Shown: positions 1-56,697 of the stretch, piece after piece | Position numbering within the stretch: the first letter of the stretch is position 1 | How the letters are laid out: every line of letters starts with the position of its first letter | From: Antricoccus suffuscus | GTDB taxonomy: Bacteria > Actinomycetota > Actinomycetes > Mycobacteriales > Antricoccaceae | Assembly: GCF_003003235.1 (NCBI RefSeq) | Contig: NZ_PVUE01000023.1 | Coordinates: 1-56,697, forward strand | Direction of reading: 5' to 3' | DNA length: 56,697 nt | Notes under the pieces: generated by a model | What the model saw: only the letters and a program-made list of their open reading frames with translations | What the model was told of the DNA's origin: nothing | Database searches by the model: none | Translations under genes and position numbers: made by a program

Positions 1-111
1 AATACTGCCCAACACTCGTGATCACTGAGCCGCGGGACGTACCTGAGGCCCGAGTACGTATGCCTCCACCGTTGCCGAGTAGCACTGCTAGCGGTGGTCA
101 AGTCCCGTTGA

Positions 112-1518
112 TTGGTGTACGAAAGAGATGAATCCTTCTGTTGTGGTTTAGGCGGTCAGTTCTCCTGTGGTCGCGGGTTCGATCGTCTCCTCCTTTGATA
201 GTGCTGCGGTCCGGCGCGTGAGGACGGCTTGTGCTTGCGCGAGGGCATCGATGCCGAGGTAGCGTCGTTGCTCGGCCCATTCGTCGTGCTGCTCGGCCAG
301 CACGGCACCGACCAGCCGGATGACCGCGTCCCGGTTGGGAAAGATCCCGACCACATCAGTACGCCGGCGGATCTCCCGGTTCAGCCGCTCATTGGGGTTG
401 TTCGACCAGACCTGCTTCCACACGACCTTCGGGAACGCCGTGAACGCCAGCACGTCCTCGCGGGCTGCCTCGAGGTGCTCGGCCACCGCGGGCAGTTTCT
501 CGCTCAGCGCGTCGATGACGCGGTCGAACTGGGCCCGCACCGCGTCGGCATCGGGCTGGTCATACACGCTGTGCAGCAACGCTTTGACCCATCCCCACGA
601 GGTCTTCGCAGTCGCGTCGGAGAGGTTCTTCGCGTAATGCGTACGGCACCGTTGCCACGACGCGTTCGGCAGTGTCGCGCCGATCGCGTCGATGAGGCCG
701 GCGTGCGCGTCACTAGTCACCATCGCCACACCCGTGAGGCCACGGGCGAGGAGGTCCCGGAAGAAGCCCAGCCAGCCGGACCCGGATTCCGATGAACTGG
801 CCTGCACGCCTAGCACTTCGCGGTACCCGTCGCCGTTCACGCCGGTCGCCACCATGACCGCGACCTTCACCACGCGGCCGCCCTCACGCACCTTCATCAT
901 CAACGCGTCCGCGGCCATGAACGAGTACGGCCCATCAGAAAGCGGCCGGGTGCGGAACTGCGCTACCTGCTCGTCGAGGTCCTTCGCCATCACCGACACC
1001 TGCGATTTGGACAAGCCCGTGATGCCGAGGGTCTGCACCAGCTTGTCCATCCGGCGCGTGGACACACCCAGCAGGTAACACGTCGCGACCACGCTGGTGA
1101 GGGCGGCTTCGGCGCGTTTACGTCGTTGCAGCAGCCAATCGGGGAAGAACGTGCCCTCCCGCAATTTCGGGACCGCGACATCCAGCGTGCCCATACGAGT
1201 GTCGAGGTCGCGGTGCCGGTACCCGTTACGGCGGTTAGTCCGCGCCTCGGTGCGCGTGCCGTAGTCGGCGCCGCACACCGTGTCGGCCTGCCCCCAGAGC
1301 AGTGTGTTGATGAACATCTGCATCAGTTCACGTAGTAGGTCGGGGCTGGCTTGGGCGAGGTGCTCGTGCAGAAACTCCTGCGGGTCAATACTGTGAGGCG
1401 TAGCGGTCATCGTGGTGCGGTCCTTTCGAGTGGGATCTAGACAGTTCTCTCGAAGGATCCACCCGGTGACCGCGTCTGTGTTGTATCGACACGATCACCG
1501 GATCGGTCGTACACCAAC
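112..1518 (-). mobile_element. IS256-family insertion sequence
   Basis: An 11-base inverted repeat, TTGGTGTACGA at 112-122 and its reverse complement at 1508-1518, brackets one transposase gene on the minus strand. About 1.4 kb with a single gene fits the IS256 family. The 8 bases outside each end (CCCGTTGA and CTCTATGG) do not match, so there is no target duplication. Either the element recombined after insertion or its true ends lie a few bases further out. Its right end abuts a truncated istA fragment. Confidence 0.85.
148..1410 (-). CDS. IS256-family transposase (mutator type)
   Basis: A full-length transposase of 420 residues, the usual size for IS256 enzymes, which cut and paste the element by DDE chemistry. 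The acidic residues are recognisable in context: the first D in [12 protein letters not shown], the second D in [10 protein letters not shown], and the E in [20 protein letters not shown], a hallmark of the family's C-terminal part. The N-terminus ([21 protein letters not shown]) is also typical. An AAAGGA box lies about 10 bases before the ATG. No frameshift or internal stop is seen, so the gene may be active. It is the only gene of the element. Confidence 0.95.
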
Positions 1519-1519
1519 T

Positions 1520-1645
1520 CTATGGACTTAACTGCAGCTCAGCGTATTTCGCGACCGAGTCACGGCTCACACCCAGAGTGCGGGCGATCTGACGGCCGGG
1601 GACTCCCTCGGCGTCTAGACGCCGGATCTCTTCTTGAACAGTCAT
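1520..1645 (-). pseudogene. istA: istA 5' fragment (IS21-type transposase)
   Basis: Reading from the ATG at 1645, the minus strand encodes about 41 residues beginning MTVQEEIRRLDAEGVPG, followed by RQIARTLGVSRDSVAKYAE and a stop. This is the N-terminal helix-turn-helix of an IS21-family IstA transposase, whose full length is about 400-500 residues. The frame ends two bases outside the inverted repeat of the IS256 element, so that insertion most likely cut the gene. The catalytic domain and the partner istB are not in the window. It is too short to be functional. Confidence 0.7.
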
Positions 1646-1896
1646 ACCTATCGTCATCTACTTTCCGGCTCCCTTTGACCGTCACAACCACGACACGGGT
1701 AACAACGGGAAGGAACCTATGCCGACCACTAGCCGACGCCATTCGCGCCAGGAGGATCGGGAAGGGAGTTACATCAACACTCGCGACCGTCCACCAGACG
1801 AACGCTGCGAGACTGGCCGGATTCTTAGCGCTCACTCGGCAGGAAACCGGCCACTAAACCGGCAGGAAAACCCCGCCGAAACGACCTACAAATAGT

Positions 1897-2326
1897 TGAT
1901 CACAGACAGTAAACGGATCCTGTTCACTAACCGCGAGGACTGGTCCAGCGCCAAGGTCGTCGCCCCTACCGCTCCCAGAACGAGGTCGAATCCTCCTTCC
2001 GGCAGATAGAAGACCCCACGTCGTCGCCTTCGGGCCGATGCACCACTGGACCGACTCCAAAATCCGCGTCCACGTCTTCTACTGCGTCCTCGCGTGATCA
2101 TCGCCCGCCTGGTGCACCGCGAAGCCGACCACGCCGGACTGCGCCTCTCGGTGCGTGAGCCGCTGGCCACTCTGGCCGGCAGTGAAGAGACCGTGCTGCT
2201 GTTCCATGACGCCGCCAAGGGCCGCCCCCGCGCATGCTCACCGACATGACCCCCGATCAGCAGCGGCTGGCTCGGCTCGTCGGCATCGACCCCTACGCAC
2301 CCACCGCTGAAAGCCCACAACAGTAG
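1897..2326 (+). pseudogene. IS1634-type transposase C-terminal remnant, frameshifted
   Basis: Fragments of a transposase C-terminus can be read on the plus strand in more than one frame: ITDSKRILFTNREDW near 1900-1945, then HHWTDSKIRVHVFYC near 2041-2085, then IARLVHREADHAGLRLSVRE and a tail ending TAG at 2324-2326. The HWTDSKIRVHVFYCVLA block is characteristic of the IS1634 group. At least two frameshifts and the missing N-terminal half show the gene is dead. No terminal repeats were recognised. Confidence 0.7.
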
Positions 2327-2539
2327 TTAGGCAATACACTCGACCAGGCCATAATCTACTTCTGAGCAGTGCAAACACTGACCGCAGCCGTACTACCGGG
2401 AAACTCCGGCCAGAGTGGATGCAAGCGGACGAGTGCACTATGCCGGGGCACTCGGGTCGGTTACAGCGGCTGTCTTGATTTTCCGAAGTGTCCGACGTGG
2501 CCCGCGGACTAGGTAACCAATTTCATCGGCACATGTCGA

Positions 2540-2559
2540 AGCGCTTCCGCAGAAGCGCT
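2540..2559 (-). terminator. hairpin downstream of the tandem TetR gene
   Basis: A perfect inverted repeat, AGCGCTTC-CGCA-GAAGCGCT, lies about 100 bases past the stop of the leftward regulator gene. There is no clear T-run, so the terminator call is tentative. The rest of 2327-2655 shows no gene or other feature that I can support. Confidence 0.4.
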
Positions 2560-2655
2560 GGACCGAACCCGGGTTGCGACGCCCGGTCGCGACCACGCGG
2601 GGCGATGATCAGGGAGATCAGATTCGACGTCGCTGCCCGTTGATCGGCTGATCCG

Positions 2656-3843
2656 TCACGACCCGATGACGCGGGCGCTAAGACCGGCGAGTTCGTCGAT
2701 GAGCGTCGGGCGCCCCAGGTACCGGCGGGTTCTGGTGATTTCGTTAACGACGCCGAGTGCCGCGCGAACGAGCGCCGAAGCGTGGGAGGCGTCAATCCCC
2801 GGACGGTCGGCGCGGAGTAACCCAGCGAGGTCGCCGATGTACGACTTTTGGCCGAAGCGCCCGGTTTCTTCGTCAGGGATGTCTTGGAGCTCGTGGGAGA
2901 GCACGGCAACGAGGCTGGTGTTCCGTACACCGAATTCCGCGTACGACCGCACCGCCATCAGGAGCCGCTCGCGAGAGCTCGTGTCCGCTGACAAAGCATT
3001 GGTGATGCTCGCCTGGAGCCAACCAGTGCCTGGGAGTTGGCCGGCGATGAGGAGTGCCGCCTTGTCCTTGAAGTATGCATAGACGGTCGGAACAGTGACG
3101 CCCGCTGCTTCGGCAATATCCTCAAGCCCGGTGTTGTGGAAGCCGCATTCGCCGAAGAGCCGGGTCGCACAGCTCAGAATGGCGGCCCGAGTCGTCGCGT
3201 GCTCCCGGAATGCGGCGACGTCGCGGACGGCGGGTGCAGGCCTCCTCTGCTGGGGAACGAGACAGTCCGACGACGTTGCCGCTTGGAGGGCCCTCAGCGT
3301 GATTTTCCGCTGTTTGGTGGCGGGCACTCGTAGCTTGCGGGTATACGAGGGGCTCGCAGCGATAGCGAACTGGACTCGCGCCATGAGCTCGGCGTCCCAG
3401 ATCGACCATTCGGGGCGCAACTCGGCGAGAAGTTCGGCTAGAACGCCGACAATGGCATGCCAGTCACCGCGAAGGTCCTTAGCGACTGGATCGTCGAGGT
3501 TGCGGATCTCGCGGTGGATAACCGCGCCGTACGCCCGTTTCTCCACCGACAGGGAAGCGAGACCGACCTGAAATTTCCGGAGTTTGGCATCGGGGGATTG
3601 AGTACCGGCGAGAGTTGCCTCCACAAGTTCGCGGACACTTGCGGTGCCGTACCGCACCACTTCGGCGAGAAGATCTTCCTTGCTCGCAAAGTGCCGGTAG
3701 ACCGATGTGCCAGTGGTTTGCGCCCCGGCCGTCAGGTCAGTCAAACTGGCACGCCGGAACCCGAATCTATTGAAAACCGGGACAGCTGCCTCAACAAATG
3801 CGATGCGACGATCACCGGCACCAGGTGAATGCGTTGGAGCCAT
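2656..3843 (-). CDS. tandem TetR/AcrR-type transcriptional regulator
   Basis: A 395-residue protein with two complete TetR-type DNA-binding modules, about twice the normal family length. The first lies near residues 12-62 (FNRFGFRRASLTDLTAGA, then GTSVYRHFASKEDLL). The second lies near 213-262 (TRLFGECGFHNTGLEDIAEA, then TVYAYFKDKAALL). Each is followed by a helical region that would form a ligand-binding and dimer domain. An AGGA box precedes the ATG by 5 bases. The gene is divergent from the catabolic operon starting near 4336, so it is most likely the local repressor, answering to the substrate or an acyl-CoA intermediate. The ligand is unknown. Confidence 0.9.
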   Translation of the reverse strand: MAPTHSPGAGDRRIAFVEAAVPVFNRFGFRRASLTDLTAGAQTTGTSVYRHFASKEDLLAEVVRYGTASVRELVEATLAGTQSPDAKLRKFQVGLASLSVEKRAYGAVIHREIRNLDDPVAKDLRGDWHAIVGVLAELLAELRPEWSIWDAELMARVQFAIAASPSYTRKLRVPATKQRKITLRALQAATSSDCLVPQQRRPAPAVRDVAAFREHATTRAAILSCATRLFGECGFHNTGLEDIAEAAGVTVPTVYAYFKDKAALLIAGQLPGTGWLQASITNALSADTSSRERLLMAVRSYAEFGVRNTSLVAVLSHELQDIPDEETGRFGQKSYIGDLAGLLRADRPGIDASHASALVRAALGVVNEITRTRRYLGRPTLIDELAGLSARVIGS

Positions 3844-4124
3844 GCCGTCCTATCGGTTTGGTGTTTTGGCGCAAGGTTTAAGGGTAGACGATCGCGACGA
3901 CCGCCCTCGCTCTCAACCTCTTGTCGGCGTGGCGGCAGCGACTGGCAGTACGGACCCAATTACTGCCGCCACCCTTTGGGTACACGACGGGAACTGATGC
4001 GCGACTAAACAGTTGCCGTTTACACGCGCCTTGCTCGGCATTCCTATCGACGTGACTGCGATCCCCTTCTGTGAGCCGAAAGCCGACCATACATGCGGAA
4101 CTGCCAGCAAGCCAGCGCGACCCC

Positions 4125-4152
4125 TTGACGCGGAGTGAATCTCGACTATAGT
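4125..4152 (+). promoter_or_regulatory. promoter of the catabolic operon with candidate operator
   Basis: TTGACG at 4125-4130 and TATAGT at 4147-4152, separated by 16 bases, form a good sigma-70-type promoter pointing at the catabolic operon. Directly downstream is an imperfect inverted repeat, TCAGAA-AG-TTCTAA, centred near 4161, a plausible site for the divergent TetR-type regulator. Transcription would start near 4160, leaving a leader of about 170 bases. The rest of the 3844-4335 gap shows nothing else that I can support. Confidence 0.55.
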
Positions 4153-4335
4153 TTCAGAAAGTTCTAACTCGCAAAGACGTTTGATCGTAAATCCGCTACT
4201 TTGCCTCTATTGCAGGCATCGCATGCTCCTGCATAATCGATACGGTGCACCAATTGGATGCATAACTAAAGATACGAGGTAGCACCAAAACCGCGCATGC
4301 CCTTCTTCGGGGCGCTCGTCAGAGAGGACGAAACC

Positions 4336-5193
4336 TTGGCTCAACGCGCTGCCGGCTCGATTCGCTACGACGTCCCCAGGTCCAAGGTGGCGCGAGTGAC
4401 GCTCGCGCGACCAGACGCGCGGAACGCCCAGGACACCCGCCTCCTGCACGAACTGAACGACGCGTTCGACCGTGCCGCCCAAGACGACGAGATCTCCGTC
4501 ATCGTGCTCGCCGCCGACGGACCACACTTCTCCGCAGGACACGACTTACGCGAGTCGCCCGAGGACCAGGCGATGGATCAGTACCGAACCGTGGGTACCT
4601 GGTGCGGATTCGGGTGCGAGGGCGCGGAACGGCAGATGGCCCGCGAAAAGGAGATATACATCGGCTTCTCCGAGCGCTGGCGCAATATTCCGAAGCCCAC
4701 GATCGCCCAGGTACAGGGCAAGACGATCGCCGGCGGATTGATGCTGGCGTGGCCGTGCGACCTCATCGTGGCCTCCGAGGATGCCGAGTTCATCGACAAC
4801 ACCGTGCGCATGGGCGTGCCCGGTGCGGAGTTCTTCCAGCACGCCTACGAAGTCGGCGTCCGCAAGGCCAAGGAGATGCTGTTCACCGCGCAACCGGTCA
4901 CCGCCGCTCAAGCGCTCACGCTGGGGATGGTCAACCAGGTCGTCGCGGTCGATCAGCTCGAGTCGACCGTCCTCGCCCTCGCTGAGAACATCGCGCAGAA
5001 GCCACTCTTCGCCCTCAAACTCGCCAAGGAAGCAGTCAACACCGCCCAGGACGCCCAAGGACGCGTGACTGCCATGTCGACCGCGTTCGCTATGCATCAG
5101 CTCGCGCATACACACAACCTGGCGGTGCATGGATCGCTCATCGATCCCTCGTTCATGCGCCCGGGCGCCACGAACGAGCGCGGCGCGAAATGA
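4336..5193 (+). CDS. enoyl-CoA hydratase/isomerase family protein
   Basis: A crotonase-fold protein of about 285 residues. Family landmarks are the N-terminal VARVTLARPDARNAQ, the oxyanion-hole loops around HFSAGHDLRE and QGKTIAGGLMLAWPCDLIVA, and the MGVPGAEFF stretch. It would hydrate or isomerise an enoyl-CoA intermediate. The TTG at 4336 is preferred because AGAGAGGA sits 7 bases before it and the family match begins just after. An upstream in-frame ATG at 4297 has no good ribosome-binding site. It is the first gene of the operon and overlaps the next by ATGA. The substrate is unknown. Confidence 0.88.
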   Translation: MAQRAAGSIRYDVPRSKVARVTLARPDARNAQDTRLLHELNDAFDRAAQDDEISVIVLAADGPHFSAGHDLRESPEDQAMDQYRTVGTWCGFGCEGAERQMAREKEIYIGFSERWRNIPKPTIAQVQGKTIAGGLMLAWPCDLIVASEDAEFIDNTVRMGVPGAEFFQHAYEVGVRKAKEMLFTAQPVTAAQALTLGMVNQVVAVDQLESTVLALAENIAQKPLFALKLAKEAVNTAQDAQGRVTAMSTAFAMHQLAHTHNLAVHGSLIDPSFMRPGATNERGAK

Positions 5194-5999
5194 CCGCCGC
5201 CGACCTTGAAATCGAACGCCGCGGAGCGGTGATGTGGATACGGTTCAACCGCCCACACCGACTCAATGCCATCACGCCCAATATGCGTCGCGAATTGCTC
5301 ACGGCCTTCCAGGACCTTGCCAGCGATACCACCGTCCGCGTGGTCATCTTGCGCGGAAACGGCCGCGGGTTCTGCGCAGGGCTGGACATCGTCGAGCTTC
5401 AGGATCAGCCTCAGGATTCTGGGGCGAACGTTCATCTCCCGGACGTCATCAAGGCAATGCGCGCCTGTCCCCAACCCATCATCAGCGCGGTACACGGACC
5501 AGCCTGCGGCGGCGGATTCGCCTTCGCCCTTGCCTCCGACGTACGGATCGCCGGCGAGTCCGCACGCATGAACGACGCGTTCGTACGGCTCGGCGTATCC
5601 GGTGCCGAAATGGGTGTCTCGTACTTCCTCCCCCGCATCGTCGGACTCACGATCGCCAGCGAGCTCATGCTGACCGGCCGGTTCATCGATGCCGACCATG
5701 CCTTGAAAGTCGGTCTGGTCTCCGAGGTCGTACCCGACGACGAGCTCGACGACGCCGCCCGCGCACTCGCTGAGGAGATGCTCGCCGTAGCGCCCTTGGC
5801 ACTGCGCAAGACCAAAGAAATCCTCACCACGTCGCTGGCAGTCACGGAGCTGGATGAGGCACTGGCCATCGAAGACCAGGCCCAGCTCGAATGCATCCAA
5901 GGCCCGGACTTCGAGGAAGGGCTAAGGGCCTTCCGCGAGAAACGCCAACCCAACTTCGGAAGTTTTGTCCCGTCCCCACGACACCACGACACCAGGTAA
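5190..5999 (+). CDS. enoyl-CoA hydratase/isomerase family protein
   Basis: A second crotonase-family protein of 269 residues, distinct in sequence from its upstream neighbour. It shows IRFNRPHRLNAITPNMRREL at the N-terminus, the loop GRGFCAGLDIVEL and the GPACGGGFAFALASDVRIA block that stabilises the thioester enolate. The ATG overlaps the previous stop as ATGA, so translation is probably coupled. Two different hydratases in one operon suggest two hydration or isomerisation steps, or a hydratase plus a C-C-cleaving crotonase. Which is which cannot be told from sequence alone. Confidence 0.9.
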   Translation: MTAADLEIERRGAVMWIRFNRPHRLNAITPNMRRELLTAFQDLASDTTVRVVILRGNGRGFCAGLDIVELQDQPQDSGANVHLPDVIKAMRACPQPIISAVHGPACGGGFAFALASDVRIAGESARMNDAFVRLGVSGAEMGVSYFLPRIVGLTIASELMLTGRFIDADHALKVGLVSEVVPDDELDDAARALAEEMLAVAPLALRKTKEILTTSLAVTELDEALAIEDQAQLECIQGPDFEEGLRAFREKRQPNFGSFVPSPRHHDTR

Positions 6000-6018
6000 C
6001 ACACGGAGGTATCAAGGT

Positions 6019-7515
6019 ATGGCCCTGTACAGTATGGTCTCCAGCTGGGCCCGTAGCGCGAGGGAAACACCGGACGCACCGGCAATCACCGTCGGCGACG
6101 AACCCTCGATCAGCTGGACCGAGTTGCATCGCACGTCCAACCAGTTCGCCCGCGTCTACGCCGAAAAGGGCGTCCGCTACGGCGATATCGTCACCGTCTC
6201 CCTGCCCACGTCGTACGAGGCAGTGTGCGCGATCCTCGCGATCGTGAAGCTCGGTGCGACCCCCAACCCCATCTCAGCGAACATGCCCGAGAATGAGTTG
6301 CGGCCCCTCCTGGAGCTCGCGAAACCGCGACTCGTCATCGCCGAGGACGGTGCCTACCCGGACGACATTCCGACCGTGGGCCTGCACGTCGACCTGACCG
6401 GCGTTTCCACTGACGATCTTCGCGAAGTCATCTCGCCGTCGTTCAAGGCCCCCACGTCCGGCGGGAGCACCGGCCGGCCCAAACTGATCATGGCCGGTTC
6501 CCCGGCGTTGATGGACGACGGAGCGGAGACGCCGGGGCACAAGCTCGGTATCCCGACGGACGGGTGCATGCTGTCGGCCGGCCCGCTGTACCACAACACC
6601 GCCCTGACGCTCATCCTGACCGGGTTGAGCCTGCGCAACCACGTCGTCCTCGAGCGGCGGTTCGATGCCGAACTCACCCTGCGCCTGATCGAGCGCCACC
6701 GGGTCGAGTTCACGCTTCTGGTTCCCACGATGATGAGCCGAATCTGGCGGCTGCCCGCGGAAGTCCGCAACAAATACGACCTATCGAGCCTTGTTGGGCT
6801 CCATCACAACGCGGCGCCGATGCCGCCGGAGCTGAAGCGCAACTTCATCGAATGGCTCGGCCCGGACCGGGTGTACGAGAACTACACCGCCACGGAGCAG
6901 TCAGCCCAGACTCTGGTCTCCGGTCAGGAATGGCTCGAACGTCCCGGCACCGTCGGACGCGCGACGATCGGCGAGTTCGAGATCCGTGACGATGAGGGAA
7001 AGAAGTGTCCACCGGGACAGGTCGGCACCATCTACATGCGCCGGCCCGTGGGCGCACCCCGAACCTTCTTCTATATCGGCGAACCCGACCCCGAGGTCGG
7101 GGGCGGCTGGCACAGCGTCGGCGACCTCGGGTCCATGGACGAGGACGGCTATCTGTACCTCGCCGACCGGCGCGCCGACCTCATCATCTCCGGCGGCGCG
7201 AACGTGTACCCGGCGGAGGTCGAGGGTGTCCTCAGCGCCCACTCCGAAGTTTTGGACTGCGCTGTGGTCGGCCTCCGCGACGACGACCTCGGCCAGCGGG
7301 TGTACGCGATCGTGCAACCCGCAACGCCGGACCTCACCGCTGAAGACCTTGACGCGTTTATGCGCGAACGCCTCAACCGGTACAAGTGCCCCCGCGACTA
7401 CGAGTTCGTCGACCAGCCCATCCGTAACGACGCCGGAAAAGTCCGCCGCAGTGCCCTCGCCGCGGCCCGGGACGGCGGCGACCGCAATCAAGCCACCTCA
7501 GGAGTAAAACGATGA
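6019..7515 (+). CDS. acyl-CoA ligase (AMP-forming)
   Basis: A 498-residue adenylate-forming enzyme that would activate a carboxylic acid with ATP and join it to CoA. The core motifs are present: SGGSTGRPKLI for phosphate binding, YENYTATEQ in the adenylate region, GDLGSMDEDGYLYLADRRAD with its hinge, the IISGGANVYPAEVE block, and the C-terminal lysine in NDAGKVRRSAL. The ATG at 6019 is chosen because GGAGG lies 9 bases upstream; a longer in-frame start at 5965 would overlap the previous gene. Being between the hydratases and the lactonase, it probably performs the entry step of the pathway. Confidence 0.92.
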   Translation: MALYSMVSSWARSARETPDAPAITVGDEPSISWTELHRTSNQFARVYAEKGVRYGDIVTVSLPTSYEAVCAILAIVKLGATPNPISANMPENELRPLLELAKPRLVIAEDGAYPDDIPTVGLHVDLTGVSTDDLREVISPSFKAPTSGGSTGRPKLIMAGSPALMDDGAETPGHKLGIPTDGCMLSAGPLYHNTALTLILTGLSLRNHVVLERRFDAELTLRLIERHRVEFTLLVPTMMSRIWRLPAEVRNKYDLSSLVGLHHNAAPMPPELKRNFIEWLGPDRVYENYTATEQSAQTLVSGQEWLERPGTVGRATIGEFEIRDDEGKKCPPGQVGTIYMRRPVGAPRTFFYIGEPDPEVGGGWHSVGDLGSMDEDGYLYLADRRADLIISGGANVYPAEVEGVLSAHSEVLDCAVVGLRDDDLGQRVYAIVQPATPDLTAEDLDAFMRERLNRYKCPRDYEFVDQPIRNDAGKVRRSALAAARDGGDRNQATSGVKR

Positions 7516-8399
7516 CCCAACCCATGAAGACCCTCGTCGGTGGATTCGCCTTTCTGGAGTGTCCGCGATGGCACGACGGCAAGCTGTGGATGGTCGATAT
7601 GCATCGCGACCTTGTCGTCGTGGTGAGCGAGGACGGCTCTACCGAGGAGATCACAGTACCCGGGCGGCCCGGCGGCATGGGCTGGTTCCAGGACGGGTCC
7701 CTCGCAGTAGCGGCCACCCAAAACCGCAAGATCATGAGGTACCACGACGGGGAACTGTCCACCTACTGCGACATGAGCGACATCGGTGACTCCGAGCACG
7801 AAATCAACGACCTCGTCATGGACGCTAACGACCGCTGCTATGTCGGTGAATTCGGAGTGGACGTCCATGCTTGGATGGCTGAAAACGTCCCGAAGGTGGA
7901 AGAGCACGGAATCGCCATCCTCGCCGAGGCCCCCCTCGACGAAGCGGACGTGTTCCTCGTCGAGAACGGCCAGGCAACGGTTGCCGCCAGTGGATTGCGC
8001 TTCCCGAACGGGGCCGCCATCAGCGTCGACCAGACGAGGTATGTGGTCGCCGAGACGTTCGGCCTGCGGTTGTCGGAGTACAAGCTGATCGACGGAGTAC
8101 TCAGCGACCGCCGCATCATCGATCTCGGCTTCGGTCCCGACGGAATCTCACGGATGGATGAACAGGGCGGGATCTGGCTCTCGGACCCTATGGGTTCCAA
8201 GGTGCACCGCGTGGATGCCACCGGCGCTATCACCGACACCGTCGAGTGCGACCTGCCCGCGTACGCCTGCGAAATCGGCGGGAGCGACGGCCACACTCTG
8301 TTCGTCTGCCTCGCGTCCAGCGCCGACCCCAACCTCACCGTCAACACGCGGGACGCACGTATCGACACCGTTCAGATCGGCATTCCGGCAGCGCATTGA
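7512..8399 (+). CDS. SMP-30/gluconolactonase-family protein
   Basis: A 295-residue protein resembling the SMP-30/gluconolactonase six-bladed beta-propeller family. Typical marks are the opening FLECPRWHDGKLWMVDM with its metal-ligand glutamate, the NDLVMDANDRCYVGEFG block, and the GLRFPNGAAISVDQ and GPDGISRMDEQGGIWLSD repeats. Members hydrolyse lactones using one divalent metal. ATGA overlap with the ligase gene indicates co-translation. In this operon it could open a lactone substrate or intermediate, but the real substrate is not deducible. Confidence 0.85.
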   Translation: MTQPMKTLVGGFAFLECPRWHDGKLWMVDMHRDLVVVVSEDGSTEEITVPGRPGGMGWFQDGSLAVAATQNRKIMRYHDGELSTYCDMSDIGDSEHEINDLVMDANDRCYVGEFGVDVHAWMAENVPKVEEHGIAILAEAPLDEADVFLVENGQATVAASGLRFPNGAAISVDQTRYVVAETFGLRLSEYKLIDGVLSDRRIIDLGFGPDGISRMDEQGGIWLSDPMGSKVHRVDATGAITDTVECDLPAYACEIGGSDGHTLFVCLASSADPNLTVNTRDARIDTVQIGIPAAH

Positions 8400-8473
8400 A
8401 CACCTGGCGTCCGCGGGCGGACCGATCCGGTTCCACCGCGCACCTACCGTCACGCTCACAGAAAGAGCCCATC

Positions 8474-9610
8474 ATGCTGGGTCATACCAAAACCCGAATC
8501 GCGGCAGTCGTCGCCACCCTCGCGTTAGCAGTCCTCACCGGCTGCAGTAGTACCTCCAACTCCGCTGGGTCCTCTACGGGCGTTGATACGTCCAACGGAC
8601 CGTCACTCAAGGACCTTGCCAGCAACGAGCAGAAACTCCCCGACCTTTCACCGGTCAAGACCGAGGCGGGAAAGAACGTCTGGATCGTCTCCTGCAGCCT
8701 TGAGGCCGTCGGATGTGCCGGCCTCGCCGGCGACATCAAGTCGATCATGGAGGACCACCTCAAGTGGAACGTCACCATGTTCGACGGGAAGCTCACTCCC
8801 GCGACTTACTCCGCCGGCATAAACCAGGCGATCGTCGCACACGCAGCCGCAATCGTTCTGGTCGCCATCGACTGCTCCAGTGTCAAAACCTCCTTGCAGA
8901 AGGCCAAGCAGGCCGGTATCCAGGTCGTGTCAGTTGCAGGCTTCGACTGCCCCGACCCCAGCCAGGGTGGTGGCGAGTCGCTCTTCACGTCCGCGGACCT
9001 CGGCGGATCCCCCGGCAAACAGTTCGGCGCCAGCGGGACCGCACTTGCTGACTACGCCGCGGCGCAAAGCAAAGGTAAGGGCAAGATCGTCGTCGCCACC
9101 GAACCCGACTTCCAGGTGGTCGTCGTCGAACTCGAGGAGTTCAAGAAGGAACTTGCCAAGGTTTGCCCAGATTGCACCATCGCAGCTGAGGCCCCCGCGC
9201 TCGGTGCCGACCTGGCGAATGGCTCAGCGGCGGCCAAGCTGAACAGCATCGTCCTGCAGCATCCGGAGGCCAACCTCTTGGTCGCTCTCCAGGACTCCCA
9301 GCTGCCGTACGTCACCAACGCGATGCGGACATCCACGATCAAGCTGCCTATCATCGCTTCCGGTGGTACCGAGGCGGACATCGAGATGATCAAGAACGGC
9401 ACTATCGAGGGTGTTATGGCTAACGACACCGCACTCAGTGCCTGGCTCGTCGCCGACACCACCGCCCGCCTCATGGCGGGCGCCCCCACGATTCAGATCG
9501 ACCCGGTTTCGACATTGGTGGACAAGGATCGCAACCTGCCCGCTAGCGGCCCCTACGTGATCAATACCGACTACCAGGCCGCTTTCCCGAAGGCGTGGGG
9601 CGTCTCATGA
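8474..9610 (+). CDS. ABC-transporter substrate-binding lipoprotein, sugar type
   Basis: A 378-residue exported protein. The N-terminus has a charged start, a hydrophobic stretch and the lipobox LAVLTGC, with the acylated cysteine at residue 24, followed by a serine-rich linker. The mature part has the features of periplasmic-binding-protein type I (RbsB-like) folds, including the AAIVLVAIDCSSVKTSLQKA and GTIEGVMANDTALSAW stretches. The ATG at 8474 is used because the lipoprotein signal begins there. It is the capture subunit for the ATPase and permease that follow. Sitting inside an acyl-CoA catabolic operon, its ligand need not be a sugar. Confidence 0.88.
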   Translation: MLGHTKTRIAAVVATLALAVLTGCSSTSNSAGSSTGVDTSNGPSLKDLASNEQKLPDLSPVKTEAGKNVWIVSCSLEAVGCAGLAGDIKSIMEDHLKWNVTMFDGKLTPATYSAGINQAIVAHAAAIVLVAIDCSSVKTSLQKAKQAGIQVVSVAGFDCPDPSQGGGESLFTSADLGGSPGKQFGASGTALADYAAAQSKGKGKIVVATEPDFQVVVVELEEFKKELAKVCPDCTIAAEAPALGADLANGSAAAKLNSIVLQHPEANLLVALQDSQLPYVTNAMRTSTIKLPIIASGGTEADIEMIKNGTIEGVMANDTALSAWLVADTTARLMAGAPTIQIDPVSTLVDKDRNLPASGPYVINTDYQAAFPKAWGVS

Positions 9611-11193
9611 TCCGCACGCAACACCCCGCGCTGGAATTCCGGGCGGTCTCGAAAACCTTCGGGACCACCCGTGCCCTGAGCAACGTATCGTTCGATGTCC
9701 CGTCGGGCCGCGTGCATGCCCTGTGCGGAGGTAACGGTTCCGGGAAATCCAGTCTCATCCGGATACTCGCCGGCGTCGAAACCGCGGACACCGGGACGGT
9801 GACGGTCGGAGGCGTCGAACACCAGCTCACCGACCCCAGCCCGCAATGGGCACGGGAATCCGGGCTGCGTTTCGTACATCAAGACCTCGGACTGTTCCTG
9901 GAACTTTCAGTCGCCGAGAACATCGCCATGACCGCCCGGTACCCCACGAACAGGGCGAAGACCATCTCTTGGCGGCAGGTCCATCGGCGTACCGCCGATG
10001 TCCTCGAGCGATGGAAGATCTCCGCGCGCCCAAGCGACATCATGTCAACGCTCGGCCCCGCCGTCCGCGCCATGATTACCATCGCCCGGGCGTTATCGGC
10101 CGAAGACGCAACCAGCGGCGACAACGAAATGACCGGTCACGGCCGGACCCTGATCCTGGACGAACCGACCTCGGCATTACCGGAGGCCGAAGTCGACCGA
10201 CTGCTGACCTGGGTACGACGCACGACCGAACAGGGCAACACTGTCATCATCGTGACGCACCGCCTCGATGAGATTCTCACTGTCGCTGACTCCATCACGG
10301 TTCTTCGCGATGGTGATCACGTCGTGACGCGGTCACGAGAAGGACTCACCCATCGAGACCTCGTCACGTACATCGCGCCGACCGCGCTCGAAGTACAGGA
10401 AAAGACTGCACCTCTCGGGAACGACGACACGAGCCCGGTGCGCGCGCCCAAAACAGCGGAGCCGAGACTCCAGGTGCGTCATCTGAGCGGCGGGTCCCTC
10501 CGGGACGTGTCGTTCACCGTCTATCCCGGCGAAATCGTCGGGATCGCGGGCTTGCTCGGTTCCGGCCGTACCCGTCTGCTCAAGTACTTGGCTGGCGCTC
10601 TGCGACCCGATTCGGGTGTCATCGAGCTCGACGGCAACGCGATCGAGACCTGGCCCGGGCATCCTGCACTCCGAGCCGGCGTCGTACTGATTCCGGAGAA
10701 CCGAGCTGACGACGGATTGTTCCCCGGACTGAATATCGCGGAGAACCTGGAGGCGGGATCACTCGCGGTGCAATCGCCGCTACGGATCGACATCGCGGGG
10801 CGGTTGCGGTCGCGCGCGAAAAACAAGGTCCGCCAGTTCGGGGTCAAAGTCGGCAGCGTGAGTGACGACATCCTCACCTTGTCTGGCGGCAACCAGCAGA
10901 AGGTCCTGATGGCGCGCTGGTTGTCGCGATCGCCGCGCCTGATCCTGCTGGACGAACCGACCGTCGGCGTCGACATCGGAGCCCGCAACGCCCTGCACGG
11001 CATAGTGCGTGAGGCAACGAATGCCGGTTCCGCCGCCGTGTGCGTCACGTCCGATCTCGATGAACTGTGCGAGCTGTGCGACCGCATCCAGGTGCTCCAT
11101 CAGGGCGTCCTCAGCGAGCCCATCAGCGGCGAGGCCATCTCGGCCAGCGCTATCGGACATGCCGTTTACGGAGCTTTGGACGTGCATTCATGA
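9607..11193 (+). CDS. ABC transporter ATP-binding protein with two ATPase domains (RbsA-like)
   Basis: A 528-residue protein with two fused nucleotide-binding domains, the standard design of RbsA/MglA-type importers. Domain 1 has Walker A GGNGSGKSS near residue 42 and Walker B LILDEPTSAL. Domain 2 has the degenerate Walker A GLLGSGRTR usual for this subfamily, the signature LSGGNQQKVLMAR and Walker B LILLDEPTVGVD. The ATG at 9607 overlaps the upstream stop as ATGA, so it is preferred over an in-frame start 12 bases earlier. It powers import together with the adjacent lipoprotein and permease. Confidence 0.92.
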   Translation: MIRTQHPALEFRAVSKTFGTTRALSNVSFDVPSGRVHALCGGNGSGKSSLIRILAGVETADTGTVTVGGVEHQLTDPSPQWARESGLRFVHQDLGLFLELSVAENIAMTARYPTNRAKTISWRQVHRRTADVLERWKISARPSDIMSTLGPAVRAMITIARALSAEDATSGDNEMTGHGRTLILDEPTSALPEAEVDRLLTWVRRTTEQGNTVIIVTHRLDEILTVADSITVLRDGDHVVTRSREGLTHRDLVTYIAPTALEVQEKTAPLGNDDTSPVRAPKTAEPRLQVRHLSGGSLRDVSFTVYPGEIVGIAGLLGSGRTRLLKYLAGALRPDSGVIELDGNAIETWPGHPALRAGVVLIPENRADDGLFPGLNIAENLEAGSLAVQSPLRIDIAGRLRSRAKNKVRQFGVKVGSVSDDILTLSGGNQQKVLMARWLSRSPRLILLDEPTVGVDIGARNALHGIVREATNAGSAAVCVTSDLDELCELCDRIQVLHQGVLSEPISGEAISASAIGHAVYGALDVHS

Positions 11194-12269
11194 GACCTCT
11201 ACAGGACCCTTCGGCATCTTCCGCGGACCTATCCGCACCGGCCGAGGTCATCCACCCCGATGGAGTGGTTCCCGGAACGGACCTCGACGAGGCCTCCGCG
11301 CCTACGGCGCGGCGGGGTACGCGCGGTGTCGTGCTGACGATCCTGTCCCGGTACTGGCTCGCGCTGTTCCTCGTGATCGAAGTCGTGACGTTCTCCATCA
11401 TGCGACCCGACACGTTCATGACCTCAGCGAATCTGCACGCGATCTTGTTGTTGCAGACAGTGCCATTCACCGCGGCGCTCGCGCTGACCGTGCCGCTGAT
11501 CGTGGGTGAGTTCGACCTGACAGTCGGTATCGTCACAACCGGCAGTGCCGTCGTCATTGCGGGGCTGATGGGCGCCGGTGTTTCGTCTGTGCTGGCCATC
11601 GTGGCAGCTTTGTTGATAGCGATGTGTATCGGCACGGTCACCGGCCTCCTCACCGCCCGGTTCGAAGTCAATTCGTTCATCGGCACGCTCGGAATGGCCA
11701 CCATCCTGGGCGGGTTCATCGACCAGTACACCGGCGGCCTGGCGCTGAACCGCAGTATCGCACCGTGGCTGACAGACCTGTCACAGCAACGGCTCGGCGG
11801 CGTGCCGGTCCTGACGATCTTCGTCGCTGTTCTCGCGATTGCTGCGTGGATCGTCCTTGAGCATACCGTGTACGGACGCAGGCTCGCCGCAATCGGCGCG
11901 AACCGGCGGGCAGCGGGCCTGTTAGGGCTGCGGGTTCGGACGCTGGTGATCTCGACGTTCGTACTGTCGGCGCTCCTGGCGGCCGTCGCCGGCGTTCTGC
12001 AAGTCTCGGTCGAAGCGGCCGCGAACCCGACCTCGGGTGGGTTCTCCCTGGTCATTTCCGCCATCACCGCCGTATTTCTCGGCGCGACCTGTTTCCGTCC
12101 TGGTCACTTCAACGTAGCAGGGACTGTCGTCGGCCTCCTCTTCCTCGCATGCGGTGTCTCGGGGCTAAGCCTCCTCGGACTCGCGGCGTGGGTCCAAAAC
12201 GTGTTCACAGGTATCTCCCTCGTCCTCGCACTGGCCCTCGCGGCCGCATTCAGAAGGGCTGCTTCATGA
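11190..12269 (+). CDS. ABC transporter permease (RbsC-like)
   Basis: A 359-residue membrane protein of the branched-chain/ribose permease family. A polar N-terminal tail of about 45 residues is followed by roughly eight to ten hydrophobic segments. The family block VNSFIGTLGMATILGGFIDQ and the loop GRRLAAIGANRRAAGLLGLR (the EAA-like ATPase contact) are clear. The start at 11190 overlaps the ATPase stop as ATGA. It forms the membrane channel of the operon's importer. Confidence 0.9.
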   Translation: MRPLQDPSASSADLSAPAEVIHPDGVVPGTDLDEASAPTARRGTRGVVLTILSRYWLALFLVIEVVTFSIMRPDTFMTSANLHAILLLQTVPFTAALALTVPLIVGEFDLTVGIVTTGSAVVIAGLMGAGVSSVLAIVAALLIAMCIGTVTGLLTARFEVNSFIGTLGMATILGGFIDQYTGGLALNRSIAPWLTDLSQQRLGGVPVLTIFVAVLAIAAWIVLEHTVYGRRLAAIGANRRAAGLLGLRVRTLVISTFVLSALLAAVAGVLQVSVEAAANPTSGGFSLVISAITAVFLGATCFRPGHFNVAGTVVGLLFLACGVSGLSLLGLAAWVQNVFTGISLVLALALAAAFRRAAS

Positions 12270-13087
12270 CAGAGTTCCAAGACAGAGTCGCTATCGTCAC
12301 CGGCGCCGGGCGCGGCATCGGCCGCGCAACCGCACTGCGACTAGCCAGGGAAGGTGCTCGTGTCGTCGTGAACGACTTGGACGAGGCCGAGTGCCAGTCC
12401 ACCGCCGACGCCATCGGCGCGGCAGGTGGTGTCGCGGTCCCGGTTCCAGGAGACATCACGGCGACTGACCTGCCCACTCGGGTCGTGCAAGTAGCAACGG
12501 ACGAATTCGGACGTTTGGATATTCTGGTCAACAACGCCGGGTGGGTCGAGCGTGTCCCGATCCGTGACGTCACCCCATCGCGTTGGAGTCGGATGCTTGC
12601 GATCCACGTCGATGCCAGTTTCCGGATGCTGCAGACGGTCGGCGCGTCCTTCATCGCGGCGCACCGTGAGGAACGAGATCGCGGCGAGATGCTCCAGCGC
12701 AAGATAGTCAACGTCTCCTCTGTAGCCGGGATCTATGGCACTCCTGGGTCCATTCACTACGCGACGGCGAAGGCCGGCGTGATCGGTATGACACTGGGAG
12801 CAGCCAAAGAGTGGGGTCGGTACGCCATCAACATCAACGCGATCGCATTCGGTTTGATAGAAACCCGCTTAACCGGCGGCGAAAGCGAAGAGGACCGCGC
12901 CGCCCCCTCCAAGCTGGAGGTCGCGCCGCTCGACGATCAGAGCTTCGCTAGAGGAGCGAGCAGCAATGCCCTGGCGCGCGCCGGGACCGCTGATGAGGCA
13001 GCTGCGGCGATCCGATTCCTTTGCTCAGCGGACGCCAACTTTGTATCGGGGCACACACTGGTCTGTGCTGGAGGGACGGGCAGCTAG
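12266..13087 (+). CDS. short-chain dehydrogenase/reductase
   Basis: A 273-residue classical SDR oxidoreductase. The nucleotide-binding TGAGRGIG lies at residues 12-19, NNAG is present, and the catalytic serine and YxxxK are seen in NVSSVAGIYG and HYATAKAG near residues 151-169. The C-terminal FVSGHTLVCAGG matches the family end. The ATG overlaps the permease stop as ATGA. As the last gene of the operon it probably oxidises a hydroxyacyl-CoA or other alcohol made by the hydratases. NAD versus NADP preference cannot be fixed; the acidic residue after the second strand (NDLDEAE) slightly favours NAD. Confidence 0.9.
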   Translation: MTEFQDRVAIVTGAGRGIGRATALRLAREGARVVVNDLDEAECQSTADAIGAAGGVAVPVPGDITATDLPTRVVQVATDEFGRLDILVNNAGWVERVPIRDVTPSRWSRMLAIHVDASFRMLQTVGASFIAAHREERDRGEMLQRKIVNVSSVAGIYGTPGSIHYATAKAGVIGMTLGAAKEWGRYAININAIAFGLIETRLTGGESEEDRAAPSKLEVAPLDDQSFARGASSNALARAGTADEAAAAIRFLCSADANFVSGHTLVCAGGTGS

Positions 13088-13131
13088 ATTTCTTGGGTCG
13101 TGTCTGTCGTTGAGGGTGAGTCAAGTTTGAG

Positions 13132-13383
13132 TCATGTTGCGAGTCCGGCGCGGTTGAGCAGGTCGTTGATGGCGCGGTCGTAGGCGTTGCTGGCGGCGCG
13201 GAGTTTTCGTGAGCTGGTGGGTATGGTTCACTGATTTCTACGTCACCGTCCGTGAGCAGACAGTGATGGGTGCGGGAGAGGAACAGCGCCTGCTATGCCC
13301 CTCGTCGGTGACTCGGTAGCGGTGACTGTGCGGGACACGTTCGATGAGCCCATGGTGGCGTACCCGGCGCAGGTCATAGGTTC
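13132..13383 (-). pseudogene. C-terminal remnant of a winged-helix-like mobile-element protein
   Basis: On the minus strand, two reading-frame pieces resemble one protein C-terminus: YDLRRVRHHGLIERVPHSHR followed by YRVTDEG (about 13300-13383), then after an interruption RKLRAASNAYDRAINDLLNR and AGLAT with a stop at 13132-13134. I recall this style of C-terminus from actinobacterial mobile-element-linked proteins with a winged helix, but cannot name the family. Frameshifts and the missing N-terminus show decay. The remnant ends against the truncated restriction gene, so it probably marks a recombination junction. Confidence 0.45.
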
Positions 13384-13422
13384 CCTACCCGCTGCTCAGA
13401 GTGTTGGGCTGGTGCCCCCACA

Positions 13423-15396
13423 GTGGATCAAGATACTCGCGTAGTCCCGGTTAGTGAAACCTCTTGGCAGAAGCCGGAACACGAGTCGGGCCTGCTCAAG
13501 AACGCGCTCACCCTCGACATCCCCGACGAGCCCGGTGACTTCTCGACGACCATGGTCCGCGACGCCGCCCTGGACTTCGTTGACGTGTGCGACCAATCGG
13601 ATGAGTACTGCCAACAGCAGGACATCGACCCGGTGGTGCCGCTCCTAGTGGCGCAGATCCCGAACAAGCAGGCCGGCGAGAAGGACACCGAGAAAGGACG
13701 CAAGGATGAGGACGAGCTCATCCATCTCGTCCTGGAGACCATCCGTAAACACCGGCCAGACATGCCAGCCGGCAGCGTCGCCCACGTACTCGGCGACCGG
13801 GCCACCATCGAGATCGGTGCCTACGAGATCCCGAAGGTCGCTCCGCAGGACGTCCAGCACGACCACCGGATCCGTGTACTGCTGGCCAAGGACGCGGTCT
13901 CCACCGGGTGGGACTGCCCGAGGGCCGAGGTCCTGGTGTCGCTGCGCCCGGCGAAGGACGACACCTACGTCACCCAGCTGCTCGGACGCATAGTGCGCAC
14001 ACCACTCGCCCAACAGACCAGCGTCGAACAACTCAACATCGCCTCGTGCTACCTACCATATTTCGACAAGCAGACGGCCAAGATCGTCGCCGAAGAGCTC
14101 ATGGGAATGCGGGAACCCCGCTCGGGCGAACGCGGCGCATCCGTGGCGAAGGTGATGCTCCAGCCGGTCACACTGACCCGGAACCCGGATGTACCCACCG
14201 AGGTGTACCAGCTGATCGAGGGCCTGCCATCGTTCGCGAAGCCCGCTGCCGCTCCGCGACCGATCAAGCGCATCCTCAAGGCTGCCCAGGCCCTCGCCCA
14301 GGACGAACTAGTGCCGTACGCCGATAAGATCGCGCACGACGCGATGTTCGACGTGCTCGACGCCATCACCGAAGACCACGTGGATGCGGTCGAGGACCAG
14401 GCGAAGAAAATCATGACGGCCGACATCAGGCGGATCCTGGTTGAGCGCGGAGAGGACGAGGCAACAGCCTCCACTGCCACGCGCGCCGCCGATGCGGCCA
14501 CGGTCGACGATGCCCTGCGGCACCTGCGCCGGCTCATCACTGCGTCTGTGGTCAACCGCTACCTGACGAAGAACATGCAAGCCGCCATCGTTGAAGCTGA
14601 CAGCTTCAACGATCTGGCAACGATCGACATCACCGCGGTCCGTGCCCGGGTCGCTGCTCTGGCGTTCATCGACTCCGACGTGCAGAAACCCGTCGAGGAT
14701 GCCGCCGACTCGCTCACTCGTTATTGGCTGACGACCAACGCGAAGGCCATCGCGAGCCTGCCCGATTCGCGCAGACCAACCTACGAGGCAATCCAGGACA
14801 TGGCCCGCGAGCCGGAGCAGGTCACCATCGAGATCAAGACCGACGAGCAGGTCGACTCGGTCGACACCGACGGCAACTGGCTGCCGACGGAGAAGAAGCA
14901 CCTGCTCTCCACGACCGAGGGTCACTACCCGCTTGAGCCGAAGATGGCCAAGAACCGCTGGGAGCGGGCCACGATCACCCAGGAACATAGCGCCGGAACC
15001 CTCGCAGGCTGGTACCGGAACCCGTCCGCCGGAAAGAACTCGCTGCGGATCGCCCACAGGTCGGGGGAGGTATGGAAGTCGGTCCAGCCGGACTTCGCCT
15101 TCTTCCACAACAAAAACGGGAATCTTCTGCCCACGATCGTCGACCCGCACGGCGCGCACCTGGGCGACTCCGCGCCGAAGCTGAAGGCGCTGACCGAGTA
15201 CGCCGACGAGCACGGAGAGAAGTTCGATCGCATCGTCGCGGTCGGTCTCGAGAAGGACAACACGCTCTACCGACTCGACCTGAAGGACCCGAAGATCCGG
15301 CGCGCTGTCTACGAGTCGCCGGCGGACACCGACTCGATCAAGAAGCTTTACGACCGTCACGGGGAGAAGTACACGACCATCCCGGCAGACCTGTAA
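13423..15396 (+). pseudogene. type III restriction enzyme Res subunit, N-terminally truncated
   Basis: The open frame encodes about 657 residues covering only the second helicase half and the C-terminus of a type III restriction (Res) or related DEAD/DEAH protein. Helicase motifs V and VI are recognisable as AKDAVSTGWDCPRAEVLVS and TQLLGRIVRTPLAQ. The C-terminal nuclease-like region contains PDFAFFHNKNG and IVDPHGAHL. Motifs I (GKT) and II (DEAH), which should lie upstream, are absent, and no partner modification gene is present. The frame opens at a GTG directly beside the remnant at 13132-13383. I regard it as non-functional. Confidence 0.8.
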
Positions 15397-15602
15397 GGAA
15401 TGAGAGGAGGGGACGCGGGCTGATCAAGCGCGGGCACAGCCTGCCGAGTGGACCGTCGTGATTCGGAAGGTAGCCCATTGAGATCTGGCCCCACGCCGTC
15501 GTCGAACCCGCGTCCTTCGAAATTGTAGAAGTCGTACTCGCTATCGGCTGAATCTCCGGCTTGCCCCTCGACCTCGAATCGTTGCATCCCAGGCGGCGCT
15601 GG

Positions 15603-15890
15603 TCCACTTACCGGAGGGCCGGCGGTCTCCTCGACCTGCGCGGTGGGGACGGCTTCGAGCATGCCGGCGCCGATCGCGGCATAGAGCACGTGCGCGACCC
15701 GGCGATGCCGCCATGCGGCCGGTGACTCATACCCGCAGGCGAGGTACACCGGCTCGGTAATCGCGTCGAGATCCTGGTCGGGTGTGACGAGTAGACGCGT
15801 GTCCGCGCACTCGGCGCGCTCTCCCCTTTTGTACCGATCGACTCTGGTCGCGTCGGGCAGGTGCCCTTCCCTGTCTGATCTCCATCAGTG
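15603..15890 (-). pseudogene. decayed partial copy of the plasmid gene at 22250-22858
   Basis: This stretch matches about 22440-22680 at roughly 85 percent by eye. Shared peptide features include SPAAWRHRRVAHVLYAAIGA here versus SPAARQHRRVADVLYAAIGA there, plus the upstream DQDLDAIT region. The left (C-terminal) side diverges into unrelated sequence near 15600 and the N-terminal part is missing or frameshifted. It is a remnant left by duplication or by recombination with a related plasmid. The remaining 15397-15602 carries only a weak open frame that I do not call. Confidence 0.65.
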
Positions 15891-15937
15891 TCTTGGATGA
15901 ATTCCACTGCGCTGAACCCGTCACCTCGATGCCCAGC

Positions 15938-16960
15938 TCACCTACGGCACTCATGCGTATCGGTCTGCTTCTCGTACGGAGAAATCGTCAGGGAACATTT
16001 CCCGCAGACATCGCTACGCCTCTGGTTGGGGCACTCACATTGCCTACATGACGGGCATTTGGGTTCCCCGCACACGTCGCAGAGTATCGGTTCGCGATCC
16101 AGCGCGTATTCGTCGCGTTCGCAGCCAGGGTTGCCACAGAGGTACGTCGCTGCCTCAAGTTTCCCGTAGCCGAATCTGGCAACTGGCGTGAGTGCGATGA
16201 ACACGCAGCGCCCTGTGCTATCCAGCGCGGCGTGCGCGTACATATCTTGGAGTCTTAGATTCTTGTCGTAGTGCACTCCTTCGGTGAAGCGTCGCCGAAC
16301 GAGTCCGGTCCGCGCTTCTTCCGCTAACGCGGCAAATCCTGGCTGCGCTCTCCCCCGCGCCGGCGGATAGTTCTCGCCGTACGTCGCGCGTGAGTGCATT
16401 ACTGTGCCATCGAGTCCAGAGACAGCAAGTATCCACTTACTGCGGTGCTCCATGATTGTCGCGATGTGTTGTAGAACGGCTGACGGGGAGGCGGCTGACC
16501 TCTCGTGTAGGTCGGCCATCACGGCCGCGGGAGAGACGTCGACGTTGGTCTCGTCCGCGGGTTGGAGGTCCGTGAGGAGTATCCGTGCGGCGATTGCGTT
16601 GCAGACATTCTCCTCCATTTTGCGACGGGCGTCTTTACTCAGGTCGAGCAAGACGTAACCCCACTCGGGATGCGTCTGCTGCATGTGGTGTGCAAGCTCG
16701 TGCAGGATCGTAAAGTTGTCTCGCCGGTTCCCTGCAGGGTGGATGTAGATGATCCCCAGGTCACCGTCGTAGTAGCCGCCACCGCACGAAGCTGCTGGGA
16801 GACGTTCCCTCTCGACGACAGTAATTTCAGCGATTGCATTTACGCCGGCCCGGGGATCCGTCTGCAGTACTCCGAGATCAAGGTAGGGGCATGTCTCGAT
16901 CAGTGCGCGCGCTACTTCTGTAACCGGCCCTCCTGCCGCGAGCCGGGCCCAGTCAGGCAT
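15938..16960 (-). CDS. ImmA/IrrE-family metallopeptidase with C-terminal cysteine-rich domain
   Basis: A 340-residue protein with the zinc-peptidase motif HELAHH at residues 87-92, preceded by IIYIHPAGNRRDNFTIL, as in ImmA/IrrE (COG2856) enzymes that cleave repressors or antitoxins. The C-terminal 70 residues carry several CxxC pairs (CDVCGEPKCPSC and others), probably zinc ribbons, which is unusual for the family. I prefer the ATG at 16960, which overlaps the upstream stop by 8 bases. A longer frame from 17032 would overlap by 80. The upstream HTH protein is the obvious partner or target. Confidence 0.85.
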   Translation of the reverse strand: MPDWARLAAGGPVTEVARALIETCPYLDLGVLQTDPRAGVNAIAEITVVERERLPAASCGGGYYDGDLGIIYIHPAGNRRDNFTILHELAHHMQQTHPEWGYVLLDLSKDARRKMEENVCNAIAARILLTDLQPADETNVDVSPAAVMADLHERSAASPSAVLQHIATIMEHRSKWILAVSGLDGTVMHSRATYGENYPPARGRAQPGFAALAEEARTGLVRRRFTEGVHYDKNLRLQDMYAHAALDSTGRCVFIALTPVARFGYGKLEAATYLCGNPGCERDEYALDREPILCDVCGEPKCPSCRQCECPNQRRSDVCGKCSLTISPYEKQTDTHECRR

Positions 16961-17846
16961 CACTCTGTCCAGAGTCTTGAAGACGCGCGATCGCGTCCCG
17001 TAACTTTTCGGGACGTCGGGATCGACTGTCATCTCGCGCAGCTAGTCTTAGTGCCTCGCGGGATACCCTTACCCGAGTTGTGCCCTCTCGTTCGCGCCTC
17101 TTCCTGCCGAGATCTACGACATCTGATTTGAATACAGGCCGCGCCAATTCAGACAAATATTCAGAGGCGGGGTCCACGCCGGTCAGGTCAACTTCGGGAA
17201 CGCCGACGGCTCTGGCCAACCGGGAGAGGTCTGGTGCACTAATAGGCTTCGTACCCGACCAGATATTTCGCGTTGCAACAACGTCCAGTCCAAGCGCGCG
17301 GCCCACAGTCTGCGCATCGATTCCGGCGGCGCGGATCTTGTTCTCGTCTAGCACGACCTCCCCGGTGTCCGACCGCGGATCGTTGAAGCACAGTTCGGCC
17401 CAGTGCTCGGTCATAGTGCGATCAGAAGCGCTGTTCGCCTCGTCTGACGAACTGCCGCGAGCGAACGGAAGGCCGGGGAGTTCGCCGGCGTCCGTTGCCG
17501 CAGCCACTTGAAGAACCTGGCGTTCGCTAAGAAGATTGCCGAGACACCGATCCAACAAGTGCTTTCCGAGGCCGGTTTCGCGACTCGGCCACAGGACCAC
17601 GGGGACGGCAAGCGGCGTAACGCGCACGACAAGGCCTGGGGCGTACGAGGGCTCCTCCGCCAGAGTTACCGGCCAGCCGATGATGTAGTCGGACTTGTTC
17701 GCTGCCACCATGACGTGGCCACACGGCGAGCCGTCCCACGAAAGAACCCAGAGGTCACCTCGTCTGATGTCCGTCTCTCCCGTGCCTCGACGCCATAAAG
17801 CCGCAGCGTCGACGCGAAGAGAATGTGGCGGTTCGATGGTCGTCAC
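16953..17846 (-). CDS. HTH-containing partner of the ImmA/IrrE peptidase
   Basis: A 297-residue protein translated just before, and overlapping, the metallopeptidase gene. The GTG start follows an AGAGGAG box by about 5 bases. Residues near 170-225 look like an XRE-type helix-turn-helix (AAGIDAQTVGRALGLDVVAT, then SRLARAVGVPEVDL). The N-terminal 100 residues (RRGDLWVLSWDG and VRVTPLAVPVVLWPSRETG) have a beta-rich pattern faintly like MazF/PemK folds, but this is a weak impression. By analogy with COG2856 pairs it may be a regulator or antitoxin cleaved by the peptidase. No confident family is assigned. Confidence 0.7.
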   Translation of the reverse strand: MTTIEPPHSLRVDAAALWRRGTGETDIRRGDLWVLSWDGSPCGHVMVAANKSDYIIGWPVTLAEEPSYAPGLVVRVTPLAVPVVLWPSRETGLGKHLLDRCLGNLLSERQVLQVAAATDAGELPGLPFARGSSSDEANSASDRTMTEHWAELCFNDPRSDTGEVVLDENKIRAAGIDAQTVGRALGLDVVATRNIWSGTKPISAPDLSRLARAVGVPEVDLTGVDPASEYLSELARPVFKSDVVDLGRKRREREGTTRVRVSREALRLAARDDSRSRRPEKLRDAIARLQDSGQSDA

Positions 17847-17893
17847 GGAGGCTCCTCTTCATTTAGGCAGAAGTTCTACGTTACTGCCCGAGA

Positions 17894-18253
17894 TCACTTC
17901 AGTCGATCCCGGTACAGCATCAGAAGCTGTGACTTCTCGGACTCGGTGAGCGTGCCAAGATAAGCACAGGCCTTCCCGCCCGTCTTTGCTTTGTACACGC
18001 TGTGGATCCACCGGAGCGACCAGTAGCCCTCCTTGTTCAAACCGATCTCGGGCTGTAGTGCGCTGAACAGGTCGCCCTGATGCGGACGCCCGTCCGTGGA
18101 TGACCTCGCTATCGCTGTCCAAACAGTTGGATCGGACGGTCTAGACGCAACGCAGCCCATCGGTCGAACCACGTTGCCAACCCTGGCAGGCTCACTAGTG
18201 GACTTGCGATAAACCTTGTACACATCGCCGTTCTCGGCATTACTTTCCGGCAC
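17894..18253 (-). CDS. hypothetical protein upstream of the HTH/peptidase pair
   Basis: A 119-residue soluble protein of unknown function. The composition and the well-formed C-terminus (YWSLRWIHSVYKAKTGGKAC, then YLGTLTESEKSQLLMLYRDR) look like a real gene rather than a shadow frame. It has no recognised motif, signal or membrane segment. It lies 47 bases upstream of the HTH gene in the same direction and may be the first gene of that three-gene unit. Confidence 0.6.
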   Translation of the reverse strand: MPESNAENGDVYKVYRKSTSEPARVGNVVRPMGCVASRPSDPTVWTAIARSSTDGRPHQGDLFSALQPEIGLNKEGYWSLRWIHSVYKAKTGGKACAYLGTLTESEKSQLLMLYRDRLK

Positions 18254-18522
18254 GCTGAGATCTTATGTCGGCGCTACGACAACAAGTCTCCCTGCACGTC
18301 TCTCCCCGGCGTCGCTGGCTGAGGAATTGGCGCCACCAGGGTGTTTACGCGGGATCGTGCGTCTGATGCTTGATAAGCGACGTCGGCTGGACAGGAGCCA
18401 CGCGGAAAACGTCATCTGCGACGACGGCGCCCACGCTGCATTCCACGCGGCGAATCCCCATCACAATGGCCGAATCGCACGGACATCCAAGACTGGTAGG
18501 CCCGGTCTTGAATTGAACCCGC

Positions 18523-18975
18523 TTACGAGAAGTCGAAAAGACGGCCATCGTTGGTTGCCAGACGCATGCCAACGATCAGCGGCCTTTTCAATCGGCCCGG
18601 GTGAGGTTCCGGCCGATGTCGTGTCTGGGGTGGTTCGAGAAGAGCACGCTGCGCGGCGAAAAAGATCCGACTTGGCGGTCCAGACCACTTCAGAGCCAGC
18701 CAGAACCGGTATTCCGAATTGGTGAGCAGATGAGTAGTCCCCAGACCTGGCTCGGCTTCAAGCAGCTTCTGATATCCAGGGCTGTCTACATCCAGATCGG
18801 CGTAGAAATCGACCGACCGGAGACTCGACACAGCACGGAAGCCCAAATACCCCTGGACCACTTTCCATAGGTCGGTCTCTCTGCTCACTTCTAATCTGCC
18901 CGCGTAATGCCATTCGGGCTCCAACTCCCTCTTATCTGGGTTTTTCGCTGTGGAGATCCAGATCTCGGTCGACAT
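18523..18975 (-). CDS. hypothetical protein, possibly altered C-terminus
   Basis: A 150-residue protein of unknown function, starting MSTEIWISTAKNPDKRELEP. The first 110 residues have ordinary protein character (KVVQGYLGFRAVSSLRSVDF, HLLTNSEYRFWLALKWSGPP). The last 40 are rich in Pro, Arg and His and could be a frameshifted tail. No motif is recognised. The stretch 18254-18522 between it and the next leftward gene shows no gene that I can support. Confidence 0.5.
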   Translation of the reverse strand: MSTEIWISTAKNPDKRELEPEWHYAGRLEVSRETDLWKVVQGYLGFRAVSSLRSVDFYADLDVDSPGYQKLLEAEPGLGTTHLLTNSEYRFWLALKWSGPPSRIFFAAQRALLEPPQTRHRPEPHPGRLKRPLIVGMRLATNDGRLFDFS

Positions 18976-19014
18976 AGATAGAGGCTAGGCCTATCTATGT
19001 TGCAACAGCAGTAC

Positions 19015-19587
19015 TTACGCCGTGGACCGCGAGCGCTCTATAGCCCGGTACACCGTGGTCCGTCCGATACCGAACAGTTCAGCCAACTCGCTGGCGGTAT
19101 GTTCTCCGGCGGCGTGCAGCTTCACCAGATGCGCCTCTTGTTTCGCGGACAACTTCGGTGCGCGCCCGCGTAACCGGCCTTTCGCGCGCGCGATCGCCAT
19201 GCCCTCGCGAGTCCGTTGCCGGATCAGGTCCCGTTCAAACTCTGCGACCATACTCAACACATTCAACAACAACCGTCCGACCGGGTCCTGAGGGTCGTGG
19301 ACGGATCCGCCGATACTGAGCCGCACTCCCCTGCTCGTTAGCTCGTCCACGATGTCGCGGGCATCGCGCACCGACCGGGCGAGCCGGTCGAGCTTGCTGA
19401 CCACCAGCGTGTCACCGTCGCGGACCGCGGCTAGTGCTTCGCGTAGACCGGGCCGGTCGCGGTTGCTCCCGGTGAGCCCGTGATCGACGTACACGTGCCG
19501 CTCGTCGACGCCGAGCTGTGCGAGCTGTGCGCGTTGAGCCGTCAGGTCTTGCTCGTCGGTCGAGCATCGGGCGTAGCCAATCAGCAT
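19015..19587 (-). CDS. serine recombinase, resolvase/invertase type
   Basis: A 190-residue small serine recombinase of usual resolvase length. The catalytic serine is Ser9 in LIGYARCSTDEQ. The block LVVSKLDRLARSVRDA, the regulatory SMVAEFERDLIRQRTREGM and a C-terminal helix-turn-helix (HTASELAELFGIGRTTVYRA) are all present. It would resolve plasmid multimers or cointegrates, or invert DNA, at a nearby res-like site. It follows the 147-residue unknown gene by 3 bases and is co-transcribed with it. Confidence 0.93.
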   Translation of the reverse strand: MLIGYARCSTDEQDLTAQRAQLAQLGVDERHVYVDHGLTGSNRDRPGLREALAAVRDGDTLVVSKLDRLARSVRDARDIVDELTSRGVRLSIGGSVHDPQDPVGRLLLNVLSMVAEFERDLIRQRTREGMAIARAKGRLRGRAPKLSAKQEAHLVKLHAAGEHTASELAELFGIGRTTVYRAIERSRSTA

Positions 19588-19590
19588 GAT

Positions 19591-20034
19591 CTACTCTGCC
19601 GGCCACGGATGCAGGCTGTCGAGCCTCAGGATCGCGAACTTACCGCTGACCGGATCGATAGCGGCATCGGACTGCTCATGACTACCGCCGGCGTGCGCGA
19701 TCGCGGCCAAGACAAGATCCAGCGTCCCGCGATCAAGACCGGATACCTCATCGAGGCGTACCGGCACACCGCCGGCCAGACTTGCCACGATCCGAAGGAC
19801 CCGCTGCTCTCCCCCGGACAGGCCCCCGATGGTCTGGTCAGTGATTGCACCGACGTCCAGCACGTACCGGTCACCGCCGCGCCGTTGGTGTGCCTCGGTA
19901 ACCCACGGTTGGCCGGGATCTGCGTAACGACCGCCGGCGGCCCGGATCACCAACTCGACCGCGGCCTCGAGTGCGTAGCTTCCGCTCCCCCATGCGCGTA
20001 ACGATTCCGCGGTCTCACTTGTGGCTGCGCCCAT
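19591..20034 (-). CDS. hypothetical protein co-transcribed with the resolvase
   Basis: A 147-residue protein of unknown function that ends 3 bases before the resolvase start. The ATG at 20034 is preferred because AGAGGA lies 8 bases upstream; the frame stays open to 20133 but has no other good ribosome-binding site. Its middle (ITDQTIGGLSGGEQRVLRIV) superficially resembles an ABC signature, but there is no Walker A or B, so an ATPase call is not justified. The coupled position suggests an accessory or regulator of the recombinase. Confidence 0.65.
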   Translation of the reverse strand: MGAATSETAESLRAWGSGSYALEAAVELVIRAAGGRYADPGQPWVTEAHQRRGGDRYVLDVGAITDQTIGGLSGGEQRVLRIVASLAGGVPVRLDEVSGLDRGTLDLVLAAIAHAGGSHEQSDAAIDPVSGKFAILRLDSLHPWPAE

Positions 20035-20482
20035 GCGCCCGATCCTCTCGTGATAGGAATCATCTCGAACTAACCGTACCGGATAAGACCCCTTCATCGG
20101 GATTAATTGCGGTACGGGTTTTCGGTACTGCACGGTCAGCGGTAAATGGCGGGTCCAACTCTGGCTGGATCCGCTGAATGGCAGTGGTTGTGCGGCGCTA
20201 TTGGACCGATCCAGTCATAAGTCCCACATCGGGCGTGAAGGTGTACCGGTCAGGGATCCCTTTACGGACGGTCGACCGGGTATTCGACTGGGCAAACTTC
20301 CCGCCCCGACAGCTACAGTCGCGACCGACTGGATGCGATGATTCTGGGATGCTAGGGCCAATTGCGCGCAGCGCCTCATCGAACAGCCAACGCACACCCA
20401 GTTGGGTGGAAGTGGATTTGGAGGTCAAGGCCAACGAAAGGCTTCGGCTGCCCAGTCGGCCTTCTGCCCGCCGGGGGTCGCT
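20035..20482. other. intergenic region with GGTAC boxes, candidate res site
   Basis: This 448-base gap upstream of the recombinase unit contains GTACC at 20076-20080 and GGTAC at 20111-20115 and 20124-20128. The first two form the inverted pair ACCGTACC (20073-20080) and GGTACGG (20111-20117). Resolvase sites usually lie just upstream of the recombinase operon and contain such inverted subsites, so this is a candidate res or regulatory region. From about 20180 to 20482 nothing more can be supported. Confidence 0.35.
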
Positions 20483-21499
20483 GTGAGGTTCAGACGTCGC
20501 AACTCCGAGGCACTAGCCGATCTGATCTGCGGCAATCATGATCCAACAGCTGAGGCTGAGCCGAGTTACTTTCCATACCGCTCGAGCAGTTACATCACTG
20601 AATTCTTCCAGGAGCTTGACACCGACTGGGCGCACGACGGCTCGACACGACACCGCTGGGTCGCCGATGTTCTCGAAAGCATGCTGAACGAACCTCATGA
20701 CGGACCGAGCCACCCTCCTGAGGGATTCTGTCGCCTCATCGATCAGCTGATGAGCCCCAGTGACGCTATGAACGAAGGACCGAATCGATCGAACGCGCTC
20801 CGGCACCTCAACGAGGTGTTGGCAAGAGAAGGCTTCGAAGCCTTCTACGGCGACGACCGGCACTGCTATCTGCGCCATATCGGCACGAACACGGTCACGG
20901 TCCTGCAACCCAACCCGCACCGACCACTTACTACTGTCGAGGTACAGCGACGTAACGATCTCGCCGGCTTCCTCGACAAGTGCAGCGAGGACGAACTCAT
21001 CGAAGAGGTGCTCCTCCCGCTGTTCCGCCAGCTGGGGTTTCACCGAATCACTGCGGCCGGACACAAGGACAAGGCCTTGGAGTACGGCAAAGACATCTGG
21101 ATGCGCTACATGCTGCCAACCCAACACCTCCTGTACTTCGGCATCCAGGCCAAGAAGGGGAAGCTCGACGCTTCCGGCGTCACCAAAGCCGGTAACGCCA
21201 ATATGGCCGAGATTTACAATCAAGCGCTCATGATGCTGGCACACGAAATCTTCGACCCTGAGATAAACCGTCGTGTTCTGGTCGACCACGCCTTCATCGT
21301 GGCGGGAGGAGAAATCACTAAAGCCGCGCGGAATTGGCTCGGAAATGCTCTCGATGACGCAAAACGCAGCCAGATCATGTTCATCGATCGAGACGACATC
21401 CTGAACCTGTACGTCGTCACGAACCTGCCGCTGCCAGTCAGCGCATTGCCGAAGCTAACTGACCCTTGGGTTACCTCAATCAACGAGCCGCCCTTCTAA
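20483..21499 (+). CDS. Mrr-like restriction-endonuclease-fold protein
   Basis: A 338-residue protein in two parts. Residues 1-130 contain FPYRSSSYITEFFQELDTDW and HDGSTRHRWVADVLES, a pattern I associate with N-terminal modules of abortive-infection (AbiJ-like) proteins. The C-terminal half (EEVLLPLFRQLGFHRI, GKDIWM, YFGIQAKKGKLD) reads as a PD-(D/E)XK fold with D and QxK, as in Mrr-type nucleases. The GTG at 20483 follows a GGGGG run and begins the conserved part. It probably acts as a defence nuclease, possibly with the following gene. The family name is uncertain; the nuclease fold is moderately well supported. Confidence 0.7.
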   Translation: MRFRRRNSEALADLICGNHDPTAEAEPSYFPYRSSSYITEFFQELDTDWAHDGSTRHRWVADVLESMLNEPHDGPSHPPEGFCRLIDQLMSPSDAMNEGPNRSNALRHLNEVLAREGFEAFYGDDRHCYLRHIGTNTVTVLQPNPHRPLTTVEVQRRNDLAGFLDKCSEDELIEEVLLPLFRQLGFHRITAAGHKDKALEYGKDIWMRYMLPTQHLLYFGIQAKKGKLDASGVTKAGNANMAEIYNQALMMLAHEIFDPEINRRVLVDHAFIVAGGEITKAARNWLGNALDDAKRSQIMFIDRDDILNLYVVTNLPLPVSALPKLTDPWVTSINEPPF

Positions 21500-21666
21500 G
21501 ATGGCGAGGCGCTCCCTGGCCCGGGCGGTCCACCTGGCGTAGACCGGGGCGGTGCCAAGTTCAAGCAGGACGACTCGGGTCCGGATCCGTGCATTGTTGC
21601 GGAGGGTTCCGGTTCGATAACCTGATGAGTACTGCGTGTGCCAGCCTCAACAAGGGGGATAAGTCT

Positions 21667-22224
21667 GTGAAGTTCACCGATGTCCGCGACATCATCCAGA
21701 GCAGCCGACCGAGCGATTGGAACTACGTTCCTTGCTGGGGCTCAGACTCCGGGCCCTCATACCGCACGAAATGGGAAAAGATGACAGGGCCCAACTCGAC
21801 ATGGGAACTGCATCACCAGGAACACGACCATATCGCCGCATACAAACCGGACGTCGGAGTGACACTTGCCTGGGGTATGCCGATGTACGCCGACAACCAC
21901 CCAGAAATGACGCCTGACTGGATTGACAAGTTCCCCCTTGTGGACTCCGTTAGTTACTATTTCATCGACGTATTCTGGAACGGCTCTGTGATCGATCGCG
22001 ACCTCTACACGGTCATGGACAGCCGCACATATCTACCGCTCCCGAACCCTATCTACAACGAGACAGCGGTCGGGAGTACGGCCGCACGGGAGCGGTATGA
22101 GGTCACGCACTATCAGGTGGCACTCGCACGGCTCGTGAACAATCTTGCGAACCACCAGGACACCGATTTTGACCAAGCTCTCAATCGGACAGGATTTGCC
22201 TTGGTTGACAACATCTCTGAATAA
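21667..22224 (+). CDS. hypothetical protein downstream of the Mrr-like nuclease
   Basis: A 185-residue soluble protein of unknown function. The GTG at 21667 is chosen because AAGGGGGA sits 8 bases upstream. It is rich in aromatic and acidic residues (SVSYYFIDVFWNGSVIDRDL) and carries the His-rich ELHHQEHDHIAAY, which could bind metal, though no family is recognised. It lies 167 bases after the nuclease on the same strand and may form a two-gene unit with it. Confidence 0.6.
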   Translation: MKFTDVRDIIQSSRPSDWNYVPCWGSDSGPSYRTKWEKMTGPNSTWELHHQEHDHIAAYKPDVGVTLAWGMPMYADNHPEMTPDWIDKFPLVDSVSYYFIDVFWNGSVIDRDLYTVMDSRTYLPLPNPIYNETAVGSTAARERYEVTHYQVALARLVNNLANHQDTDFDQALNRTGFALVDNISE

Positions 22225-22249
22225 ACGTTGCCGCCGAATAGGCCGCTGG

Positions 22250-22858
22250 CTAGTTCCCGAGCTCGTTTCGTAGGGCGGGCTCAGCCTGCTGCTGGCGGCA
22301 TCGATCTTTGCCGCGCAGCGCGGCTCTCCAGGCGGAGTCGGTCCATTTACCGGCGGGGAGGCCGAGGTAGGTTCGAAGTCCGGCGGCGTGGTCGGTGAGC
22401 CAGCCGGGGTCGATGGTCGCGAGGTAGTGGGCGGCGGTGTCTTCGACCTGCTGCGTGGGGACTACTTCGAGCATGCCTGCGCCGATCGCGGCATAGAGCA
22501 CGTCCGCGACCCGGCGGTGCTGCCTGGCGGCGGGTGACTCGAACCCGCGCGCGAGGTACACCAGCTCGGTGATTGCGTCGAGATCCTGGTCGGGCGTGAC
22601 GAGTAGTCGCGTGTCTGCGCCGTCGGCGCGGTCTCCCCTCTTGTACCGGTGCATTCCGGTCGCGTCCGGCAGATCCCAGGCCTCATCGTCGGCTTTGCCG
22701 ATATATTTGCCATCCCCTGCGTACACACCGCCAACTGGATTTGTGGTGTGCTGGGCAGCGATGCGTTCCGCGGCCGCGACGAGGTCCCCCGCTCGGCCTC
22801 CAGAAGCCCGCTCGAGATCCGCCGTCGGCTCAGTTGCATAGCGACGTTGTGCACCCAT
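22250..22858 (-). CDS. plasmid-type hypothetical protein
   Basis: A 202-residue, mostly helical, charged protein of unknown function. It opens MGAQRRYATEPTADLERASG and contains DQDLDAITELVYLARGF and RRVADVLYAAIGAGMLEVVP. No enzymatic motif, signal peptide or membrane segment is seen. A decayed partial copy sits at 15603-15890, showing that the gene belongs to a recurrent plasmid backbone. It is the last gene of the leftward 22-28 kb block. Confidence 0.7.
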   Translation of the reverse strand: MGAQRRYATEPTADLERASGGRAGDLVAAAERIAAQHTTNPVGGVYAGDGKYIGKADDEAWDLPDATGMHRYKRGDRADGADTRLLVTPDQDLDAITELVYLARGFESPAARQHRRVADVLYAAIGAGMLEVVPTQQVEDTAAHYLATIDPGWLTDHAAGLRTYLGLPAGKWTDSAWRAALRGKDRCRQQQAEPALRNELGN

Positions 22859-22906
22859 GATTATCAGCGTACGCCACTGTATCGAACGCGTGTGCGATGC
22901 TAGGGT

Positions 22907-23413
22907 CTAGCAGTTGGCCCACACGCCGACCGGTGCTGCGGCGGCTGCCTGCTGGACGTCTTGGTAGTCGTGTTGCCGCGCGTGCGGGTGGCCGATGGTG
23001 AGTTCTTCGGCAAGTCCGAGTTCGATCATCCGCAGGCCGATGTCGGTGCCGTCGGCCAGCTCGAGGTAGCCGAGGACGCGGCCGTACTTGTCGCGTTCTG
23101 GTTGGGTGTCGTCAGTGATGAGGGTGAGTGCGGGCTGATCGGTGAGCAGTTGCGTGAGGGCGGCGGTCGCGTCCGCACCGCCGCATTCGCTGGCGTACTT
23201 CGAGTCTTCCGCGGCGTCGATGCCTAGGATACGAATCCGGGTCTCATTTCCTCCCGGATCGTATGCGTCGATGGTGTCGCCGTCGATGACGTACGGATCG
23301 GTGTAGGTGATGACCGGCGGCGGGGGCGTGTTGTGCGCCGCGGTGGCGCAGCTGGTGAGCGTGGCGGTGAGCAACAGCGCCACGGTGACGGCAGTCGTTC
23401 GGAGTCGGGACAC
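22907..23413 (-). CDS. thermonuclease-family (SNc) lipoprotein
   Basis: A 168-residue exported nuclease of the staphylococcal nuclease fold. The N-terminus is a lipoprotein signal with the box LTSC near residue 22, so it should be anchored outside the membrane. The nuclease core is clear: YVIDGDTIDAYDPGG, then ETRIRILGIDAAEDSKYA with the metal and arginine residues, then ERDKYGRVLGYLELADG carrying the second catalytic arginine. The C-terminus GVWANC is typical of plasmid versions. Its role may be DNA processing at the cell surface during transfer; that part is inference. Confidence 0.88.
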   Translation of the reverse strand: MSRLRTTAVTVALLLTATLTSCATAAHNTPPPPVITYTDPYVIDGDTIDAYDPGGNETRIRILGIDAAEDSKYASECGGADATAALTQLLTDQPALTLITDDTQPERDKYGRVLGYLELADGTDIGLRMIELGLAEELTIGHPHARQHDYQDVQQAAAAAPVGVWANC

Positions 23414-23433
23414 AGCGGTGAACCTCGCGGCCG

Positions 23434-23652
23434 CTAGTCGGTGCTGGCGTAGCGGCGTGCGACGACACGGGCCGCTACGGCGATGGTGCCGCCCATGACG
23501 CCGGGGAAGACCCAGTTGTATGCGTGTTGCCAGTCCTTTTGCCAGGCGATGATGAGCACGACGAGGCTGAGGGTGCCGATGAGTAGGCCGAGGTCGGCGA
23601 GTCGGTTGAACGCGTACGCGAGCCGTTGCTTTTCCGTGCGCCGCGCGGTCAT
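23434..23652 (-). CDS. small membrane protein, two predicted spans
   Basis: A 72-residue protein starting MTARRTEKQRLAYAF with two hydrophobic segments: LGLLIGTLSLVVLIIAW and a second containing GVMGGTIAVAARVVA. The ATG at 23652 overlaps the stop of the upstream gene as ATGA, which decides the start although the frame is open further. Function unknown; it lies just upstream of the thermonuclease gene and is probably co-transcribed with it. Confidence 0.6.
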   Translation of the reverse strand: MTARRTEKQRLAYAFNRLADLGLLIGTLSLVVLIIAWQKDWQHAYNWVFPGVMGGTIAVAARVVARRYASTD

Positions 23653-23861
23653 GGCAGCTGCCCTGTCACCTGTATCGCTTCTGCGCGGCTGATCGCGCGT
23701 ACTTCCTCGGGTACGCCGGCGGTGCGACCGAGGTCGCGCCACTGCTGCTGGTCATGTACCGCCAGGGTTCCGTCGGCGGTGAGGCGGAGTACTCGGCCGC
23801 GGGGGTAGGCCATCGTGGCGGCGGTGAGGTAGTACGTCGCGTCTGTGTCGGCGGTACGCAT
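23649..23861 (-). CDS. small hypothetical protein
   Basis: A 70-residue protein (MRTADTDATYYLTAATMAYP and onwards, ending AEAIQVTGQLP). The start at 23861 is chosen because AGGAAGAGG lies 7 bases upstream, although the frame is open to 24011. The stop overlaps the next start as ATGA. The middle resembles a short beta-rich domain (RGRVLRLTADGTLAVHDQQQ). Function unknown. In its leader, CTCGCCCG (23903-23910) and CGGGCGAG (23930-23937) form a perfect 8-base hairpin. Confidence 0.55.
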   Translation of the reverse strand: MRTADTDATYYLTAATMAYPRGRVLRLTADGTLAVHDQQQWRDLGRTAGVPEEVRAISRAEAIQVTGQLP

Positions 23862-24022
23862 CCTCGATCCTCTTCCTGTGCGTTGGCTCATGGTGATGGC
23901 GCCTCGCCCGCTACGGGAGGCAGTTCGCGCGGGCGAGACACCAAGTCTGTGACGTTCTGGCTTGTGCGGCCGTTGGTCGTTGATCATGTCGCATCCGGCC
24001 GACATTCTCACGGCAGCCGGCC

Positions 24023-24054
24023 GGGGTAGGCCGCTCTATTGGCTGGCCTACCCC
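24023..24054 (-). terminator. terminator hairpin of ssb
   Basis: GGGGTAGGCC at 24023-24032 and GGCCTACCCC at 24045-24054 form a perfect 10-base stem with a 12-base loop, just past the ssb stop on the minus strand. It has the position and strength expected of an intrinsic terminator, though the T-run is lacking, as is common in actinobacteria. Confidence 0.6.
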
Positions 24055-24065
24055 TGAGCTTTCGG

Positions 24066-24464
24066 TTAGGACTGTGGGGCCGGTTCGCTGGTCTCGTTGT
24101 CGCTTCTGCGTTCGGCCTTGTGCACGGCCGCGGTGGCGTACTTGAGGCTGGCAGCGACGTTGTACGCGGTGATGGTGTTCCGGCTACGCTGCTGGCCGGT
24201 GGTCTTGTCTTCCCATGTGTGGGTGCGGATCACGCCGGTGACGATGACCGCGTTGCCTTTGCTGAGACTGGTCGCGATGTTCTCGCCAAGGGTTTTCCAA
24301 GCCTCGATGTCGTGGTAGGTCGCGGGTGCATCGACCCACTCCCCTGCCTTCTTCTCGCGGTTGTTGACCGCGACGGCGAACGTGGCGAGGGCGTGCCCGT
24401 TCGGCGTGAATTTCAGCTCGGGGTCTGCGACGAGGTTGCCTTCGACGGTCAGTGTGGTGCTCAT
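24066..24464 (-). CDS. ssb: single-stranded DNA-binding protein
   Basis: A 132-residue SSB with one OB-fold. It shows LTVEGNLVADPELKFTPNG, the aromatic and basic strand ATYHDIEAWKTLGENIA, SLSKGNAVIVTGVIRTHTWE and the adjacent GQQRSRNTITAYNVAASL. The acidic C-terminal tip of chromosomal SSBs (DDDIPF) is replaced by ETSEPAPQS, typical of plasmid versions with altered partner binding. AGGGAG lies 6 bases before the ATG. It would coat transferred or replicating single strands. A long structured leader separates it from the next gene upstream. Confidence 0.95.
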   Translation of the reverse strand: MSTTLTVEGNLVADPELKFTPNGHALATFAVAVNNREKKAGEWVDAPATYHDIEAWKTLGENIATSLSKGNAVIVTGVIRTHTWEDKTTGQQRSRNTITAYNVAASLKYATAAVHKAERRSDNETSEPAPQS

Positions 24465-24819
24465 GACTTGCTCCCTACATTGTGATGTCCGGGTGTCCCC
24501 TTGTGGTCACCTGATCGGTGCTGTCCTTGCTCCGATATCAAGCCAAATTCTGCGGTGGTGAGCGGCGCCAAGGGCGCGTAGCGGTCCGCAGGAGAAATCC
24601 CCGAGGAAATAAGCGACGCAGGAGCGCCGAGTGGATTTGCCTGTAGGACTTCCCCTTGGTGGAGCGATCCACCGTGAAAGAATTGGCGATTCGGAGCAAG
24701 GGTGTGCCCGCGTGCGGCCACGAGTGGATAGCGCGCCCGCAGGGCGACCTTGTTGCTTTGCGCCCGGAGGGCGCATGCTGGCCGGTTGGTGAGTGCGAGG
24801 CGCGTGCGCCGAGCCCGTT
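24465..24819 (-). promoter_or_regulatory. long structured leader of ssb
   Basis: A gene-free 355-base region. It contains the 13-base word GAGGAAATAAGCG at 24603-24615, flanked by a stem AAATCC (24595-24600) with GGATTT (24633-24638). The same word recurs at 27367-27379, and a partial match (ATAAGCG) lies in another stem-loop at 25939-25945. Also present is a tight hairpin GGTGGA-GCGA-TCCACC at 24658-24673 and a likely terminator for the upstream gene (GCGCCC-GGA-GGGCGC, 24760-24774). The shared word sits about 140 bases before the ssb start. Confidence 0.5.
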
Positions 24820-25128
24820 TTATGGACATAGCAGGGTCTCGGCGGCCTCGACGACGCCGGCGGTGAGGTGGTCGAGGAGCTGGTCGTCGGTGATCGGTAG
24901 TAGGTAGTCCTCGCCGGCGATCCACCAGGACTGTTTGACGTGCTGGTCGTCGATGATGAGTTCGGTGTAGAGCAGGTCGCCGGGCTGGGTGACTGGTAGC
25001 GCCGCATCGTCGCGGATGGTCTGGAAGTAGTAGCCGCCGGCGAACCCCGGACTGGCGTGGCTGCGCGTGTCGTCGCTGGCGGGCAGAGCTGGGTCGGCGG
25101 GGATGTGACGGATGCGGGTGCGATGCAT
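24820..25128 (-). CDS. hypothetical protein
   Basis: A 102-residue acidic protein of unknown function starting MHRTRIRHIPADPALPASDD. The ATG at 25128 is used because AGGGAG lies 6 bases upstream; the frame opens earlier without a ribosome-binding site. The C-terminal half (WWIAGEDYLLPITDDQLLDH, then VEAAETLL) looks folded. No motif is recognised. It is probably a single-gene unit, with hairpins on both sides. Confidence 0.6.
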   Translation of the reverse strand: MHRTRIRHIPADPALPASDDTRSHASPGFAGGYYFQTIRDDAALPVTQPGDLLYTELIIDDQHVKQSWWIAGEDYLLPITDDQLLDHLTAGVVEAAETLLCP

Positions 25129-25253
25129 GACTAACTCCCTAATGGCTGGGCTGGATCGGTTGCTCTGGTGATCGTGCCTCGCCGTACCGGTGCGCTGCAT
25201 CCGTTGAGGGCTGTTGTTGTGGACAGCGGCCCGGGGTGTGAATAACGCCCGGA

Positions 25254-25281
25254 GGGGCCCGCACCGTGTGGTACGGGCCCC
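25254..25281 (-). terminator. terminator hairpin after the 172-residue gene
   Basis: GGGGCCCG at 25254-25261 and CGGGCCCC at 25274-25281 form a perfect 8-base GC stem with a 12-base loop, about 15 bases past the stop of the leftward gene at 25297-25815. Confidence 0.6.
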
Positions 25282-25296
25282 GACCGCGTTGGCGAG

Positions 25297-25815
25297 TTAG
25301 GGGTTCGGTGGCAGTCCGTCTCGGGCGATCGCCGGTTGGCCGCGCTGTGCCAGGACTTTCGTGACCGCGTCCGGGTCGATCCGTGGCGGCGTACCGCGCC
25401 AGATTGTCCGGGCGATCGCGACGGCACGGTCCCAGGCTTGCGAGTAGGTCTCCACGGCGAGGAGGTCGTATGCGCGTACGCGGAGCGATCCGACGATCAC
25501 TTCGAGGTGCGGCCGGTCGTCCGCGGAGAGGTAGACCTGCGGTTGGGTGTATCCGACGTGGCGCACGATCACCGTCGCTGCGGTGGGCAGCTGCAGCGGT
25601 TCGACATGGACTTTCTGCGGGAGGTAGCCGACGGCTTCGGCGCGGGCGGTGCTCCACGCGTAGGCGTGGGAGATCACGGCGTCGAGGTCGAGTGCGGTGA
25701 CCCAGCATCCGTGGACTTGGACTTGGACGTGCCCGGTGTCGGGCCCGTCGTGGCTGCTGATGTTCGCTGGCTGTTCGCCGGCGGCGCTGAGTGTCACGTT
25801 GGTGATGATTTGCAT
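25297..25815 (-). CDS. hypothetical protein
   Basis: A 172-residue protein of unknown function beginning MQIITNVTLSAAGEQPANIS. GGAGG lies 5 bases before the ATG at 25815, a strong site. The protein alternates beta-like stretches (VQVQVHGCWVTALDLDAVIS, EVIVGSLRVRAYDLLAVETY) and ends in a helical part rich in Arg and Pro. No catalytic motif, signal or membrane segment is seen. It has its own terminator and a long leader with hairpins, so it is probably an independently controlled plasmid gene. Confidence 0.65.
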   Translation of the reverse strand: MQIITNVTLSAAGEQPANISSHDGPDTGHVQVQVHGCWVTALDLDAVISHAYAWSTARAEAVGYLPQKVHVEPLQLPTAATVIVRHVGYTQPQVYLSADDRPHLEVIVGSLRVRAYDLLAVETYSQAWDRAVAIARTIWRGTPPRIDPDAVTKVLAQRGQPAIARDGLPPNP

Positions 25816-26188
25816 GGTTGCCTCCACTGCGTTTGTCGGCGCGGCGCGCCGTTCTTGCACGGTGTGTGCAGATGCAGTTGTGGAGCCTGCTGAGGGTGGG
25901 CGCGCAAATGGCCGTAGAGGGAGTGGATTCCCGGCGATATAAGCGAAGCGCGTCGGGAATCCTCGACCGTGCCTTGCGCGGTCGGGCCCCCAGCGGGCTA
26001 CGTTTCGCGTCCCTGCACGGCTCCCCTCCTTCCCCCGATCAGCAAGAGGGGTGAGTGACCGCAGGGAGCGGGATGCATTCGCGTCGAGCCTGCGAGACTC
26101 CTTGCAGGAATGGATTGCCTGAGCGATCAGCGAAGCCCGTCGTAGGACTGGAGCGGCCGGAGGCGGGCTCGCGAGGGTAAGGCCGTGC
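25816..26188 (-). promoter_or_regulatory. long structured leader with hairpins and a repeated segment
   Basis: This is gene-free. Nearest the gene is a perfect 9-base stem, GGATTCCCG (25925-25933) with CGGGAATCC (25954-25962), whose 20-base loop contains GATATAAGCG. Next is CGACCG (25964-25969) with CGGTCG (25979-25984). Further out, 26048-26148 matches 27503-27600 in the next leader and includes the mini-hairpin CTGA-GCGA-TCAG at 26119-26130. On the minus strand this would be the 5' leader or promoter region of the gene at 25297-25815. Confidence 0.5.
26048..26148. repeat. roughly 100-base direct repeat, copy 1
   Basis: This segment aligns to 27503-27600 over about 95 bases with a few short indels and an estimated 75 percent identity. 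Shared words include GACCGCAGGGAGCGGGA, GCGTCGAGC, GCGAGACTCC and the hairpin CTGAGCGRTCAGCGAAG. It lies in the leader of the 172-residue gene, and copy 2 lies in the leader of the DUF3560 gene, both roughly 230-270 bases from the start codons. Confidence 0.7.
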
Positions 26189-26190
26189 GT

Positions 26191-26222
26191 GCACGGGCGG
26201 CCCGCGGTGTGGCCGCCCGTGC
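26191..26222 (-). terminator. strong terminator hairpin after the DUF3560 gene
   Basis: GCACGGGCGGCC at 26191-26202 and GGCCGCCCGTGC at 26211-26222 form a perfect 12-base stem with an 8-base loop, starting 12 bases past the stop of the leftward DUF3560 gene. Confidence 0.7.
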
Positions 26223-26234
26223 AACGCGGCCGGG

Positions 26235-27233
26235 CTAGGTCGCTGGTGCGGTATCGGTGATGCCGCTGATTTCTGCGTACGGGTATTTCATCGGGTACTT
26301 CCGGCGTGCTTCGTCGGTCGGGTACACGTCATTAGTCACCGATACGGTTTTCGGGTTGGCGCGCACGACCTCGCGCCATTGGCGGCGGATCTGCACCCAC
26401 TGCCCCGCCTGTACATCGTTTTTGGTGTAGCCGGCTGTCTGGCCGTTCTCGACTTGCGCGGTGCGGATCCCTTGCCAGTAGGCGATCTGGTCGCGCAGGT
26501 GCTCCAGCCGCGCGGTGAGCCTGTCTCGGTGGTCGCCGGCCGCGGGGTGCGTGGTCTCGACCTGTCGCTGCCCGGTGGTCGGGTCGGCCCAGAGTGTGCG
26601 GGTGTGCCCGTTCAGGGCGCGGTCGATTTTCCGCGCGTCTGCTTCGAGCCGTTCGATCCGGTGTGCGACGGTGACGGGGTTGTACCGCAGTTCGTTGTGC
26701 TGCGCGGCGGCGTGGGCGCGTTCGTCGGTGTGGCGGGCTTGTTCGTCGTGCTCGATCGCGCGGCGCATCGCATCGTGCCCTTTGCGTTGCGCGTTGCGCG
26801 CGCTTTTTTCGCTATGGTGGCCGGTCAAAATGGGTTGCCCTCCAGCGAACCGGGCGAGGTACGCCTCGGACCGGTCGCGGTGCGCGTCGGCTACGGCGTG
26901 CCGCCGGTCGGCTTTGTCGGCGAGTGCGTCCGCTCGGTCGGTGCTGCGTTGCGCGCCGTCGGCCTCGACGGCGGCGATATCGCGCGGCTCGTCGTCGATG
27001 CTGACGGTCACCTCGTGCCCGGCGTCGCGCAGCGCGTCGGCCGTCTCGGTGATGGCGTGCTGGTTGGCGAATGTGTCGCGGCTGCGCGGCAGGTACCAGG
27101 CGCCGAGGTTGCGTGACCAGCGGAACCGGTGCGTCTTGAGGATGTCGCCGGTACCGTCGCCGCGCGTGGTGCCTTCGGCGAGAGTTCCGCTCTGGTGGGT
27201 GTGGCTGATGGTGAGCGTTGCGGTGCTGTTCAT
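26235..27233 (-). CDS. DUF3560 domain-containing protein
   Basis: A 332-residue protein starting MNSTATLTISHTHQSGTLAE, with GGGAGG 6 bases before the ATG at 27233. The block THRFRWSRNLGAWYLPRSRD matches the DUF3560 opening found in many actinobacterial plasmids and integrative elements. A long, highly charged helical region follows (residues about 90-240, many Ala, Arg, Asp, His), suggesting coiled coil. A C-terminal beta-rich piece contains QAGQWVQIRRQWREVVRANP. Biochemical function is unknown in the family; association with plasmid DNA processing is a guess from context. Confidence 0.85.
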   Translation of the reverse strand: MNSTATLTISHTHQSGTLAEGTTRGDGTGDILKTHRFRWSRNLGAWYLPRSRDTFANQHAITETADALRDAGHEVTVSIDDEPRDIAAVEADGAQRSTDRADALADKADRRHAVADAHRDRSEAYLARFAGGQPILTGHHSEKSARNAQRKGHDAMRRAIEHDEQARHTDERAHAAAQHNELRYNPVTVAHRIERLEADARKIDRALNGHTRTLWADPTTGQRQVETTHPAAGDHRDRLTARLEHLRDQIAYWQGIRTAQVENGQTAGYTKNDVQAGQWVQIRRQWREVVRANPKTVSVTNDVYPTDEARRKYPMKYPYAEISGITDTAPAT

Positions 27234-27680
27234 GGGGTGCCTCCCTGGTTGTGGTGTTTGCGGGGCGTTTACGCCTCGGCAGCCTTGGCCTGCCGCTTCT
27301 GCCGTTTCGCCACCGAGCCGAGAGGGTTCCCTGCGCAAACCAGACGTTGTTAGCACGGAAACTTGTGAGGAAATAAGCGGTTCCTTGTGGCAGCTGCGCG
27401 CCGCCGAAGGCTTGGCGCGCAGCAGGAATACTGACCGCGCCGAGCACGATTTCCGGGCGTTCTGGTTTGCGGAGGGTCGGCCGGTGGTAGGCAGCCCCGC
27501 AAGGGGTAAGCGACCGCAGGGAGCGGGAAGGGTCGCGTCGAGCTGGCGAGACTCCCTTGTGCAGAAGGCAGTCTGAGCGGTCAGCGAAGTCTCTATTAGA
27601 CAGCCGCGCCGATCGTGTTCGATGTCGTGTGCGGTGACCGCAGTGCGGTGCGGGCTTGGGCGGCTGCGCAGCAGCAAAGG
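27234..27680 (-). promoter_or_regulatory. long structured leader of the DUF3560 gene
   Basis: A gene-free leader. A 16-base inverted repeat with one mismatch, from CCCTGCGCAAACCAGA at 27329-27344 to TCTGGTTTGCGGAGGG at 27461-27476, encloses 116 bases. Inside lie the shared word GAGGAAATAAGCG (27367-27379) and a perfect 9-base hairpin CTGCGCGCC (27394-27402) with GGCGCGCAG (27414-27422). The whole could extrude as a large stem-loop in single-stranded DNA or RNA. The shared word is about 134 bases before the start, much as in the ssb leader. Confidence 0.55.
27503..27600. repeat. roughly 100-base direct repeat, copy 2
   Basis: Partner of the repeat at 26048-26148. It contains the mini-hairpin CTGA-GCGG-TCAG at 27573-27584 and an outer stem GAGACT with AGTCTC. 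The loop differs from copy 1 (GCGG versus GCGA) while the CTGA/TCAG arms are kept. Confidence 0.7.
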
Positions 27681-27683
27681 AGC

Positions 27684-27703
27684 ACGAGCGCATCGCCGCT
27701 CGT
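27684..27703 (-). terminator. terminator hairpin after the RES toxin gene
   Basis: ACGAGCG at 27684-27690 and CGCTCGT at 27697-27703 form a perfect 7-base stem with a 6-base loop, a few bases past the stop of the leftward RES gene. Confidence 0.55.
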
Positions 27704-27710
27704 CCAGCGG

Positions 27711-28394
27711 TTAGAAGATGCGTAGACCAAAATCTGCCGCGACGCGCAGGAGGTCCGGATTGTTCTGGTCGATGGTCCGTGCGCGGCGTTGCGTGACTCC
27801 CGTGCCGTCGAATACGGCCCAGCATTCGTGGTTCCCTAAGCGTGAGACGTAGCGGATACCGGCGTACAGCGGGTCGCCTTGCTCGTCGCTGGCGGTATAT
27901 GCCCAGCCCGCGACGAGCCTGGTGACCAGGCGGTTGGGTCCGCGTACCGCGGCTACGTCAAGTTCGTTGATCCCGAGCGTCGTCAGTTCCGCGGCGAGCT
28001 GCCCGGTGAGGAAGGTGTGCGTGGCCGCTGCTTCGATATCGATGAACGACAGCGGCTCGTGGAGGTCGACCTCGACGAGCAGTCGGCGGTGCCGCCAATC
28101 GGCTGGGACCGCGCCGGCGACGAGGAAACTGGGGTCTTCATCGCGCACAGCTTCGATGATCCGTGCGGATGGCCGGTACCGTGCGAGGGTCTCTGCGTAG
28201 CAGCCGGCAGGCGTGCTGGCGAGGTAGAGCACTCCCCCACCGGGTACGTCGAACCTGTTGCCGGATCTGGCCATGGCGGCATCGGCGGCGTCGATGTAAG
28301 AGAAGTCGAGGAGTCGGTCCGAGCGTGCCACTCGAAACAGTGGGTCTGGTGCGTGTGCCTCGAGGGGCAGGACCGGGGAGCTGGGTGTCGACAC
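27711..28394 (-). CDS. RES-domain toxin (NAD-degrading family)
   Basis: A 227-residue protein with the RES-family layout: N-terminal LFRVARSDRLLDFSYIDAAD, then GNRFDVPGGGVLYLASTPAG with CYAETLARYRP, and a C-terminal QRRARTIDQNNPDLLRVAAD. Known members (for example MbcT) destroy cellular NAD and are neutralised by an Xre-type antitoxin. The gene just upstream encodes such a protein, 15 bases away on the same strand, completing the pair. It probably serves plasmid maintenance or defence. A second RES gene begins to appear at the right edge of the window. Confidence 0.88.
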   Translation of the reverse strand: MSTPSSPVLPLEAHAPDPLFRVARSDRLLDFSYIDAADAAMARSGNRFDVPGGGVLYLASTPAGCYAETLARYRPSARIIEAVRDEDPSFLVAGAVPADWRHRRLLVEVDLHEPLSFIDIEAAATHTFLTGQLAAELTTLGINELDVAAVRGPNRLVTRLVAGWAYTASDEQGDPLYAGIRYVSRLGNHECWAVFDGTGVTQRRARTIDQNNPDLLRVAADFGLRIF

Positions 28395-28409
28395 TCTCGA
28401 TAGTTCCCG

Positions 28410-28808
28410 TTATCCGCCTTGCACGAACGCGCGTGCGGCGGCCATGGCGTCACGGTGGCGGTCGTCTGCGAGGGCCTCGGCGGGCGAGGCGTCATCGAGT
28501 TGCGGGTTCATGCCCATGAACCAGGCGCGCACGGTATGTGGTGATTCCATGGCCTGCAGTAGTTGGAATATCTGGAAGGCGGCGCGGAGGCGTTGTTCGT
28601 GCGCGTCGCGTGGCCTCTGGCCGTCGCCAGAGGTCCAGCGGTGAACCGTCTTGGCGTCGACTCCGGCGATGAACGCGGTGAGTTTCCCGCCCAGGCTTTC
28701 GGAGAGAAACTGCGCGACGTCGCTGAAGTCGAGTCGGGTGGCCTGGGCATGGGCTTTGTCGTATCGAGACCGGTCCCGCGATCGGGTTCCGCCTGCAACG
28801 CCTGTCAT
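28410..28808 (-). CDS. Xre/MbcA/ParS-type antitoxin of the RES pair
   Basis: A 132-residue protein upstream of the RES toxin. The N-terminal region (SDVAQFLSESLGGKLTAFIA, then GVDAKTVHRWTSGDG) is a helix-turn-helix, and the C-terminal MNPQLDDASPAEALADDRHR matches the toxin-binding domain of MbcA/Xre antitoxins. It would bind the toxin and repress the shared promoter, which should lie in 28809-28900. Antitoxin-first order is standard for this family. Confidence 0.85.
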   Translation of the reverse strand: MTGVAGGTRSRDRSRYDKAHAQATRLDFSDVAQFLSESLGGKLTAFIAGVDAKTVHRWTSGDGQRPRDAHEQRLRAAFQIFQLLQAMESPHTVRAWFMGMNPQLDDASPAEALADDRHRDAMAAARAFVQGG

Positions 28809-29108
28809 GATTTGTCCTTTTAATGTCCGCCTAATGCGATGTGTTATGCGTGTCGTTTGTCATATCGTACGCCGTCTCTCATTTCGTGATGCGTGCTGGC
28901 GCGTTCGTTCTGGCCGCAAGGGGTCGCGATACATCTATCAGCCGGGGCTATTTCGTTACGCTCTGTGGGCGCCGCCGGTGACCTCACCTCGTACCGTACG
29001 GACGCGTGCGGAGCGCGACCTGCCAGCACGATGACGGCGGCGACTACGCATTTGCGCGTTGTCCTTCTGTCGCGCCATGCGCGGTTTGCTCGCGAAAGGC
29101 TCAGTGGG
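28809..29108. other. intergenic region upstream of the RES/Xre operon
   Basis: About 300 bases without a supportable gene. The end near 28809-28890 is AT-richer than its surroundings and probably carries the leftward toxin-antitoxin promoter. A TACGAT element reading leftward is at about 28865, but no convincing -35 box is seen. Nothing else is recognised. Confidence 0.3.
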
Positions 29109-29387
29109 CTAGCGAAGTTTGAGCCGTAACGCTGCTGCGAAGACTTCCCCCCTGTCGAGCCCGATTGTCTTGCGTAGTGCTGCGATCGCTGCCGTTTGGC
29201 TGTCGGTGATTCGGATGCTTGTCTGACTTTGCTTTGTGCTGATGACGTGGCTTGCGGGACGGCGAACAGCCCTCCGGCGACCCGGGCGGCGTCTCGTACC
29301 GATCGAGTATGTGCTGGTGTGGGTGTTCACGCCGTTCAGAATGACGGCATGATGACGGCAGTGAGTGTCTCGCCGCGCTCCGTCCAT
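29109..29387 (-). CDS. small possible DNA-binding protein coupled to the partition operon
   Basis: The ATG at 29385-29387 overlaps the stop codon of the upstream partition gene as TAATG, an arrangement typical of translational coupling. The frame encodes 92 residues. The last 40 (TSIRITDSQTAAIAALRKTI, then GLDRGEVFAAALRLKLR) resemble a ribbon-helix-helix unit. The first half is rich in Arg and His and less convincing. It could be a third gene of the parAB-like operon or an accidental frame. Confidence 0.42.
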   Translation of the reverse strand: MDGARRDTHCRHHAVILNGVNTHTSTYSIGTRRRPGRRRAVRRPASHVISTKQSQTSIRITDSQTAAIAALRKTIGLDRGEVFAAALRLKLR

Positions 29388-29980
29388 TAGGAAACGGCGA
29401 GGTATGCGCGTAGGGCCGCAGCACAGAGCGCTGATCGAGACGGAGCACCAGACGACGCGACAAGCCGATCGATCGCCTCGACGTTCCCAGACAACAGCCG
29501 CATGGACAGCGTCGCCATCGGCTCAGAGCTCGTGCGGGGTTGTCTACGCAGGAACAGCCCGTCCGAGACTGTCGGCGCGTGCGCCTCGGCAACCAGGTCA
29601 GCGAGCCGCTCCCGAGTGGCACTCAGGGCGTCCATCAGCGTCTCCGGCTGAGTGGCACGATCTTCGCGGGCGCGGGCCTTGAGGACGACGACCAGATCAG
29701 CTGGCAGCGAGAGCGTGATCGCTTGCATCGCACCTTCGGCCTTGGTAGTAGCCGAGCCCACGGGTCGCGGGCGGCCCGGACGCTGTCGGGACGCCGAATT
29801 ACTGGGAGCCGGATCCTCCGTAACCGTCGGTTCCCGGGTCGGTGTTTCGTTGGGTACCGGCTCGGCGGGCTCAGTAGGTGGCTGCGGCCGCTGCGCAGCC
29901 GGACGAGCCGGAGGCGGCGGCAGCACGACTCCTTTGGCGAGGCCAGGCGCGGCTGCTAAGGGCGGACGTTCGGCGTTCAT
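29387..29980 (-). CDS. putative partition partner protein (ParB-like, ribbon-helix-helix type)
   Basis: A 197-residue protein whose ATG overlaps the parA stop as ATGA. Residues 1-80 are Pro- and Ala-rich and probably disordered. Two later segments look like ribbon-helix-helix units: AITLSLPADLVVVLKARARE near 85-125, and MATLSMRLLSGNVEAIDRLV with SGAPSRSALCAAALRAYLAV at the end. A small DNA-binding protein after a ParA ATPase is the usual design of type Ib-like plasmid partition systems, so it likely binds the centromere. There is no classical ParB nuclease-fold domain. Confidence 0.7.
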   Translation of the reverse strand: MNAERPPLAAAPGLAKGVVLPPPPARPAAQRPQPPTEPAEPVPNETPTREPTVTEDPAPSNSASRQRPGRPRPVGSATTKAEGAMQAITLSLPADLVVVLKARAREDRATQPETLMDALSATRERLADLVAEAHAPTVSDGLFLRRQPRTSSEPMATLSMRLLSGNVEAIDRLVASSGAPSRSALCAAALRAYLAVS

Positions 29981-30897
29981 GCGGTCACCTGCGTCTCGGT
30001 TTCCCGCTTGGCGATCGTGGTGAGGATTTCTTGGGTCAGCAGGACGAAGTCCTCAGCAAGGGCCGGCGCTGATCCTGCGATGCGTTCTGGGCGTCGACCT
30101 TCCTGAAGCGCTTTCCAGTACGGCTCTGCGTTGTTGACTCGTTCGGCGATCTCGTGGATGAGCAGACCTTTCTCCTCCGACTCACATACTGGCGCGAGAG
30201 CGTGTCTGATGACGTGTCCGAACACGGGGGCCGCTCCCCCAAGGACGGCGGTGATGTCCTCGATGGCGTTACGTCGAATTGCCGTCGCACCCGTCTCTAC
30301 GTCGTACAGCAGCGCGCCGAGCAGTTCGAGGTCTGGATGGGTGTTGCGGACCGCGGTGATCTCGTTGGACAACGCCCGCAGCCCCTCGATGCTGGTGCGC
30401 CCGGGCCGAGTCGGGACAACGATCCAACGGGTCGCGCTCAACGCAAGCCGCAGCAAAAGCGGGCGGGTTGGTGGCGTGTCGATGACGATGAGGTCGTAAT
30501 TCCGAGCAATCGGCGCGAGAGCCTGAGCGAAACGCTGCTGCACGTCTTGTCCGCGCTTGATTTGGCCGCTAATTAGGTCCTCGAGCGAGTCGAGCGCTTC
30601 CCCGCCCGGGATCACGTCTAGGTTTGGCCGGACCTCGATTAGCGGCGGGGACAACGAATGCCGTCCCATGATCGCGTCGACAAGGTGCTGTCCTTCATCA
30701 GATTCACCTCGCCATCGGTAACCGAGGATATGTCCGGCATTAGCCTGCGGATCGAAGTCGACGAGCAGGACACGCCACTGAGCAGAGGCAGCGAGGCCGG
30801 CGACGTTAGCCGCGACGGTGGACTTGCCCACTCCGCCCTTGCCGTTTGCCACGGTGACCACGCGAAACAGTTCGTCATGCAATGCCATAAAGCTCAT
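29977..30897 (-). CDS. parA: ParA-family partition ATPase
   Basis: A 306-residue MinD/ParA-type ATPase that would position plasmid copies before division. The deviant Walker A GKGGVGKST is at residues 19-27. VLLVDFDPQANAGHILG (motif A') and DLIVIDTPPTRPLLLRLAL (Walker B region) follow. There is no N-terminal DNA-binding domain, as in small type Ib ParA proteins. The start at 30897 (MSFMALHDEL) is preferred over the longer open frame; no strong ribosome-binding site is seen, so the start is uncertain by a few codons. Inverted repeats just upstream may be operator or centromere. Confidence 0.92.
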   Translation of the reverse strand: MSFMALHDELFRVVTVANGKGGVGKSTVAANVAGLAASAQWRVLLVDFDPQANAGHILGYRWRGESDEGQHLVDAIMGRHSLSPPLIEVRPNLDVIPGGEALDSLEDLISGQIKRGQDVQQRFAQALAPIARNYDLIVIDTPPTRPLLLRLALSATRWIVVPTRPGRTSIEGLRALSNEITAVRNTHPDLELLGALLYDVETGATAIRRNAIEDITAVLGGAAPVFGHVIRHALAPVCESEEKGLLIHEIAERVNNAEPYWKALQEGRRPERIAGSAPALAEDFVLLTQEILTTIAKRETETQVTA

Positions 30898-30943
30898 AGT
30901 GCCGCGCCGCAATACATCTGCGCGGTAACGACACGCCAAATGC

Positions 30944-30956
30944 GCACTACTAGTGC
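30944..30956. promoter_or_regulatory. palindrome upstream of parA
   Basis: A perfect inverted repeat, GCACTA-C-TAGTGC, lies about 50 bases upstream of the parA start. It is a plausible operator or centromere half for the partition proteins. Confidence 0.4.
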
Positions 30957-31077
30957 TCGACCCAACGCGCCCGCTGCCTCCACTCCTATGGCTCGCCACT
31001 ATGACCGCACGTGGTGCCATGCGTTATGGCTGGCATTACTACATCAGGTCGCGCTAGCCCTAGATGGCGCATTAGTA

Positions 31078-31125
31078 CTTGCGTTAGCAAGTGCATTAAT
31101 GCAAGCGATTCCCTGGGCAATCGCT
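31078..31125. repeat. inverted-repeat cluster between parA and the replication gene, candidate centromere
   Basis: Three inverted repeats are packed into 48 bases: CTTGC-GTTA-GCAAG (31078-31091), the palindrome TGCATTAATGCA (31092-31103), and AGCGATT (31104-31110) with AATCGCT (31119-31125). The local base composition is AT-richer than its neighbours. Position beside parA and a replication gene makes a parS-like site or an origin element plausible. Confidence 0.45.
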
Positions 31126-31156
31126 ACATACGACTCGCCGATGAGCGACCTGTCCA

Positions 31157-31177
31157 GAACGAATCTCCAGTCGTTCT
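31157..31177 (-). terminator. inverted repeat at the end of the replication gene
   Basis: AGAACGA at 31157-31163 and TCGTTCT at 31171-31177 form a 7-base stem overlapping the stop codon of the leftward replication gene. It may act as its terminator. Confidence 0.4.
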
Positions 31178-32249
31178 AAAACTTGTTGTCGCATTGCCAG
31201 CAGTACGTCCTGCCGCTGGGGAGGATCTGCGATCCGGCGGGTTTGCCGTGGGGGCAGGTGGGGGAGTCGCCGTCGATGTGCTGCGCGATCCAGTGGTCAT
31301 CGCGAGCGTGCTGGTCTAGGTCGTCGCGGCTGCGGAGCTCGTGCGGGTCGAGTTCTTTGAGGAGTTTGCAGAGCCATCGGTCGGCATACCGCACGCGGCC
31401 GTCTGGCGTGGTCCAGCCGAGGCGGGCCTTGGCGATATTGAGGCCGCGGAGGATGTCGGCTGGAGTACATCCGGCGGCCGCGAAGCGGCTGAGCGCCGAT
31501 TTAAGCCTCCCAGGAGTCGAGACCTGGAAGAGGCTGTTTCCGGCGCGCAGTCGCGCGTACAGGGCGTTGACGGCGGGTGTGTAACTACGCCTGGCCCGCC
31601 GATTTTTGGGGTTCTTGGGCGGTTGCTGGCGCGAAGCGCCTTCCTCCTTGCGCGTAGCGCACTTCATCCAGGTAGTTGAGTTAAGTGTTACGTAAGAATT
31701 TTTCCAGAAGTCCCGTCCTCCGGAGGGGGGCGGACTGGACTGGTTATCCACAGTCGCTGGCTCGTTCTCGGCGGGGTGGGTGAGGACCCAGATCGAGACC
31801 CACCGGAAGGTTTTTTTACCGGCTGCCTGGATCACTTCGTGCTCATCCATCGTCTTGGGTCGGCCACGGAAGGCCCTGCGCGCGAGCCCACCGGCGGTGA
31901 GGACGCGGAGGGCCTCTTTGACCGCGTCGCGGCTGGTGCCGGCGTAGGCCTGGATGACGTCAATCCCGACCCGGAGGGCGCCGTTGCTGCGCGCGGTCAG
32001 CAGGATCCCGTCGATGACCTGCGCGTAGAGGGCGTAGGAGATCCGGGCGCGGCCGCGCGCATCGCGGCGCAGCTGCGGGTCCTGCGCGACGCGCTCGAGC
32101 GCGTCGGCGGCCCACGCGCTGAGCCCGTGCCAAGGCTCGCCGTGGCGGCGTGTCGGGTCGGCGACGGGTTCCAGCGCGCGGTAGGCCGCTTCTGCATCGT
32201 CGACAGAGCTGATGGTCTGGGTACGGGGTTGCTGTAGGACAGCAGTCAT
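31176..32249 (-). CDS. putative plasmid replication initiator
   Basis: A 357-residue protein that I read as a replication initiator from context and domains. Residues 60-140 look like a winged helix (RISYALYAQVIDGILLTARS, then AYAGTSRDAVKEALRVLTAG, GLARRAFRGRPK). A Lys/Arg-rich linker follows, and the C-terminus ends in a short zinc-ribbon-like motif (CPHG, then CWQC). The ATG at 32249 has GGAG 9 bases upstream. It lies beside parA and has a leader full of hairpins, as in copy-controlled replicons. The family is not firmly identified; a transcriptional regulator is the alternative. Confidence 0.6.
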   Translation of the reverse strand: MTAVLQQPRTQTISSVDDAEAAYRALEPVADPTRRHGEPWHGLSAWAADALERVAQDPQLRRDARGRARISYALYAQVIDGILLTARSNGALRVGIDVIQAYAGTSRDAVKEALRVLTAGGLARRAFRGRPKTMDEHEVIQAAGKKTFRWVSIWVLTHPAENEPATVDNQSSPPPSGGRDFWKNSYVTLNSTTWMKCATRKEEGASRQQPPKNPKNRRARRSYTPAVNALYARLRAGNSLFQVSTPGRLKSALSRFAAAGCTPADILRGLNIAKARLGWTTPDGRVRYADRWLCKLLKELDPHELRSRDDLDQHARDDHWIAQHIDGDSPTCPHGKPAGSQILPSGRTYCWQCDNKF

Positions 32250-32315
32250 GGAAGAAACTCCGGCAGAACTCGCCCGCGTGAGTAGCGGGTAGCGGCGTCT
32301 GCGCGGAGGGGACCG

Positions 32316-32485
32316 GAAATGAGCGCGACACACCCGAAACCGAAAATGGGTGTCGCTATCTAAACTGCGGAGCTTTGAGGTACGCTCTACGCAGACGAAT
32401 TGGTTTATGTGCGATCAAGCCGCCCGGAAAATCCGCCAAGATTTTAGCTCCGGGTGGCTTTCGCCGTTTCTAAGACGAAAGCCAC
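32316..32485 (-). promoter_or_regulatory. hairpin-rich leader of the replication gene
   Basis: Three inverted repeats precede the replication gene: ACACCC with GGGTGT between about 32316 and 32345; CCCGGAAAATC (about 32423-32433) with GATTTTAGCTCCGGG; and a perfect 10-base stem GTGGCTTTCG (32454-32463) with CGAAAGCCAC (32476-32485). The last could also terminate the small gene at 32540-32755. Such nested stems are typical of replication origins or antisense-RNA copy control. Confidence 0.5.
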
Positions 32486-32539
32486 GGCTTGCGAGGCAGG
32501 GGAGTGGTCACACCTGGCCTCGGCTCTTGTGTCCGTGTG

Positions 32540-32755
32540 TTAGCCGGTCATCGGTAGTTCCTCGTCTTGGCCCTTGAGGTAGGGCCGTTGACCGTAACGG
32601 CCGCGTGGACGAATGTCGCCAAAGACCTTCGTTTCGATGTACGCCTGCATCGTCATCCCAGCAGCCTTCGACTCCTGGCGAATCTGGGCGAGTTGGTCCT
32701 CGCTGAGCCGCAGGTGAAGGCCGCGTTTTGCCTGCACCCCGCTTGAGTTCGACAT
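32540..32755 (-). CDS. small ribbon-helix-helix-like protein
   Basis: A 71-residue protein (MSNSSGVQAKRGLHLRLSED, then DQLAQIRQESKAAGMTMQAY) with the pattern of a CopG-like ribbon-helix-helix or plasmid mobilisation regulator: a short basic strand followed by two helices. The frame extends to 32800, but neither start has a strong ribosome-binding site. It lies directly upstream of the replication leader and could regulate copy number or transfer. Confidence 0.6.
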   Translation of the reverse strand: MSNSSGVQAKRGLHLRLSEDQLAQIRQESKAAGMTMQAYIETKVFGDIRPRGRYGQRPYLKGQDEELPMTG

Positions 32756-32859
32756 AACCGCGACGCTACGCCGTTGTACTGGTACCGATAGGTTCGACAC
32801 GCCGTAGCGCGCCGAGTGTCTTCGTTCTGTGGCCGCCCGTTAGCGTCTCCTCGCGGATG

Positions 32860-33441
32860 TCATTGGTCGACGCTGTTGTAGGAGCTGACGAGCCACGTCT
32901 GGTCGGGCTGTCGGACGAGTATGAGGTAGGTCGTGCGCGTGCGGGGGTCGTCAACGGCAACGTCTGAACCAGTGGGCGTTGCCCAGGTCCAGGTGACTTG
33001 GTAGGCGAGGTATTTGGTGTCACTGGTGTCCGATGGTCCGTCGTGGATGTCGGCGCGTTGTACCGCGGCCGCGCTGCTTATGGCCCCGACCTCTGAGGCC
33101 TGGATGAAGATCGCTTGAGATGCCGATCTCAGGGGTTCCACGGTCTGGGCGGCCAGTTCGGGAGTCATCAAGTCAGCGCCGCGCAGTACCGCGGCCGTCT
33201 CCGTGGCGTCGATCGCCGGATCCCAGGTGCAAGAGATTTCAGAGAAGACGCGCCCGACGTCCACCGGATCACTCCTGTCGACCAGGGCTAGAGCGTCGCT
33301 CACCTTCGCGCTCACGCCTGTGCTCTTGGCGGGTTGCGTTGGCGTGGTCGAGTGGTTGTCTGCAGGTGCGGACGCGCACCCGGCGACAGTGATGATCCCC
33401 GCGACGATAACGCCGAGCAGGATGGATGTACGTCGTCTCAT
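32860..33441 (-). CDS. conjugation-associated lipoprotein
   Basis: A 193-residue exported protein with a short charged start, a hydrophobic core (SILLGVIVAGIITVAGC) and a lipobox cysteine near residue 22, followed by a Thr/Pro-rich linker. The C-terminal half has an NTF2-like beta pattern (TKYLAYQVTWTWATPTG, TYLILVRQPDQTWLVSSYN). The ATG overlaps the stop of the cell-wall hydrolase gene as ATGA, so the two are co-translated. It probably sits on the outside of the membrane as a mating-channel component. No specific family is named. Confidence 0.75.
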   Translation of the reverse strand: MRRRTSILLGVIVAGIITVAGCASAPADNHSTTPTQPAKSTGVSAKVSDALALVDRSDPVDVGRVFSEISCTWDPAIDATETAAVLRGADLMTPELAAQTVEPLRSASQAIFIQASEVGAISSAAAVQRADIHDGPSDTSDTKYLAYQVTWTWATPTGSDVAVDDPRTRTTYLILVRQPDQTWLVSSYNSVDQ

Positions 33442-34490
33442 ACGCTCACTCCATGCGCGATCAGGATGGGAATCGGGTCGGTGGAGAACCCGCTACTGGC
33501 ATAGCCATTCTGGGGTACGCCAGCGTTGTAAATCTCCAGGTGCAGGTGCCTGCCGGTGACGTCGCCGGTGGCACCTTCGGTGCCGAGGGCAGTGCCCGCG
33601 CCGACCTGCTGGCCAGTCGCTACCGCGACGGTGCCTTCGGCCATGTGTCCGTAGCGGAACATGTAGCCGCTGCCGTCGTTTGCGACACCGACAACGCTGC
33701 ATCCGTACCCGTCGCTCTTGCATCCGGCCCAGGTGATGGTCATGGCGGTGATAGCGACTTCGGTGCCGGCATGTCCTGGCGTGGAGAGGTCGATCCCGGC
33801 GTGTAGAACGCCCCATCGGGGCCCGTAGGGGGATGTCAGGACACTGCCTGGTAGCGGGTGCGTCCAGGCTCCGCCGTCCGGTTGCGGTGCTGGCGCTGCT
33901 CCGGCGGGTTGGCAGTCCGCGCGGAATTTCGACTGGGCGAGGTCTGCGATTTTCGTGACGTACTTCTGGGTTTCGTTGTACGGCGGGACGCCTTGGTATT
34001 TCTCGACCGCGCCGGGACCCGCGTTATATGCAGCCAACGCGAGGTGTACGGCGTCCGCGCCGGTGGATTGCGCAATGGCCGCGACGCTGTCTTTGAGGGT
34101 CTTCATGTAGACGCCTTGCGCGGCAATAGCAGCGTGCGGGTCGAACGGGTCACCTTGCCCGTAGGCCTGCCACGTCCCCGGCATGAATTGCGCCAGGCCT
34201 TGTGCGCCTGCTCCAGAGGTCGCGTTAGCGTCCCAGCCCGACTCGGCTTCGAGTTGCGCGGCGAGTATCGCCGGGTCGATGCCGGCGCTACTGGCCGCGG
34301 CCAGGATGTCAGCGTCCCAGCCGTTCGGCACGGATCCCGGCCGAAGGCCGCCGCCGGCTGCGGGCGTGCAGCTAGTTGCGGCCGCGGGGGTTTGCTGCGG
34401 ATCGCCCGCGAAAAAGATCATGAACACGATCGCGATCGCGATGACGATCGCGATAGGAATCGCGGCCGCGCCGGCGAGGATTTTGACCAT
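33438..34490 (-). CDS. conjugation cell-wall hydrolase: lytic transglycosylase plus M23 peptidase
   Basis: A 350-residue bifunctional peptidoglycan enzyme. One N-terminal membrane span (ILAGAAAIPIAIVIAIAIVF) anchors it. Residues about 60-190 form a lytic transglycosylase domain (ILAAQLEAESGWDANATSGA with the catalytic Glu, AQGLAQFMPGTWQAYG, ALAAYNAGPGAV). The C-terminal 120 residues form an M23 endopeptidase (SPYGPRWGVLHAGIDLS, GRHLHLEIYN, zinc ligands visible). Such fusions open the cell wall for mating channels. The start at 34490 lies 2 bases past the upstream stop and is followed at once by the membrane span. Confidence 0.92.
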   Translation of the reverse strand: MVKILAGAAAIPIAIVIAIAIVFMIFFAGDPQQTPAAATSCTPAAGGGLRPGSVPNGWDADILAAASSAGIDPAILAAQLEAESGWDANATSGAGAQGLAQFMPGTWQAYGQGDPFDPHAAIAAQGVYMKTLKDSVAAIAQSTGADAVHLALAAYNAGPGAVEKYQGVPPYNETQKYVTKIADLAQSKFRADCQPAGAAPAPQPDGGAWTHPLPGSVLTSPYGPRWGVLHAGIDLSTPGHAGTEVAITAMTITWAGCKSDGYGCSVVGVANDGSGYMFRYGHMAEGTVAVATGQQVGAGTALGTEGATGDVTGRHLHLEIYNAGVPQNGYASSGFSTDPIPILIAHGVSV

Positions 34491-34492
34491 GA

Positions 34493-34930
34493 TCAGACGC
34501 CGTGGATGCGCCGCCGCGTGCGTTTCCACGCGGCACGCAGGCGTTGCTCGTTCTCCCCGGTGATGTTCGCAATCCGTGCCCATTCCTCGTCCGTCGGCGC
34601 TTGTGCGCCCCGTTCGAGTGCTCCCCATTTGGTGCTGCTGATGCCGAGCTGTGCGGCGGCGTCAGTTTGCGATAGCCCTGACCGCCCGCGGTAGTCCGCG
34701 AGGCTTGCCGCGCGGTGGTCGATGGCAATGAGACTGCGCACCGGCATCTCCAGCGCTTTCGCTATTTGGGCGACCCGGCGCGGCTGGGGGCTAAGCCGAC
34801 CATTCTCGTATTCTCCAAGCGTGACGCGGTTGATGCCGGCGCGTACCGCGAGTGTCTCCTGCGTCCAGCCGCGCTTCTTGCGGGCACGTCTCATTGCGGC
34901 GGGTCGAAATCCTTTCACCGGCACGCGCAC
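34493..34930 (-). CDS. double helix-turn-helix (XRE-type) regulator
   Basis: A 145-residue protein with two XRE-type DNA-binding modules: ARKKRGWTQETLAVRAGINR (about 16-70) and RGRSGLSQTDAAAQLGISST (about 80-135). The GTG at 34930 gives the full frame; an internal ATG at 34894 would also keep both domains. It sits between the leftward hydrolase unit and the rightward channel operon, with an inverted repeat in the divergent region, so it most likely controls transfer genes and itself. Confidence 0.82.
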   Translation of the reverse strand: MRVPVKGFRPAAMRRARKKRGWTQETLAVRAGINRVTLGEYENGRLSPQPRRVAQIAKALEMPVRSLIAIDHRAASLADYRGRSGLSQTDAAAQLGISSTKWGALERGAQAPTDEEWARIANITGENEQRLRAAWKRTRRRIHGV

Positions 34931-34981
34931 GCCGCCATTCTGTCAGGCCGTGATCAATACACGGCGATAGTAAGACTCCTA

Positions 34982-34998
34982 TGAACAATATAAGTTCA
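34982..34998. promoter_or_regulatory. candidate operator in the divergent transfer region
   Basis: TGAAC (34982-34986) and GTTCA (34994-34998) form an inverted repeat with a 7-base spacer inside an AT-rich stretch about 50 bases upstream of the double-HTH gene. Two more short inverted repeats follow (TTGCGCAA near 35005-35012, GCAAT-AC-ATTGC at 35010-35021). This spacing suits an XRE-type dimer, and the site would overlap a leftward promoter. Confidence 0.5.
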
Positions 34999-35127
34999 AT
35001 ACGCGTTGCGCAATACATTGCATTTTTAGGTGCGTTTCCCGTAAGGTGGAGTACAGAACGTGCTTGTCACCTGCACGTGATAGGCATAGACCACGCACAT
35101 CCCCGTCGCCGACTGAGAGGGAGCGCA

Positions 35128-36084
35128 ATGACCGCCAATCGCTCTATCGGATCTCGCTGGGGCGCGAAAGCGGTCGATCTACGCCGCGTGTCCGCGGCGA
35201 ATCTGCGTCGGTCATCTCCTGCCGCACTGTCGCCGGTAGTCGCTGATCAATCGTCGCCGGATCGTAGAAAAACACCGATACGGGACCTTCTACGATCCGG
35301 CACGGACAAGGCACGTAACGCCGTGATTGCCGACCGGCTCGCGGATGGCTGGGATCAGACCAGGCTGGTGATCATCGGTTCGTCCGCACACGCTGCCGGA
35401 TCATCGACCGTTGCGTCCAGTGCTGCAGCGGCCGCGGTGAATGCGGGTCAGTCGGTAGCCATCGTCGATGCGCACGACGTAGATATGCCCGGTGCCGCTG
35501 ACCGATTGGGGGTAGCGGTCCACCCGTGGTCAGCTGTGCAGCACGACCCGCCCGGCGCGTGGCTGGAGCAGCAGGCCGAGCAGTGGGCGCGCGAGACCGA
35601 AGGGCCGCTGGTCGTCGGGTCGGCGACAGGCTGGGTCGTGCCGCGACCGCGGGTGGCCGGACATGTCGCGCAGGGAATTGCACGCTCGTCGCGCACTCTG
35701 GTGATCGTCGAGTTACCGCCAGGGCCGGAGGCCGTGGGCGAGTACTTACGGCTGATCCCGCTCGAAGTAGCGCCACTAGTTGTCTGGGCAAGCCGTGCCG
35801 ATGCCGCCGAACTACGCCGGTGCGCTGCCCACCTGCGCCAGGTCGCCGAGGGTGTGGATCACGATCTGACGCGACTGGCAGTCCTCACCGTCTCCCACCT
35901 ACTGCCGCGAGTCGGTGCCGATGTCGCGTCGGCCGCCGCGTCGGCGGCCGACCAGACCGCCGGCCGAGTCAAGTTCCCGTTTGACTCGGGATTGGTGCCG
36001 TCAGCGGCAGCACTAACTCCGAAAAACCACCAGGTGACCGCCGCTGGTCGCGTGGTGGCCGCATGCGCCACCCTCACCCGATAG
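35128..36084 (+). CDS. P-loop-like conjugation protein with degenerate Walker A
   Basis: A 318-residue protein at the head of the rightward transfer operon. GAGAGGGAG lies just before the ATG at 35128, and the frame is open further upstream without support. The fold pattern resembles MinD/ParA-type ATPases (RLVIIGSSAHAAGSSTVASS, then AGQSVAIVDAHDVDMPG, TLVIVELPPGPEAVGEYLRL). The glycine/lysine loop is degenerate, with no GK(S/T), so ATP hydrolysis is doubtful. I infer a scaffold or regulatory role in the mating channel. Confidence 0.65.
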   Translation: MTANRSIGSRWGAKAVDLRRVSAANLRRSSPAALSPVVADQSSPDRRKTPIRDLLRSGTDKARNAVIADRLADGWDQTRLVIIGSSAHAAGSSTVASSAAAAAVNAGQSVAIVDAHDVDMPGAADRLGVAVHPWSAVQHDPPGAWLEQQAEQWARETEGPLVVGSATGWVVPRPRVAGHVAQGIARSSRTLVIVELPPGPEAVGEYLRLIPLEVAPLVVWASRADAAELRRCAAHLRQVAEGVDHDLTRLAVLTVSHLLPRVGADVASAAASAADQTAGRVKFPFDSGLVPSAAALTPKNHQVTAAGRVVAACATLTR

Positions 36085-36096
36085 AAGGAGATCCCC

Positions 36097-36420
36097 ATGC
36101 TTCTCATTGCTCAGCGGCTGTACTCGACCGTCATCGCGGACGATATCGTGCCACCGCTAGATCCCACGCAGGGTAAGGATGCGCCCGGCCTCACCGGCCT
36201 GGCAAAACTCATGAACAACCTCGCGGTGTATGCGCTCTATATCGCGGTGATCTCGGTGATCTTGGGCATCGTGATCGCGGTGGCCGGCCCGCGGATCGGG
36301 TTTCACCACGCCAAGGCACTCGGTGTCGGAGGCGTCGTCGGTGGCTTTGTGATCGGCATTGTGGTGGCGCTGTCTCGCACGACGGTGCTGTCGGGTTACG
36401 ACTGGTTCGCCACCGCGTGA
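36097..36420 (+). CDS. small membrane protein of the transfer operon
   Basis: A 107-residue protein with two hydrophobic spans (AVYALYIAVISVILGIVIAV and GVGGVVGGFVIGIVVALS) after a 40-residue N-terminal tail. Size, topology and position resemble VirB2/TrbC- or PrgI-like small channel subunits, but no sequence signature proves this. It starts 12 bases after the preceding stop and has AGAAGGAG just before its ATG. Confidence 0.7.
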   Translation: MLLIAQRLYSTVIADDIVPPLDPTQGKDAPGLTGLAKLMNNLAVYALYIAVISVILGIVIAVAGPRIGFHHAKALGVGGVVGGFVIGIVVALSRTTVLSGYDWFATA

Positions 36421-36430
36421 GGACATCGCG

Positions 36431-37087
36431 ATGACTACAGGACTGGAACGCTCCCGGCGCCGCACGATCCGCATCATCACCGTCGCCGCCGTGGTTCTGG
36501 CGGCAGCGGCCGGTGTAGTCGGCGGGCACTATCTGTGGCCCGGCTCGGCCAAAGCCTCGGCCGCAGATAGTCACAACCCGAACGATGACCTTTCCGCGCA
36601 GAACAAAAAATACGGGATCGACGGCACGCCACACGGCCCGTCGTACGTGAAGAACAATATTCCGCTGGGTTATACCCATGATGCGGCGGGCGCGGAAGCG
36701 GCCGCCGTGAACTGGGTCCGCCTCAATACGTACACGCCGCAGATGGCCGGTGATCCTGACGCGCGGGCGGTCACGATCTCGGACAAAGCAAAGCCGGGGA
36801 AGGTGTTCAGCAAGAACAACGCGGGTTCCTTTACCTTCCCGACATGGGTGGGTTCGAGTGACATGACCGCCGATAAAGGCACGGTGCGCGTTATTTCCGG
36901 CGCGACAGACGACGCATCCTCCGGACTCACCACGGCGTTGGTTACATACTCCGTCGTGTGGGAGAACAAGGACTGGAAGATCCTGGACTCGACGTGGGAG
37001 CAAATCGACTCCGTGCTTGACCTTGTCGACCAGTACGGCCTGAGGCCGGTCATCGGTCCACTTATTGGCTTGTCGGCGAAGGACTAG
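36431..37087 (+). CDS. single-span VirB8-like conjugation protein
   Basis: A 218-residue protein with a basic N-terminus, one membrane span (IITVAAVVLAAAAGVVGGHY) and an extracytoplasmic domain. The C-terminal ALVTYSVVWENKDWKILDST has the beta-sheet look of VirB8/NTF2-like folds of type IV secretion assembly factors. The ATG at 36431, with GAGGAC 6 bases upstream, is preferred over the earlier open frame. The assignment is from topology and position, not from a strong motif. Confidence 0.65.
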   Translation: MTTGLERSRRRTIRIITVAAVVLAAAAGVVGGHYLWPGSAKASAADSHNPNDDLSAQNKKYGIDGTPHGPSYVKNNIPLGYTHDAAGAEAAAVNWVRLNTYTPQMAGDPDARAVTISDKAKPGKVFSKNNAGSFTFPTWVGSSDMTADKGTVRVISGATDDASSGLTTALVTYSVVWENKDWKILDSTWEQIDSVLDLVDQYGLRPVIGPLIGLSAKD

Positions 37088-37091
37088 CCAG

Positions 37092-39578
37092 ATGCGCTCT
37101 CGCCGTCGCCTCCTCGTCCTCGCCGCGCTCATTGTGGCGCTGACGGTGGGGGCCCCGGTGGTGGCGCACGCAGCACCGCCGCCGCAGGCGATCGATGCGG
37201 CGAATCCGTCGTATCCCGACCAGTTCCCGGACTATTTGAAGAAGTTCGTGTGGGGATCGGCGGAGAACACATCCAGCTACGCCGATAAGCCGTGCACGTC
37301 GGATATCACCGGCGAGCAGGGGAGCGGCTTCGCGGCCGGGCAGTATCTGCTCGATTTCGCGGCACACGCCGGGGGCTTGTTGTTCTGGTCGATGAAGAAG
37401 TCCGGGGAGGATCCACCGCAGTTCGATTACCGCAACCCATACAAGGATCCAATCAAGGGTCCGCCAGGTGTCGTCTCTCCGGTGCCGATGAGCCCGGAAC
37501 CGTTTGCCGAGACGCTACAGTCAGGCTGCGCCAGCGATCTAGCGACATTCGGCACGCCGAACCCGGACTCGATGATGGGCTTCGACTTCATCAGCAAGCC
37601 CGATGCGCAGTCGGTGAAGTACATCGAACAGCATGCGACGAGCTGGCCCGGTGGCGTCAAGAAAGCGACCGACCCGTACCCGGCACCGACGAACAACGAG
37701 GTGAACGCGGGCTGGGATGCGTGGGCTGGCACACTCGGGATCAAGAGCGACTTCTCCAATCTGTGCGACGGCGACGGCAGCGCGGGCGTCTCGCTGTGTG
37801 GGTATGCGTCCTTCCTCGACTGCAGCAAGCCCGGCGCCGGCAACCAAGACGCGATCGATACCTGCAAGGCGTGGAATCTCGTCACGGCCTACACCATCCG
37901 GCAGTTGGCGTCATCGCTAACGCTGGATGACCAGAGCGGCTTCATCGGCGGCATGGCGAAGGCCTTCACCGCCGTCCTCACGTTGATCACCACCGTGCCG
38001 GTGGCGATTGTCGACGTCGGGTATCACGTCGCCGCCGGTGCCGTCTGGCTGGCGTACAAGATCGTCGAAGTGGCCGCCGACATCATCAAGTGTGTCTCCG
38101 ACCAGGGTGACACCTGTATCGCGAACTGGACGGCGAAGGCGTTCGTGGCCAGCCTGGAACTGATACCGAAGGCCGCCGAGGCCAGCTCGTTCTCGGTGGC
38201 CGACCTCACCAACTCGGCTCTGACGCCGCTGTGGTCTCAGCTGCTCACCCTCGCGTTCTACCTCGTGATGATCCTGTTCCTCGGCTCGGTGATCCTGTCA
38301 GCGATCCGGCTGCGCTTGGGTGACATCCTGATCTCCTTCGTGGGTCTGCTGAAGTTCGCGGTGTTCGCCGCGTTGGGGCTCACCGCCGTCGCCGTGCTCA
38401 TAGAAGTGACGGACGCGATCTCGGATTTCATCGCCGGCGGCCAGGGGACCGCCGCAGTGATGACTCAGTTCAAGAACATGATGATCGAGAAGTTGACCGG
38501 CGCCGGCCAGATCTCGGGCGTGTTGTTGGTGGCGATCTTCGCCGTCTTCGGCACCATCGCCGCAGTCATCATCTGGGTCCAGTTCTTCTTCCGGAACGTA
38601 TGGATACTGCTCGCGATCACCGTGATCATCCTGCAGGCCGCGGGCCTGGCCGGGTGGGAAGCCACCCGTAAATGGACACCGCGGGCCTTGAATGCCCTAT
38701 GGCTGGTCCTGCTGGTGAAGCCGATGACGGTGCTGGTGTTCGCAGTGTCGATGAACCTCATTGGCAATGGCGACGGGCTGTCTGACTTCATCGGCGGCGT
38801 CGTCGTACTGATCATGGCCGCAGTGTTGCCGCCGGGGCTAGTGAAGTTGTTCTCGCTGGTCGGTAGCGCGATAGGCAGCGGCCAGCTGGGTGGCTCGTTC
38901 ACCGGCCGCGGCTCCTCGGCGATTGGCTCGGGCCTGGCCGGCGCTGCGGGCGGGTATGGCATGAGCACGTTTGCCCGAAACGCGCCGGGCGCCTCAGTGG
39001 GCGCGAAAGGTGCCACCGCGAGGGGCGGCGCGGCGGCGATGGCCGGCGGTGCTGCTGGCGGTGCAGCTCGACTGGTTGGGGCTGCGGCAAAAGCGGCAGG
39101 CGACGCGGTGAGCAGCGCGGGGGGCGTCCACGGCGGGGGCCAAGGATCTATGACTCCCGCTCTCGCCTCTGCGGCCTCGGTCGCTGCCGCAGGATTCAGG
39201 GGCGGCGGATCATCGTCAGCCTCCCGCGGCTCGTCACCGGCGCAGCCGCCCAGTCCAGCTCAGGACGTTGGCGGCGCGGATTCTGCTCACGAGCCGTCGA
39301 ACCCTACGGGCGCAGCCGAGTCGTCCGAGGCCCAGCAAACGCGAGCCTCCTCGTCGCCGGGGGCCTCCTCCGCGGTGGCGTCGGACTCGGGCGGCGATCC
39401 GCAGATCTCGCCGCAAGTTCCGGACCAATCCTCGCCACGGGACGCAGCGGCCCGGACCGCGCGACCGCCCACACCACCGGTCACCCCGCTGCCGTCGGGC
39501 GGTTCCTCAGCGCCTGGAACAGCCGAGCAGGCGCCGCAGCCGCCGCTCGGCCCAGCTCCCCCTAACGGAAGGTGGTAG
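37092..39578 (+). CDS. VirB6/TrbL-like polytopic conjugation protein with disordered tail
   Basis: An 828-residue protein with a signal peptide (LLVLAALIVALTVGAPVVAH, cleavage near AHA), an extracytoplasmic part containing several Cys, then seven or so membrane spans between about residues 280 and 610 (for example LLTLAFYLVMILFLGSVILS). The last 220 residues are Gly/Ala/Ser/Pro-rich and probably disordered. This layout matches the large channel-forming subunit of actinobacterial conjugation systems. The ATG at 37092 begins the signal peptide and has AAGGA about 10 bases upstream. Confidence 0.82.
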   Translation: MRSRRRLLVLAALIVALTVGAPVVAHAAPPPQAIDAANPSYPDQFPDYLKKFVWGSAENTSSYADKPCTSDITGEQGSGFAAGQYLLDFAAHAGGLLFWSMKKSGEDPPQFDYRNPYKDPIKGPPGVVSPVPMSPEPFAETLQSGCASDLATFGTPNPDSMMGFDFISKPDAQSVKYIEQHATSWPGGVKKATDPYPAPTNNEVNAGWDAWAGTLGIKSDFSNLCDGDGSAGVSLCGYASFLDCSKPGAGNQDAIDTCKAWNLVTAYTIRQLASSLTLDDQSGFIGGMAKAFTAVLTLITTVPVAIVDVGYHVAAGAVWLAYKIVEVAADIIKCVSDQGDTCIANWTAKAFVASLELIPKAAEASSFSVADLTNSALTPLWSQLLTLAFYLVMILFLGSVILSAIRLRLGDILISFVGLLKFAVFAALGLTAVAVLIEVTDAISDFIAGGQGTAAVMTQFKNMMIEKLTGAGQISGVLLVAIFAVFGTIAAVIIWVQFFFRNVWILLAITVIILQAAGLAGWEATRKWTPRALNALWLVLLVKPMTVLVFAVSMNLIGNGDGLSDFIGGVVVLIMAAVLPPGLVKLFSLVGSAIGSGQLGGSFTGRGSSAIGSGLAGAAGGYGMSTFARNAPGASVGAKGATARGGAAAMAGGAAGGAARLVGAAAKAAGDAVSSAGGVHGGGQGSMTPALASAASVAAAGFRGGGSSSASRGSSPAQPPSPAQDVGGADSAHEPSNPTGAAESSEAQQTRASSSPGASSAVASDSGGDPQISPQVPDQSSPRDAAARTARPPTPPVTPLPSGGSSAPGTAEQAPQPPLGPAPPNGRW

Positions 39579-39581
39579 GTC

Positions 39582-41126
39582 ATGACGACGTCACAGTCTG
39601 AAGGATCCGAACTCCGCGTGATTTTCGCGAAACGCCGCAGCACGGGCCTAGTGTTCGGGTTGAGCGTTCCTCAGCTCGTGCTGATGGGTGCCGCGGTCGC
39701 GCTGATCACGATCGCGACTCAGGATGTGCCCGGTCCGGTGCGGATGGGGCTGCTCGTCCTGGCCACCGTTGTTGCCGCGGGCGCGTACGTGCGCCACTTT
39801 GGTCGTCCGTTCGCGGACTACATTCCCTCGTTGGTGGGGGAGGGAGTGCTCCGGCTCGCCCGTGCCCGTACGTATCGCGGAGGTCCCGCGCGAGCAGCCT
39901 ACGCACGCGCGAGCGACTTGCCCGGATCAGCGTTGCCGGGGTCTTTGTCGACCATCTCGTTCGAATCGTTCGACGTCGGTGCCGGGGAAAGCGTCGGCGT
40001 TGCCCGCGATAGCCAGGACGGCACGGTGACCGGCGTGTTGCAGGTCGCCGGCGACACGTTTTCTTTGCTGAGTACGCACGAGCGCGCGGCCCGTGCCCGC
40101 GCGCTGCAGCGGTGGCTCGATGGGATGGCTCAGCCAGACTCGCCCATCGTCGCGGTCCAGTTTCTGACCGTGGTGCTGCCCGATGATGGTGATGAGGTGC
40201 ACCGGACCTGGCGGACGCGGCGGGTGGACTCGGTGAACGAGTTCGCGGACCAGATCTACTCCGAGGCGCTGAACCGCGACACTCGCGGCGGGTGGACGCA
40301 CGAGAGCTATATCGCGATCAGGATCGACCCCTCAGCGAACCGCGCGGTCCGCTCCCAGGTGAAAACAAACGGTGGCCGCGAATATGGCGCCGTCACGTTG
40401 CTGTGGGAGTGGATGAACCAGGCCGCGACTGATTTGCGCGACGCGGGCTTGAGTGTGCTGGGCTGGCTCCCGGAACGTGGGGTCGCCGCCGTGGTGCGGC
40501 GCGCGTTTGACCCGGACTCCTCGTCGATGATCGCCCGCCGCGGCGGCGGGCTCGGGGACCAGGCCGGCGGTGATGACGGCCTGCCCTCGGGTGTCGCGCC
40601 GGAGATGTGCGGCCCGATGCGTGCTGAGGCCGCGATGTCCTACTACGCACACGACGGCTACCTGACCCGCAGCTGGTGGGTGACCGAATGGCCCCGCGCG
40701 AAGGAGGGAGTGCCGGTAGGTTTTCTGCAGCCGCTGCTACTCGAGGCGAACTGTTGGCACACCGTATCGCTGACGTTGACGCCGCTGGCCGGGCGTAAGG
40801 CGCAACGCGCGATCGATTTGCAGGCCTCGACCCAAGACGCGAAACGGCAGATGGATGAGAAGGCGAAACGTCGCCGTCGTCGCCGCGACCAGCGAGAGGA
40901 AGCCGACGTTGACCGCCGTGAGGTCGAGCTCGTCGACGGTTACTCCTCGTGGAATGTCACCGGTCTGGTGACCTGCACGGCTAGTGATGAAGGCAAACTG
41001 CTCGCTGCCGGGTCGAGCATCACCAGCACGATGAACAAGGCATCCCTGGAGGGCCAGATCTGGTACGTCGAGCAAGACCAAGCCATGTTCTGTGGCGCCT
41101 TGCCACTGGCGAGGATCCCGTCATGA
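39582..41126 (+). CDS. SCO6880-family conjugation protein
   Basis: A 514-residue protein matching the actinobacterial SCO6880 family, which combines a PrgI-like N-terminus and a VirB4 N-terminal-like region. Two membrane spans lie near residues 25-70 (LVFGLSVPQLVLMGAAVALI and GLLVLATVVAAGAYV). The rest is soluble, with AYARASDLPGSALPGSLSTI, GVLQVAGDTFSLLSTHERAA and the late YLTRSWWVTEWPRAK block. It has no Walker motifs; the ATPase is in the next gene, overlapping by ATGA. Together they replace a single VirB4. Confidence 0.88.
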   Translation: MTTSQSEGSELRVIFAKRRSTGLVFGLSVPQLVLMGAAVALITIATQDVPGPVRMGLLVLATVVAAGAYVRHFGRPFADYIPSLVGEGVLRLARARTYRGGPARAAYARASDLPGSALPGSLSTISFESFDVGAGESVGVARDSQDGTVTGVLQVAGDTFSLLSTHERAARARALQRWLDGMAQPDSPIVAVQFLTVVLPDDGDEVHRTWRTRRVDSVNEFADQIYSEALNRDTRGGWTHESYIAIRIDPSANRAVRSQVKTNGGREYGAVTLLWEWMNQAATDLRDAGLSVLGWLPERGVAAVVRRAFDPDSSSMIARRGGGLGDQAGGDDGLPSGVAPEMCGPMRAEAAMSYYAHDGYLTRSWWVTEWPRAKEGVPVGFLQPLLLEANCWHTVSLTLTPLAGRKAQRAIDLQASTQDAKRQMDEKAKRRRRRRDQREEADVDRREVELVDGYSSWNVTGLVTCTASDEGKLLAAGSSITSTMNKASLEGQIWYVEQDQAMFCGALPLARIPS

Positions 41127-42670
41127 GCCGGCGCGCCGGGAACGCACCCGTCCTCGACTCACCGCTGCTGGACCCGAACGACGCTACCTCGCCGAGTCGC
41201 CGCGTCGAGCTGCTGCGCACGCTGCATCCGGACCGGGCCGCTGACCCGCCGCCAGCCTCTGGCTGGCCGAAGTGGCTGCCACGTCCAGGCGTTGGCCCCC
41301 GCGGCCGGTACGCCGGCCGGGTGCCACTGCCGCTGCGGATCCCCACCCATACCGAGTCGACTCGGTCCTTATGCGGCCTGTATCCATGGCTGGCCGGCGC
41401 CGGCCTGCCCCAGCTCGGTCCGCTGATCGGCCGAGACCGATTCTCCCGGCAGCGGTTCTGTTACGACCCGTGGCAGCTGTATGCCGCGGGACTACTGGAG
41501 GACGCGGGAATCATTGAGACCGGCGCTATCGGCTCCGGGAAAACATCGCTCAGCATGAGCCTGCTGGTACGAAGCCTCGCATTCGGGCACAGCTTCGCCG
41601 TTCCCGCCGACATGAAAGGTGAATGGGTCACCCTCGCCGAGAAGGTCGGCGGCACGGTCCTGCGGTTGGGACCGGGGATGTTCGAACGGCTCAACGCCCT
41701 GGCAATGCCGGCAAAGCCGGACGGCATCGCGCCCGAGCAGTGGTGGATGACCGTCCGCACACATTGGGAGGAACTGATCGCGAGCCTGGTCCGGACGCTG
41801 CTTCCGGGCCAGCGCGAACTGGCGCCGTTTGAGTCGACAGCCATCGAGACCGCGCTGACCACAGCAAGCAGGTGGGACGAGGTCGGCGGCGCCATCGCCC
41901 GGCTGCAGCCGTTGAGCCTCGGCAGGCTCGTCGACCAGCTGCGCGACCCGGACGAGCACATGGCAGACGTGATCGGGATGCCCGTCGAACGGCTCAAAGA
42001 AGAACTGCGCGATATCTACCTCACGTTGCGCCGGCTCACCGCAGGGAGCCTCGGCGGCCTGGTCGACGATGAGCGGGAGGATAACCAGATCGACGTGGCA
42101 ACCCCGACCGTGGTGGACCTCTCGCGCGTGCAGGCGAGTGACGCGTCGATCGCCCTGGTGATGGCATGCACGCAGTCCACGATCGAGCTGGCGGCCGCGC
42201 ACCGCGTCGCCCGCCGATTCATCGTGTACGACGAGGCGTGGCGACTGATGAGGTTCCCCGCGCTGGTCGGGCGAATCAACGCCGGGCAGCGCCTTTCCCG
42301 CAAGAACGGGGGCTCGACAGTGTTGATCACACACCGCATTACCGACCTTGAACTCGGTGGCGCGGAGTCCCGCGGCTACGCGATGGATCTACTCGGTGAC
42401 TGCTCGACCCGGATCGTGTACCGGCAACGCGCGGACGCGATCGACGCGACCGCGCGGCTGCTGGACCTCAGCGACGCGCAGTCACAGTTTCTACCGCAGC
42501 TGCAACAAGGCTGCGCGCTGTGGCAGATCCGTAACGAGCCCTACATGATCGACCATTTCGTGCCCAAGCCGTCCGCGGAATGGGACCTGGTCAACTCTGA
42601 CGCGGCGATGGTCGCCGACTACCACTCACTCGCGGACGTACCGTCCGCGGACTTGTTCGCGGGAGTGTGA
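41123..42670 (+). CDS. VirB4-type conjugation ATPase
   Basis: A 515-residue ATPase energising the mating channel. Walker A GAIGSGKTS is near residue 133 and Walker B RFIVYDEAWRLM near 364, with the following GGSTVLITHRITDLELGG typical of VirB4/TraC-like enzymes. The N-terminal VirB4 region is absent and is supplied by the upstream SCO6880-family gene, with which it overlaps by ATGA. Length and motif spacing are intact. Confidence 0.9.
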   Translation: MSRRAGNAPVLDSPLLDPNDATSPSRRVELLRTLHPDRAADPPPASGWPKWLPRPGVGPRGRYAGRVPLPLRIPTHTESTRSLCGLYPWLAGAGLPQLGPLIGRDRFSRQRFCYDPWQLYAAGLLEDAGIIETGAIGSGKTSLSMSLLVRSLAFGHSFAVPADMKGEWVTLAEKVGGTVLRLGPGMFERLNALAMPAKPDGIAPEQWWMTVRTHWEELIASLVRTLLPGQRELAPFESTAIETALTTASRWDEVGGAIARLQPLSLGRLVDQLRDPDEHMADVIGMPVERLKEELRDIYLTLRRLTAGSLGGLVDDEREDNQIDVATPTVVDLSRVQASDASIALVMACTQSTIELAAAHRVARRFIVYDEAWRLMRFPALVGRINAGQRLSRKNGGSTVLITHRITDLELGGAESRGYAMDLLGDCSTRIVYRQRADAIDATARLLDLSDAQSQFLPQLQQGCALWQIRNEPYMIDHFVPKPSAEWDLVNSDAAMVADYHSLADVPSADLFAGV

Positions 42671-42676
42671 TCACCG

Positions 42677-44656
42677 ATGCGACGCGTCATGTTGTCGTCG
42701 GGCCGCCGTTCGTCCGATCCCGGGACGCGTCAGCTCGCGGCCATCGGAGTGCTGATCGCCGCGGTGGTGGCGGCCTGGGCGTCGGCGTCGGTCGCGGTGT
42801 GGCTGTCCTCGGGCCTATCCGCCGGCCGGTGGCGGTTTCCGGCCGGCGTGACGTGGATCGGTCGCGCGATCACCGGCCGACCGATGGGGGAGTGGTTCAC
42901 CGGCCCCGGCGCATCGCCGCACCCGTCGCCTGCATCCGTCTCGCAGGTGGCCATTATCGCGGTGCTGCTGTTCGTGGTGCTAGGCGCCGCACTCACCGTC
43001 GCAGCGGTATGGCTGGTCTCGTACTTTCGCACCTATCCGGGCATGGCGACCACCTCTGAACTATCCAAGGCGTACGGCCCGGCGGCATTGTGGAAAGGTC
43101 GCCGCGCCAGTAAAGCGCGTGAGCTGCGGCCCGATCTTTTCGAGCCACCGGCCGCCGGTCCGGCGCCAGTCGAGGAGGGCGCATCTCGACCTAGCCGCCC
43201 CAAGCGCTCACCTCGACCGGTGGCGTACAGCCTTGGCCGGGCGGTGATCCCGCGCGGGGTTGACTTGTGGGCGCCGCTGGATCAGGCGGCGATGGTGCTG
43301 GGCCCACCCGGCAGCGGTAAGACGCTGGCGATGCTGCTGCCCGCGTTCGCCGCCGCGCCGGGTGGACGCCTGTTCGCGACGACGAAGCTGGCCGATATCT
43401 ACCTGGCAGCGGCCACGATTGATGATGCATCCGCGGCCCCGGTCATCTTTGATCCGCTCGGCCAGTCGGCAGGTATCGCTCCGCTGGTATGGGATCCGGT
43501 CGCCGGTTGCGTCAACTCGCACCTTGCCGAACGACGGGCGCGTGCCTTCGCCGCAGGGACTGTCACCCGCGGCGGGCATGCCGATGACGCTGCCCGGTTC
43601 TACATGCAGCAGGCATCGACGGTCATCGCCGGGCTTTTACATGCTGCCGCGCTCAGCGGCCGCACCATTGAGGATGTGGTGTCGTGGTCCGCGACAGGGT
43701 CGACCGGGGCACCGACCGAGGCGGAAGAAATCTTGCGCCAGCATCCGCATGCCGAGCGGACCTGGGCGGACCTTTTAGCCGGCTCGACGCGTGGTGGCGA
43801 CGACCGGACCGTGGGTAATACCTGGACCACCGTGCGGCAGGCATTGTCGGTGTTTCAGCATCACGACGTCGTGGCACGGTGCACGCCCACAGAACACGGC
43901 GCGGCGACCGACCTGGACGCCGCGATCGCCGCAGCCGTGCCGATCCTCGTCATCGGTAAGGACGACGAATACTCAAGTGTCACGCCGCTTTTGACGGCGG
44001 TAATCGAAGACATTCTCGACCGTGTCGAGAGCGCCGCCGACCGCTCGGCGTACCGTCGCTTGGCTCCGCCATTCCTTGCCGCTATCGACGAGCTGCCGAA
44101 CACCGCGCCCATCCCGACGCTGCCGCAACGGGTGGCCGATGGCCGCGGCCGCGGCCTGTGCGTGCTGTATGCCGCGCAAGGCTACGCGCAGCTAGCGACC
44201 CGCTACGGGGAGAACGTCGCGCGTGCCCTGAGCGCCACCACGAACGTATGGTGCATTTTCGGCGGGTCGAAAGACTCCCGCTATAACAAGGAACTGTCGG
44301 ACCTGATCGGCACCGTCGAAGTCTCGCGCGCCTCGACTCAGCATGACCTGGGCATGCGCGGGTCGCGTCAGTCTATGCAGCTCACCCGTGAGGATAAGGC
44401 CGTGATCGAGCCGCACGATCTGCTGACGCTGCCACAGAATCACGCGATTGTGCTGGCGGGCCGTTGCCGTCCCGCGATCAGCAGGTTCCGCCTGCTGGTG
44501 CGCGGATCTGCAGGTAAGGAGCTGCTGGCCTCCGCCGCCGGCATCCGGAGCACACCACAGAACACGCCCCCGTCGACCCCGGCCTCATTGCTGGCCCAGA
44601 CCCAGGGCGCCGTCGCGGAATCCCGCGCACGCGGAATAGTCAGGACAAGCGAATGA
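42677..44656 (+). CDS. type IV coupling protein (TraG/VirD4 family)
   Basis: A 659-residue coupling protein that would deliver the relaxase-DNA complex to the channel. Two N-terminal membrane spans (AAVVAAWASASVAVWLSSGL and AIIAVLLFVVLGAALTVAAV) precede the ATPase domain, with Walker A GPPGSGKT near residue 209 and Walker B FLAAIDELPN near 466. The block VSRASTQHDLGMRGSRQ is also family-like. It starts 6 bases after the VirB4-like gene and overlaps the next by ATGA. Confidence 0.94.
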   Translation: MRRVMLSSGRRSSDPGTRQLAAIGVLIAAVVAAWASASVAVWLSSGLSAGRWRFPAGVTWIGRAITGRPMGEWFTGPGASPHPSPASVSQVAIIAVLLFVVLGAALTVAAVWLVSYFRTYPGMATTSELSKAYGPAALWKGRRASKARELRPDLFEPPAAGPAPVEEGASRPSRPKRSPRPVAYSLGRAVIPRGVDLWAPLDQAAMVLGPPGSGKTLAMLLPAFAAAPGGRLFATTKLADIYLAAATIDDASAAPVIFDPLGQSAGIAPLVWDPVAGCVNSHLAERRARAFAAGTVTRGGHADDAARFYMQQASTVIAGLLHAAALSGRTIEDVVSWSATGSTGAPTEAEEILRQHPHAERTWADLLAGSTRGGDDRTVGNTWTTVRQALSVFQHHDVVARCTPTEHGAATDLDAAIAAAVPILVIGKDDEYSSVTPLLTAVIEDILDRVESAADRSAYRRLAPPFLAAIDELPNTAPIPTLPQRVADGRGRGLCVLYAAQGYAQLATRYGENVARALSATTNVWCIFGGSKDSRYNKELSDLIGTVEVSRASTQHDLGMRGSRQSMQLTREDKAVIEPHDLLTLPQNHAIVLAGRCRPAISRFRLLVRGSAGKELLASAAGIRSTPQNTPPSTPASLLAQTQGAVAESRARGIVRTSE

Positions 44657-45267
44657 CCGAACGCATCTTGGGCCGCTTTCCCGAACCACCGAAGGATGTC
44701 CGGTACATCATGCTTCTGCTGGATCAGGCGAAATCGCCCGACCCGGAGGAACAGGAGCAGGCGGAAATCGGCGCCGACGACGCTTTCAGCTGCAAGGTCG
44801 TCGATCTACCGCGCCCGTGGGACCCGGCCGAGCTGCCGCCACAGGTCCGTCAGGAGTACTGGCTGTGGCTCGATGACGTCGCCCTGTGGGTCAATCACAC
44901 GTACGGCTGGCGGCCGGCCGAGCAGGTGCCCGCCTGCTGGCCGCAGCATCCTTGGTTGGTCACCGAACTGGCGACGCTGGCCATGGCCCGGTGGGTGGCA
45001 TTCCGCGACGCGTCACCCATGCCGGCGGAGGAGTGGCACCAATGGTCAATGCCGCGGTTTGTCGACAGGCTCACCCAGCGCATGGGTACCGAGAGCGCAA
45101 CACAGTGCACCAAGGGCAGGCACGCCCCATGGCCAGGGGAGAGTCGCGCCATGGCAACGACCGCAGCCGCCGATGATCGTCAGCAGCTATTCGCCGATGA
45201 CGTGACGGCGGGACACAGTCCCGCCGTCAAGGCTGCGGTTCCCGCGACTACTCCAGCTCGCCACTAG
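44653..45267 (+). CDS. conserved transfer-operon protein (DUF4913-like)
   Basis: A 204-residue protein ending the transfer operon, overlapping the coupling protein by ATGA. The middle (EYWLWLDDVALWVNHTYGWR, CWPQHPWLVTELATLAMARW) is Trp-rich and resembles the DUF4913 proteins that accompany coupling proteins in actinobacterial elements. The last 60 residues are low-complexity. Its role is unknown; binding the coupling protein or relaxosome is a reasonable guess. Confidence 0.75.
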   Translation: MTERILGRFPEPPKDVRYIMLLLDQAKSPDPEEQEQAEIGADDAFSCKVVDLPRPWDPAELPPQVRQEYWLWLDDVALWVNHTYGWRPAEQVPACWPQHPWLVTELATLAMARWVAFRDASPMPAEEWHQWSMPRFVDRLTQRMGTESATQCTKGRHAPWPGESRAMATTAAADDRQQLFADDVTAGHSPAVKAAVPATTPARH

Positions 45268-45293
45268 AGCTGTAGAGCAGGCATCGTTTCCCA

Positions 45294-45322
45294 ACACTCA
45301 CCTCAGATGAGGGCTTGAGTGT
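45294..45322 (+). terminator. terminator hairpin of the transfer operon
   Basis: ACACTCA (45294-45300) and TGAGTGT (45316-45322) pair perfectly, with an inner CCTC-AGAT-GAGG, forming an almost continuous stem about 30 bases past the last operon gene. A second small stem, CTCGA-CGA-TCGAG, follows. Confidence 0.65.
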
Positions 45323-45374
45323 CGCGGACCCTCGACGATCGAGAGTTTCGTAAGCGGTCTGGGATGATCACAAT

Positions 45375-46343
45375 GTGTATGGAATTGGACGAGATTCAGG
45401 CCTGCGACCGTTCGATGGCTCGGCGTATCACTACACGTCGTCGGAGGGCCTTCTGGGCATCGTGACCTCGTGTCAGATCAGAGCGTCAGAAGCTTCGAGT
45501 CTCAACGACCTTGCCGAAGTTGAGCGTGGGTGGGATGCCGTGAAACGATGGCTGTCAAAGCAGCATGGCAGCCGCGAAACCAAGTACCTTCGCCGATCCA
45601 TCAAACGCTCACGCAGAGACCCCAAGCACCAGGTGTTCGTACTGAGCGGCACGACTGCAAGAGACGACGCCAACCAGTGGCGCCTTTACGCCGACACCGG
45701 CCGCGGCTACGCGATCGAGCTCGACGCGTCAGTGCCGCTCAATGTCGTGTCACTCGCCCACCAAGAGGACGCGGCAGGCGGCAGGCCGTTTGGGAAGGCG
45801 ACTGAATTCGTGACCGTCGCTCCGTGGCACCACGTGCTGTATAAGAAGAACGACCTAGACATTGCCATGTCTGCGCTCGCTAGCTACACCAAAAGCGAAA
45901 TTGCGCGCATCGATGAGATCGATGATGACGAGGAAAAGGAATACGGAGCAGAGGTCCTGGATCAGGAGACCTCGGACGAACTCGCCTTGATCGCACATCT
46001 CCTCAAAACCCCCGGATTTAAAGGAGAGCAAGAGGTGCGTGTGGTGGCGCGGTTCATGTGGTTTGGCCAGCACGTGGGGTATCGAGCTGGTACCTACGGG
46101 ATTGCCGGGCATGTTCATCTCGTCAACGCTGGCGCGTCAGATGCTTATGCGTTGCGACGAGTAGTCCCATCGCCGTCCACAGATGATGCGCGCGAGCGGG
46201 ACTTCGTTCATCCCCTCGCCATCACTGGGGTCCGCCTCGGTCCACTCCTACACAAGGGAAACAAAGAAGCAGTGAAAGCGTTCCTCAACGCTAATGGGCT
46301 GCGCTCGGCGTCAGTGAGGCAATCGAAAGTGTCGCTGCGCTGA
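45375..46343 (+). CDS. DUF2971 family protein
   Basis: A 322-residue soluble protein. The opening SAYHYTSSEGLLGIVTSCQI with RASEASSLNDLAE, and later FVLSGTTARDDANQWRLYAD and GYAIELDASV, match DUF2971, a family often found in defence islands, with an ADP-ribosyltransferase-like look suggested by the HYTS and NDLAE arrangement. The GTG at 45375 opens the frame; no strong ribosome-binding site is seen. It stands alone between the transfer operon and the convergent SIR2 operon. Biochemical activity is not established. Confidence 0.8.
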   Translation: MYGIGRDSGLRPFDGSAYHYTSSEGLLGIVTSCQIRASEASSLNDLAEVERGWDAVKRWLSKQHGSRETKYLRRSIKRSRRDPKHQVFVLSGTTARDDANQWRLYADTGRGYAIELDASVPLNVVSLAHQEDAAGGRPFGKATEFVTVAPWHHVLYKKNDLDIAMSALASYTKSEIARIDEIDDDEEKEYGAEVLDQETSDELALIAHLLKTPGFKGEQEVRVVARFMWFGQHVGYRAGTYGIAGHVHLVNAGASDAYALRRVVPSPSTDDARERDFVHPLAITGVRLGPLLHKGNKEAVKAFLNANGLRSASVRQSKVSLR

Positions 46344-46416
46344 GATGGAGTGACTCCCTGCCAAGAGGTGAAGCGAGCCCATCCGGATATCCGGTGTCTT
46401 GCTCTTGCAACGCCGC

Positions 46417-48558
46417 TCAACCAGCCAGGTGAACCAGCCGGATCGGGTCTTCGAGCAGCTGTGCCTCGACGAAGCGCTCGTCAACGGTAGGACCGCTGCG
46501 GTCCCAGCCCTTGAACTCGATGATCTTCGTACGTGAGCCTTCCGATCGCGGTGCTAGCTTACGTTTGAGTAGGCTCGCAAAACGACGTTCGTGCGTCGAC
46601 ACGATGAGTTGACGACGGAGCCGGAGGTGCCGACACAAGTCGGCGAAGCCGAGCACGTTCACGTCGTCCATCGACTGAACCGGGTCATCCAGCAGTAGGA
46701 ACGGCAGACCTCGGTCTTCGGAAGACAGGCTCATCGCAATGAAGTAGGACAACGCGACGATATTGGACTGCGACGTGGAGAAGATCAGGAGTGGATCTGC
46801 CGAGACATTCTCGACAGGGTCGATGACCAGAGGGCTCGTCGTCCCCTTCCGGTAGTAGGTGTCCAGCTCGAACTCGACGGTCTTGAACGCCGGATGAGGG
46901 TCAAGGCGCTGGAAGATATTCGTGACCAGCGGCTGGATTGAGCGCAGTCGAGCCTCAGTGATCTCGACTCGAGCATTGATCGTCTTCTCAGACAATGCCT
47001 GGAGCTTCTCGGATCGCGCCGACTCTGCGTCCAGTTGCTCCTCTGCCGAGGCGAGCGCGGTTTCCAAGCTGCGGACCTCCGCGGCGGCGCGGTCTACAGC
47101 CCCTTGGTCCGACTGTCTGTCAAATGTTTCCAGGAGATCATGCAGCGCCCGTCGAGCACGGCGGAAGTACTCCAACGCAGGACCTACGCTATCGACGAAC
47201 GATTCCACGTCGTACCGGTCGAACTTTGCGACCTTGATGTCCTCGGCGAGACTTTCGACAGCTGTGGCGGCCGCAGAATCAGCGCGGCGGACCTGCTGCC
47301 AGCGACCACTCTGCTGCTCTGCTGCGGCAAGGGCGTCGCGAGCCGCGTCCGCAGCCGCTGCAGCGCGATTATGTTCTGCTGCCAGCGCGTCGAAACCCTG
47401 CTGCAGTTCGAGGATGGTTCCGGTCGCCTCTGCTCGCTCACGCAACTGACGCTCCACGTGGTCGCGGTCGATGCGCTGCCCGCAAACGGGGCAGTCGTCC
47501 GACAGCATCGGCACGGCTAGGGCGGCAAGCTGAGCCACATCGGCGGCGGTGCGCTGCGCTGCGTTCAACTGCTCTTGCATTGCCGCGCGCGAACCTTCGG
47601 CGGCGTCTCTTGCACCCTCCGCTCGTGTCACCTCAGCCTGGAGGTCGCTGACCTGTTCCTCAGTCGGGCCCTCGCCCAGATCTCCACGCAGTTGGGCCGC
47701 CTGCCTGGTCAGGGTCCGCGCGGATTCGACGATATCGGCTGCGTGTCCGAAGGCTGTCGCCGCGAGACGAACATCGTCGGGTCCTTCGAGAGCCACTTGG
47801 CTCGTGCTGAGAGAGATGCCTAGGGGAGCGGCAGCCAAGATACCGAGTGTCTCTTCGCGTACAGCTGCAACTTGGGGCCGAGTAGCCAGCCGCGTCTGTG
47901 CGGCTTCGGAACGATCCTGCGCTTGCTTCAAAGCGGCAGCAAGTCTGCCGCGCTCAACTCGAGCGTTCTTCTCGCGCTCGGACGCCTGCTTCGCCACTGA
48001 CCTTATGGCGTCTTCGAAGTCTTCAAGAACTCTAAGTCCAAGGACGGTACTCAGCTGCCGGTACCGGTCATCAGGCTTCGCTTCAAGAACGCGACGCATG
48101 ACGTCTTGCTGCATGAGACCCGACGTGGTCAATGCAGACTCGAGCGTCTGCTCCGTACGGGGCAGCAGATTTCTCCGCAGTTCCTCTTCGGCATCGTCGC
48201 CGAACAGCGAGGTTTCGCCCATCCGGCGAAGTTCGAGAGTGCTGCCTCCCTGGTCGCCGATACGTCTTAGGGTTACACGCCCTGACGGAAGATTGAGGTC
48301 GATCTCGACGGAAGCCTTGCGTCCTAGCCGGTACTGGTTCACAACGTATTCGACATTGCGTCGCGCGCGCAGGCTTTCGAGTCGGTCAAGGCTACCGAGC
48401 AGTCCCCACTGCAACGCGTCGAAGAAGCTTGTCTTGCCGGTTCCGTTCGGTCCGGTGATGACTACTGCTGTCGCCGACAGGTCGAATTCACGAGCATCGC
48501 GAAAACCCCGGAAAGCTTCGACACGCAGCCGGTCGATAATGGGCTCAAAGGACGTCAT
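46417..48558 (-). CDS. Rad50/SMC-like ATPase with zinc hook (SIR2 operon, third gene)
   Basis: A 713-residue ABC-type ATPase. Walker A GPNGTGKTS is at residues 36-44. There is a coiled coil either side of a CPVCGQ zinc hook near residue 354, then Walker B FLLLDDPVQSMDDVN near 618-632 and the histidine switch LIVSTHERRF. This is the plan of Rad50-like DNA-end or complex-sensing ATPases, shorter than chromosomal SbcC. The ATG at 48558 has AAGGAG 9 bases upstream and overlaps the middle gene by 14 bases. It probably drives the effector encoded two genes upstream. Confidence 0.9.
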   Translation of the reverse strand: MTSFEPIIDRLRVEAFRGFRDAREFDLSATAVVITGPNGTGKTSFFDALQWGLLGSLDRLESLRARRNVEYVVNQYRLGRKASVEIDLNLPSGRVTLRRIGDQGGSTLELRRMGETSLFGDDAEEELRRNLLPRTEQTLESALTTSGLMQQDVMRRVLEAKPDDRYRQLSTVLGLRVLEDFEDAIRSVAKQASEREKNARVERGRLAAALKQAQDRSEAAQTRLATRPQVAAVREETLGILAAAPLGISLSTSQVALEGPDDVRLAATAFGHAADIVESARTLTRQAAQLRGDLGEGPTEEQVSDLQAEVTRAEGARDAAEGSRAAMQEQLNAAQRTAADVAQLAALAVPMLSDDCPVCGQRIDRDHVERQLRERAEATGTILELQQGFDALAAEHNRAAAAADAARDALAAAEQQSGRWQQVRRADSAAATAVESLAEDIKVAKFDRYDVESFVDSVGPALEYFRRARRALHDLLETFDRQSDQGAVDRAAAEVRSLETALASAEEQLDAESARSEKLQALSEKTINARVEITEARLRSIQPLVTNIFQRLDPHPAFKTVEFELDTYYRKGTTSPLVIDPVENVSADPLLIFSTSQSNIVALSYFIAMSLSSEDRGLPFLLLDDPVQSMDDVNVLGFADLCRHLRLRRQLIVSTHERRFASLLKRKLAPRSEGSRTKIIEFKGWDRSGPTVDERFVEAQLLEDPIRLVHLAG

Positions 48559-49114
48559 CGAGCGTTGCTCCTTGTCCGAAAGCGGTAATGGCACGCTGAG
48601 TCAGTTCTCTGTCGACGCCACGGGAGATAAGAGCATCCAGCAGTGAGTGGAGCGCGTCAGGCTGTACGGCAGCCGTCGTCGAGGAGGTCGCCGGCTCAAC
48701 GAATGGAGCAAGGGCGTGGCTGACCGCCTCCGAGGTCGGATCTACGCCGGTATGCGCGATGCGGCGTAATTGTGACGTGTCGTAGTTGATCGCGAACAAG
48801 TCTCGGGTGACGCCGTCGTCTTCCGCAGACTTCTCCTGGGTCAGCAGGACTAGGTACGTGTCCCATCTCTTCGGGCCAAGAGCCGCTGACTTAACGCGCT
48901 GTGCGAGAGCCTCAAAGGCGACGGGTTCAGCGAGGATCAAGTCACGGATGGTGTTCATCGCCGCTGCAGCCACGACGAAGTAACTGTTCTCCGCTAAGAC
49001 CAGGTCAATGCCCTCGCTCACGGTCTCGACGTGGAACCCCTGCTCTGACAGAACTGCCTCGACGATGCGGAGGAGCTCGTCGTCCGAGCGAGTAGACGGT
49101 GAATCACTCTTCAC
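48545..49114 (-). CDS. middle protein of the SIR2/Rad50-like operon
   Basis: A 189-residue soluble protein of unknown function lying between, and overlapping, both neighbours (ATGA with the SIR2 gene, 14 bases with the ATPase gene). It has a helical N-terminus (DELLRIVEAVLSEQGFHVET), a core containing AAAAMNTIRDLILAEPVAFE and KRWDTYLVLLTQEKS, and a helical C-terminus. Size, place and the WDTYLVLLT style fit the middle components of ABC three-component defence systems, but I cannot assign a specific subfamily. Confidence 0.75.
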   Translation of the reverse strand: MKSDSPSTRSDDELLRIVEAVLSEQGFHVETVSEGIDLVLAENSYFVVAAAAMNTIRDLILAEPVAFEALAQRVKSAALGPKRWDTYLVLLTQEKSAEDDGVTRDLFAINYDTSQLRRIAHTGVDPTSEAVSHALAPFVEPATSSTTAAVQPDALHSLLDALISRGVDRELTQRAITAFGQGATLDDVL

Positions 49115-50448
49115 GAAGCAATCACCTCATCGGCGTGCCGAACGTCAGGCACCAGAGCAAGAGGACCATCAACGATGTCCAAGTCACTTGCCTCGCCAAC
49201 GATGCTGTCAGGTAGAGAGTCTGGCTTTGGAATCGGGCCCACCCCACCGGCGACAACGAACAGCGGATGTGGCTCGCCACGACTGGCGTGGTCATGCAGC
49301 CGGTTTTTGGCTGCATCGATAAGACGCCGCGGCGACTCCGTTTGTGTCGAGATCAATACCTCGACGGGCCCCTGAGCCGTTTCGAAAATGTGGTTGTGGT
49401 TGAGCCGAGCCGAATCGCCCGCAAGATGACCCAACGCAATCAGGACCTTGCCCAACTCAGAGCTCTTAAGTACCGGCTCACCGACCTGCGGGTTGATGTC
49501 GACCGACCGGGCCCATTGAAGGACTGTCAATGAGTCGGATTCCAGCAGTCCCTTCTTGGCCGCCTCAAGGTAGGTGGCTAGCACTTCGGCGGAGGACAAG
49601 GTGACGCTGTGGTCCGCCAGCCTGCCGGTGATGTACGCCGCGGCGAGCTGCTCCATGAACAAGTCGGCGTTGGCTGGGATCTTGTGGTCGCCGTGGAGGT
49701 TCGGCACGACTGTCTTCCACTGAGAGTCTTCCCAGTTCGCTTCTATGTCGGGAGCAACGATCCGGATATTTCCGACGGAGCCGACTTCATGGATGGCTTC
49801 CTCGATGCGCCGCTTCACGTACCCCGCAACGTCTCCGATGCCGATGAAGACCACCACAGCACGGCCAAGTCGCGCATGAGTTTGCTCTCGCACCCACGTC
49901 GGCGGGTTGTCGAGGCTTCTACTCGTCACGAGCAGCGAATCCGGCCTGGAGGCGCAGCCGTGAACCTTCAGGACCCACGGCGGGGTTACGTCAGCGAGGT
50001 CATGGTCGTTAGTCACCACCGGCAACAGCTCTTCGCCGGCTCCGCGCTCAATGCAGTTGTCCCAGTTCGTGGTGATGACGTCAATCGCACCTTCGAGCAT
50101 CAGATGCGCCAAGACCTTGTGCGCGTATCCAGGCCTTGCAGTCTTGAAGTCCGCCGACTTGGCAGAAGTCTGACGCAGCGCCTCCTCGCCGCCCGGCAGA
50201 GTCGCGACAGCATCCGCAACGGCGACAAGATCCCGCGACTCAATGGGGACGATAACGGGGAACACGCCCTTGAGCTGCATATGGATCCGCGCAGCCAACT
50301 CCGCACCCGTCGGGAGGTTGGTCGGCTGGGACAGGCTGATGCCTGCGCCTGCGTAGATCACGAGTTTGCTTGCCAAATCAGCTCGATTGGCCAACGCGAC
50401 CGCATACGGCGGAACGCCGGTCGAGATCGGAGACGGGCAATGCTGCAT
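49111..50448 (-). CDS. SIR2-like domain protein (putative NADase effector)
   Basis: A 445-residue protein with an N-terminal SIR2-type NAD-binding domain: LVIYAGAGISLSQPTNLPTG near residues 29-48, DVITTNWDNCIERG near 127-140, and LKVHGCASRPDS near 160 with the catalytic histidine of the KxHG pattern. The region after about 270 is family-specific. In defence systems such domains hydrolyse NAD to abort infection. The gene leads an overlapping three-gene operon. No clear ribosome-binding site precedes the ATG at 50448, so the transcript may be leaderless. Confidence 0.86.
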   Translation of the reverse strand: MQHCPSPISTGVPPYAVALANRADLASKLVIYAGAGISLSQPTNLPTGAELAARIHMQLKGVFPVIVPIESRDLVAVADAVATLPGGEEALRQTSAKSADFKTARPGYAHKVLAHLMLEGAIDVITTNWDNCIERGAGEELLPVVTNDHDLADVTPPWVLKVHGCASRPDSLLVTSRSLDNPPTWVREQTHARLGRAVVVFIGIGDVAGYVKRRIEEAIHEVGSVGNIRIVAPDIEANWEDSQWKTVVPNLHGDHKIPANADLFMEQLAAAYITGRLADHSVTLSSAEVLATYLEAAKKGLLESDSLTVLQWARSVDINPQVGEPVLKSSELGKVLIALGHLAGDSARLNHNHIFETAQGPVEVLISTQTESPRRLIDAAKNRLHDHASRGEPHPLFVVAGGVGPIPKPDSLPDSIVGEASDLDIVDGPLALVPDVRHADEVIAS

Positions 50449-50631
50449 ACGCCGATGCTAGAGGTAGCTAGCGCCAGCGGTGACTATGCCTTCGCTTCGC
50501 TGCGCATTATGGCGGTCCTGCAAGCAACTGGCTCGTCGAGCCAAGCGTCTTTATGGGCGGAGTGACGCTGGGCCTGGGCGTATCGGCGACCAGCCGCGTG
50601 AGCAGCGTTGATGATCGTCGGCAACTACCCG

Positions 50632-53600
50632 TCAGCGTTGCAGTCCTCGTGACCGCTCCGGCCCGCGACTAGAGACGCGCTCGCTCTTCGGCCGCCGCGT
50701 CTTGCCTCCAGCTGACTGACTCCGCTGCACCCCGGCTTCGGGGTACTGCCGGATCAGGCGTTGACGAAGGACTGCTGCAGCCCGGCCTTCGGGCAGCTGC
50801 TTGATGTCGGCGGCGGCCCGTACCGCGCCCGGCACATCTATCTCGCGCGCGTCGAGCTGAGTAAGCGTGTCCTGCAGTTTCGGCCATTCGGCCTCCCCGC
50901 TCAAGCCAGGGGCGATCTCGTCGAGCAGGTCCTGCCATCCCGATTCTGGCTGCATCTCGGCGCGCTCGTACTGGCTTGGGGCGTATTCGCCGGTCGTCTG
51001 CAGCACTGGCACGTCGTTGTTGCGCTCGAGTGATGCCTCCGCCCGGTCTGCGATCGCATCTATGACGCGATCGATCCGTTCCTCGTCGGTCAATGGCACG
51101 CCTCTTTCATGATCTCGGGTGAGGTCCTCGACTTCGGCGCGGGAGGAGTAGATCCAGACGTTCTCGCGGTGCCGGCTGGTCGCGACGTGCAAGGTCGCGG
51201 CATCGCCTCCGGCGGCCGCGACCAGAACAGCCCCGCCGCGCTGTTCGCCGTCAGGTGCGGTCCACGTTTCTTTGATCGTGAGGCCTTCAGCCCGGTGCGC
51301 GGTCAAGGCGTAACCGAGCTGGAGCCCGTCCTTTTCCACATACTCCCGGGCAAGTACCGCGTGCGCGGTCTGCATACCGCCGTCATCAGCTGGTTGCTGC
51401 CAGCTGACTCTCACCGATCCATCCTCCCCGAGGTCATCAATGACACCGCGGTAGCCATTGAGTACTGGATCGCCGGTACTCAACCTCTCGAGCCAGTCAT
51501 TCATCCGCATCGCTACCTGATCACCGACATGCAGCATGATCGGATCAGTGCCGCCGTATGTCGTGTACTCGCGTCCTTCGCCCAGTTCACCGGCGGCGTA
51601 CCGGACCGCTTGCGCGCCACGATTCAGCGCGTCGATCTGTACGTTGGTGCTGGCGATCATCAGCACGCCACGCAGTTCGCTATACGCGCTTGGGGCTCCT
51701 GCGCGTTGCCGGTTCCACTGCGCGAGCATCGCGCCGCGGGACTCGATCGCCTCCTCGTGAGTAACCACGCGGCCCTGCCCGGCCCACGATGCCATCGCGT
51801 CCGCGTGCCGGCCTTCACGCCAGGCTGCGACGGCCGACCGTTCGACCTCTCGCCGTTGCCGGCGGTTGTCCACCAGCTGCGGTCCGCCACTTTCGGCGTG
51901 CACCGCGGCGAACATCGACCCGACGCCCACGCCGCGCAGCTGGTGACTGTCACCGACCTCCACGATTCGGGTGCCCGCTTCCTTCGCCATCTGGTAGATC
52001 CGCGCCCGGGATCGGTCCTCAGTCAAGTTGGCCTCGTCGATCACGAGCACGTCCACGCCGCTCAACCGGTTCACACCCGTCTCGGTCGCCGCGAACACCA
52101 GCGATGCGACGGTGCTCGACTCAATCCCGCTCTCGATGCGCAGGTTCTGCGCGGCGACGGCGGCGGTGGCCGCGCCGCGGACCGTCAGCCCTTGTGCCTC
52201 CATCGCGACGCGCATCGCACGCAGCAGCGTGGTCTTCCCGGTGCCGGGTGCTCCCTGCACCGCGCACACCCGCCGAGGCGAGGTGGTGATGTACTCCAAC
52301 GCGTCACGCTGTTCGGTGCTGAGGGCGTAGTCCTGTAGCGCCTCGACCGTACCGATGGCCATCTGCAGCGTGTCACGCTCGACCACGGCACGCGACACCA
52401 CGCTGCCGTCCTTCGCGGCTGCGAGTACCGCACGCTCAGCGGCAATGACATCGCCGGTCGTGAAGGTTTCCGCGTTCGCCATGTGCGCGCCGTGCCGCAC
52501 CACCTTCTCGCCACTGCCGTGCCCCTCGACCGGGTGCGGCATCGCTACGAGTCGCGGATCTTGCTGCACCCGTGTCACCATCTGTTCAAGTTCCTGCGCG
52601 CTACTCACGCCACCGGGCAGCGCGTCCGCGACCTTCGCGATTAGTTCCGCGCGGCTAAAGCGGCGCTGGTGACTCGTGACCCCATAATCCTCGCGGGTGA
52701 CCTGTTCGATGACGTACGCCAGCAGCTCGCTGCCGCGTAGCTGCTGCTCGGCGCTGACCTCGCCGCTGAACGCATCGTGCGTGATCTGGAGCGTGTCATG
52801 GCCTGCGGCCTGCGCCTCGCTCTGCCACGCCTCTTGCAGTGTCGCATCGGTCGCGTATGCCTGATCCGTCTTCGCCGCCGCGCTGCGCTGTGCCGCGAAC
52901 CGGTGCGCGGCCGCGGACACCGTCTGCTCGTCCATTCCCATCGATCGCAGCATCACGCCGACCTCGTCGGACCGTTTCGAGAACAGCCTGATGGTCGCGT
53001 CCGGTATGCCGACGATCTCCCACTGGCGGGTGCGTTCGCTGCGCGCGTACTGCACCCCGAAACGGGTCGCCATCTCGCGACGCACCAGTGCCTGGTAGAG
53101 CGCGTCCGCGGCTGGCAGGTGCCGTATCAGGTCCCGGCCGCCGGCGGCGACGGTGCCGTATTTTCCGTCCGCTTTCGTCATGTTCGCGATGCTCACGTGT
53201 GCGTGCCAATGCGGGTCGCCGATCATGCGCCCGTCGGTCGGTCGGGCGGCGCGGTGCACCATCACCCAGCCGGCGAAGCCGTCACCTTTCACCACCGTCG
53301 CGCGCCGCGGCTCGCCGGCCTTATCGACGCCGCCGTGCTTGCCGCGCATCGCGTACGCGGTCGTCTGCTCGTACCATCTCATCGACCGCGAGACCTGCTC
53401 GTACAGCGTGTCCTCGACCCGCGCGGCCTGCTCGCCGTCGGCGAACGCCATCAGCACGCTTGTCGATTTCGGCAGCGTGAACGTCGCGTCGTACCCGGCG
53501 TTACCAATGACCTGCCGCCGAGGCTGCACCACGTCGCGCACCTGGCCGTCGGCTTCTCGCTGCACGGTCTCAGTCAGGTTCGCGTACGCGTTAGCGAATA

Positions 53601-54099
53601 CGCCGTCGCCCCATACTGCGTCCGCGTCCAGGCCGAAGGCTGCTGCGACGCGACCGGCTTCGTCCGCGCGGATCGTCGCCGACCGCCGCTGCATCGACGG
53701 CGCAGTGGTCAGGCGCGCCCACAATTTCCGGTCTTGTTCCTGTTCGATCTGGGCGCCAGCTGAGACAGCCGCGGCGCCTGCCGCGAGCAGGGGAGCGACA
53801 CTCACTTTCGCGTCCGCGTAGATGCCAACTTTCGGCTCCACCAGCTGCTCACCGGTCGCCGGGCTCGCTCCGCGCATAAGCGCCCGAGCCTTATCTAAAT
53901 CCTCGTCTGTGAATGTCGCGCCGTCGACGAGACCATGCGCAGCGAGCCCTGACCCGATCCACCGCAACGGCCGCTCGCCACCGTCAGCGTGGTAGGAAAA
54001 CTGGCCTTCCGCCGCGCTCGGGCCACCACAACCATGGCCGCCCGTCAGGCGGTACTCCACCTGGGCGGGGTCAGACCCGATGGTCGTGATTGCGCTCAT
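50632..54099 (-). CDS. MobF-type conjugative relaxase with RecD-like helicase
   Basis: A 1155-residue relaxase-helicase that would nick the transfer origin and unwind the plasmid. The N-terminal relaxase domain has tyrosine candidates (VEYRLTGG at residue 16) and the metal-binding triad in GDPHWHAHVSIANM near residues 295-300. The helicase domain has Walker A GAPGTGKTTLL near 614 and VDVLVIDEANLTEDRSR. Helicase motifs such as QLVDNRRQRREVE and GYALTAHRAEGLT continue to about 990. A Pro/Arg-rich tail ends the protein. GAGGTGAC lies just before the ATG at 54099, so a longer frame to 54156 is rejected. Confidence 0.95.
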   Translation of the reverse strand: MSAITTIGSDPAQVEYRLTGGHGCGGPSAAEGQFSYHADGGERPLRWIGSGLAAHGLVDGATFTDEDLDKARALMRGASPATGEQLVEPKVGIYADAKVSVAPLLAAGAAAVSAGAQIEQEQDRKLWARLTTAPSMQRRSATIRADEAGRVAAAFGLDADAVWGDGVFANAYANLTETVQREADGQVRDVVQPRRQVIGNAGYDATFTLPKSTSVLMAFADGEQAARVEDTLYEQVSRSMRWYEQTTAYAMRGKHGGVDKAGEPRRATVVKGDGFAGWVMVHRAARPTDGRMIGDPHWHAHVSIANMTKADGKYGTVAAGGRDLIRHLPAADALYQALVRREMATRFGVQYARSERTRQWEIVGIPDATIRLFSKRSDEVGVMLRSMGMDEQTVSAAAHRFAAQRSAAAKTDQAYATDATLQEAWQSEAQAAGHDTLQITHDAFSGEVSAEQQLRGSELLAYVIEQVTREDYGVTSHQRRFSRAELIAKVADALPGGVSSAQELEQMVTRVQQDPRLVAMPHPVEGHGSGEKVVRHGAHMANAETFTTGDVIAAERAVLAAAKDGSVVSRAVVERDTLQMAIGTVEALQDYALSTEQRDALEYITTSPRRVCAVQGAPGTGKTTLLRAMRVAMEAQGLTVRGAATAAVAAQNLRIESGIESSTVASLVFAATETGVNRLSGVDVLVIDEANLTEDRSRARIYQMAKEAGTRIVEVGDSHQLRGVGVGSMFAAVHAESGGPQLVDNRRQRREVERSAVAAWREGRHADAMASWAGQGRVVTHEEAIESRGAMLAQWNRQRAGAPSAYSELRGVLMIASTNVQIDALNRGAQAVRYAAGELGEGREYTTYGGTDPIMLHVGDQVAMRMNDWLERLSTGDPVLNGYRGVIDDLGEDGSVRVSWQQPADDGGMQTAHAVLAREYVEKDGLQLGYALTAHRAEGLTIKETWTAPDGEQRGGAVLVAAAGGDAATLHVATSRHRENVWIYSSRAEVEDLTRDHERGVPLTDEERIDRVIDAIADRAEASLERNNDVPVLQTTGEYAPSQYERAEMQPESGWQDLLDEIAPGLSGEAEWPKLQDTLTQLDAREIDVPGAVRAAADIKQLPEGRAAAVLRQRLIRQYPEAGVQRSQSAGGKTRRPKSERVSSRGPERSRGLQR

Positions 54100-54129
54100 G
54101 TCACCTCGTGCGGCGTAGCCGGTATCGTC

Positions 54130-54146
54130 GTATCCCGTAGGGATAC
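54130..54146. promoter_or_regulatory. palindrome upstream of the relaxase gene, candidate operator or oriT element
   Basis: A perfect inverted repeat, GTATCCC-GTA-GGGATAC, lies 30 bases upstream of the relaxase start. Repeats of this sort close to MobF genes can be part of the transfer origin or the binding site of a relaxosome regulator. The neighbouring GGTATCGTC repeats half of the arm. Confidence 0.5.
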
Positions 54147-54243
54147 CATAGCCCAAAAGATTTCACGTTTGAAGCACCGAACAGCAAGTGCATGCATATG
54201 TGGTGTGCGTAGCGATTAGTGTCAGGCGAATGAAAGTAGCGGG

Positions 54244-54618
54244 ATGAGTGAGAGGGAAGATCGCACAGTGAATGTTGAAGAGATCAAGAAGCGCGTTGAG
54301 CAAGCCGATCGCAAACGGATTCAAGCGCGCGCCGAAGCCGCCGCGTTGGTCGGCCAGCGTCTGACCGATCGCGCCGCAGCGCAGGAGCACCTGAAACAGA
54401 CCGACACGGACCTTGCCGCCGCAATCAGCGGCGCTAACGAGCTAATGAACCTTGCCGAGCTCGCCTCGTTTGTAGACTCATCGGTCAGTAAACTGACAGC
54501 CGCCAGCAAAGTTCGCACACCGCGGAAACCGCGCAAGGAGTCGGGCACACCAGCGTCCGGAAGCAACCACCAACCGGGGACTAGAACAGCACCGGGCCAG
54601 GATCACGGACCGTCATAG
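54244..54618 (+). CDS. small coiled-coil protein divergent from the relaxase
   Basis: A protein of 124 residues (or 116 from the GTG at 54268, which has AGAGGGAAG 8 bases upstream). It is charged and mostly helical (EEIKKRVEQADRKRIQARAE, HLKQTDTDLAAAISGANEL), with a basic Pro/Lys-rich tail. It lies divergent from the relaxase across the palindrome at 54130-54146, so a relaxosome accessory or mobilisation role is plausible. No family is recognised. Confidence 0.6.
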   Translation: MSEREDRTVNVEEIKKRVEQADRKRIQARAEAAALVGQRLTDRAAAQEHLKQTDTDLAAAISGANELMNLAELASFVDSSVSKLTAASKVRTPRKPRKESGTPASGSNHQPGTRTAPGQDHGPS

Positions 54619-55090
54619 CGATGGCCAATCGCACCGGGTCGTAGCCGGTGCGGAGCGCATCACGGATAGCGACGGAACGTGCCCGCGCCCCGCGCGGGTC
54701 ATTCATCCCAGGCCGCGGCCCGCGGTGTCGCCCGGTTGCGACGGCGTACCGGTTATTCAACGCTGAGGTCCCGCCCAGAACGTGTCCGATCTCGACGCGC
54801 ACACACGACCGCTCATTACATCCGTGCATCAGTACGTCCGGGTATACCTCTAACTCGGGATGCGCGATCTCGAACGCCGCGCGGTGCGTTCCCAACGTGC
54901 GTCGTGAACCGTCAGCTCGCGCGTAGTTGAACGTGCCGTATCCGTCTGCCGCGATCGCACCGACCCAAAACCAGCATGCTGGCGTGCGCACCACATGCGT
55001 CCAGAAGCGCGCATTGACCTCATCGCTGATCTCCTCGCGCCGAACCGGCGGAATAGCCGGCATCAGCGGTAGCGGCAACTGCCTACTCAC
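54581..55090 (-). CDS. HNH-like nuclease
   Basis: A 169-residue protein of His-Me/HNH type. Pattern: CWFWVGAIAADGYGTFNYAR, then GTHRAAFEIAHPELEVYPDV, LMHGCNERSCVRVEIGHVLG and GTSALNNRYAVATGRH, in the order His, His-x-Cys, Cys, His, Asn expected of small phage and plasmid HNH enzymes. It may be a DNA nuclease or homing-type function. Its 3' end overlaps the convergent small gene by 38 bases. Confidence 0.8.
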   Translation of the reverse strand: MSRQLPLPLMPAIPPVRREEISDEVNARFWTHVVRTPACWFWVGAIAADGYGTFNYARADGSRRTLGTHRAAFEIAHPELEVYPDVLMHGCNERSCVRVEIGHVLGGTSALNNRYAVATGRHRGPRPGMNDPRGARARSVAIRDALRTGYDPVRLAIAMTVRDPGPVLF

Positions 55091-55305
55091 TCACGTCGCC
55101 GCCGCGTGTCTGATTCTTGCGCGTTCTCGTGCGTGAGCGCCTCGTGTCCCTCGCGCCGCCCGAGCTGAGCACGTAAAACATCACCGCCTCGCCCGCGAGT
55201 GCTAGCGGCGACGAAATTGCAACCCAGTATCAAAGCAATACGCCCCATGTGGAGGCGTGCCAGATACCAAGGTCCATCCTGATCCTGGGTCGTCGCAAGG
55301 AGATT

Positions 55306-55476
55306 TCATCGAACGGCAATCTGAACGGCCGGTACCGCGATCAAAGCGAAGATGATGATTGCCGCCGGCCGGCCGCGCATGACTCCGCGCACCAGCCACA
55401 CCACCGCGGCCATCACCAAACCGATCAATGCCAGGATCGCTAACGGGCTGACCTCGCCGCTATCTTCGAAGCTCAT
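55306..55476 (-). CDS. small membrane protein
   Basis: A 56-residue protein (MSFEDSGEVSPLAILALIGL and onwards) with two hydrophobic stretches: SPLAILALIGLVMAAVVWLV and PAAIIIFALIAVPAVQIAV. AAGGAT lies about 9 bases before the ATG. It is shorter than usual cut-offs but has a good start and membrane-protein composition. Function unknown. The gap 55091-55305 to its left shows nothing that I can support. Confidence 0.55.
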   Translation of the reverse strand: MSFEDSGEVSPLAILALIGLVMAAVVWLVRGVMRGRPAAIIIFALIAVPAVQIAVR

Positions 55477-55610
55477 CGCGCCCACATCCTTCCGTTGCTT
55501 ATCGCGCACCCTCTCACGCCGTACTGACAGAACGCTGCCGCGTGTTGCTGCCGGGCGTCTCCGATTCCTTTCCCAGCCCCATCGGATCACTCCTCGGTGT
55601 CGTCGGGGAG

Positions 55611-55822
55611 TGCGTCGGCGAGTGAAGTGCCGCCACGCCGCGCGGCCGCGTAGGTCCGTGTTGATCTGGTGCTCGAGGACGCTCAGCGGCCCAACTGTGC
55701 TCGGCGGCCTCGGCGCCGTACCGGTCGCGCTGGTTCTGGTTGTCGAGTTTGTCCAACAGGCACCGAATGTGGCTCCACGGCAATCCTCCCAACGCTGTTG
55801 GGACGATCTGCGCATGGTCTAC
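55611..55822 (-). pseudogene. DUF1016/YhcG-type nuclease remnant
   Basis: On the minus strand just past the RelE stop, one frame reads GGLPWSHIRCLLDKLDNQNQ, then RDRYGAEAAEHSW. After a frameshift, another reads SVLEHQINTDLRGRAA, and a third reads RRGGTSLADALPDDTEE before a stop. The first two match the DUF1016 N-terminal region (LPWGHI.LLLDKL, then VLEHQI) of PD-(D/E)XK YhcG-like nucleases. The rest of the family is absent, so this is a decayed piece. Confidence 0.65.
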
Positions 55823-55824
55823 CG

Positions 55825-56106
55825 TTATCGCGGTTTGTAAGCGGTGGCGCGGTGCTCGATTCGCCCGACCCGCACCAGGTGTCTGTCGTCGTCGATCTGC
55901 AAGATGACGCGGTAGTCGCCGCGCCGCGCCGATCGCCACGCGGCCAGTTCGGCGTGCAGAGGCTTCGAGAGCCGGTAAGGGTTCTCGGCCAGTGGCCCGG
56001 TGATGAACTCGACGATCGCCGCAGCGAATTTGTGCGGCAGTGTCCGCAGCGATCGTTGCGCAGTCTTGGAGATCTCGACGTGCCACGGGTCAGTCGGTTC
56101 GGCCAT
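55825..56106 (-). CDS. relE: RelE-family toxin
   Basis: A 93-residue toxin of the RelE/ParE fold: WHVEISKTAQRSLRTLPHKF, ENPYRLSKPLHAELAAWRSA, then RRGDYRVILQIDDDRHLVRV and a short C-terminus. Such proteins cut mRNA on the ribosome. It follows its antitoxin gene by 3 bases on the same strand. Plasmid maintenance is the likely role. Confidence 0.92.
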   Translation of the reverse strand: MAEPTDPWHVEISKTAQRSLRTLPHKFAAAIVEFITGPLAENPYRLSKPLHAELAAWRSARRGDYRVILQIDDDRHLVRVGRIEHRATAYKPR

Positions 56107-56109
56107 TGA

Positions 56110-56406
56110 CTAGCTATGGGCTTCGCGACTGGGCAAGCCGTACTCGGCGCGCAGTTCGTCACCGGAGACGACGCGGCCGGCGGCGAAGTCGGCCTCAGAC
56201 TCGCGTAGCTCCGCGATCACATCCGGCTGCGAGAGCAGCTCCAGCGTCTCGTGCAGCGCGTCGAGGTAGTCGGCCGAGACAATCACGGCCGAGGCGTGGC
56301 CATGACGAGTGATGCGGTAGATCTCTTGAGTGCGTTCGGCGTCATCGACGAACGCACTGAGCTTGTCTTTGGCTTCACTGAGCGATACCGTGTGCATGCG
56401 CTCCAT
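56110..56406 (-). CDS. relB: Phd/YefM (RelB-type) antitoxin
   Basis: A 98-residue antitoxin with the Phd/YefM N-terminal DNA-binding fold (MHTVSLSEAKDKLSAFVDDA, then IYRITRHGHASAVIVSADYL) and an acidic toxin-binding tail (ELRESEADFAAGRVVSGDEL). It is encoded first, 3 bases before the toxin. An internal ATG three codons in (MHTVSL) is also possible. It should repress the promoter at 56440-56468. Confidence 0.92.
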   Translation of the reverse strand: MERMHTVSLSEAKDKLSAFVDDAERTQEIYRITRHGHASAVIVSADYLDALHETLELLSQPDVIAELRESEADFAAGRVVSGDELRAEYGLPSREAHS

Positions 56407-56439
56407 AGTAGCCTCATATCTGGCCTTTGACTAGCCTAA

Positions 56440-56468
56440 TAATTAGCCGATAATCGACGTTACGTCAA
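56440..56468 (-). promoter_or_regulatory. promoter of the relBE operon with overlapping inverted repeat
   Basis: Reading leftward, TTGACG (56463-56468) and TAATTA (56440-56445) are 17 bases apart, close to the sigma-70 consensus, about 35 bases upstream of the antitoxin start. The -10 box lies inside GCCTAAT-A-ATTAGCC (about 56434-56448), a near-perfect inverted repeat suitable for antitoxin autorepression. Confidence 0.7.
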
Positions 56469-56613
56469 GTAAAACAATCGTCCATTCTGGCTAACATGAC
56501 TAGTAGCACGCTTTCGCCTCTCAGCGGAAGTCGCATCGATGCGGACGCATCCTCGCTCCGCACTACGCATCTGGCATACAGCCAGGCATGCCCCGCGCCT
56601 CACGGGCATGAAG

Positions 56614-56697
56614 TTAGAACACGCGCAGCCCGAAGTCTGCTGCCACCGCAATCAGGTCCGCGTCGTCGGTGTCGATAGTGTGACCGCGGCGCTGCGT
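56614..56697 (-). CDS. second RES-domain toxin, 3' end only (cut by window edge)
   Basis: The last 84 bases encode, on the minus strand, TQRRGHTIDTDDADLIAVAA followed by DFGLRVF and a stop. This matches the C-terminus of the RES toxin at 27711 (TQRRARTIDQNNPDLLRVAA, DFGLRIF) almost residue for residue, with different DNA. The rest of the gene and any antitoxin lie beyond the window. A 12-base palindrome CGCATCGATGCG at 56532-56543 lies downstream and might terminate it. Confidence 0.8.
   Translation of the reverse strand, partial: TQRRGHTIDTDDADLIAVAADFGLRVF

What the first reader, a model, noticed from the sequence alone, without database searches (positions are those of the whole stretch)
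20483..22224. Mrr-like nuclease with an abortive-infection-like N-terminus and an unknown partner
The nuclease half keeps D and QxK positions of the PD-(D/E)XK fold, while the N-terminal half resembles modules of Abi-type proteins. The next gene has a His-rich segment and no known family. The pair lies in a mosaic region between a recombinase and the plasmid backbone, a typical place for cargo defence genes.
Basis: partly seen in the sequence, partly recalled or inferred. Interest (0 to 1): 0.52.

Follow-up and report, generated by a model that had tools for sequence, protein, structure and literature searches.

The report
Stand-alone nuclease with SSB-like tail

Summary
The ORF at 20483-21499 is real and founds a conserved, unnamed family (225 relatives in one genome scan; also on plasmids and in prophages). 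The domain reading holds in part: the C-terminal half models as a PD-(D/E)XK nuclease (AspBHI Z 9.9) with conserved D204 and Q222-x-K224; the N-terminal half resembles AbiJ_NTD3 below cut-off, and in one relative heads a different effector. The two-gene idea fails: the downstream gene has no relative at E<=1e-3 in any of 93 family loci. This is the SSB C-terminal tip. Its variable residue equals the host SSB's in 29 of 40 genomes, mostly an actinomycete-versus-rest difference with about two independent switches. Best reading: an Abi-type nuclease effector that docks by SSB-tip mimicry on SSB-interacting host proteins. Cleavage, docking and defence are inferred. The domain architecture has precedent (PMC3710099); my searches showed no report of an SSB-tip-bearing defence nuclease.

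The parts
20483..21499 (+). gene 1: 338-aa nuclease with AbiJ-NTD-like N-terminus and SSB-like C-terminal tip
20483..20908 (+). N-terminal domain, residues 1-142 (five helices and a beta hairpin), AbiJ_NTD3-like
   Evidence: AF2 model of this part alone pLDDT 91.9, pTM 0.87; Pfam AbiJ_NTD3 14 of 67 members, below cut-off; hhalign P 0.00097, probability 22%, 43 columns; fused to another effector in L185
20930..21436 (+). PD-(D/E)XK nuclease domain, residues about 150-318
   Evidence: AF2 model; AspBHI Z 9.9, MspJI Z 9.4; MspJI the only Foldseek match at E<=0.001
21092..21094 (+). codon of predicted catalytic D204
   Evidence: D in 67 of 67
21146..21154 (+). codons of Q222-x-K224, predicted catalytic QxK
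   Evidence: Q in 66 of 67, K in 67 of 67
21437..21481 (+). variable linker, residues 319-333
   Evidence: right-justified tails: no position over 40% identity before the last five; low pLDDT at the end
21482..21496 (+). SSB-like C-terminal tip NEPPF; the best-scoring SSB of the same genome ends DEPPF
21667..22224 (+). gene 2: 185-aa protein of a separate small family; neighbour, not a conserved partner

Best explanation
Gene 1 encodes a stand-alone, mobile effector: an AbiJ-NTD-like regulatory/sensing domain, a PD-(D/E)XK (Mrr/MspJI-like) DNase, and a flexible tail ending in a copy of the SSB C-terminal tip. The tip docks on the SSB-binding pockets of host genome-maintenance proteins (PriA, RecG, RecO; also RecQ, exonuclease I or the polymerase chi subunit, the last three named from general knowledge). 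That holds the nuclease where single-stranded DNA is handled, such as the forks and recombination intermediates of a replicating phage or plasmid. When the N-terminal domain is triggered, the nuclease cuts there and ends the infection or kills the cell. Shown here: the architecture, the conserved candidate active-site residues, the tip and its partial agreement with host SSB, the stand-alone mobile distribution. Inferred: DNA cleavage, docking on SSB-interacting proteins, the trigger, and defence as the purpose.
For: Tip: 84 of 93 members end in PF (82 of 91 after collapsing rows with the same first 120 residues). Over 108 tails F is 93%, P 90%, acidic residues 83% and 71% at the two positions before the variable one, and no position before the last five exceeds 40% identity. 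Background: 1 of 1164 other mechanically called ORFs on the window and the same loci ends in PF, and it is an SSB. The residue before PF equals that of the host SSB in 29 of 40 genomes, shuffled mean 12.5, 0 of 20,000 as high; within the 23 hosts whose SSB is not PPF-type 15 match, shuffled mean 11.3, 609 of 20,000 as high. Among 82 rows with a PF tip and a known phylum, PPF is seen in 0 of 41 non-actinomycete and 32 of 41 actinomycete rows. SSB biology: losing the terminal Phe or changing the Pro abolishes or weakens binding of partner proteins, and 11-20 residues are named as the minimal linker (PMC10164576, passages); the linker here has a median of 15 by a rough measure. Nuclease fold and residues. 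Modular N-terminus: and PMC3710099 passages. Company: QatD, reverse-transcriptase systems, type I restriction subunits and a TIR protein are among PADLOC matches of 132 nearest neighbours (25 of 214 families shown, no control set). Mobile cargo.
Against: No experiment. Host tracking is mostly the actinomycete-versus-rest difference and rests on about two independent host switches, so shared descent may explain it; 11 of 40 rows do not match and 9 of 41 actinomycete rows carry another residue. Nine of 93 members lack PF; at least L039 and L082 are not obviously broken. The structural match is moderate: TM-scores under 0.3, and unrelated models often reach a best Z of 7 to 8 (note). The window protein matches no Mrr_cat and AbiJ_NTD3 only below cut-off. 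PADLOC gives the family only weak matches, the best Stk2 in 4 of 67 members at E 0.00095, so defence is by analogy and context.
Confidence: 0.5

Rival explanations
1. Decoy/guard: the SSB tip is bait for phage proteins, or senses competition for SSB-binding pockets; losing or gaining a tip contact triggers the nuclease rather than steering it.
For: Several defence systems are listed as responding to phage SSB (Nhi, Hachiman, Eco8, Septu; PMC12904381 passages). The tip resembles host SSB.
Against: No direct evidence; the AbiJ-type N-terminal domain already offers a sensor.
Confidence: 0.2
2. The gene serves the mobile element, not phage defence: it uses the SSB interactome to help plasmid or prophage establishment, or to cut competing plasmids.
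For: 46 plasmid records and 15 viral/prophage contigs.
Against: Some copies lie on contigs over 1 Mb (L028, L049, L068, L070, L083 of 80) and some beside defence-like genes. In E. coli 191 of 193 places are on chromosomes, though the one opened is a prophage.
Confidence: 0.17
3. Autoinhibition: the tip binds a pocket in the protein itself and is displaced by free SSB tips or partner proteins.
For: SSB's own tip can bind its OB domain (PMC10164576 passages).
Against: Would not by itself explain agreement with the host SSB, though that agreement is weak phylogenetically.
Confidence: 0.08
4. Ordinary Mrr/MspJI-like type IV restriction enzyme; the tail is a minor feature.
For: Best structural neighbours are the modification-dependent restriction enzymes AspBHI and MspJI.
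Against: Pfam shows no base-reading domain in the window protein; tip conservation far above its linker.
Confidence: 0.05

Closest known systems
AbiJ-NTD fused to Mrr-type or DUF2726 restriction-endonuclease domains (Burroughs et al. 2013, PMC3710099, passages)
   Same: Abi-type N-terminal domain followed by a restriction-endonuclease-fold effector; such N-terminal domains are swapped between effectors (TIR, deoxyribosyltransferase, kinase, HEPN)
   Different: the word SSB occurs 0 times in the held main text; here the C-terminus carries an SSB-like tip; Pfam matches are below cut-off
Mrr / MspJI / AspBHI restriction enzymes
   Same: PD-(D/E)XK fold and a D...QxK-type set of conserved residues (that MspJI and Mrr use QxK is recalled)
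   Different: no modification-reading domain found; different N-terminus; SSB-like tail
SSB C-terminal tip (SSB-Ct; DDDIPF in E. coli, PMC11981726 passages)
   Same: variable linker plus acidic-x-P-F-COOH, partly matching the host's SSB
   Different: attached to a nuclease, no OB fold
Defence systems listed as sensing phage SSB (Nhi, Hachiman, retron Eco8, Septu)
   Same: connection between ssDNA-binding biology and a nuclease
   Different: these detect phage SSB; the passages read describe no defence protein bearing an SSB tip
NucS/EndoMS
   Same: PD-(D/E)XK fold (5gkj Z 7.5); recalled: tethered to the sliding clamp by a C-terminal motif
   Different: tail here is SSB-like, not clamp-like; alignment covers the nuclease part only

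Membership tests
PD-(D/E)XK nuclease superfamily | restriction-endonuclease fold core | tested here: met
   model residues 149-322 to AspBHI 4oc8_A Z 9.9, rmsd 4.0, 139 aligned; MspJI 4f0q_D Z 9.4, rmsd 3.7, 137 aligned; 8 of 985 aligned chains at Z 8 or more. Foldseek: one match at E<=0.001, MspJI, TM-score 0.28 by query length
PD-(D/E)XK nuclease superfamily | conserved acidic plus (D/E/Q)xK residues | tested here: met
   D204 67/67, Q222 66/67, K224 67/67; their placing in the active site was not measured on the model
PD-(D/E)XK nuclease superfamily | DNA cleavage | not testable with these tools
   needs purified protein
Mrr_cat (PF04471) | profile score over the Pfam cut-off | tested here: not met
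   window protein: no match at E<=10. 9 of 67 members match at E<=1, best 0.01 (their bit scores are not shown). hhalign against 17 Mrr_cat sequences: probability 8%, P 0.0045
AbiJ_NTD3 (PF18860) | profile score over the Pfam cut-off | tested here: not met
   window 11.6 bits against cut-off 32.5; 14 of 67 members at E<=1, best E 0.0037; collinear hhalign match P 0.00097 over 43 columns
AbiJ (HEPN effector) | C-terminal HEPN domain | tested here: not met
   the C-terminal half models as a PD-(D/E)XK fold
SSB | OB-fold ssDNA-binding domain (PF00436) | tested here: not met
   no SSB match in gene 1; PF00436 in the window's genome gave four places, none of them gene 1
SSB-Ct-type tip | C-terminal acidic-x-P-F at the end of a variable linker | tested here: met
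   84 of 93 end in PF; 100 F and 97 P of 108; background 1 of 1164
SSB-Ct-type tip | binds SSB-interacting proteins | not testable with these tools
   needs binding assay
Shedu (SduA) | match to a known defence model | tested here: inconclusive
   no Shedu model among PADLOC hits at E<=1 for 67 members; presence of that model in the library was not checked
Two-gene defence system with gene 2 | conserved adjacency | tested here: not met
   0 of 93 loci with a gene-2 relative at E<=1e-3 (loci reach at most about 8 kb either side, several less)

The most novel reading that the evidence does not exclude
A widespread, unnamed single-gene immune effector that mimics the host SSB tail, so that a defence nuclease is delivered to (or kept in check by) the host's own replication-repair hub, with the tip re-tuned after transfer between phyla to fit the new host's SSB code.
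Probability: 0.35. Interest if true: 0.78.

Novelty: new variant of a known kind. Interest (0 to 1): 0.6.

Why it matters
If true, it gives a concrete answer to how a small, unguided nuclease chooses where to cut: by borrowing the docking tag of SSB. It would be a case of immune mimicry of the SSB interactome. It is directly testable, because a natural E. coli version ending in NDDIPF exists and the effects of single changes in the SSB tip are known. It would also give a function to a protein family that was annotated as hypothetical protein, or not at all, in the 40 plasmid records listed, and that matches in 191 of 5426 complete E. coli genomes.

Tried and rejected
Partner gene: tblastn of gene 2 against 93 family loci gave nothing better than E 0.02. 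Relatives of gene 2 sit in changing company (beside a TIGR02391 protein in L211; beside what I read by eye as caspase-like and SLOG-like proteins in L218). Gene 2 itself has only weak matches (DUF1801 E 0.13, PADLOC PDC-S04 E 0.0045) and none in solved structures or viral contigs. Recurrent neighbours of gene 1: the largest cluster spans 6 of 94 loci.

Solved structures by sequence: none for the window protein or for profile A3 at E<=10. PHROGs, NCBIfam, PADLOC: none for the window's gene 1. Phage genomes: no match for either half. The N-terminal domain alone had no Foldseek match at E<=0.001 and no VIA Z over 3.2; that does not show a new fold. A tree test of host tracking found only 1-2 independent pairs, too few for a claim; within non-PPF hosts agreement is modest. 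A first version of that tree script failed through my own pattern for cutting tails and is not used (second half; its tail statistics are used). The linker figure has a spurious maximum (322); I quote the median. The neighbour scan has no control set and gives families, not a count of defence neighbours. Papers opened whose passages I did not use: PMC10853773, PMC3874153.

In print? Ten paper searches were made; those on this question are. In the rows listed (large result sets were cut to 5-25 rows) I saw no report of an SSB-tip-bearing defence nuclease. The library lacks most subscription papers.

Full report
What is there. Gene 1 (20483-21499, +) starts at a GTG that lines up with the start of its relatives and differs from near relatives mostly by synonymous codons. 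Gene 2 (21667-22224, +) follows after 167 bases. Neither reaches a curated cut-off in Pfam or NCBIfam.

How widespread. A protein search found 46 plasmid records, 36 with at least 80% of the query in one place; the 40 listed are from Actinomycetota and Alpha- and Gammaproteobacteria and are annotated as hypothetical protein or not at all. A scan of genome contigs with profile A3 gave 225 relatives, of which the best 80 were returned; by their titles these come from Actinomycetota, Pseudomonadota, Bacteroidota, Cyanobacteriota, Acidobacteriota, Bipolaricaulota, Eremiobacterota and Thermodesulfobacteriota. It is sporadic: 1 of 5 genomes of the window's family, the window's own; 1 of 396 drawn from its phylum, again its own; and 6 of 398 around a Collimonas genome, counting that genome itself, one with a stop inside, and one that matches by the N-terminal domain only. 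In E. coli 191 of 5426 complete genomes match the plasmid-borne version at DNA level, 191 places on chromosomes and 2 on plasmids. The one chromosomal locus I opened lies in a prophage with dicB, ydfD, hokD and rem, i.e. Qin (the name is recalled), and its protein ends NDDIPF.

N-terminal domain. AlphaFold2 of residues 1-142 is confident (pLDDT 91.9, pTM 0.87). Pfam AbiJ_NTD3 is the commonest match in the family (14 of 67, best E 0.0037), below cut-off for the window protein. A profile comparison with seven AbiJ_NTD3 sequences recovered from eight loci aligns in the same place (43 columns, P 0.00097, probability 22%). Burroughs et al. (PMC3710099, passages) describe this kind of swapping: AbiJ-NTDs fused to HEPN, Mrr-type and other restriction-fold nucleases, TIR, deoxyribosyltransferases and kinases. 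So the domain grammar is known.

Nuclease domain. The full model has pLDDT 85.8 and pTM 0.57, so the placing of the two domains is unsure. Against solved structures the nuclease part matches AspBHI (Z 9.9, rmsd 4.0, 139 aligned), MspJI (Z 9.4), LlaBIII (8.5), EcoT38I (8.2) and FokI (8.2); Foldseek gave one match at E<=0.001, MspJI. The tool warns that a best Z of 7 to 8 is common by arrangement alone, so the match is good but not overwhelming; the conserved D204 (67 of 67), Q222 (66 of 67) and K224 (67 of 67) support it. Mrr_cat is matched weakly by 9 of 67.

The tail. After the conserved core comes a linker of median 15 residues (rough measure), then an acidic-x-Pro-Phe end. Of 93 members 84 end in PF, or 82 of 91 after collapsing rows with the same first 120 residues. 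Counting the window and further viral and genome loci, 100 of 108 end in F and 97 have P before it, while no position before the last five exceeds 40% identity. Of 1164 other mechanically called ORFs of at least 100 aa on the window and the same loci, one ends in PF, and it is an SSB (L091). This is the signature of the SSB C-terminal tip, whose Phe and Pro are the residues that SSB-interacting proteins need (PMC10164576, passages).

Does the tip follow the host? In 42 genomes I read the best-scoring SSB. Two rows (L049, L082) were dropped for lack of PF. In the other 40 the residue before PF is the same in nuclease and SSB in 29 (shuffled mean 12.5, 0 of 20,000 as high): 14 of 17 hosts with a PPF-type SSB and 15 of 23 others. 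Inside the 23 others the agreement is modest (shuffled mean 11.3, 609 of 20,000 as high), with telling single cases such as DEVPF with EEVPF in the Bipolaricaulota bin and NDLPF with DNLPF in Mucilaginibacter. In the cyanobacterial bin neither the nuclease nor the SSB read ends in PF. On the tree the actinomycete label changes only twice, so the pattern is consistent with, not proof of, adaptation.

Surroundings. In the window the nearest genes have no strong PADLOC hit; the protease-like gene at 15938-17032, 3.5 kb away, matches CapP. Elsewhere the nearest neighbours include QatD-like TatD proteins (4-base overlap with the nuclease gene in L015 and, by similarity, L016), reverse-transcriptase systems, type I restriction subunits and a TIR protein. 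By eye, L003 has an Eco57I-like enzyme next door and L004 a reverse transcriptase. No neighbour cluster spans more than 6 loci, and no neighbour resembles gene 2 at E<=1e-3. The unit is therefore best read as a single gene.

Mechanism and novelty. The simplest account of all parts is a single-chain effector: N-terminal sensor, DNase, and an SSB-type docking tag that places it on the host's ssDNA-handling enzymes. Several systems are listed as detecting phage SSB (PMC12904381, passages); one that wears the SSB tag itself did not appear in the searches named under Tried and rejected. I file it as a new variant of the AbiJ-NTD plus restriction-fold nuclease kind; the tip is the new part.

Noticed in passing
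window 24066-24464 (-): The contig carries its own SSB (PF00436), whose C-terminus (EPAPQS) lacks the PF tip, while the nuclease about 2.6 kb away has it.
   Followed up: partly
window 15938-17846 (-): Two overlapping genes; the downstream one (15938-17032) matches the PADLOC CapP model at E 2.5e-8 (M78/IrrE-like, below Pfam cut-off), its neighbour has no family.
   Followed up: no
L185 967-1854 (-): Same N-terminal domain fused to what looks like a TIR/deoxyribosyltransferase-like domain, no SSB-like tip.
   Followed up: partly
L015 and L016, about 7144-8004: A QatD/TatD-like gene overlaps the start of the nuclease gene by four bases in two actinomycetes (the L016 assignment is by 72% identity to L015).
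   Followed up: partly
   Followed up: no
window 21667-22224 and L209-L218: Gene 2 belongs to a small family with shared GP[ST], aWG and DGGR-P patterns (by eye), in some loci beside immune-like genes.
   Followed up: partly
window 19591-20133 (-): 180-aa ORF upstream of gene 1 with no family; only a weak PADLOC mad3 match, E 0.047.
   Followed up: no
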